DNA of 34,676 nucleotides from Defluviitaleaceae bacterium (GTDB taxonomy: Bacteria > Bacillota_I > Bacilli_A > MOL361 > Turicibacteraceae): the NCBI GenBank assembly GCA_009778135.1, contig WRKJ01000089.1:1-34676 (forward strand), given 5' to 3'. Position numbers and translations under genes: made by a program. The notes under the pieces are model-generated. The model did no database searches. It had not been told where the DNA came from and was given only the letters and a program-made list of their open reading frames with translations. This document shows, in pieces, positions 1-34,676 of the stretch (within the stretch, counting starts at the first letter, position 1; every line of letters starts with the position of its first letter).

Positions 1-1348
1 TTTCAATCCACGCACCCATGTAGGGTGCGACAATTTCCCTAATGGTATTTTGGACTTCGGCATAAATTTCAATCCACGCACCCATGTAGGGTGCGACCTT
101 TTTAGCACCAGCTACGCCCTTTTTACCTTTATTTCAATCCACGCACCCATGTAGGGTGCGACAATAGGATTACCGCAGGATCGATCACCACCGACAATTT
201 CAATCCACGCACCCATGTAGGGTGCGACTAATAATCAACAACCTGAACCTCTACCAACATATATTTCAATCCACGCACCCATGTAGGGTGCGACTTGGTG
301 GATTGCCACGCCCCGACTTTTGTATAATTTCAATCCACGCACCCATGTAGGGTGCGACTAAAACTTAGCCATATCTGCCATCGATATATTAATTTCAATC
401 CACGCACCCATGTAGGGTGCGACAAGATGAGTTAGAGTTGATTAAGATGCAACTAGACATTTCAATCCACGCACCCATGTAGGGTGCGACGTGGCGATAC
501 CTGCGATAACAGGTAGCCACATGTCATTTCAATCCACGCACCCATGTAGGGTGCGACCTTTCGTTTTTTCATCAGATATTATCATGGATGTTATTTCAAT
601 CCACGCACCCATGTAGGGTGCGACCCTCTTGGTAAGCAAAAGATAAAGAGCCTGAAACATTTCAATCCACGCACCCATGTAGGGTGCGACGAACACTACT
701 ACGAACAGGCAAAAGAGGGCGCTATTTCAATCCACGCACCCATGTAGGGTGCGACTGGTTGAATTTGTGGTATAATATATGTAGGTTAATTTCAATCCAC
801 GCACCCATGTAGGGTGCGACTTTCGCACAAGGCGCAAAAAAGGGAGCGGGACGATTTCAATCCACGCACCCATGTAGGGTGCGACCAAAACTTTCTGCAA
901 TTTCCGAACGCATTTTTTCATTTCAATCCACGCACCCATGTAGGGTGCGACAAAATGCTCGCAGGACTCGCTGCTAGGTTTTTCATTTCAATCCACGCAC
1001 CCATGTAGGGTGCGACCCCAAATGTCCCATGCATCTTCTTGCAGTTGAGGATTTCAATCCACGCACCCATGTAGGGTGCGACCTTGCTATAAGTCCCGCT
1101 ACGGGCTAAATTCTTCCATTTCAATCCACGCACCCATGTAGGGTGCGACTAGCTGCTTCTTACGAGGAAATTAAAATACAAGTCATTTCAATCCACGCAC
1201 CCATGTAGGGTGCGACCTACAAGCACTTGCTAGAAGAATACGAAGAAGTAATTTCAATCCACGCACCCATGTAGGGTGCGACAAGGCGAGTCAATCCCGC
1301 TGAGCACTGCTTGATCATTTCAATCCACGCACCCATGTAGGGTGCGAC
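1..1348 (-). CRISPR. CRISPR array 1 (type I-C repeats), truncated by window start
   Basis: There are 21 copies of a 32-bp repeat, the first lacking one base at the window edge, separated by 20 spacers of 32-35 bp; the repeat period is 64-67 bp. In the transcript sense (minus strand) the repeat starts GTCGCACCC and ends GGATTGAAAT, with a 7-bp stem CGCACCC/GGGTGCG and a 5-nt loop. This is the type I-C repeat class, processed by Cas5c. All copies in this array are identical. The leader lies at the right end, directly after cas4, so new spacers enter near 1348 and the oldest lie beyond the left edge of the window. One spacer (756-788) carries a promoter-like TATAAT and several look gene-derived; I could not match any spacer to a target. 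Confidence 0.98.
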
Positions 1349-1515
1349 TGCGATTTTATGCGCTTTCACTTCTATTTTAGGTGAAATAGCACATCATATC
1401 GACTTCTTATTATTTATTTTACCACATCTGTTTGAATTTTTCACTATAAAAAGCACTTTTTTTGGTGCGAATCCCCCAGAGTTTTCATGTGAGCCTCCGA
1501 TTCGCACCAAAGGTT
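1349..1515 (-). promoter_or_regulatory. Leader of CRISPR array 1 with promoter and conserved hairpin
   Basis: This region lies between the cas4 stop and the first repeat. On the minus strand it has a promoter with -35 GTGAAA at 1439-1444, a 17-bp spacer and -10 TAAAAT at 1416-1421, which would start transcription about 60 nt before the first repeat. Upstream of it, four bases after cas4, is a perfect 13-bp inverted repeat (1461-1473 and 1499-1511) enclosing a 25-nt loop. The promoter block and the hairpin are both repeated at matching distances in the leader of array 2. The hairpin is not followed by a U-run on the minus strand, so it is not a standard terminator. Confidence 0.85.
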
Positions 1516-2175
1516 TTATTCCTCCAACATGGTGTCCATATAACTTTTCACCGATTGTTTCTTCATAAGGGTCGGTATGCAAATGTTTTTTAAAGAGCAG
1601 TTGTCACAGAATTTTCCCGTTTTAACTTTGGGGGTGTGACGCTTCTTATACAATTCTTGCATGGCAGCCACGGCGGTTTTGACTTGGTTTCGGTATGCTT
1701 CGGTAATTGGAATTTCTACACGTTGCTTGGTTTCGTTATAGAACAAGTAGCCTTTGTCCACCTCGCAGAGTAGCATTTCTTCTAAACAAATGGCTTGGGC
1801 TGTTAGTTGCAGGATATCCGCCACGTTTTGTTTCGGTTTTCCCCGCTTGTATTCAACAGGGTATGGAATAAATGTTCCCGCTTCTCCATCAAGTTCCACA
1901 CCCTTAGGGTCCTCTATAAATTCCACCACGTCACAGATACCGCTAATTTCCAGTTCGTTAGATTTAATCGGCATTGCCCGAACAATCAATTTATCCCCTC
2001 GTTTCTCACGAATAAAGGGTTGGTCGGCTTTTTTGTGCAGGTGGTTGCCCTCAACGGTGCGTACATTTTCTTCCCACTGTTGTTCAATGTGAATAAGCGC
2101 CCATTGACGTTTACAAAATTGAAAGTGTTGAATGCCTGATAGCATGAGGTAGTTGTCTTCGTTATCAGCCATCAT
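1516..2175 (-). CDS. cas4: Cas4 exonuclease-like adaptation protein (type I-C)
   Basis: 219 residues. Cas4 is a RecB-family PD-(D/E)XK nuclease with an iron-sulfur cluster; with Cas1-Cas2 it trims prespacers and selects the PAM. Four cysteines fit cluster ligands: C21 near the start, and C190, C193 and C199 near the end. The nuclease core shows an aspartate in GICDVVEF (D82) and the E-x-K pair in YPVEYKRGKP (E108, K110), followed by a QLTAQ helix. The start abuts the cas7 stop, so it is the last gene of a tight cas5c-cas8c-cas7-cas4 operon. In usual type I-C loci cas1 and cas2 come next; here the array leader follows at once. Cas4 therefore has no local partners, and any function depends on Cas1-Cas2 encoded elsewhere. 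Confidence 0.93.
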   Translation of the reverse strand: MMADNEDNYLMLSGIQHFQFCKRQWALIHIEQQWEENVRTVEGNHLHKKADQPFIREKRGDKLIVRAMPIKSNELEISGICDVVEFIEDPKGVELDGEAGTFIPYPVEYKRGKPKQNVADILQLTAQAICLEEMLLCEVDKGYLFYNETKQRVEIPITEAYRNQVKTAVAAMQELYKKRHTPKVKTGKFCDNCSLKNICIPTLMKKQSVKSYMDTMLEE

Positions 2176-3087
2176 TTAGACCCTTCTTTCTACAGTAACA
2201 CCGTCTGGAAGTGCTTCTTTGTCAACCGTGATGCCATAGTCGCTATAATGCCTTGCAGGCGCATTAAGCTTTTCTATTTTGACTAAATCAAATAATTTAT
2301 GCGACGGTGCATTTCCTAATGGGTTGTCATGCTTAAAGACGATCAGTTCACGAAGGACCATTTTCCCACGAGCAGCAGAGCGGTCATGTTCAAACATGTT
2401 GATAATGGCTTCCCAGAGTAAGGCGATATCTTGCTCATTAAAGCCCGAAATTTGTGACAAACTGGCTGACACATAGCCTTCTGCTTGGTAAAGTCCGTAA
2501 GGAACGACATATTTGCGACCAATGGTCCCTTTTCCTTTTTCGTCTAAATCTTTTTGTGTGGCTTGGGCTTGGCGGGTAATGGCGATATTTTGTGAGAATA
2601 TAGGGTCAATGCTTCGTGCAAAACTCAACTGAACAGGGCCACGAACTTGACCTGCATTCAAGTTATTTTTAACATGAGTCGTCATCACAGCGCCAAATGT
2701 GCGAATGTCATAAAAGTTTTGGCACATAAAATCTCTTACTTTAAGGTCAAGTAATGCCTTTGCTTCGTCTTTTGGTGCTGTTTTGAATTTAAGGCTTTTT
2801 TCATCGTATTCAATGTCATTGGCAGCATAAGCTCGTGTATCCATGGCATTTAAAGGTTTTTCACTTTGGATATAGATTTCAAAGCCTTCTTGTAATTCTT
2901 CTTTAAATTCACGAGCCACATTGACATAGTTGCGAATTTTTCGCTTGAGGCAAACATCTGTCACAATGCCTAAATTTGTTTCTGGGTCAATGCGTGGCAT
3001 ATTATCTGCATCAGGATCGCCATTGGGATTGCCATTTTCTACATCAAATAAAATCATAAAGTCATATTTATTTTTAATTGCTTCCAT
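2176..3087 (-). CDS. cas7: Cas7c (Csd2) backbone subunit of type I-C Cascade
   Basis: 303 residues, a normal length for Csd2. The N-terminus has the family signature DFMILFDVENGNPNGDPD, followed by NMPRIDPETNLGIVTDVCLKRKIRNY. Cas7 is the RAMP-fold subunit that polymerises along the crRNA spacer to form the Cascade backbone that binds target DNA. The gene overlaps the end of cas8c by one base and its stop abuts the cas4 start, so the genes are translationally linked. Nothing in the sequence suggests truncation. Confidence 0.95.
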   Translation of the reverse strand: MEAIKNKYDFMILFDVENGNPNGDPDADNMPRIDPETNLGIVTDVCLKRKIRNYVNVAREFKEELQEGFEIYIQSEKPLNAMDTRAYAANDIEYDEKSLKFKTAPKDEAKALLDLKVRDFMCQNFYDIRTFGAVMTTHVKNNLNAGQVRGPVQLSFARSIDPIFSQNIAITRQAQATQKDLDEKGKGTIGRKYVVPYGLYQAEGYVSASLSQISGFNEQDIALLWEAIINMFEHDRSAARGKMVLRELIVFKHDNPLGNAPSHKLFDLVKIEKLNAPARHYSDYGITVDKEALPDGVTVERRV

Positions 3088-4811
3088 TATTTCGTCTCCT
3101 CCAATGTTGTTTCTTGATCTTTTTTCGTGAAAAAGGCTTGTCTTTGATGGTAATAGCCTAGAACAAATAGATTCTGTTCTTCAAAGGTTAAATTTTTCGG
3201 TAAGGGGGCTGCTGGGAGCAAAGACATAATTTCACTAACTAGCTTTTCTCTCGTCACTTTAAGGCCACCTTGTAATTTTTGCAAATATAATTCTCCCGAT
3301 TTCACCACATTAGGGAAAATACTTGCAGGTGTGACGCTGGCACTGGCAAAGTAATTTGATTTAATCGTCACATTGCCCCCATCATCTTCTTGTATTTTTT
3401 CATAGGTTGCAAATAATCTACCTAATAAGTAAGCGGGTTCTTTGAATTCCTTGTTTAATGCCACTGTTATTTCCTCCTCTTTATACTGTGTTTGTTTTAA
3501 TAAATAAGCTTTAATCATCCCCACACGCCGATAATTAATGGCATATTTAGCAGTCGTCTCATCTCCATGGATATCTGCTTTCATTCGAGTGAGAATTTTA
3601 GCGATGAAACTGATAGGATAAGGACCATTGGTTAAAATAGCTTTTAAAATGCTGACAATCAAATCATCATTTTTTTCTTTTGCATTTTTATTAAGGGCAA
3701 CTTGTGAAAGTTCCCAAGGTGTTAAGTAGGCCTTTTTATCAGGTGGTCCGTCAATTTCAAAACGCTTGACATGATAGTTAATATTTTTGCGAAAGTCATC
3801 AAAGGTGTTTGTCATAAAAAAACGAATGGCGACACGGGCATTGTTAGGCGCAAGCCCAATGATATAGAAATCACTTTCCAAGTTTTCCACCGTGACTTCA
3901 GAAACAGGTTGACCTTGCACCAAACGTTCGAAAACACCTTTTAAATCTTCTGATTCATCACGCATAGCACCTAAAGACAGGCCCATCAAACCATCACTTA
4001 TCTGGCTATTATTTTCAGAAAAGAACACGACAGTCGTATCTCCAATTCTCACTTTGTTTCTACCAGATGCAAGCAACTTATTTAATGTTGCAACATAAGC
4101 AAAAGCTGCACTTTCTGACACAGGCGAATTAACAAATGATTCAAATGATTTCGCATTGTAAGAAACCAAACTAACACCTGCTGCTTGTCCACCCGGAATG
4201 CCTTTAATATTTCCATGAAGTCTGGCAATAGGCGCCATCTCTCCTGTAATCAAACAGCGTCCCGCTTCTCCTAATTGGCTTAAAAAGTAATGGTCCCATG
4301 CCGCTTTAATTTCCAGATCCTCATGAATAAATGTTAAATCAGATGCCAAACGAAAGACAAAGTTGGTTGTGTCAAATTCTTTATCTGCTCTTGTTAATTG
4401 AACCAATTGATTGTCCTCAAGTGCTGTGGGGTTCCACTGTTCAAAGAAGTTTAAAACGGCTTTGGTATAAATGTTGTCAACATCTTGTAAAATGTCCTTA
4501 TGCAACCCTTTGCAAGCATTAAAATGCTTTTCACTAAATCCAAAGATATGCTTAGCGTTGTCACAGAGAAAATAGGGTTTAATGCCACTTGATCTTGACC
4601 CACCGTCAGGAACGATCACTGTTTTCGCTATTTCTTGCTCCTTTTTCTTATTCATCACGACCTCAGTATGAGGGACAATATGCAAAAGTTCCCCTTGCTC
4701 GTTAATGTCAAGCATATATTTTACTTTTCGGGACGTATACCCCATCATCGGCACATCTTCACCATCGTCAAGCAGTTGATGGTAATAATTGACTAATGCG
4801 TTTATGATCAT
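3087..4811 (-). CDS. cas8c: Cas8c (Csd1) large subunit of type I-C Cascade
   Basis: 574 residues, full length for Csd1. It opens MIINALVNYYHQLLDDGEDV and contains the family stretch around GKPYFLCDN-like residues (here IKPYFLCDNAKHIFG) and the GLAPNNARVAIRFF block. In type I-C the large subunit recognises the PAM and opens target DNA, and an internal start in the same gene usually also yields the small subunit Cas11c. An internal methionine in the C-terminal third would be needed for this; several are present (for example the M in ARILTRMKAD-like context) but I cannot choose one. The start overlaps the cas5c stop by four bases (ATGA). Confidence 0.94.
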   Translation of the reverse strand: MIINALVNYYHQLLDDGEDVPMMGYTSRKVKYMLDINEQGELLHIVPHTEVVMNKKKEQEIAKTVIVPDGGSRSSGIKPYFLCDNAKHIFGFSEKHFNACKGLHKDILQDVDNIYTKAVLNFFEQWNPTALEDNQLVQLTRADKEFDTTNFVFRLASDLTFIHEDLEIKAAWDHYFLSQLGEAGRCLITGEMAPIARLHGNIKGIPGGQAAGVSLVSYNAKSFESFVNSPVSESAAFAYVATLNKLLASGRNKVRIGDTTVVFFSENNSQISDGLMGLSLGAMRDESEDLKGVFERLVQGQPVSEVTVENLESDFYIIGLAPNNARVAIRFFMTNTFDDFRKNINYHVKRFEIDGPPDKKAYLTPWELSQVALNKNAKEKNDDLIVSILKAILTNGPYPISFIAKILTRMKADIHGDETTAKYAINYRRVGMIKAYLLKQTQYKEEEITVALNKEFKEPAYLLGRLFATYEKIQEDDGGNVTIKSNYFASASVTPASIFPNVVKSGELYLQKLQGGLKVTREKLVSEIMSLLPAAPLPKNLTFEEQNLFVLGYYHQRQAFFTKKDQETTLEETK

Positions 4812-5461
4812 CTGTACACCTCACTACCTACGACATCAATGACACCATTTTTCATCACCGCTTTGAAATAGTAAGGCTTAATCTCTTCACCATAATCCAA
4901 ATCATACAACATGATGCCTAAATCTTTTTCGACCCCTTGATAAAAAGATTCACGCTTGGTCTCATAATGTCGAAAATTCAAAGTAAATTCTTTTGAGCCA
5001 AAATAGGGATTGTAAAAACACTGTCCTTTTTCAATTCGCCTGCGAATAATATCTGAGAATTTCCCGTGATTATCCCCTTCACCTGCTTTATCTGTCAATT
5101 CAAAATGAGCATAAATGACGTAGCGGACTTCTTTTAAAATCACCGATGCCCTTTGTGCAATGTCATCACTGGTTGCAAGATAAAGCTGCTCTTTTTTTGA
5201 ACCTTCCATTACTTGCTTAACACTACCAAGGGGTATTTTCGATTTAACCTCATTTCTGCGAACATTCACCGTCTTAATTTCATTTAAAACCTCAATGCGA
5301 TCAATGACATATTTAATGGCCGGCTTCCAAAAAATAGCCTCTAAAATGCCCCTTGCAGCGCTTGGTGTCATGACATCGTAACTATAACGTTCTACCTTTA
5401 ACTCTGGTCGTGTGAATAAGGCATAATCGCCCCATACTTCAAGTGTAATGCCATAAGCCAT
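4808..5461 (-). CDS. cas5c: Cas5c (Cas5d) crRNA-processing subunit of type I-C
   Basis: 217 residues. In type I-C, which lacks Cas6, Cas5c is the endoribonuclease that cuts the repeat hairpin and then caps the crRNA 5' handle in Cascade. The N-terminal signature is clear: GDYALFTRPELKVERYSYDV, then TPSAARGILEAIFWKPAI. The region around K110 to H119 (LKEVRYVIYAHFE) is where the family's catalytic Lys/His residues lie. AGGAGGAGG sits six bases before the ATG. It is first in the I-C operon; cas3, which normally precedes it, is instead about 12.5 kb upstream. Because no cas6 is visible, Cas5c probably also processes transcripts of array 2 for the Cmr complex, since both arrays have I-C-type repeats. 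Confidence 0.95.
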   Translation of the reverse strand: MAYGITLEVWGDYALFTRPELKVERYSYDVMTPSAARGILEAIFWKPAIKYVIDRIEVLNEIKTVNVRRNEVKSKIPLGSVKQVMEGSKKEQLYLATSDDIAQRASVILKEVRYVIYAHFELTDKAGEGDNHGKFSDIIRRRIEKGQCFYNPYFGSKEFTLNFRHYETKRESFYQGVEKDLGIMLYDLDYGEEIKPYYFKAVMKNGVIDVVGSEVYR

Positions 5462-5546
5462 GTTTACCTCCTCCTTCAGTTTTATTTTTTAACCCTGTAT
5501 CAAAGCGTCTTAATTTGCATATACTATGATAACGTATAAATTAGTA

Positions 5547-5575
5547 TTGCTATCTGCCACGATATGTGATATAAT
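5547..5575 (+). promoter_or_regulatory. Extended -10 promoter for the plus-strand RNA beside the Abi_2 gene
   Basis: TTGCTA (5547-5552), a 17-bp spacer, then TATAAT (5570-5575) preceded by TGA, forming an extended -10. It faces away from cas5c and points into 5582-5681, which has no convincing ORF and ends in a strong terminator. Confidence 0.7.
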
Positions 5576-5581
5576 GTTTAT

Positions 5582-5681
5582 ACTTCGAAGACGTACTGCT
5601 TGTCAGGCGTCGGGAAAAAAATTCTCCCAGCTTTTATGCTGCTAGGTTTTCAGTCAGTACTCTTGTACTGACTGTTTTTTT
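5582..5681 (+). ncRNA. Structured small RNA convergent with the Abi_2 gene (abiF-RNA-like candidate)
   Basis: A predicted transcript of about 100 nt, running from an extended -10 promoter to a strong intrinsic terminator. Hairpins can be read in order: GACG/CGTC (from 5590), GGGA/TCCC around 5611-5627, CAGC/GCTG around 5628-5640, and the terminator stem. There is no start codon with a ribosome site. The last 28 bases lie antisense to the 3' end of the Abi_2 gene. A conserved RNA motif named abiF has been described next to Abi_2-family genes, and AbiF-type HEPN toxins are reported to work with a partner RNA. That this RNA belongs to that class is inference from position and structure. Confidence 0.6.
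5651..5681 (+). terminator. Intrinsic terminator of the plus-strand RNA
   Basis: A perfect 10-bp stem CAGTCAGTAC/GTACTGACTG closes a TCTT loop and is followed by seven T residues on the plus strand. The same DNA encodes the last residues and stop codon of the Abi_2 protein on the minus strand, so the two 3' ends overlap. Confidence 0.88.
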
Positions 5682-6424
5682 ATTTTTTGAAACCTCTTTG
5701 CATTATTTATCATATTTTTCAAGTAAATTTCAAGATTAATAGTACGCTCTACCCGAAACAACCAATAAATAATCATAATTCTCTTTCTCTGATTTAAATC
5801 AATTTTATTCACATTACCGTAAATCAAATAAATATTTAGGGGTCTTGGATGAAGCAAAGCATTATTTCGCAGATGATTAATTTCATATAACCGGTTTTCT
5901 TTTTTCAAAAAATCCCAATCTGAAATAATTTTTAAATAAATTTCTCGTTCATTCTTACTTATCCAAACCAATAAATATACAAGCTCACCAAAAGTCATTT
6001 TTGGAATGTATTGCCATGTTTGCTTAAGATTATAGTCAAAGCACTTTTTAGCACTTTTAATCTTTTGCTTTAATTCATTTTTCTTATCTGCTGTCAACGT
6101 ATTCGATTCAATAAGTTCGCTAACATAATAAGCAGTTTTCGCATTAATTCCTCGTTCAAAGCGAATGAAATTAATCATCAAATGTTCGCTTAATCTACAA
6201 TCCAATTCAAAATATGAAACCCAATCTTCAAACAAACTTGGTTCATAAATATACTTTCCATCCATGCCTTTAGACTTTGCAAACTTCACTTTACCGCAAG
6301 TGGTCAAGTGATAATAGTTGCTCTTTAAAAGCACCTCTTTCACTAGCTGTTCGTTTTCAATTATCACCCCTTTATCCCTGAGACGCTTAATTTGAAAAGC
6401 TAAAGATTTAAACTTCTTTCCCAT
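5654..6424 (-). CDS. Abi_2-family (AbiD/AbiF-like) HEPN abortive infection protein
   Basis: 256 residues. The N-terminus (SLAFQIKRLRDKGVII, then LLKSNYYHLTTCGKVKF) matches the Abi_2 pattern. In the C-terminal half, LRNNALLHPRPLN holds the HEPN ribonuclease signature R-N-x4-H (R186, H192). Members are RNA-cleaving abortive-infection toxins that halt phage growth by damaging host or phage RNA. The ribosome site GGAGGTG lies eight bases before the ATG. The upstream sequence is a decayed group II intron fragment rather than an obvious promoter, so the gene may depend on transcription from the toxin-antitoxin genes or array 2. The codons are more A-rich than in the cas genes, consistent with separate acquisition. 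Its 3' end overlaps the terminator of the opposite-strand RNA. Confidence 0.85.
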   Translation of the reverse strand: MGKKFKSLAFQIKRLRDKGVIIENEQLVKEVLLKSNYYHLTTCGKVKFAKSKGMDGKYIYEPSLFEDWVSYFELDCRLSEHLMINFIRFERGINAKTAYYVSELIESNTLTADKKNELKQKIKSAKKCFDYNLKQTWQYIPKMTFGELVYLLVWISKNEREIYLKIISDWDFLKKENRLYEINHLRNNALLHPRPLNIYLIYGNVNKIDLNQRKRIMIIYWLFRVERTINLEIYLKNMINNAKRFQKIKKQSVQEY

Positions 6425-6438
6425 TGAAAATCACCTCC

Positions 6439-6600
6439 TCCACACCGTGCGTGCGACCTTCACGGCACACGGCGTTCCATTTTATAATCTGCCTTTCGTT
6501 CCTAACAGTTTCAGTTAATCTATTCGGCGTGCAAACACTTTCGTATTAGCGCTCTGGCGCGCCAACCCCACACATCTTACCGGATACTCCGAATTTCAAC
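6439..6600 (-). mobile_element. Group II intron remnant (domain III to domain V-like), no reverse transcriptase
   Basis: Read on the minus strand, 6441-6478 forms a long hairpin starting GGAACGCCGTGTG and ending GCACGCACGGTGTG. This matches the layout of group II intron domain V of the CGC-triad (class C-like) kind. Just upstream are GTTAGGAACGAAAGGC (near 6494-6510) and ATCCGGTAAGATGTGTGGGG (near 6570-6590), phrases I associate with domain III and neighbouring parts. Domain I and the intron-encoded protein are absent, and the domain V tip carries a C where a pairing G is expected. This looks like a dead fragment immediately upstream of the Abi_2 gene. The call rests on remembered motif similarity, not on a covariance search. 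Confidence 0.5.
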
Positions 6601-6637
6601 TGTACTTAAAACTTAATTTGTATGATAAGACTCAGGA

Positions 6638-7093
6638 CTACATCATTATTCCTTCTAAAAAAGAAATCAAAATATTGCCCGAGTGCTCATAATAAAAGCT
6701 ACTATTATAATCATCAATTTTTTCGCTAACAAAAGAATGATAAGCTAGAAATAAAGCATCAATTAAATCGATATTTTTCTCCCTCGCGATTCCTAGAATA
6801 AGTCTTTTATAAACTTTCCCAATATCCCAATGGGTAGGGATCCCATACATACAAGCACCCACATTATCAAAATTTCCATTTGTCAGATTGACATCCTTAA
6901 TGAAATCGTCACTAACTTTATCAATACTGTCACTGTGATACACATCTGCCAAATCATATAGTTTTTGAATTTTTTCTTTTCCAAGTGCGTTAACAACATC
7001 CTTACGATGATTCTTTGTTTTCCTTGCGATATAGTCAATCAAGCTACAAACATAGAATAAATCATTGGAACTTTTTTCTTCTCGACCCTTCAT
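6638..7093 (-). CDS. DUF3791-type protein, putative antitoxin partner of DUF3990
   Basis: 151 residues from the ATG chosen here. GGAGG lies seven bases upstream, and the ATG overlaps the preceding stop as ATGA, which indicates translational coupling. Residues of about 5-60 (NDLFYVCSLIDYIARKTKN, then VVNALGKEKIQKLYDLADVY) match the short DUF3791 family. The C-terminal part (THWDIGKVYKRLI, then KIDDYNSSFYYE) resembles the extension often fused to it. DUF3791 genes are habitually paired with DUF3990 genes, which suggests a toxin-antitoxin-like pair, although which partner neutralises which is not shown by sequence. The pair lies between array 2 and the Abi_2 gene. Confidence 0.75.
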   Translation of the reverse strand: MKGREEKSSNDLFYVCSLIDYIARKTKNHRKDVVNALGKEKIQKLYDLADVYHSDSIDKVSDDFIKDVNLTNGNFDNVGACMYGIPTHWDIGKVYKRLILGIAREKNIDLIDALFLAYHSFVSEKIDDYNSSFYYEHSGNILISFLEGIMM

Positions 7094-7551
7094 GATACAA
7101 CCTCCGCTTTTCGAAATTCTAAACATTTTAGCGCTGCTTCAGTACAAAAATTGATTTGATGCGCCGGGTATTTAAACTTTGCCATACTCCAAAACTGATC
7201 TCTTGTCACAATCCCCTCTATATAATCTTCGATAAAATTATAAATCTGATCATCAGCCATTGCACCAATCACAATGTCATATTGATGTTTTTTACCATTC
7301 CTGCAATCAATAATGAAATCTAGCCATGCTTCAGTCATTTGTTTAAACTCTAAAATGTTCAAAGATGTATTAATCCGAACATCATAAATATTAAGCGTTG
7401 GCGTACTAAGTCGCTTTGCCCAATGCGCAGCTTGCTCCTTGATTAATGTGCAATAAAATCCCGATCCAAAATCTTTTGTATATGGACCCATTATAATTTC
7501 CGGCTCCGTTATTTCAGGATAACTACCGTGATAAACTGTCATTTTTCCCAT
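7090..7551 (-). CDS. DUF3990 protein, ADP-ribosyltransferase-like toxin candidate
   Basis: 153 residues. The N-terminus MTVYHGSYPEITEPEI, then YTKDFGSGFYCTLIKEQA, is the DUF3990 hallmark. The early YHGS and the DFGSGFY turn resemble the NAD-binding elements of ADP-ribosyltransferase folds. AGAGGTGA precedes the ATG. It begins 70 bp after the leader-distal end of array 2, in the same direction and with no terminator between, so long pre-crRNA transcripts could read into it. Together with the overlapping DUF3791 gene it forms a compact two-gene module. The toxin role is inferred from the family, not from direct evidence. Confidence 0.75.
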   Translation of the reverse strand: MGKMTVYHGSYPEITEPEIIMGPYTKDFGSGFYCTLIKEQAAHWAKRLSTPTLNIYDVRINTSLNILEFKQMTEAWLDFIIDCRNGKKHQYDIVIGAMADDQIYNFIEDYIEGIVTRDQFWSMAKFKYPAHQINFCTEAALKCLEFRKAEVVS

Positions 7552-7621
7552 ATGGTCACCTCTACATTTTTTTTAGCTTTAACTTTTGATTTGTACCTTT
7601 AAGCATGAAATTCTATGCACA

Positions 7622-9378
7622 ATTTCAATCCGCGCACCCATGAAGGGTGCGACGAAAAGACGCACGGACAAACGAGAGCTTTAAGTATTTCAATCCACGC
7701 ACCTATGTAAGGTGCGACCTATCAATTAATCTCAAATGATCACCGAAACGGGATTTCAATCCACGCACCTATGTAAGGTGCGACGACGAATTGATATTCA
7801 GAAGAGTTTAAAACGACGATTTCAATCCACGCACCTATGTAAGGTGCGACTACCGTCAATCAATGTACTACCGTAACCCTTGATATTTCAATCCACGCAC
7901 CCATGAAGGATGCGACCGGTGGTGGTAGCATTATCTTAAAAGAAATGCTTATTTCAATCCACGCACCCATGAAGGATGCGACGATTCCTAATACTTAGAA
8001 AGGAGGCGTAGTTCATGATTTCAATCCACGCACCCATGAAGGATGCGACAAATGATCGTCGTCACATCAAACATCAAGAATATAATTTCAATCCACGCAC
8101 CCATGAAGGATGCGACAGGTCTGGGTTAAAGATGATTAGGATAGAGCTTGATTTCAATCCACGCACCCATGAAGGATGCGACACTCATGCATTTTTCAAG
8201 TTTCAACACACGTTGATTTCAATCCACGCACCCATGAAGGATGCGACATGTAGGTTCTGTAATTCCAGATTCCCATTTTTATTTCAATCCACGCACCCAT
8301 GAAGGATGCGACTTTTGTTGTAAATATTGGTGTACCAAACGGAAAGGATTTCAATCCACGCACCCATGAAGGATGCGACCTTTACCCTTATAGGCGCTGT
8401 CAACTCCCATATAATTTCAATCCACGCACCCATGAAGGATGCGACGTTGGTCGCTCAGTGATTTGCTGAATGCCTTGCTTATTTCAATCCACGCACCCAT
8501 GAAGGATGCGACCATAGAACTGTCCGAAACAACACTAGAATTAAGTATTTCAATCCACGCACCCATGAAGGATGCGACGTTCAGTTTAAAAGCTTAGTGT
8601 TGCGGATCGAGAAATTTCAATCCACGCACCCATGAAGGATGCGACTGGCCAATTGTCACGCTCAGAAGATGAGATGGCGATTTCAATCCACGCACCCATG
8701 AAGGATGCGACTGTCACATGCAGGAGCAACAGAGCAATTTGTGTTATTTCAATCCACGCACCCATGAAGGATGCGACAGCGGGATCAACATGTTAAAAAC
8801 ATTGCTACCTCCATTTCAATCCACGCACCCATGAAGGATGCGACCGTCCTCACCTTCGTAGTCTAGTGTTGCCTCTTCGAATTTCAATCCACGCACCCAT
8901 GAAGGATGCGACAAACCCTTTCGGGTTCTTTAAGTTTTGATTATCTTATTTCAATCCACGCACCCATGAAGGATGCGACTAACTCTTCCATTTTCTACCT
9001 CCTTAGATTTTGAATTTCAATCCACGCACCCATGAAGGATGCGACCAACTGTGCGTGCTTTAGACCCACAATTTTAGGAGATTTCAATCCACGCACCCAT
9101 GAAGGATGCGACTGATCAGCGACTCGTTAGAGTTGTCTTGAATTTAATTTCAATCCACGCACCCATGAAGGATGCGACCCTTCTTTGCTTCTAGGGATGG
9201 TTTTTTATTTTCCATTTCAATCCACGCACCCATGAAGGATGCGACCATGAAAAACATTATAGAATCGACGGTCATAGAAGATTTCAATCCACGCACCCAT
9301 GAAGGATGCGACATTCGCCCTCTTTTTCTTTCATTTCTTGGACCAAATTTCAATCCACGCACCCATGAAGGATGCGAC
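7622..9378 (-). CRISPR. CRISPR array 2 (type I-C-like repeats) beside the Cmr operon
   Basis: 27 repeats of 32 bp and 26 spacers of 32-35 bp. The 23 leader-proximal copies (7885-9378) share one sequence, differing from array 1 at two positions. The three repeats at 7687, 7753 and 7819 have a different variant (ACCTATGTAAGG on the plus strand), and the terminal one (7622-7653) is a third form with CCGCGC. In RNA of the minus strand all variants keep the 7-bp stem: the variant at 7687-7850 swaps a C-G pair for U-A, and the main variant uses one G-U wobble. On the plus strand the main variant would have an A-C mismatch, so the minus strand is the transcribed one. The leader lies at the right end, next to cmr6. 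Confidence 0.97.
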
Positions 9379-9574
9379 TGCGATTTTAAGCGCTTACTCA
9401 TCTATTTCAAGCATAAGAACACATAAATTCAACTGCTTATTATTCATTTTACCACAATATTTTAAATTTTTCACGATAAACCACCTATTTTTTTAGTGCG
9501 AATCCCTCAGAGTTTTCATGTGAGCCACCCATTCGCACCAAAAAATGCTCATTCGTTTATTTGAAAAATTAAGC
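9379..9574 (-). promoter_or_regulatory. Leader of CRISPR array 2 with promoter and conserved hairpin
   Basis: A homologue of leader 1. The promoter is -35 GTGAAA (9469-9474), 17 bp, -10 TAAAAT (9446-9451). The hairpin arms lie at about 9492-9503 and 9531-9542, with an 8-bp perfect core GTGCGAAT/ATTCGCAC; the pair outside this core is G-U when read as minus-strand RNA but A-C on the plus strand. The loop contains the same core as leader 1 (CAGAGTTTTCATGTGAGCC on the plus strand). The stretch adjoining the first repeat (TGCGATTTTA) is also identical in both leaders. Confidence 0.85.
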
Positions 9575-10642
9575 CTATTTTCCCAATCCATATCCTAATG
9601 CTGTTTTGGCGCCAATGCCACAAAAACTAAAGGCTTCTTTTAAACCATCTTCAATTTTTTCTCGACATTCACTCCAAATTTTAGCATCTCTACACGCTAC
9701 ATACACGTCAAAACATGCACCTGTTACAACTGGAAATGTAATAATATTCGTATCTTGATCATCAGTAGGCGCCATCTGACCGTTACTGTTGTAGTAATCC
9801 TTATAATGCGGTGTCATCACATCAAAACTAATTTCAAATTTACTGCCCTTGGGAAAAGTATCAAAGAAAATAAGTTGTGACTGACTTGGTTTTTTATCGT
9901 CTTCGCTTCCAAATAGTCGATTTCGTTCATCTTTGTTTAACCTATGAGTGACACCTTCTAATCCTTCAATTTGCTCGAAATAACTTCTCAACATTCCCTT
10001 TATCGCAGTCGCCGGTAAGTAAGGCACCCCATACAGTGGATGAAGCGTCATAAGCAATAACGAATCATAAGGTGATTCGCCACCCATCCCAATGATAAGC
10101 TTATCAAGAAGTTTAAACTGATGGTAAGCCGGATTCTCACCTATGTCACAAGCTTTAGCTAGATCGGTGGTTCGTTTTGCTAATTGAAAACTTGAAGTAG
10201 ATTTTTCGTTTATTTCACAAGGCTTCGGACGGGGTAATTTTTCTTTCATAACAGGATCTTTAATCTCACTTAAGGACGGTTGTTTAGCAGCTTTAAGAAA
10301 GCTTTCTGGCTTAAGTAATTTAGAATTTCTTTCATGATAAAATTGAAGTGAATACTTATGATGGAGCAAATATAAATTATCAACTTCTAATTTTTCAGCT
10401 TTGAAAAAAAACTTTCCCATACTTTTAGGTAAATTGATTTCAAATTTTGAATCAGATGATTTCTCATTTTCAATCTCTTGAGATTGTTGTGTAGCCTTCG
10501 CTTCTTGCATCACTCTTCTTTCTTCCCTCCGTTTCTCGTTTGTCGGTTTACCTAAGCTTTGTGATGATGTATTTTTATATGGGTTCTCTAATTGTTTTTT
10601 CAATCCACTGACCTTTCGTTCTAACTCACTCGGATCCATCAT
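9575..10642 (-). CDS. cmr6: Cmr6 RAMP subunit of the type III-B effector complex
   Basis: 355 residues. Cmr6 sits at the 3' end of the crRNA in the Cmr complex. The RAMP core runs from about residue 165 (GENPAYHQFKLLDKLIIGMG, then LPATAIKGMLRSYFEQ) to the C-terminal glycine-rich loop GIGAKTALGYGLGK. The first 160 residues are longer than I expect for the family and are rich in Lys, Glu, Gln and Ser (KRREERRVMQEAK), probably disordered or coiled. The gene overlaps cmr5 by 17 bases. Two adjacent ATG codons exist at 10642 and 10639 with AAGGA just upstream; the first is used here. It is the last gene of the cmr operon, followed by leader 2. Confidence 0.93.
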   Translation of the reverse strand: MMDPSELERKVSGLKKQLENPYKNTSSQSLGKPTNEKRREERRVMQEAKATQQSQEIENEKSSDSKFEINLPKSMGKFFFKAEKLEVDNLYLLHHKYSLQFYHERNSKLLKPESFLKAAKQPSLSEIKDPVMKEKLPRPKPCEINEKSTSSFQLAKRTTDLAKACDIGENPAYHQFKLLDKLIIGMGGESPYDSLLLMTLHPLYGVPYLPATAIKGMLRSYFEQIEGLEGVTHRLNKDERNRLFGSEDDKKPSQSQLIFFDTFPKGSKFEISFDVMTPHYKDYYNSNGQMAPTDDQDTNIITFPVVTGACFDVYVACRDAKIWSECREKIEDGLKEAFSFCGIGAKTALGYGLGK

Positions 10643-11252
10643 CCTTACTCAACATCCCTTCCGCAAAGCGTTTAATCCATTGGGTGTAAACCATTACTTC
10701 TTTTGTGACCATGCGATACTTATCTCGAGGCAATTGAACGATAGCTTCTAATAGATCGCTTGGATCACTTTCTTTGCCATTTAATTCATTTTTACTAATT
10801 GATATTCTACTGACAGGCTGATCACTTTCATCAAGTATCAGCCAATCTTTCAAAATTTCATAAAATAAATTATGCTGATTTTCACCTTTTTTTTCGACAT
10901 CATCCTCTTTTTTAACCTTTAAAAAGGCAATCGTTGCAGATAGACCGTTATTATGAACCATAGTTGGAAAGCTTCTTGCCAAGCTTCGAAAATCTTTTTG
11001 AATGTTTGGATAATTTTCTAATACATATTTAACTTTATCATATGCAGCCTCTGTTCGTTTATCATTAACCTCAGCAACTCTCCTCTTTTTGGTATTTTCA
11101 TTTTTACTGGTATCTTCTTTAGTATCGATAGGCGATCCAGTAACCGTTAGTCTTTCTGGAGCGATTTGACTTTTATTTGATGATTCTTTCGGTTTCTTAC
11201 TATAGGGATAGCTTGTCTTCTGATGTCCCTTTTTTTTATTTGTTTTTGCCAT
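10626..11252 (-). CDS. cmr5: Cmr5 small subunit of the type III-B effector complex
   Basis: 208 residues. The helical Cmr5 core occupies residues of about 63-208 (KRTEAAYDKVKYVLENY, then LARSFPTMVHNNGLSATIAFL, and the C-terminal MVYTQWIKRFAEG). Cmr5 (Cas11-like) lines the inner filament and contacts the target RNA. The first 60 residues are a lysine-rich, low-complexity extension (MAKTNKKKGHQKTSYPYSKK) not expected in the family, perhaps a nucleic-acid-binding tail. It overlaps cmr4 by 17 bases and cmr6 by 17 bases. Confidence 0.9.
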   Translation of the reverse strand: MAKTNKKKGHQKTSYPYSKKPKESSNKSQIAPERLTVTGSPIDTKEDTSKNENTKKRRVAEVNDKRTEAAYDKVKYVLENYPNIQKDFRSLARSFPTMVHNNGLSATIAFLKVKKEDDVEKKGENQHNLFYEILKDWLILDESDQPVSRISISKNELNGKESDPSDLLEAIVQLPRDKYRMVTKEVMVYTQWIKRFAEGMLSKDDGSE

Positions 11253-12258
11253 TTTTCACTGCCTCCTTCTCCCAACGAATTTTAAACAACCCTTTCCCAT
11301 GAGTTGTATTGCCACCAATTTGCAATAGCCTCTCGTGTAGCAGACAGCTCATCTCGCTTTCAATATCAATCACTTTCATTTTTCCTTCTTTAACTCGCTC
11401 ATCAGTCAGAAATAATAAACTGTACAAGATACTTTCAGGTGGTAAGTATTCCTCTGTAAAAAGTGCGCCTTTTTCTTTATCTACAACCCCCGTATCAGAG
11501 TTAATTCTAATTCGTGTATTAACCTCCGTCGAATGTTTCACAAAATATTCAAAATCGGCATCTGGTATCATAATTACACGCTTTTTAAACTCTGAACATT
11601 CAATCAAAGATTTACTCGAATCATTAGGAAAAGGTTTAGGGAAATACGATGCGACAGCTTCAACCCATTTATTAAATCCCTCACACTGATCAGGCATAAA
11701 ATCAAATTCTTCAAGAACAACAATGTCTTTATCACTATGTAATTTTAAAATAGAAGTAAGAGTTTGGCACGAGCGATTTTCATCACTGAAATCAAAGCCA
11801 TTCAATGCACCTGCTAACGTATTAAATCCTAGTAGTTGACAGTCTTGTTGAAAACGTCGCATTACCATCGGACACGTAACCCATGCGAACACCCCTTTTG
11901 CTGATTTGACTGGGAAAAATAAAATACGCGCATCGGAAATCGCAACTGCTGAAGCTTGCTCACCTGTATCTGAACTACCAAGTAGTCGCTTTGTTCGTGG
12001 ATATTTTTCTAAATCCTTTTCGCTTTCCCCTTCTTCACCTATAGTCACTGTGCTTGACTCTTGTGAAGAACGTTGCTTATCTTCTTCTTTCGTCATCGTT
12101 TGACGAATGCTTCCTTTCAAACTTGATGCTTCAATCTTTGGAAAGCCTGTATGTTTTTCTCGTTGAATCGGTAAATCAATATAACTTAACGTATCTCCCG
12201 TCCCTACGTGTGATGAGGTTAAACCATATAACATCATTAATCGTTTTTCTTCAAACAT
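11236..12258 (-). CDS. cmr4: Cmr4 RAMP backbone subunit with target-RNA cleavage site
   Basis: 340 residues from the ATG at 12258, chosen because the encoded start MFEEKRLMMLYGLTSSHVGT fits the family and a purine-rich site precedes it. The sequence HVGTGD, then IDLPIQREKHTGFPKIEASS, then LKGSIR is the classic Cmr4 N-terminus; D28 in IDLPIQRE corresponds to the aspartate that cuts target RNA at 6-nt intervals. The C-terminal glycine-rich loop is GGNTTHGKGLF. Target RNA slicing therefore looks intact. It overlaps cmr3 by eight bases. Confidence 0.94.
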   Translation of the reverse strand: MFEEKRLMMLYGLTSSHVGTGDTLSYIDLPIQREKHTGFPKIEASSLKGSIRQTMTKEEDKQRSSQESSTVTIGEEGESEKDLEKYPRTKRLLGSSDTGEQASAVAISDARILFFPVKSAKGVFAWVTCPMVMRRFQQDCQLLGFNTLAGALNGFDFSDENRSCQTLTSILKLHSDKDIVVLEEFDFMPDQCEGFNKWVEAVASYFPKPFPNDSSKSLIECSEFKKRVIMIPDADFEYFVKHSTEVNTRIRINSDTGVVDKEKGALFTEEYLPPESILYSLLFLTDERVKEGKMKVIDIESEMSCLLHERLLQIGGNTTHGKGLFKIRWEKEAVKNGKNK

Positions 12259-13579
12259 TCTTTTCCAACTCCTCAATTATTTTCTTATCAACAGCACCAA
12301 CTAATGCATAGCCCAGGCCACGATCACAATAAATCAAGCGGTCAAAGACTTGCTTTGGTCGATTAAACTGATAAGCCTCTTGCTTCTTTTTAGAATCAGT
12401 TCCTTTATAAGATCCCTCACGATAATCACTTAAACATCGTCTATGAAATAGCTTCTTTGCTTTTTCAAAATCCCCTTCTCGATAGTTGAGAATTTCAAAA
12501 TAGTAAACACTGCCTGCTGGAATGGCATAACGTAACGCTTTAGGTTCTTTCCCATGCGGATCAAAACCACCGATTAATTCTGGTTTTCCAACGGCTGCTG
12601 CGATTAGCTTGAGTTCCAATTTTTTCTCTACTACTCTGTCTTGCTTCTTTTTTCGATAAGAAAACTTCCCTGTCAAAGTTTTTTGATTATCAATCCAAGA
12701 TGGATACCAACCATGCTCAAAAATAGCAGGTGTAGCAAAGTAGAGCTTAAAAAACTTAGATTCATCATTTGGTGCTAGAGATTCCAGAAATTCTGGTTGA
12801 TCTAATTTTTCAACTTGTACCATTTTCCCTTCACCACCCAGTTTCACATGAGCTTGATCAATCGCAAGTTTTTCTTCACCTTTGTATTTAGAACTGGCTT
12901 CGACAATCAACTGCAATCCTTCCTTTGGTCGAACCATTTCAATTTGATAAAGTTGGCCCTTTTTGGTCTGACCTGTTTCAATATCAGTCCCAATTCCTAT
13001 TTTTCGTTCTTTCGACAGGTAATCCTTCAAATCAAAAAGTTTGCTACCATCAGTATCAACAGCATGTTTTGATTCCTTTTCCTGCTTAAATTCAAGGTGT
13101 CTATTACCATTTAAATACTTCTCTAGTGAAGTTTGATTCATATACCAATCAGCACTTGATTTTGTCTTTTTAAATTCAGTTTCTGGGAATAAACAGACAG
13201 GTAGCGCTTCGTGCATATTCGATTCGGGTCGTGGAGTAAGTTTCATTGTTTCAAGGATAAAAGTTGTTGCTTTATTGCCATTAGTATCTTCAGTATCAGA
13301 CTTACAACCTGAAGTATTTCTCACATCCTTCTGATCAAATACGATTGTATCTAACGGTTGTGGAAAACAAATGTCTAATTTTTCCCTGTCATTTAAAGCA
13401 ACACCATTAAAACCAATCCGCAGTCGTTTTCTTTGCTCGGCATCTTGAGCCAACATTTGAAACGCACCACCGTATGTATTTGGATAAGGTGGAAATTGGC
13501 ATGGAAAAAGTTGTGACCCTTCAAAAGGAACGCTAGAACGGAAGAAAAGCTGATCCACCGCTTTTACTTGATAAAACAT
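12251..13579 (-). CDS. cmr3: Cmr3 subunit (Cas5-like) of the type III-B effector complex
   Basis: 442 residues. The start MFYQVKAVDQLFFRSSVPFE, then FPPYPNTYGGAFQML, is typical of Cmr3, the Cas5-like protein that with Cas10 holds the 5' handle of the crRNA. A second family block (ATPAIFEHGWYPSWID) and the C-terminal RGLGYALVG loop are present. It overlaps the cmr2 stop by one base (TAATG). Nothing unusual is seen apart from a large, charged central region (about 130-240) rich in Lys and Glu. Confidence 0.92.
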   Translation of the reverse strand: MFYQVKAVDQLFFRSSVPFEGSQLFPCQFPPYPNTYGGAFQMLAQDAEQRKRLRIGFNGVALNDREKLDICFPQPLDTIVFDQKDVRNTSGCKSDTEDTNGNKATTFILETMKLTPRPESNMHEALPVCLFPETEFKKTKSSADWYMNQTSLEKYLNGNRHLEFKQEKESKHAVDTDGSKLFDLKDYLSKERKIGIGTDIETGQTKKGQLYQIEMVRPKEGLQLIVEASSKYKGEEKLAIDQAHVKLGGEGKMVQVEKLDQPEFLESLAPNDESKFFKLYFATPAIFEHGWYPSWIDNQKTLTGKFSYRKKKQDRVVEKKLELKLIAAAVGKPELIGGFDPHGKEPKALRYAIPAGSVYYFEILNYREGDFEKAKKLFHRRCLSDYREGSYKGTDSKKKQEAYQFNRPKQVFDRLIYCDRGLGYALVGAVDKKIIEELEKNV

Positions 13580-15372
13580 TAACTGTCACCTCCTTGATGA
13601 ATAATGGCATTGCTCGCCAGAAATCTAACCATATCCAATGTATTAAGAAAGTTATCAACACTTTCCGACTTGTGGTAAAAAATTTCTATTCGCTCCAACA
13701 CCTTACCTTTTAACTCATCACTCTTAAACGATTGTCGCCCCAGACCAGCCTTAATCAACACTTTAATCATCTCCCAACTGGCATCTTCTGGCAGTTGCTC
13801 AACTAATCCAATCATCGTTGTTAAAAAAGATTTTGAATAAGCCTCTTCTTCTAAATCCGCAAGCATTTTTCTAAAATCATCCAATGCCTTGTACTGCTTT
13901 GTATGATCAAAGCCATAACGAATCTCTCGATATTCCCCTGCCCGCTTCATTAGTTTAATCGCAAAAGCATTTTTCCCTGGATATTTTTTGGCATAACCTT
14001 CTGCCTGATCCAACTGATACATCACATCTTTTAATGGTTCCATTAAATGAGCCACGACAATTCCAGCTGAAAACGTGATCTCAGGTTGCCCATCTATTTT
14101 CACTTGCTTTCTAAAAGTACAATGCAGTTTTTCTAAAATTGACCAAATCTCCTCTAAAGGTAATGCCGCTAAAATATCTTCACCACCTGCATAAATACAA
14201 ATGCCACCGACATTTTTAATCAGCTCACTCGCTTCAATGGCAAATTTACAAATTTTGCTACTTAAATCTTCGTGTTCATCTTGTTTAGCAAATTTACGGT
14301 ATACCTCTCCCATGGAATCTCCATCGAATTTCAGCATGGCGTAATAAGATTTTAATTTTAGGTTAGGAATATCTGCTTTTATTTGTTTGATAATACTTTT
14401 AGCTTCTTTAATTGCAGCTGTATTTGTTACTTGTGGCGAAGAAACGAGCTGTGGATAATGGTCAAAAATAGCATCAATGATACTCGTAATCTTACCCGCT
14501 CTATGTACTTCCTTTTCATCAACACAGCCATCAACATAATCTTCATACCAACTTGGATTCTCGGGATAATCACAAGCCAATCGCTTCCTAAATACCATAT
14601 CCCGATGAGAGTAAAGAAAATGCTCAGTTTTTTCATAAAACCTTTTAACAAAAGCAATCGCCGATAATGTTTCATCATCTTGAACGAGATAGTCAAATTT
14701 CGCAATATCAGGCAGTTGATAGGTGCTACCTTCATCCAGAAAAGCTTTCTTTTCTTTGTAAAACAAGGCATTATACTCAAGATGTAACCCACATTTTCTT
14801 CCTCCTGATTCAAACGTTTGTTTGAAAGGACGAAGATTTTTAATCGACATCAAATTTTTATTAAGCTGTTGATAAACCTCACCATACTCTCGTATCTTGC
14901 CATCTTTTTCAAAAGGTTCAAATGTCCAATAAACTTCTAAAAAAGACTCAATTTGCTGTGTTGCCCACGGTTGTGACCACGCCTTCCCGCCTTTTTCAAG
15001 AGCAAGGACATTTTCTTTAGGTTGTTCTGAACACCCTTCTAAAATCTCTAAACAAAGTGACTTAAATTTTTCCCTAACTTTTTTCTCTATATCTTTTGCA
15101 TCAGCCACTATATCCCGCTTCTCACCATTGGTACAATCTTCTTCAACACTTATCACCAAACGATTAGGGTAACTCCTTACTGTTGTTTGATCCATATCAA
15201 GTAGATGGGGGAAAACAAGCTCAAAGCCCTTTAGGCCTTTGACACACTCCATCGCATACGCCGTCAAGTCAGACAAAATTGAACTCCCCGCATATAAATC
15301 CCGCATTTTTCGACCATTGTTAACGAAAGACTTAACTGGTCCAATGGTGAATGTAAACAAAGCCTTACTCAT
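13579..15372 (-). CDS. cmr2: Cmr2/Cas10 large subunit, no HD domain, GGED palm motif
   Basis: 597 residues from the ATG at 15372, which has AGGAGGT eight bases upstream; an upstream in-frame extension inside the DUF1016 gene is rejected. The N-terminus FTFTIGPVKSFVNNGRKMRD is the usual palm-1 start, so the HD DNase domain is absent. The palm-2 catalytic region shows FDGDSMG (349-355) and YAGGEDILA, with GGED at 396-399 in place of the usual GGDD. Cas10 normally makes cyclic oligoadenylate on target binding, which activates CARF effectors; no CARF gene is visible here. An acidic pair is kept, so cyclase activity is possible but uncertain. It overlaps the DUF1016 gene by eight bases. Confidence 0.92.
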   Translation of the reverse strand: MSKALFTFTIGPVKSFVNNGRKMRDLYAGSSILSDLTAYAMECVKGLKGFELVFPHLLDMDQTTVRSYPNRLVISVEEDCTNGEKRDIVADAKDIEKKVREKFKSLCLEILEGCSEQPKENVLALEKGGKAWSQPWATQQIESFLEVYWTFEPFEKDGKIREYGEVYQQLNKNLMSIKNLRPFKQTFESGGRKCGLHLEYNALFYKEKKAFLDEGSTYQLPDIAKFDYLVQDDETLSAIAFVKRFYEKTEHFLYSHRDMVFRKRLACDYPENPSWYEDYVDGCVDEKEVHRAGKITSIIDAIFDHYPQLVSSPQVTNTAAIKEAKSIIKQIKADIPNLKLKSYYAMLKFDGDSMGEVYRKFAKQDEHEDLSSKICKFAIEASELIKNVGGICIYAGGEDILAALPLEEIWSILEKLHCTFRKQVKIDGQPEITFSAGIVVAHLMEPLKDVMYQLDQAEGYAKKYPGKNAFAIKLMKRAGEYREIRYGFDHTKQYKALDDFRKMLADLEEEAYSKSFLTTMIGLVEQLPEDASWEMIKVLIKAGLGRQSFKSDELKGKVLERIEIFYHKSESVDNFLNTLDMVRFLASNAIIHQGGDS

Positions 15373-15973
15373 CACTAGCCACCTCCTTGCTGTTTTTTTC
15401 CAGCTGTTCAAATAGCAAACTTCGCAACTCAGCAACATTTGGCAAATACAACTGATATTTTGCTACAAATAAGTTAGAATCCATGTCATAGGTTGCATAT
15501 TGAACCATGACATCATCTTTATCAGCACCTAAAACAATGCCAATAGGTGGATTGTCCCCTTCATTGGTTTTATCTATAGCAAAGTAACCAAGATACAAAT
15601 TCATTTGCCCAATGTCTTCATGTCTAACCGCACCGATTTTCAACTCAATAATCACATAGCGTTTAAGCACCACATGGTAAAAGACCAAATCAGCAAAATA
15701 ATCACGGTTATCAATGGTCATCCGATACTGCCGACCCATAAAAGCAAAGCCACGACCAAGTTCAAGTAAAAATTCTTCCAAATGTTTAATCAATTGGGCT
15801 TCTAACGTTTTTTCAGAATAGTTTTTCTTAGTCCAATGCGTCTCAACCAGTTGCTTATTCACCGCCATTGCAACTTTACTTCGGCCTTCTTTTGTAATGT
15901 CAGAAATTCTTTGCACAAGCGCTAAGTAGCCAGCTTCACGATCTGGAATAGATAGCTCATTTTCTACTTTCAT
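15365..15973 (-). CDS. Shortened DUF1016/YhcG-type PD-(D/E)XK nuclease inside the cmr operon
   Basis: 202 residues from the ATG at 15973, supported by GGGAGG seven bases upstream. Residues 53-180 match the C-terminal nuclease domain of DUF1016 proteins: EFLLELGRGFAFMGRQY, a metal aspartate in DYFADLVFYH (D95), E-x-K in YVIIELKIG (E110, K112) and Q123. The first 47 residues (YLALVQRISDITKEGRSKVA) resemble the start of the DUF1016 N-terminal domain, which normally runs on for roughly 150 more residues before the nuclease. That middle portion is missing here, with no frameshift. The active site looks intact, and the gene overlaps both cmr1 and cmr2, so it is translated with the complex. A role as a Cmr accessory nuclease is inference. 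Confidence 0.85.
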   Translation of the reverse strand: MKVENELSIPDREAGYLALVQRISDITKEGRSKVAMAVNKQLVETHWTKKNYSEKTLEAQLIKHLEEFLLELGRGFAFMGRQYRMTIDNRDYFADLVFYHVVLKRYVIIELKIGAVRHEDIGQMNLYLGYFAIDKTNEGDNPPIGIVLGADKDDVMVQYATYDMDSNLFVAKYQLYLPNVAELRSLLFEQLEKNSKEVASDE

Positions 15974-16994
15974 GATTGGCCTCCCTTCCTTCAATCAGCT
16001 CAATAAATCTGTTCCATTCTGTAGTAGCATCAAGCAATTTGCCATCAACTACTGGCTTTACGAACGTATAAATCGGTAGAAGCCCTTCTTTAGTATCAGC
16101 TACACCAACAATAATTGATGAAGCAAATCTTGGACTTGCATCTCCTGTAGCAAATTTCCATCCTTTATCATTTTTAACTTTTGATTTCAAAGAATTTCCT
16201 CGTGAATCTTTCAAAACCTTAATCTTATGTAAGGCATCGTCAACAGATTTCAAAAAACCTTTCCAATCCCACGTTCCATTCTTTTGCTTCGTAGTTCTTA
16301 ATTTCCCGAATTGAACCTTTTCAATGACAGGACGATTGATATTTTTAAAATTAAATTGAGACTTGATTATTTTTCCATCAAGTTCATAAGATCTTTCTTC
16401 AGCAATTACATTTAAATGATTTAAAATCTTTGTTTTTATTTCATCTGAGCTTAGTTTTTCATTGCTAAAAATCTGTGCACGACCACGACCTTTTCGACTA
16501 CGTTGACCAAGACCCATCAGCATAAATGAAAGTTCAAGTAAACTTTCATAAAAATGCATATTTTTGGACGACTCTGATTTAAAACGAAGGCTCATTCTCA
16601 AGGTGAACGTATTAACTTGCTTCTGTTTGTTTTGTGGCAAGATGGCATCTTTGTTAAATTTATTTTTGTGAAAAAGAAATGAGGTTGATTCTCCTTTAAG
16701 CGCTTTTGATACAATTGCCAACCTAATCGGAGATACATGCTTTTGGGCATCACCGAATAATTCGCTTTCTTTTTTTAATAACTCATCACTTGATATAAGA
16801 GATTGTGCAATACGCCACATATACCGCATCATGCCTTTAATTGAAGCAGGACGGATTTCTGGTGTTTTTTGATCTGCACCGTAGGAAAAAATAGGTGTTA
16901 TCACTTTAAAAGGCATATTATAAGGCATATTATTTGGATTCTTAGTGTGATCATTAGTGGTTACTTCACAAATCGCAACTTCTTCATTCTTCAT
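15957..16994 (-). CDS. cmr1: Cmr1 RAMP subunit of the type III-B effector complex
   Basis: 345 residues from the ATG at 16994; GGAGG lies 11 bases upstream. Cmr1 caps the 3' end of the complex. The family features are FKVITPIFSYGADQ, then EIRPASIKGMMRYMWRIAQ, and the glycine-rich loop GLGQRSRKGRGRAQ. The start overlaps the end of the DUF6602 gene by 11 bases, and its stop overlaps the DUF1016 gene, so all belong to a single transcription unit led by cas3. Confidence 0.92.
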   Translation of the reverse strand: MKNEEVAICEVTTNDHTKNPNNMPYNMPFKVITPIFSYGADQKTPEIRPASIKGMMRYMWRIAQSLISSDELLKKESELFGDAQKHVSPIRLAIVSKALKGESTSFLFHKNKFNKDAILPQNKQKQVNTFTLRMSLRFKSESSKNMHFYESLLELSFMLMGLGQRSRKGRGRAQIFSNEKLSSDEIKTKILNHLNVIAEERSYELDGKIIKSQFNFKNINRPVIEKVQFGKLRTTKQKNGTWDWKGFLKSVDDALHKIKVLKDSRGNSLKSKVKNDKGWKFATGDASPRFASSIIVGVADTKEGLLPIYTFVKPVVDGKLLDATTEWNRFIELIEGREANHESRK

Positions 16995-17916
16995 CTGCTT
17001 TCTCACCTCCACTAACTTTCGAACCAGCTCCTAACCCTTCGTTAAACATCTTCACATAAGCTCGGTGTGGGAACAAAATAGGATTGTTAATGATCATCAA
17101 CAGTTGATTTAGTTGAAAATTAAAAGTTAATAATGAAATTTCTTCATCATCCTTTTTAACCACATAATTTTGTAACTTATACTTTGAAAGATCTACAACT
17201 GGAATATGTGAGAGACCGGCTTCATTTCCAGGAGAATTTAAATATTTATGCCATTGTTCCAATGTCCAATCTTGATTTTTACTTTTAATTTGAAGGTAAG
17301 ATTTTACATCAGTTTTTTTAGCAATGATTTTAAAATCAAAATTTGCTGTAGTCCCTGATAAACCACAAAATATCTTTAATGGTTTTGTCTTTTTCTGAGT
17401 CGGAGGCAACTCTGGGAAGTTTAGAGCCGTTCTAGCAATTCCTCTTCCATCAGTCTTTAAATCATCAATCCTATCAATCCATGCTTCCAAATCTTCTTTC
17501 TTACTACCAGTACTTTTACATTCCACCACCGCTGCAACTGCTTCAATGGGAACAAATTTCAATTTACCATATCGAAAAATATATGGTGTATACATTTCAT
17601 CAATAATCGCTAAATCCACTTCATTAGAAACTCCAGTCAAATCCTTATCGCTATCATCATAAAAATTCGAATCAATGATAAAAACCGAAGATTCAATAAC
17701 AAACTTCTTCGGAACAATTTGCTCAAACATCCTACACCAAATGTCTTCTCTCGCACTACCAGCTGTCGTTGGATGCAGATCATGCGCCATATATAGCTGG
17801 TCCACAATCGAACGCTCTAAATTTTGATAATTGTTAGCAATATTGCTAATCAACCGCTTCTTATTGTATTGGATACCGTTATCCTTAGCAACCTGCTCTG
17901 TAATTTTCTCACTCAT
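16984..17916 (-). CDS. DUF6602-type protein with PD-(D/E)XK-like core, encoded between cas3 and cmr1
   Basis: 310 residues from the ATG at 17916, preceded by AAGGAG with eight bases of spacing; 22 bases separate it from the cas3 stop. The conserved block is LHPTTAGSAREDIWCRMFEQ, then IVPKKFVIESSVFIID, EVDLAIID, YTPYIFRYG and FVPIEAVAAVVECKS. D101 in EVDLAI and E132-x-K134 in VVECKS are spaced like a PD-(D/E)XK nuclease site. Proteins of this family occur in defence loci, but no activity is established to my knowledge. Overlap with cmr1 places it in the cmr transcript. It could be an accessory nuclease of the type III-B system or an independent defence gene that has joined the operon. Confidence 0.7.
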   Translation of the reverse strand: MSEKITEQVAKDNGIQYNKKRLISNIANNYQNLERSIVDQLYMAHDLHPTTAGSAREDIWCRMFEQIVPKKFVIESSVFIIDSNFYDDSDKDLTGVSNEVDLAIIDEMYTPYIFRYGKLKFVPIEAVAAVVECKSTGSKKEDLEAWIDRIDDLKTDGRGIARTALNFPELPPTQKKTKPLKIFCGLSGTTANFDFKIIAKKTDVKSYLQIKSKNQDWTLEQWHKYLNSPGNEAGLSHIPVVDLSKYKLQNYVVKKDDEEISLLTFNFQLNQLLMIINNPILFPHRAYVKMFNEGLGAGSKVSGGEKADEE

Positions 17917-17938
17917 TCTAAAATCTCCTTTCGCTTCG

Positions 17939-20230
17939 TCAATAAAATATGCCATCTGCACGGTATTCAAAATCCACTTTTAATCCTGATTCATCACAGT
18001 AAGCGTCTAAATCTGTTAGCACAATCACCCCTTCTACGTTTTCAAAAATGCGTTCTTCATCTAGCTTGTTGTACTCATATATGGGAATGGTCACACTAAA
18101 AGACCCTAATTTACGGTATAGCGATTTGGATATTCCCGTATTCTTTAGCTGATGAAGCAACTTGTCAGCTTCTTTATCTTTTGGAATAAAAATGGTTTTC
18201 GTGTTACCACTTTCGATTAACTTAAAATCATTGGAAATGTCTTCAAATTGAATATAAAGTTTTTGAAGTCGATCAACGATCCCTTCAGTCGGATAATCTT
18301 TTGTCTTTTTATCCAAGCTATCACCTTTTGTCTTGTACAAATAATCAAAGTAGGCTTTAATCTGCTCAGGCGAACCCATTTCAAAACCTTTGCTCAAAGC
18401 ATTGTCAGTCGCGGAAAGGTTAAGGGCTAATCCTCTTGGAGGCTTCACTTCTTCTGGATCGGGTTCAAACATATAAACTTTAGAAGTTTCTAACGCCCGT
18501 TTCCCTTCTCTATTACAGCGCCCACCTGCTTGGATCACGCTATCTAACCCAGCCTTCGCCCGATAGACAATAGCAAAATCTACATCAACCCCTGCTTCAA
18601 TAAGGCTAGTGGAAATCACTTTTACAGGTTGTCCCGCTGCTAAACGTTTTTTAATCTCAAGTAACTGCTGTTTCCGATGTTCAGGATACATCAAAGTGGA
18701 TAAATGATAGTTAAACTCCCCTTCTAAGCCAGCAAAAAGTTCTCTGGCATGTTGTCGTGAATTTACAATACATAAAACCTGCGTCTGCCCATTTAATTTT
18801 TCTAACAGCTGTGCATTGTTTAACACGCCTGCGTCCTCGTAAGTGACGCGTTTCAACTTGTCATACAATGCTTTAAAATTCTCACAAATTTCGATTGGTG
18901 CTTTGGAACCCTCGGGAAAAACCAAATTTAACGACGGTTGGGTTGCCGTACATAAAACAGCTGTCACTTCATAATTTCTAATGAGTTCCTCAATGGCATA
19001 CACACACGGTTTTAAATAATCAGTGGGAAGCATTTGCGCTTCATCAAAAATAATCACACTGTTGGAAATGTTGTGAAGCTTTCTTGTTTTAGACGTTTGA
19101 TGGGAAAACAATGACTCAAAAAACTGAACATTGGTTGTCACAACAATCGGAATATCCCAATTTTCTGCTGCTAGATACTGATAACCTGCTGACGTGTCTT
19201 CATTATCATAATCAGCATTGCTATGATTTTCCAAGACATTTCTTTTGATCATTTTCCCATTGGCATCTTTTACGTCAAATATATCCGAAAAAACCTGGGC
19301 ATTCTGCTCGATGATGCTTGTATAAGGGATAACATAAATAATCCGATCCATCTGATGCTTTTTTGCATGATTAAGGGCAAATGCCATGGACGATAGCGTC
19401 TTGCCGCCACCTGTTGGAACAGTTAAAGAATAAAGACCCTTTTCCCCTTTGGCTTTGTTGATGCAGCTTTGCAAAATGTCATTGCGGTATTGATTTAATC
19501 CCTTTATGTCCGTAAACTTTTCTAACTTTTGATTCAACCGCTCCAACAAAGTAGTCATGTCATCATGATCAGATCTACCGACATCACCTTTCATGAACTT
19601 TTCTGTATCCAAGTAATCCCCATCAACGAGACAAGAAAATAGCATTCGTGTTAAAAAAGAGTTTGAAAACGATTGCTGACCTTTCTTTTTAGCAGTGCAA
19701 ATAGGCTTCATTTTGGCACAAGCTTCCAGAAATGCTGAAGTCGGATTTTCAAGGTTCACTTCCGAGGCATAAGCATGAAAGTCACCAAAAACAAATTGAC
19801 CTTCACCAACATTTTTACTTTTCCTGGCGAAAACCGATCTTTTTTCATGACCAATATCAGCCGATTCGCCTTGATTTAACAAGCCACCATGATGACCAAA
19901 AATACAATTGGCTAATAAATCAGCAAGGGTTACGTCAGTTAACTTTTGCTCCCCTACCATGATCTCTATTAATTTTTGTCCCCCTGCTGTTGTATGATCA
20001 ACCTTGATGGAAGCCCCTCGCACGCGATCTTGGAACTCACAGGAATATTTACCAAGATCATGACACAACCCTAAAAACTCAGCCATCCGCTCCATTCCAA
20101 ACTTCGACGCAAATTCTCTCGCATATTTGGCCACACCTTGCAGATGATCTATTAATAACTGCTCCCGTAATACCTCACCTTCTGGCAGCTCCCCATCCCG
20201 ATCCTTATTTGTTCTCGCAATATAAGTCAA
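17939..20230 (-). CDS. cas3: Cas3 HD nuclease-helicase (type I)
   Basis: 763 residues, starting at a TTG with AGAGGTG upstream; later ATG codons would cut off the HD domain. HD-domain residues: DHLQ (29), CHDLGK (H57, D58), DHTT (H79) and GHHGG (113-114). Helicase motifs: Walker A VPTGGGKT (271-278), DEAQ (395-398) and the C-terminal QAGGRCNREG. Cas3 is recruited by Cascade to nick and degrade target DNA. The length and motif order are normal. It is led by a near-consensus promoter and followed at 22 bases by the DUF6602 and cmr genes rather than by cas5c, so the type I-C nuclease is transcribed with the type III-B complex. Confidence 0.95.
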   Translation of the reverse strand: MTYIARTNKDRDGELPEGEVLREQLLIDHLQGVAKYAREFASKFGMERMAEFLGLCHDLGKYSCEFQDRVRGASIKVDHTTAGGQKLIEIMVGEQKLTDVTLADLLANCIFGHHGGLLNQGESADIGHEKRSVFARKSKNVGEGQFVFGDFHAYASEVNLENPTSAFLEACAKMKPICTAKKKGQQSFSNSFLTRMLFSCLVDGDYLDTEKFMKGDVGRSDHDDMTTLLERLNQKLEKFTDIKGLNQYRNDILQSCINKAKGEKGLYSLTVPTGGGKTLSSMAFALNHAKKHQMDRIIYVIPYTSIIEQNAQVFSDIFDVKDANGKMIKRNVLENHSNADYDNEDTSAGYQYLAAENWDIPIVVTTNVQFFESLFSHQTSKTRKLHNISNSVIIFDEAQMLPTDYLKPCVYAIEELIRNYEVTAVLCTATQPSLNLVFPEGSKAPIEICENFKALYDKLKRVTYEDAGVLNNAQLLEKLNGQTQVLCIVNSRQHARELFAGLEGEFNYHLSTLMYPEHRKQQLLEIKKRLAAGQPVKVISTSLIEAGVDVDFAIVYRAKAGLDSVIQAGGRCNREGKRALETSKVYMFEPDPEEVKPPRGLALNLSATDNALSKGFEMGSPEQIKAYFDYLYKTKGDSLDKKTKDYPTEGIVDRLQKLYIQFEDISNDFKLIESGNTKTIFIPKDKEADKLLHQLKNTGISKSLYRKLGSFSVTIPIYEYNKLDEERIFENVEGVIVLTDLDAYCDESGLKVDFEYRADGIFY

Positions 20231-20308
20231 ACCAACACCTCTTTTCCTATCACTTCACACCTACGACCTTAGCCCATTACTTCATTTACGACAGTGTATA
20301 CCTATGTA

Positions 20309-20337
20309 ATTATATCTATTTCACGCTAAAGATTCAA
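20309..20337 (-). promoter_or_regulatory. Promoter of the cas3-cmr operon
   Basis: On the minus strand TTGAAT (20332-20337), 17 bp, TATAAT (20309-20314), giving a 5' leader of about 70 nt before cas3. No other strong promoter was found between the genes as far as cmr6, where all overlaps are short or negative. Confidence 0.8.
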
Positions 20338-20615
20338 CAAATTTTCTTATTTTCTCTCAAAAAGTAGTAAATCACGTCATACAAAAATATTTAATACAAT
20401 GATTGGAATTATCAACCAAAAATGAAAAAACCACGATCAAGACCGCTTTTATAGCGCAACCTTTACGTGGTTTTATTATTTTTCTTGTTGTAAAATGCGA
20501 CCTCAAGGTCCGCGTATTCGATATGACATATGTTTTGTTTAAATTTTTAATTGTTGGCACAGTCTCCGATACATCACATGCTTGCTTAACTAATCTGCTC
20601 ATCTTTTTAGAGCCT
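20338..20615. other. Intergenic region between the cas3 promoter and the PTS gene
   Basis: It holds a bidirectional-type terminator (20427-20474) and a short palindrome GACCTTGAGGTC near 20501-20512. Open frames of 76 codons (minus) and 94 codons (plus) cross the hairpin and lack ribosome sites, so I do not accept them as genes. It probably marks the boundary between the defence island and the chromosome backbone, but no attachment site or tRNA end was found. Confidence 0.5.
20427..20474 (-). terminator. Terminator after the PTS gene
   Basis: AAAACCACG (20427-20435) pairs with CGTGGTTTT (20466-20474); a second small hairpin (CGC/GCG) sits in the loop. On the minus strand the stem runs into TTTTTTCATTTTT, fitting termination of transcripts from the PTS gene before they reach the cas3 promoter. 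Confidence 0.65.
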
Positions 20616-21653
20616 TTACCCTTTAGGCAGTACCATATCCCCTGTTTTTATCCACTGTCGTTTATTCATAAATTTCCACACAAGTAAACTGATCACGATC
20701 GGTAGTAACACTTGGACGAGGACAATTTGCCACCATGCACCAGACCCCATCACATAAAGGGTTTGAATTTGACCGACCAAACCACTGGTGCCCATACCTG
20801 CACCGAGTGAATTCGTTTCAATCCTAAAAACAACTGTCGATAACGGTCCCATAATGGCTGAAGCAAACATGGTCGGAAGAAAAATGGCTGGGTTTTTGAC
20901 AAAATTGCCAAATTGAATTTTAGAGGTGCCAATCCCTTGTGAAATTAACCCTTCAATCCCATTGTCTTTAAAAGAGATGGCTGCAAAGCCAACCATGGAT
21001 GCTGCTGTTCCTGCCAATGCAGCACCTGCAGCAAGACCAGTCAGTCCTAAGCCAATGGCAAGCGCTGATGATGAAAGTGGCGACATAATAATAAAGCAGA
21101 AGATGATCGCAACAATGATGCCCATTAAAATCGGATGCATCTCTGTTGCAGCCGTGACAGCGATCCCAATCCAACTGGTTAAAGCTGTCACCCAAGGTGC
21201 CACATAAATGGCAACAAGACCACCCAAGATCAGTGAAACCATCGGTGTGATCATGATATCGAGTTTCGTTTTGCCAGCGATACAACTCCCAACGGCAACC
21301 GTCGCAAGTGCTGTCACAAAAGCAGCAGCCGGATCACCAACCCTTAGCGAGACCACACCGTCGACTAAGCTAAACGCACCAGCACCCATCATAGAAGTAA
21401 CAACTGCACCATACATGACAACTGGTTTTACTTTGAGTGCATGGGCCACACCAATGGCCACACCAACTGCCATGAACACTTGGGCATAGGTACCGATGGT
21501 AAATAAAATTGAAAACCGATCGCCAAGTAAAGTAGCCAGTTGGCGTAAAATCGTTCCAACAATTAAGGTGGCCAAAACACCCATCCCCATATTATCTAAT
21601 GCTTCAATTAACTTCGATCCCATTCCATGACGACTTTTCCTCACGCAATACAC
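20616..21653 (-). CDS. PTS transporter subunit IIC-like membrane protein (PTS_EIIC_2 family)
   Basis: Up to 345 residues, almost entirely hydrophobic with about nine to ten membrane segments and conserved stretches such as MGVLATLIVGTILRQL, KTKLDIMITP and SAIMGPLSTVVFRIETN. This is the stand-alone IIC-like family, for which the sugar and partner subunits are usually unknown; no IIA, IIB or sugar enzyme gene is adjacent. GTG at 21653, a second GTG at 21644 (AAAGGA ten bases upstream) or the ATG at 21623 could each be the start; the longest is listed. It has its own perfect promoter and a terminator, so it is monocistronic. Confidence 0.82.
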   Translation of the reverse strand: MYCVRKSRHGMGSKLIEALDNMGMGVLATLIVGTILRQLATLLGDRFSILFTIGTYAQVFMAVGVAIGVAHALKVKPVVMYGAVVTSMMGAGAFSLVDGVVSLRVGDPAAAFVTALATVAVGSCIAGKTKLDIMITPMVSLILGGLVAIYVAPWVTALTSWIGIAVTAATEMHPILMGIIVAIIFCFIIMSPLSSSALAIGLGLTGLAAGAALAGTAASMVGFAAISFKDNGIEGLISQGIGTSKIQFGNFVKNPAIFLPTMFASAIMGPLSTVVFRIETNSLGAGMGTSGLVGQIQTLYVMGSGAWWQIVLVQVLLPIVISLLVWKFMNKRQWIKTGDMVLPKG

Positions 21654-21706
21654 ATCCTTTTGTTTTAAAGGGTCTCACCTTTTAATGCTGTCAAGACACT
21701 TATGTG

Positions 21707-21735
21707 ATTATAAAGGAAAAACGTCCTTTTGTCAA
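21707..21735 (-). promoter_or_regulatory. Consensus promoter of the PTS IIC-like gene
   Basis: TTGACA (21730-21735), 17 bp, TATAAT (21707-21712) on the minus strand, an exact SigA consensus. The spacer contains AAAGGA and TCCTTT as an inverted repeat, a possible repressor site. The leader is about 50 nt. Confidence 0.85.
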
Positions 21736-21749
21736 ATAATTGCCTCTAA

Positions 21750-21780
21750 AAACAAGAAAACCAGATAACCTGCGTTATCT
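21750..21780 (-). terminator. Terminator overlapping the stop of the 44-residue protein gene
   Basis: AGATAAC (21774-21780 read on minus) pairs with GTTATCT (21763-21769) around a 4-nt loop, followed on the minus strand by GGTTTTCTTGTTTTT. The TAA stop codon of the small gene lies within the stem. The 7-bp stem is short, so read-through to the PTS promoter region is possible. Confidence 0.6.
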
Positions 21781-21909
21781 AGTTTCATCCTCTTCTTGGG
21801 CACCAATGACTGCAAGCCATGCACAAATGATGGTTAGCGCTAAAACGAAGCCCATTGTGAAACCAACGACTTTCATTAATATGGAATGTTCGGTTCTTCT
21901 CATTTTCAT
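21775..21909 (-). CDS. Small membrane protein, 44 residues
   Basis: The frame starts at ATG 21909 (or 21903) with TTAGGTGG just upstream and reads MKMRRTEHSI, then a membrane segment of about 20 residues (VVGFTMGFVLALTIICAWLA), then a polar acidic tail ending GAQEEDETR. Basic residues before the segment and acidic residues after it predict an inside N-terminus and a tail outside. I do not recognise the family. A ribosome site, a single clean membrane helix and a terminator that begins at the stop codon together argue that it is a real gene. It is not in an operon with its neighbours. Confidence 0.6.
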   Translation of the reverse strand: MKMRRTEHSILMKVVGFTMGFVLALTIICAWLAVIGAQEEDETR

Positions 21910-22100
21910 CACCACCTAAAATAATGATTCATTTTAGTATGTCCAATTTGATGTTTAAAAATCTAAATTCCAATGATTTGAGTCACATTCTTCAAATCGC
22001 TCACGGTTGCGTCTACTCCCATATTGAAGCCCTCTCTTTACAACTGGCTCGATCATTCATTTCGTAAAAAAAGCGCCAGTTACGAAGCTCTTATCACATC
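21910..22100. other. Intergenic region with alternative hairpins downstream of the XRE gene
   Basis: Two overlapping, mutually exclusive inverted repeats lie at 22061-22086 (TTCGTAA/TTACGAA) and 22042-22081 (AACTGGC/GCCAGTT). On the minus strand a T-run lies within the first one, so either could end the XRE transcript. A 19-codon frame (21963-22022, minus, preceded by AGAGGG) is also present; it may be chance or the remnant of a lost gene. Confidence 0.4.
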
Positions 22101-22604
22101 TTATTTTCTAATCTGTTTTTTATCAAACACTTTACATGCTTCCATTGTTTGTTTGAGTGTTGTTTTCAATTCTCGCATTTCTTGTCTCGTTAAAGGTCTT
22201 CCTTTGTAAAGAATTTCTTTTGATCCATCATTGGTCACTTTAATCAAGTATTTCAACATTTGTTGAATATCTAATTTTTGATGCGTCGCTTTTGTTCTCA
22301 CTTTTTCATTTTCTACCGAATACGCGACACGTGCTTCTGCAATGATGTTATGCGGGAAGACATACTTACTCCCCGTCTCTTCGAATTCTTTTTCACCAAG
22401 TAAATAATTGATGCTGACACCGAAGTACTGTGCCACTTTTTGTAAATAAGCCACACTCGGCGATGAGTGAGACCACTTTGAAACAAGCCCATTTCCAAAC
22501 TCATTATCTCTTTCAAGTCTTCTCATTGAAATGCCATGTTCTTTGCATAAACTTCTAATTTTCGCCACTAGTTCTGATTCTACTTTTTCTTGAGCCACGG
22601 GCAT
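22101..22604 (-). CDS. XRE-family transcriptional regulator (helix-turn-helix)
   Basis: 167 residues from the second of two adjacent ATGs (22604); AAGGAG precedes both. Residues of about 12-70 form a lambda-repressor-type HTH (LVAKIRSLCKEHGISMRRLE, then LVSKWSHSSPSVAYLQKVAQ, then YFGVSINYLLGE). The remaining 100 residues are polar and helical (EILYKGRPLTRQEMRELKTT) and not recognised; they may bind a ligand or form the dimer. It is divergent from a perfect plus-strand promoter bracketed by a 12-bp inverted repeat, the likely operator. The likely target is therefore the small plus-strand transcript, with possible autoregulation. Confidence 0.85.
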   Translation of the reverse strand: MPVAQEKVESELVAKIRSLCKEHGISMRRLERDNEFGNGLVSKWSHSSPSVAYLQKVAQYFGVSINYLLGEKEFEETGSKYVFPHNIIAEARVAYSVENEKVRTKATHQKLDIQQMLKYLIKVTNDGSKEILYKGRPLTRQEMRELKTTLKQTMEACKVFDKKQIRK

Positions 22605-22624
22605 CATTCTCCTTTTGACTGCTC

Positions 22625-22688
22625 TTTTTTTCTACAAAGCATTGACAACCCGTTTTGTTTGATGTATAATGCATAGTGTAGAAAAAAA
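22625..22688. promoter_or_regulatory. Inverted-repeat operator bracketing a promoter
   Basis: TTTTTTTCTACA (22625-22636) and its exact reverse complement (22677-22688) form a 12-bp inverted repeat. They lie just upstream of the -35 and at the transcription start of the plus-strand promoter. A third copy, TTTTTCTACA, occurs at 22794-22803. The arrangement suits binding of the adjacent XRE dimer with looping or cooperative binding. Confidence 0.65.
22642..22670 (+). promoter_or_regulatory. Perfect SigA promoter divergent from the XRE gene
   Basis: TTGACA (22642-22647), exactly 17 bp, TATAAT (22665-22670). Transcription would start near 22677, inside the second operator arm. Confidence 0.85.
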
Positions 22689-22767
22689 TATGTGTCATAT
22701 ATTTTCTGCTGTCTTTGTTTGTTTTAATCAATGGCACAGTTAAAGGGCTTTTTAACTGTGCTTTTTT
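22677..22767 (+). ncRNA. Short terminated transcript (small RNA or micro-peptide mRNA)
   Basis: The transcript runs from a consensus promoter to a strong terminator, about 90 nt in all. It contains one small frame, 22690-22743, of 17 codons (MCHIFSAVFVCFNQWHS), whose TAA stop lies in the terminator stem. There is no good ribosome site before it, only an A-rich stretch. No gene follows on the plus strand within reach, so it is not an attenuator for a downstream gene. A regulatory RNA or a small hydrophobic peptide under XRE control are the two readings. Confidence 0.55.
22734..22767 (+). terminator. Strong intrinsic terminator of the short plus-strand transcript
   Basis: 11-bp perfect stem (GCACAGTTAAA at 22734-22744 with TTTAACTGTGC at 22751-22761), 6-nt loop, then six T residues. 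An A-run on the left side could let it also act on minus-strand transcription leaving dgkA. Confidence 0.9.
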
Positions 22768-22900
22768 AAATTGACTATCTAAATGATACGGCATTTTTCT
22801 ACAAATGTCAATAAATTATTAAAGAGATTGGGCTTTTTAAGCGAAGAAAATTTGAAACATCCCATCACTGTATCTTTTGCTGCATGTTATAAATGTTTTT

Positions 22901-23296
22901 CTAGGTTAACAAAGCCACCAAATGAGGACCAAAGATTAATGCACCGATGATAAACGCAATGACTGATGCAATTAAGACAGCACCTGCTGCAATATCTTTG
23001 GCAATTAGCGCCAAAATATGGTATTTTTCAGTCAATAAATCAACGACTTTCTCAATGGCTGTGTTCATCATTTCAAGGGTGACCACAAGGGTAATGGCCA
23101 GTAAAATAATGGCAAGTTCGACCTGTGTGATATCAAAATAAAAGCCAGATGCGATGGCAATGCAAGCTAATACATAATGGATTTTTAAGTTGCGGCAAAT
23201 CGCGAGCGCTGTAAAAACACCGTTTAACGCATATTTAAAAGAATTTTTAAGTGCTTTAAACGTGTGTTTTTCTTTAGCGTCGGATATCTTTTGCAT
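22901..23296 (-). CDS. dgkA: Diacylglycerol/undecaprenol kinase (DgkA family)
   Basis: 131 residues with three predicted membrane helices. The signature TLEMMNTAIEKVVDLL contains the E-x-M-N-T-A-x-E catalytic block of the DAGK family. In Gram-positive bacteria these enzymes phosphorylate undecaprenol for cell-wall lipid carrier recycling. The start lies inside ybeY (23-bp overlap), continuing the phoH-ybeY-dgkA order found across Bacillota. In many relatives cdd and era follow; here the operon ends with dgkA. Confidence 0.92.
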   Translation of the reverse strand: MQKISDAKEKHTFKALKNSFKYALNGVFTALAICRNLKIHYVLACIAIASGFYFDITQVELAIILLAITLVVTLEMMNTAIEKVVDLLTEKYHILALIAKDIAAGAVLIASVIAFIIGALIFGPHLVALLT

Positions 23297-23723
23297 TTAA
23301 AATAGCCTCCTGTTTGGCAAACATCTCTTTTTCCCCTGCTTCGTCTAAATGATCATAACCTAACAAATGTAAAAAGCCATGAACAGCCAAAAAAGACATT
23401 TCTCGCACTTCTCCATGACCATATTCATATGCTTGCTCAATCATTTTATCAATTGAAACGAAAACATCCCCTAAGTTTTTACGACCGTTAAAAAATGGCT
23501 CTTCTTCTGCTTCAAAAGTTAAAACATCAGTCGGGTAATCTTTCCCACGGTAGTATGCGTTCATTTTTTTTATTTTGTCATTGTCAACAAAAATATAATG
23601 ACAGACGTAATGATCAGTAAGTCCTTCAACTTTAACTGCTTCATCAAGGACATCTTTAATGACTGTTTCATACACTTCTATGTCCACGTCTGTTTCATTA
23701 TGAAATAAAATTTCCATTGCCAT
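23274..23723 (-). CDS. ybeY: YbeY endoribonuclease / rRNA maturation factor
   Basis: 149 residues. The zinc site HGFLHLLGYDH (H-x3-H-x5-H) lies at about residues 115-125, and the upstream block YPTDVLTFE is also diagnostic. YbeY is a metal-dependent RNase involved in 16S rRNA 3' end maturation and ribosome quality control. AGGTG precedes the ATG by five bases. It starts 14 bp after the phoH stop and overlaps dgkA. Confidence 0.96.
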   Translation of the reverse strand: MAMEILFHNETDVDIEVYETVIKDVLDEAVKVEGLTDHYVCHYIFVDNDKIKKMNAYYRGKDYPTDVLTFEAEEEPFFNGRKNLGDVFVSIDKMIEQAYEYGHGEVREMSFLAVHGFLHLLGYDHLDEAGEKEMFAKQEAILNAKDIRR

Positions 23724-23737
23724 TTTCTCACCTGTTA

Positions 23738-24751
23738 TTATCTTTTAATTCGCTCAGGATGACCTTGATCATCCTGATTTTTTCCATCAACTTGCATGTA
23801 ACATTCAATGATTTTTTGTACCAATGGATGTCGAACCACGTCCACTGTATCGAAGTTAACAAATTCAATCCCTTGAACATCTTTTAAAACATGGGCGGCA
23901 TGAACTAGCCCACTGGTGACTTTTTTAGGTAAGTCAATTTGTGTCACATCACCTGTGATGACCATTTTTGAATGCTCACCCAATCTGGTTAAAAACATCT
24001 TCATTTGTTCCTTCGTCGTGTTTTGTGCTTCATCGAGCACAATATATGCGTTTTCTAATGTTCGACCGCGCATATAAGCAAGTGGTGCAATTTCAATTTG
24101 ACCGCGCGCCGTCATTTTCTCCGTCACTTCAGTTCCCAGCACATCATGAAACGCATCGTATAAGGGTCGTAAATAAGGATCGACTTTTTCTTTCAAATCA
24201 CCAGGTAAAAAACCAAGACTTTCTCCCGCTTCAACCACGGGTCGCGTAATGACAATCCGTTCAACTTCACCTTTTTTCATCATCATGACCCCAATGATCA
24301 CAGCCAGATACGTTTTCCCGCAACCTGCTGGCCCAATACCAAAGACCAAATCACTTTTTTGAATTTTCGCAAAATAAGCCCGTTGATTTAATGTTTTCGC
24401 ATAAATCGACTTTCCTTTTTGCGTTTTTGTAATTTCAGCTCGCGCATCTACCACATTTTTTAATTTTTTTTCTGCTGCATCAGTGCCACTTAGATCACTA
24501 CCGGCTCTTAATAAATAAGTCACATCACTGCTGGTAATCATTTGCCCTTTTTGATAAAGTTGCCGCATGGAATCAACAATGGGGACAATCCTTTCACCAA
24601 GCGTTGCTTCCCCAAATATATGGAGTTCATTGCCTCTTAACACCATCTCTGTTTCAAAATGTGACTCTAATAAAGCCAAATGCTCATCGTTTGCTCCAAA
24701 TAATTCGTTTAATTCACCAACGGATGTATCGTCGATTGTAAATTTAGTCAA
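23738..24751 (-). CDS. phoH: PhoH-like ATPase
   Basis: 337 residues from a TTG at 24751, chosen because GGAGG lies seven bases upstream and the protein then begins (M)TKFTIDD; the longer frame has no ribosome site. Walker A is GIGPAGCGKT and Walker B is YIVLDEAQNTT. PhoH-like ATPases are often adjacent to ybeY and have been linked to RNA metabolism. It lies in the conserved yqfC-yqfD-phoH-ybeY-dgkA order, 83 bp after yqfD. Confidence 0.95.
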   Translation of the reverse strand: MTKFTIDDTSVGELNELFGANDEHLALLESHFETEMVLRGNELHIFGEATLGERIVPIVDSMRQLYQKGQMITSSDVTYLLRAGSDLSGTDAAEKKLKNVVDARAEITKTQKGKSIYAKTLNQRAYFAKIQKSDLVFGIGPAGCGKTYLAVIIGVMMMKKGEVERIVITRPVVEAGESLGFLPGDLKEKVDPYLRPLYDAFHDVLGTEVTEKMTARGQIEIAPLAYMRGRTLENAYIVLDEAQNTTKEQMKMFLTRLGEHSKMVITGDVTQIDLPKKVTSGLVHAAHVLKDVQGIEFVNFDTVDVVRHPLVQKIIECYMQVDGKNQDDQGHPERIKR

Positions 24752-24834
24752 AATATAACCTCCAATAAATGCTTGCGAAAAGGCTCGTTTCATGCATAAC
24801 AAAGCGATGGAAGTTGAACCCAGCATCGCTTTTA

Positions 24835-25953
24835 CTAGTTGGCAATGTCTTCATTAACTGTCGCATGGTAGATCATTTTCACCATTCCTTCTTGCTCTTC
24901 AAGAGATAGAAAATGTAAGTCAACCAATTCAAATGCTTCCAACATGAGATCCGAAAGCTGAGCTTTCACCAAATCATCTGCTCTTTTGCGAATCATTTCC
25001 ACTTCGTTCCTTAATATTATATCACTTTTCTCATAATAATGCACGCGTTCAAGGGTAATCGGTGCAACCTTAAATAATTCTAATGGGTTAAATACTTGAT
25101 TTCTTGTATCAAACACCTCATAAGGCACCTCCGCTCCCCAAACCTTTAATCGATGAGCGCCAACATTTAAAAACAAATGACTCCGGCTGCTTCCTGTGAC
25201 CATCCGTACGCCATATTCACGGGGAAACGTAATCGCGACTTCATACCAAACATGCGCATAAACCGAGCCAGCTGCAGCCCCTTCAATGGGTGCCACCTCT
25301 GTTCCAAATCCCGTCGGTGTGTAACAGGTAATCAAAGGATCACCTTGATGGACCACTTGGTCAATTTCGACCAATACCCGACACCCTTTTGCGTCAACCT
25401 TTGTGACCACACCACTTGCTCTTGCATACAAGGTGTCTATGGCAGGGCCAGCCTCCGCTTTTTCTGTGACTTGTGTGTCAAAAATGTTGATCACGAGGAG
25501 GCTTCCCACCACTTGAACATCAACCCAAATATAGTCGTGAAAAGCTGTTGCAACAGTTTCGATTAGCGCTTCCTCGCTTCCATGAAAAAAGGCAAATGTG
25601 CCCATTCTCATAAAGTAAGCATCAATTAATTCATGTACCATTTCCACGTCTTCATGAACCAAATTACCTCGGATTTCATAATCAAGGGTCACAAATTGAA
25701 TCGCAACCAACAGCATGGTCCACACAAATGCAACCGGTAAAACAAACCTTGTAAGGGAACGATAAATGGACTGGCGGCCAACGATCGACCCTTGGTTCAC
25801 ACTGTCACGACGAATGGTGATCACATAGCCATCTTCTACGCGCTTAAGTCGATAAATGCGTCCTTTTTCAGCCTTTATTTGTGACAGCTCTGCTAAACTG
25901 TCGACTTGAACATGAACTTTCGGAATGAGAAACTGCAACCAACCATTATTCAT
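24835..25953 (-). CDS. yqfD: YqfD sporulation-associated membrane protein
   Basis: 372 residues. A membrane segment of about 20 residues occurs near 68-90 (FVLPVAFVWTMLLVAIQFV), and a large C-terminal region contains the family's beta-rich part (ASGVVTKVDAKGCRVLV). YqfD is conserved in endospore formers and made in the mother cell under SigE; its exact role is unclear. The start overlaps the yqfC stop by four bases (ATGA). Confidence 0.88.
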   Translation of the reverse strand: MNNGWLQFLIPKVHVQVDSLAELSQIKAEKGRIYRLKRVEDGYVITIRRDSVNQGSIVGRQSIYRSLTRFVLPVAFVWTMLLVAIQFVTLDYEIRGNLVHEDVEMVHELIDAYFMRMGTFAFFHGSEEALIETVATAFHDYIWVDVQVVGSLLVINIFDTQVTEKAEAGPAIDTLYARASGVVTKVDAKGCRVLVEIDQVVHQGDPLITCYTPTGFGTEVAPIEGAAAGSVYAHVWYEVAITFPREYGVRMVTGSSRSHLFLNVGAHRLKVWGAEVPYEVFDTRNQVFNPLELFKVAPITLERVHYYEKSDIILRNEVEMIRKRADDLVKAQLSDLMLEAFELVDLHFLSLEEQEGMVKMIYHATVNEDIAN

Positions 25954-26219
25954 CCATTATTCCCCCGTTCAATTAAAAAACCTGTGATCGCCGCACCTTC
26001 AATTTTTACATAAGTATCTCCGAATTCTTTCACTTGTAGGTTGTGACCCATTATTTTATAGCGGACGTCATGGGTGCCTAATAGGTGACATTCATGCTCA
26101 GATAAATAGCCGATTTCACAACGCATTTTAACAATCACCATTCTATGTTTCAAAATTTCCACACTGGCAAATGTCTTGGAACTGAAAATCAAATCTTCAA
26201 TTTTATTCAGGATACCCAT
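25950..26219 (-). CDS. yqfC: YqfC sporulation-associated protein (YabP/YqfC family)
   Basis: 89 residues. It reads as a small beta-rich protein (VEILKHRMVIVKMRCEIGYL, then HEVHLLG-like and IMGHNLQVKEFGDTYVKIEG) typical of the YabP/YqfC spore family. It lies directly ahead of yqfD and is coupled to it. The upstream region carries a SigE-like promoter. Confidence 0.85.
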   Translation of the reverse strand: MGILNKIEDLIFSSKTFASVEILKHRMVIVKMRCEIGYLSEHECHLLGTHDVRYKIMGHNLQVKEFGDTYVKIEGAAITGFLIERGNNG

Positions 26220-26249
26220 TTAAAAAACCCCCATTGCCCTTCATACTAA

Positions 26250-26277
26250 AGTGTATGAAACAAGAGAGAAATTATGA
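26250..26277 (-). promoter_or_regulatory. SigE-like sporulation promoter of yqfC-yqfD
   Basis: On the minus strand TCATAAT (26271-26277), 13 bp, CATACACT (26250-26257). This resembles the SigE consensus (ATA-containing -35 and CATACA-type -10) and lies about 30 bp ahead of yqfC. It supports an endospore-forming ancestry. Confidence 0.55.
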
Positions 26278-26283
26278 ATGTCG

Positions 26284-27405
26284 TCAATCCATCACACAGC
26301 TAACAAATGCAACGGCTGGAATCGTTAAAATAATACCCAAGCTCCCAGCGATACTTCTCATGATTTCGATGACCATAAAGTCGCTATTAATCAGCTGATT
26401 CAAAGAAGTGCCACCACTGTAAATCAAAATCATCATGTTTAAAGAAGTACCCGCAAAAGCTAAAATAAGGGTGCATGTCATGGTTCCCATCGTATCTCTT
26501 CCCACATTCATTCCTGATCGAAACAATTTACCAGCTGCCATTTTAGGGTTGTTTTGACGCAGTTCATGAATCGTTGATGCGATGGTCACAGCAGTGTCCA
26601 TCACAGCCCCTAAAGAAGCAATGAGCACACCACTCATCAATAGCCCTGATGCTTGCGTCACTGGAAAGTCTGTCGTTGCTAAAATCAAACCGGCTTCTTC
26701 CATGTGAAAGCCTGATATATGTGCCATGCGACTACTCAAATGGGTTAAAATGGCTGTAACCATGATCCCAATGAGACAGCCAATCATAGCCGATATCCCT
26801 TTTGCACTCAAGCCAACTAAAAAAGTTAACGAAACAATGGTTACAAGAATCAAGATTAAAAAAGTCGTTAAAATCACTGGGTAGCCACGTAGCATTAATG
26901 GAATCAACAGAAAAATCACACAAGTCAACGTAAATACCAAACTTGCAATGGCTAGTAAACCCCGTTTGCCGCCAAGCATGCCAAGCACCGTTAGAAAAAG
27001 CACTAAAAAAGAAAAGACGACTTCACGGCGTTCAGGATTTTGAATATGGATGCTCATGACTTCACCTCCAACGATGGAAATACGAATTGACATCCGGTCA
27101 TCTATTTCTAACGGTCGATCTGTCATTTGATTCAAAAAATAGCTGACTTCTGTTTGTGCACCTGTATACATCCCTGTTTCAACTTCAAGCAAAAGCCTCA
27201 TTTCTCCACGATAAAATCCACCTTCAACCACTTGAATATCTTCAGATAAGATCTCAACCACGCGTGCTGTTTCTTGTAGTGATAGGTGCTCATCATCAAG
27301 TTGTCTAAATCCGTCATTCGCATAATAAATCCCACTCGCAAAAACAACGAAAATAATGGCACCCACGATAAGTTTGAAACTAAAATCTCCCATTTTCTTG
27401 TGCAT
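26284..27405 (-). CDS. YibE/F-family multi-pass membrane protein
   Basis: 373 residues from the ATG at 27405 (GAGGTG six bases upstream). One N-terminal membrane helix (FKLIVGAIIFVVFASGIYYA) is followed by an outer beta-rich region to about 125, then seven or so helices ending VAFVSCVMD. The motif IASLGAVMDTAVTIASTIHEL is diagnostic of the YibE/F family. Members are conserved in Bacillota but the transported substrate is not known. It has no operon partner. Confidence 0.85.
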   Translation of the reverse strand: MHKKMGDFSFKLIVGAIIFVVFASGIYYANDGFRQLDDEHLSLQETARVVEILSEDIQVVEGGFYRGEMRLLLEVETGMYTGAQTEVSYFLNQMTDRPLEIDDRMSIRISIVGGEVMSIHIQNPERREVVFSFLVLFLTVLGMLGGKRGLLAIASLVFTLTCVIFLLIPLMLRGYPVILTTFLILILVTIVSLTFLVGLSAKGISAMIGCLIGIMVTAILTHLSSRMAHISGFHMEEAGLILATTDFPVTQASGLLMSGVLIASLGAVMDTAVTIASTIHELRQNNPKMAAGKLFRSGMNVGRDTMGTMTCTLILAFAGTSLNMMILIYSGGTSLNQLINSDFMVIEIMRSIAGSLGIILTIPAVAFVSCVMD

Positions 27406-27555
27406 AAAATGCACCTCACTTTCTATATACAGTAAAGCTAGTATATCAGAAGTAAGATGCAAAAATTGTTTATTAATGGTCGTGTTATGATCAATTCACT
27501 CAAATTGATCAAAATGAGTGATATTCATGAAAATGATGTTTTCTCTTTTTATCGT

Positions 27556-27828
27556 TTATTTTACAGCTTCTTTAAATGCTTTACCAGCTTTAAACGCGGG
27601 ATACTTGGTCGCTGGAATGTGCATCGGCTCCCCAGTTTGTAAGTTGCGTCCTTCACGTGCAGCTCGCTCACGTAGTTCAAATGTGCCAAATCCTACTAAA
27701 GTTACTTTATCATCAGCTTTCATTGCATCAGTGATCGTTTCAATATAAGCAGTTAAAAACTTATCTGCATCTTTTTTGGTTAGTTCAGATTTTGTTGCGA
27801 TGATTTCTACCAATTGCGTCCGGTTCAT
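27556..27828 (-). CDS. hup: HU DNA-binding protein
   Basis: 90 residues, full length for HU. It has the family stretch VTLVGFGTFELRERAAREGR, followed by the beta-arm proline region GEPMHIPATKYPAFKAGKAF. HU bends and compacts DNA. GGAGG lies ten bases before the ATG. It has its own promoter (27878-27906). A 9-bp inverted repeat at 27488-27511 downstream may protect or end the mRNA, although it lacks a T-run. Confidence 0.97.
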   Translation of the reverse strand: MNRTQLVEIIATKSELTKKDADKFLTAYIETITDAMKADDKVTLVGFGTFELRERAAREGRNLQTGEPMHIPATKYPAFKAGKAFKEAVK

Positions 27829-27877
27829 AATTTATTTTCCTCCACGTTTTATCTAAAATTTAACTTTGACATCTCCA

Positions 27878-27906
27878 ACTTTAACATAAATTTAATGTTT
27901 TGTCAA
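27878..27906 (-). promoter_or_regulatory. Promoter of the HU gene
   Basis: TTGACA (27901-27906), 17 bp, TAAAGT (27878-27883) on the minus strand, with a 5' leader of about 45 nt. Confidence 0.75.
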
Positions 27907-27973
27907 AGGGTATCTATGAAATAATTCATATTTTTCTTATTTCTTACGTTGATGTCTTCGCTCTTTTTTCCAC

Positions 27974-29095
27974 TTATTTAAAAGCTTTTTTGAACCTTTC
28001 CCAAAGGGTACCAGACTTATCTTCTAATGAATCAAATTCTTCAAGAAGTGCTCGCTGTCTTGCAGTGATTTTCTTTGGAACAGCCACTTTCACTTTCACA
28101 TATAAATCACCAAAAGATTCTCGACCAATATGTGTCACACCTTTTGCACGCAATCTAAACTCTGTTCCAGGTTGTGTTCCTGCTGGAATTTTTAATGAGA
28201 TTCGACCATCTAATGTCGGCACTTCAATTTCAGCACCCAATGCAGCTTGTGTAAATGTAATCGGGACTTCGCAATGCAAATCATACGCTTCTCTCGTGAA
28301 GAAATCATGGGGTTTGACACGGAATGCAACATAAAGATCACCAGTTGGTCCGCCATTGCTACCGGCTTCTCCTTGACCCGTCAACCTGATTTGTTGGCCT
28401 TGATTCACACCTGCTGGAATTTTAACTTCGATCGTTTTGGATTTGTTTTTCGTTCCACGTCCATGACAGTTATCACATTTATGTGTAATTTCTTTTCCAT
28501 TACCATGACATGTTGGACAAACTGTTTGGGTTTGTATCCGTCCCAAAATCGTATTTTGCACACCTGTGACACGCCCACTACCTGAACACTGTGTACATGT
28601 TTTAACATCATCTTTAGAACGCGCACCACTTCCCGCACATTTTGTACATTCCTCTTCTCGATTAACCGTAATTTCTTTTTTTGCTCCAAATGCTGCTTCT
28701 TCAAACGTAATGATGAGTGTCTTTTCTAAATCAGCACCTCGGCGAGCAGCATTGGCATTTCGTCCGCCACCGAATCCACCAAAACCACCAAAACCACCAA
28801 AACCACCACCAAACATGCCTTCAAAGATATCTTCAAAACCGCCGCCACCGAAGCCACCGGCACCACCCATGCCTTCCATGCCAGCATGTCCAAATTGATC
28901 ATAAGTCGACTTTTTATTGGGGTCACTTAACACTTCATAGGCTTCTTGTATTTCTTTAAACTTTTCTTCTGCATCAGCTTCTTTGTTCACATCAGGATGG
29001 TATTTTTTTGCGAGCTGACGATGCGCACGTTTGATTTCTTGTTCGGTTGCACTTTTACTAATCTCCAAGACTTCATAATAATCCCTTTTCGCCAA
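27974..29095 (-). CDS. dnaJ: DnaJ (Hsp40) co-chaperone
   Basis: 373 residues from a TTG at 29095, supported by AGGAGG eight bases upstream and by the expected start (M)AKRDYYEVLEISKSAT. The J-domain HPD motif is in YHPDVNK, followed by a glycine/phenylalanine-rich linker (GGFGGFGGFGGFGGG) and four CxxCxGxG zinc repeats (CTKCAGSG, CTQCSGSG, CPTCHGNG, CDNCHGRG). It stimulates the DnaK ATPase. It is the fourth gene of the heat-shock operon, after a terminator-like hairpin. Confidence 0.97.
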   Translation of the reverse strand: MAKRDYYEVLEISKSATEQEIKRAHRQLAKKYHPDVNKEADAEEKFKEIQEAYEVLSDPNKKSTYDQFGHAGMEGMGGAGGFGGGGFEDIFEGMFGGGFGGFGGFGGFGGGRNANAARRGADLEKTLIITFEEAAFGAKKEITVNREEECTKCAGSGARSKDDVKTCTQCSGSGRVTGVQNTILGRIQTQTVCPTCHGNGKEITHKCDNCHGRGTKNKSKTIEVKIPAGVNQGQQIRLTGQGEAGSNGGPTGDLYVAFRVKPHDFFTREAYDLHCEVPITFTQAALGAEIEVPTLDGRISLKIPAGTQPGTEFRLRAKGVTHIGRESFGDLYVKVKVAVPKKITARQRALLEEFDSLEDKSGTLWERFKKAFK

Positions 29096-29170
29096 TATTC
29101 TCGCCTCCTTAATCAAAACCACACTTTACATCAATATATACATGTCATTTCTTTTCTGATAAACCCTGCA

Positions 29171-29201
29171 AAAAGTCAAAGTCAGCAATAGACTTTGACT
29201 A
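29171..29201 (-). terminator. Terminator-like hairpin between dnaK and dnaJ
   Basis: 10-bp perfect stem AGTCAAAGTC/GACTTTGACT with a 7-nt loop, then a T-run on the minus strand. It would reduce read-through into dnaJ. A TATATA-containing stretch at about 29125-29135 may supply a separate dnaJ promoter. Confidence 0.7.
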
Positions 29202-29253
29202 TCTGCTTAATGATATCTAGTTACAGTTAATACGTTCGGCCTGCTTCACCATG

Positions 29254-31113
<1,860 letters not shown>

Positions 31114-31125
31114 TTAATTGTTTGT

Positions 31126-31689
31126 TTATTGACTCACTTTAACCATCGCAGGGCGAATGACGCGATCTTTTAAGGTGTAACCTTTTTGCATTTGAGCAAG
31201 AACAATACCGGCTTCAACACCTTCTGCAACTTCTTGCATCACTGCTTGATGAAAGTTAGGATCAAAAGGTTGTCCTTCTGCGTCAATGGCTTCAATGCCT
31301 TCACTGGCTAAAGATTCAATAAATTGCTTGTGAACCATTTCAAAACCAGTAAGGAAGTTTTTGACTTCTTCATTCTCTGTTTCTACAGCCATGGCACGCT
31401 CAAATGTGTCAAGTGCTGGCAAAATTGCTGTCGCAAGGGATTGTGAGCGATATTTATTGTCTTTTATGCGTTCATCATTCATGCGTTTTTTAAAGTTTTC
31501 AAGTTCTGCTTGATTTCGAAGCAACTGATCATTTAAACGCGCCATTTCTTCTAATAAGTCCATTTCTTCTTCATCTGTCAAATCTGCAACGTCAACATCT
31601 TGATCGTGATGACATCCACAACCACTGTCAGTTTCTCCACCACAGCAACTTTTATTTTCTAATGCTTCTTCTTTCACTTCTTCGCTCAA
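31126..31689 (-). CDS. grpE: GrpE nucleotide-exchange factor with Cys/His-rich N-terminus
   Basis: 187 residues from a TTG start (AAGGTGAG five bases upstream). The coiled-coil (about 35-90) and the C-terminal block (VHKQFIESLASEGIEAIDAE, then FDPNFHQAVMQ) are normal. GrpE removes ADP from DnaK. The N-terminal 30 residues contain CC (15-16), C24, C26 and HH (27-28), an unusual metal-binding-like cluster in a tail that is usually only acidic. Second gene of the operon. Confidence 0.95.
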   Translation of the reverse strand: MSEEVKEEALENKSCCGGETDSGCGCHHDQDVDVADLTDEEEMDLLEEMARLNDQLLRNQAELENFKKRMNDERIKDNKYRSQSLATAILPALDTFERAMAVETENEEVKNFLTGFEMVHKQFIESLASEGIEAIDAEGQPFDPNFHQAVMQEVAEGVEAGIVLAQMQKGYTLKDRVIRPAMVKVSQ

Positions 31690-31714
31690 TTTAGCTCACC
31701 TTCTTTTTAACATC

Positions 31715-32743
31715 TTATCCTTTATACAAGTCACTCATGATTTTCGCCACATATTCGAGCAATGGAATGATTTTTTGATATTCCATACGCGTGGGACCAA
31801 GTAACGCGATTTTACCTTGTTCATGGGCATTGATTTGATAAGGAACTGTAATGAGTGTACAATTGTCCATGGCTTTAATTTCATTTTCAGTTCCAATTCT
31901 CACTGTTAAGCCTGTTTCTTTTGTAGCATCATCAATCACTTTAATGATTTGATCTTCTTCAATCATTTCATAAAGGGTCGAAATCTCATCTAAGTTTGAA
32001 AATTCCGGTTGTTTTAAAATGTTAGACTTACCACTTAACATGTACGTATTGTTTCCCATTGACTGCCCCAATAGTTTCAACATGGCATATAAGATTTCTT
32101 CTTTGTAAGAAATGTACTCATATAACTGATATTCAAACCCTTCTGTCAGTTTAGATTCAACATCTGCAACGCGGACACCTGCCAAAAGCTTATCAAGTGC
32201 TTTAATGATGTTTTCCATCAATCCAATATTGATTCCGGATGGTAATGTTGTTGTGACGCTTTCGACATGACCACCATCTGTGATTAAAATCAAAACAGCT
32301 TGCGATTCAGATAAAGGGACGAATTGAATTTTTTGAACCACGTTATTTTCCCGAGATGGACCGAGTAAAATAGAGGTGTAATTAGTTAAACTCGACAACA
32401 TCTTCAAAGCTTCCTTCACAGCAGTTTCACGTTCGATTTGTTTTTGAGTGATTAATGTATGAAATTGAAAAGCTTCTGGAATGACAGGGTCATTGATTTT
32501 TTTATCCACAAGATAATCAACATAATAACGATACCCTTTATGACTCGGTATTCGTCCACTGGATGTGTGTGTCTTTTCAATGAAGCCAAATTCTTCCAAA
32601 TCTGCCATTTCGTTTCGAATGGTTGCAGCAGAAAATGTCAGATTTTCTTTTTTAGATAAGACACGAGAACCAACCGGAAGTGCCGTTGATACAAATTCTT
32701 CAACGATGGTCTTTAAAATTAAATTTTGCCTTTCTGTTAGCAT
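31715..32743 (-). CDS. hrcA: HrcA heat-shock repressor
   Basis: 342 residues. The winged-helix start (MLTERQNLILKTIVEEFV, then FSAATIRNEMADLEEFG, then KTHTSSGRIPSHKGYRYYVD) is diagnostic. HrcA binds CIRCE and represses the heat-shock operon; its folding depends on GroEL. Two CIRCE sites are found over its own promoter, so the operon is autoregulated. GAGGG lies six bases before the ATG. Confidence 0.97.
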   Translation of the reverse strand: MLTERQNLILKTIVEEFVSTALPVGSRVLSKKENLTFSAATIRNEMADLEEFGFIEKTHTSSGRIPSHKGYRYYVDYLVDKKINDPVIPEAFQFHTLITQKQIERETAVKEALKMLSSLTNYTSILLGPSRENNVVQKIQFVPLSESQAVLILITDGGHVESVTTTLPSGINIGLMENIIKALDKLLAGVRVADVESKLTEGFEYQLYEYISYKEEILYAMLKLLGQSMGNNTYMLSGKSNILKQPEFSNLDEISTLYEMIEEDQIIKVIDDATKETGLTVRIGTENEIKAMDNCTLITVPYQINAHEQGKIALLGPTRMEYQKIIPLLEYVAKIMSDLYKG

Positions 32744-32756
32744 CTCAATCCCTCAC

Positions 32757-32783
32757 TTAGCACTCGACACGTTAAAGTGCTAA
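32757..32783 (-). promoter_or_regulatory. CIRCE operator 1 (downstream of the -10)
   Basis: The 9-9-9 inverted repeat TTAGCACTC, 9 bp, AAGTGCTAA has a single mismatch to the CIRCE consensus. It covers the transcription start region of the hrcA promoter. Confidence 0.93.
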
Positions 32784-32787
32784 TGCT

Positions 32788-32816
32788 ATTATACACTCTT
32801 TTATTAGCACTGTCAA
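32788..32816 (-). promoter_or_regulatory. Promoter of the hrcA-grpE-dnaK-dnaJ operon
   Basis: TTGACA (32811-32816), 17 bp, TATAAT (32788-32793) on the minus strand, an exact SigA consensus. The -35 lies inside CIRCE 2. Confidence 0.92.
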
Positions 32817-32830
32817 CCCGATAGTGCTAA
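32804..32830 (-). promoter_or_regulatory. CIRCE operator 2 (over the -35)
   Basis: TTAGCACTG, 9 bp, TAGTGCTAA, with one terminal mismatch. It overlaps the -35 hexamer and lies 47 bp from CIRCE 1, so HrcA can block polymerase binding at two points. Confidence 0.9.
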
Positions 32831-33050
32831 TTCATTTAAAAAATTTTTTTCGAAGCATCACATTGACTCAATAGACGCTACTTGATCTCTTCCATCAGTT
32901 AAAAAAAGATGCCAAAATATAAACTGCCCCATTTTCAAGCAGTTTATACCTTTATACCAAGTCATAAAAAGAAAAGTCCAGCAATGACTAAAATGATATC
33001 ACCATCTACTCTTTTTTAGCGAAACTGTCAAGTGATGGCGAAATATCCTG

Positions 33051-33089
33051 AAAAAAACGATCAACGGTCGTCACATCATATCGTTTTTA
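33051..33089 (-). terminator. Terminator of the cation transporter gene
   Basis: AAAACGAT and ATCGTTTT flank an 18-nt loop; on the minus strand the stem is followed by TTTTTTTC. It lies 15 bp past the stop codon of the transporter gene. A further 9-bp inverted repeat (32919-32947) is nearer to hrcA and has only a weak T-run. Confidence 0.65.
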
Positions 33090-33104
33090 TAGACGTTCCC
33101 TTCA

Positions 33105-34271
33105 TTAGCTATAGCTGTGATCAATCTCAATTAAGGTTTCACACTGCGGATTATAAGCTTTTACTAAGTCATCGATACGCAACTTCAATTCAGCATGAGG
33201 TGTGCCATCAGCAGCTGGAATCATGAGATCAAAGATTAATAGGAATGCTTGGCTGGATTGGCGAATTCTAAAGTCATGAATGCTATAAGCTGGATTGATC
33301 GCTTTCACCATAATACTGATAAATTTTTTCATTTCATATGTTAACGCATCATCTAAATCAACCGGATCTAAATGAATGGTCGCTTTCATATTAAATGTCT
33401 CATCAATATCACGTTCTATCTGATCAATCACATCATGGATCGCCATCATTTCTTCATTTTTATTCACTTCCACATGCAGTGTCAAGTACTTCTTACCCGG
33501 TCCATACTCATGAATCATCAAATCATGTGTACCCAGTATCCTTTCATAAGTTAAGACAAAATCTGCCAGTTCAACCAATAACGTTTCATCTGGTGGAGCG
33601 CCTAATAAAGACGTGATGGTTTCTTTGGCAATGTCGTATCCGGTTTTTATAATGATCACTGAAAGGAAAATAGCGAAAATACCATCAATGGGCCATGTTG
33701 TATACAAAGAAGCAATTAACGAAATCAGCGTCACTAAAGTAGACAACATATCAATTTTACTGTCTCGACCAGCAGCCATTAAAGCAGAAGAATTAATTTT
33801 AGTCCCGATCGTCATGTTCAATTTTCCCATACCATATTTAAGTAAAATAGAAAAGCCTAAGACCACAATCGCAGACCACGAAAAAAAGATAGGTTCAGGT
33901 GAAAAAATCTGATGAATCGCACCCCATAAAAGTTGAAGACCCACAAATAGAATTAAAACAGAAATAAGCAATCCCATCAAATACTCAAGTCGCCCATGAC
34001 CAAAAGGATGCTCTTTATCACGACTTTTTATTGAAAAGATAAAACCAAATAGCGTTGCCAAATGACTCGCTACATCAGATAAGTTGTTAAACCCATCTGC
34101 TAGTAACGTCATGCTCCCTCCAATCATACCAAACAACAATTTAAAAATGGCCATGATAAGATTTAAAACAATCCCAACCACACTGCATAAAATACCATAA
34201 ACAGATCTAACTTTCGGATCCTCATACTGATCGTGGTTTTTTACAAATTTTTTACTTAAAAAATCAATCAT
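33105..34271 (-). CDS. Cation diffusion facilitator (CDF) family transporter
   Basis: 388 residues from the ATG at 34271; an ATG at 34289 would add six residues. Six membrane helices are followed by a cytoplasmic domain. The metal site in helix 2 reads LLADGFNNLSDVASH (D-x3-N/D-x3-D pattern) and in helix 5 AAGRDSKIDMLSTL. The HPFGHGRLEYL loop is typical of the family. CDF proteins export Zn, Mn or Fe using the proton gradient; the metal cannot be assigned from this sequence. It is monocistronic. Confidence 0.93.
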   Translation of the reverse strand: MIDFLSKKFVKNHDQYEDPKVRSVYGILCSVVGIVLNLIMAIFKLLFGMIGGSMTLLADGFNNLSDVASHLATLFGFIFSIKSRDKEHPFGHGRLEYLMGLLISVLILFVGLQLLWGAIHQIFSPEPIFFSWSAIVVLGFSILLKYGMGKLNMTIGTKINSSALMAAGRDSKIDMLSTLVTLISLIASLYTTWPIDGIFAIFLSVIIIKTGYDIAKETITSLLGAPPDETLLVELADFVLTYERILGTHDLMIHEYGPGKKYLTLHVEVNKNEEMMAIHDVIDQIERDIDETFNMKATIHLDPVDLDDALTYEMKKFISIMVKAINPAYSIHDFRIRQSSQAFLLIFDLMIPAADGTPHAELKLRIDDLVKAYNPQCETLIEIDHSYS

Positions 34272-34359
34272 CAATGTCGTCCGCCTCATTTATTCTTTAA
34301 AAATATAAAAAATAAGCTCTCTAACAAAGCTTATCAACTACGATCATATTCAAAATAAA

Positions 34360-34435
34360 TGGCGGTCCAGACGGGACTCGAACCCGCGATCTCCTGCGTG
34401 ACAGGCAGGCATGTTAACCACTACACCACTGGACC
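34360..34435 (-). tRNA. tRNA-Asp (anticodon GTC)
   Basis: 76 nt including an encoded CCA. Acceptor GGTCCAG pairs with CTGGACC, the anticodon loop reads CTGTCAC, and the T arm GGGTTCGAGTCCC is intact. Confidence 0.97.
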
Positions 34436-34448
34436 TATTAAAAAAAGA

Positions 34449-34524
34449 TGGTGGCTTTGGACGGAATCGAACCGCCGACACATGGATTTTCAGTCCATTG
34501 CTCTACCGACTGAGCTACAAAGCC
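34449..34524 (-). tRNA. tRNA-Phe (anticodon GAA)
   Basis: 76 nt including an encoded CCA. Acceptor GGCTTTG pairs with CAAAGCC, the anticodon loop reads CTGAAAA, and the T arm CGGTTCGATTCCG is intact. Confidence 0.97.
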
Positions 34525-34580
34525 AGCTATAATTTTCTTCTTACTCATTTTTGTAGCAAAAATCAAGTTAAAATAAAAAT

Positions 34581-34656
<76 letters not shown>

Positions 34657-34676
34657 ATATTAAAAATACTTCATTC

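Follow-up and report, generated by a model that had tools for sequence, protein, structure and literature searches.

The stretch of DNA analysed here (34,676 nt, hereafter the window) comes from contig WRKJ01000089.1 of assembly GCA_009778135.1, belonging to a gut bacterium, Defluviitaleaceae bacterium, that GTDB places in the Turicibacteraceae. Its minus strand carries a gene for a small XRE regulator (xre), whose neighbours are chromosomal genes of ybeY-dgkA type; no phage genes were found nearby in the window. Upstream of xre lie two facing promoters, three candidate operators and a predicted short RNA, as listed below, where identities refer to the one other genome found to hold this module (the sister genome).

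22101..22607, minus strand: xre gene, 168 aa, an ORF for a phage CI/Cro-like helix-turn-helix (HTH) regulator
22608..22777, minus strand: predicted 5′ leader of the xre mRNA, about 170 nt, from the position of the xre promoter and the start codon
22612..22618, minus strand: part of the xre Shine-Dalgarno region, TCAAAAGGAG, pairing -8.9 kcal/mol; 7/7 identical in the sister
22625..22636, plus strand: candidate operator 1, TTTTTTTCTACA, upstream of the antisense -35 box; 11/12 in the sister
22642..22670, plus strand: antisense promoter TTGACA-N17-TATAAT, consensus 12/12 (TTGACA 22642-22647, TATAAT 22665-22670)
22677..22688, minus strand: candidate operator 2, TGTAGAAAAAAA, at the predicted antisense transcription start; 9/12 in the sister
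22677..22768, plus strand: predicted antisense RNA, about 92 nt, with a 5′ hairpin, a U-rich single-stranded linker and a 3′ terminator hairpin; both ends predicted
22690-22743, plus strand: 17-codon frame MCHIFSAVFVCFNQWHS, its stop within the left stem arm of the terminator; judged not coding
22733..22768, plus strand: intrinsic terminator of the antisense RNA (hairpin 22733-22762, then a T run)
22783..22811, minus strand: xre promoter TTGACA-N17-TATCAT from a consensus scan, 11/12; -35 box 6/6 and -10 box 5/6 in the sister
22794-22805, plus strand: candidate operator 3, TTTTTCTACAAA, inside the spacer of the xre promoter; 10/10 in the sister over 22794..22803

Facing promoters and candidate operators

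The original prediction had placed here an exact TTGACA-N17-TATAAT promoter bracketed by a 12-bp perfect inverted repeat, and a transcript of about 90 nt with a 17-codon frame ending in the terminator stem. We recovered all of these elements, the promoter at 22642-22670 (+) and the repeat as operators 1 and 2 (22625-22636 / 22677-22688). The third operator that it described beyond the terminator is present as well, but what had been overlooked is that this copy sits within the likely promoter of xre, which at 22811-22783 (-) is the sole strong minus-strand promoter candidate upstream of the gene. The unit had also been described as having no downstream gene, and indeed no plus-strand gene follows it in either species; yet the predicted RNA (22677-22768, +) lies wholly inside the predicted xre leader (22777-22608), on the opposite strand. 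Once the minus-strand promoter holding operator 3 is recognized, the short RNA thus becomes antisense to the xre leader.

The start points of these facing promoters are separated by about 100 bp, their -10 boxes by 112 bp in the window and 116 bp in the sister, and both promoters carry operator copies. At the sequence level the arrangement is that of a cis-antisense RNA lying opposite an mRNA 5′ leader and equipped with a promoter and a terminator of its own, and the same holds in the sister. The sequence TTTTTCTACA occurs three times in the window when 0.33 occurrences are expected, a count of three being reached in 1 of 100 shuffles, and all three copies fall inside 180 bp. The exact TTGACA-N17-TATAAT arrangement is not unique to the locus: two further sites, where 0.03 would be expected, occur in the window at 21735-21707 (-), before a PTS EIIC gene, and at 32816-32788 (-), before an hrcA-like gene.

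Conservation in a sister genome

A close XRE was found in just one other genome, the Turicibacteraceae MAG Turicibacter sp. Lab288P1bin27 (70% identity), an isolate name that we take to mean a termite-gut sample. There, dgkA is followed by the identical module in identical order; in Turicibacter-type genomes the genes after dgkA look instead like cdd and era, as judged by eye from their translations, and the region is absent from the other family members examined. The sister retains the pair of promoters, the three operator copies, the stem and the overall layout. Its antisense promoter is again an exact TTGACA-N17-TATAAT (12/12), with hexamers and 17-nt spacing unchanged around a spacer sequence identical at 11/17 positions, while its xre promoter reads TTGACA-N17-TATTAT (11/12). 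Operators 1 and 2 both show an A to G change at the same position, and the operator 2 core TTCTAC is kept.

Conservation here means one pairwise comparison, the locus being held by two genomes only, and in it the elements named beforehand from the window alone were identical at 86/93 positions (92%) versus 105/190 (55%) in the remaining intergenic DNA (Fisher test, p=2e-11; p=7e-8 within 22620-22811 alone). Since promoters, operators and RNA structure were kept while other intergenic DNA stands at 55%, selection acts on them. The original prediction had staked itself on the promoter and hairpin being conserved beside the XRE gene, and both were kept, as were the operators, in the relative that has it; the option of a short regulatory RNA controlled by XRE is likewise supported at this level by the conserved promoter, operators and hairpins.

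In the sister, the terminator stem is identical at 10/11 positions of the first arm and 11/11 of the second, and the loop at 4/6. The single stem change leaves a U-G pair in the antisense strand, but in the sense strand it would disrupt the pair. The sister terminator was absent from the consensus-scan list and was read from sequence and folding; the scan probably missed it because the stem can extend into the T run. The antisense RNA folds into two hairpins in both species (z=-4.83 in the window, z=-5.74 in the sister), the first hairpin having a different 3′ arm in the sister and scoring, by itself, z=-2.38 in the window and -3.63 in the sister. On the sense strand of the sister the segment of this hairpin is unremarkable (z=-0.76), and over the whole region the sense strand reaches z=-2.63 versus -5.6 for the antisense strand. 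The sense strand of the window likewise folds well (z=-4.96) because the terminator stem is symmetric, and therefore it is chiefly the sister that favours the antisense strand. Taken from sequence, these patterns point to the antisense RNA as a selected molecule. A search of Rfam at this locus gave nothing at or above the gathering cut-off, the best matches being at chance level (E>=1.1). A stem between operators 1 and 2 in the xre leader, considered as a lock on the ribosome site, was discarded: it appears in the window fold and is absent from the sister's best fold.

The XRE protein and the search for a regulon

Comparison with PHROGs assigned XRE to phrog_8, transcriptional regulator (E=1.6e-15), by which it carries the N-terminal Cro/CI-type HTH of XRE regulators; the Pfam matches to HTH_3, HTH_26 and HTH_19 were weak and below the curated cut-off. 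Matches to phage repressors cover mostly the HTH part, for example 35% identity to a Listeria phage B025 protein over residues 16-121. Searches of 395 genomes of the class and 392 of the phylum returned no close XRE besides that of the sister, with HTH-part matches otherwise. No close phage or plasmid relatives were found, viral contigs gave no close match and one distant HTH match, and there was no match among solved structures. The C-terminal half of XRE has no assignment, and an AlphaFold2 model built from the two sequences was of too low quality for structure searches (pLDDT 55). We infer that xre is likely, by origin, a domesticated phage repressor.

A wider operator regulon was sought and dropped. 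Across the genome, TTTTTCTACRAA was found 8 times versus 11 for a reversed control pattern, that is, not above control, in a search that degenerate sites could escape; none of the copies outside the locus has a counterpart common to the sister, and patterns combining an operator with a -35 box were common to both genomes at this locus only. By these results the circuit acts mostly on its own genes and promoters.

Other features of the window

Downstream of xre lies a 44-codon ORF (21775-21909, -) that has a good Shine-Dalgarno sequence and a single hydrophobic stretch (MKMRRTEHSILMKVVGFTMGFVLALTIICAWLAVIGAQEEDETR), with a terminator after it. This membrane ORF was considered as a partner of xre and set aside: it is absent from 20 relatives and was found only in this genome among the 21 searched, and therefore stands outside the conserved module.

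Farther away, the window contains two CRISPR arrays, at 1-1353 (21 repeats) and 7819-9402 (24 repeats, counts by the finder), whose repeats differ by few bases (CCCATGTAGGGTGCGAC versus CCCATGAAGGATGCGAC), with cas4 and a type I-C-like gene set between them. Next come a Cmr (type III-B) set that includes Cas10, at 9575-17012, and a cas3 at 17939-20230; neither cas1 nor cas2 was noticed in the window. Inside the Cmr/cas3 operon, and overlapping their neighbours, are genes for a YhcG-type PDDEXK nuclease and a DUF6602 protein (15365-15994 and 16984-17970, -), possible accessory or defence genes. A DUF3990 gene overlaps a 162-aa ORF without Pfam match (6638-7551, -) between the cas operon and an array, and the two look like a toxin-antitoxin-type pair. 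A group II intron domain V-like match (6400-6477, -; 40.5 bits, cut-off 40) lies at the start of an Abi_2-like ORF (5654-6424), with no intron body or reverse transcriptase seen.

A proposed circuit and its alternatives

The reading that we consider probable is an autoregulatory pair of a phage-derived XRE and a cis-antisense RNA, in which xre is held down by the antisense RNA and by promoter interference, while both the RNA and XRE itself are repressed by XRE. Transcription, XRE binding and the direction of each effect we infer from the sequence, and the regulatory arrows from position. Under this model xre would be transcribed leftward from 22811-22783 with its leader of about 170 nt, while the consensus promoter within that leader (22642-22670) would fire rightward to give the two-hairpin, terminated RNA of about 92 nt, whose sequence is complementary to the leader's 5′ half. 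This antisense unit may lower xre through collision or occlusion of polymerases on the facing promoters, and also by pairing with the leader, leading to degradation or attenuation. With operators 1 and 2 flanking and overlapping the antisense promoter and operator 3 lying in the xre promoter, XRE should silence the RNA from the former pair and limit its own synthesis from the latter. The net result would be a double-negative loop of RNA and repressor with negative autoregulation added, although XRE could be an activator instead of a repressor.

An alternative is that the RNA acts in trans, repressed by XRE and pairing with other mRNAs through its U-rich linker, its overlap with the leader being incidental. 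In both species it is short and terminated, with a hairpin at its 5′ end and a U-rich linker that is single-stranded. However, a trans pairing region would be expected to persist, and the body of the RNA from operator 2 up to the stem, linker included, is among the least conserved parts (23/45 identical, 51%, at the background level); moreover, the xre promoter lies just past the terminator in both species, so that the entire RNA is within the leader. A cis-antisense RNA keeps its pairing automatically, and our model therefore predicts that the body diverges while the promoter and terminator persist. We regard a trans-acting RNA as unlikely. That convergent transcription alone matters, the RNA being a by-product of a sensor of polymerase availability like the helD rifampicin alarm, we hold to be quite improbable: the strong facing promoter and the antisense transcript of about 90 nt are as in helD/ashelD (PMC12802891), but the -10 gap of 112/116 bp departs from the 45-55 bp of the published motif, xre is a regulator gene and not one for rifampicin resistance, and the kept two-hairpin fold and operators are left unexplained.

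The small-peptide option of the original prediction, in which the RNA would be a tiny XRE-controlled mRNA whose 17 codons specify a hydrophobic toxin or a prgQ-like signal peptide, did not survive and was dropped. The frame MCHIFSAVFVCFNQWHS does begin 13 nt from the predicted 5′ end, but it has no Shine-Dalgarno sequence (0.2 kcal/mol versus -8.9 for xre) and no conserved peptide is found in the sister, which offers at best MFYFLLCLKYS or unrelated frames. By sequence it is best read as a chance frame, and a peptide role appears very improbable. Hardly credible, and the least probable of all, is a decayed phage immunity region with nothing functional left, xre being a cI remnant and the plus-strand promoter a former PR that has lost cro. 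The resemblance of XRE to phage repressors (phrog_8, Listeria phage B025) and a layout that recalls lambda cI/PR/PRE would fit, and the phage origin may be right; decay is not, for the promoters, operators and RNA structure were held while other intergenic DNA fell to 55%, and no phage genes lie nearby.

Returning to the autoregulatory pair, interference, antisense pairing and protein feedback can together yield two-state switching in models (PMC4519249). The locus might then be a stand-alone chromosomal memory switch of about 700 bp, in which a domesticated phage repressor and a leader antisense RNA repress one another and hold two heritable states with no other protein, an extension that we put forward tentatively and think rather doubtful.

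Comparison with known systems

The nearest working precedent is helD/ashelD. In Bacillus subtilis, helD/ashelD and pps have dual convergent promoters with a motif in which the -10 boxes are 45-55 bp apart, and ashelD is an antisense RNA of about 90 nt from a stronger promoter facing that of helD (PMC12802891). As in helD/ashelD, the promoter of the gene is faced, in a Gram-positive host, by an antisense promoter that lies within the 5′ untranslated region, with an RNA of similar predicted length (about 92 nt). The antisense promoter matches the consensus at 12/12 positions versus 11/12 for the xre promoter. The locus differs in encoding a DNA-binding regulator, with likely operators on both promoters and no rifampicin link, and its -10 distance (112 bp in the window, 116 bp in the sister) is outside 45-55 bp; therefore we do not file it as a helD-type member.

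In the copy control of plasmid pIP501, the small HTH repressor CopR and the antisense RNAIII jointly restrain repR (PMC4981023). The locus has in common with it a small HTH repressor, an antisense RNA to an mRNA leader and convergent transcription. However, repR is a third gene there, whereas the target here is the repressor's own mRNA, without a replicon, among chromosomal ybeY-dgkA type neighbours and with no close plasmid relative.

PrgX is a regulator of about 300 aa with C-terminal tetratricopeptide-like peptide-binding repeats. XRE, by contrast, has 168 aa, only weak Pfam HTH matches and no such repeats, which sets it apart from PrgX/RRNPP proteins. The prgX/prgQ switch of pCF10 in Enterococcus faecalis is cited in PMC4519249. 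It also sets an HTH regulator against a facing transcription unit, the two counteracting one another through interference, antisense RNA and repression, and it is bistable; here the facing unit is chromosomal, terminated at about 92 nt, and has no conserved peptide and no operon.

Phage 186 has face-to-face promoters, and in the lambda cI/PRE layout the repressor is transcribed through an opposing unit. The locus shares with these phages a repressor-like gene, facing promoters and repressor transcription through the opposing unit, but it has no cro or other phage genes and its opposing unit is a short terminated RNA. The phage 186 promoters are also cited in PMC12802891. Sharp or two-state switches are known to arise from facing promoters combined with an antisense RNA, the well-studied cases being in plasmids, phages and drug-response genes. 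The locus is a compact form of these known control circuits, a very small chromosomal version in which a repressor is combined with three likely operators and with an RNA antisense to the repressor's own leader, and whose conserved parts are separable.
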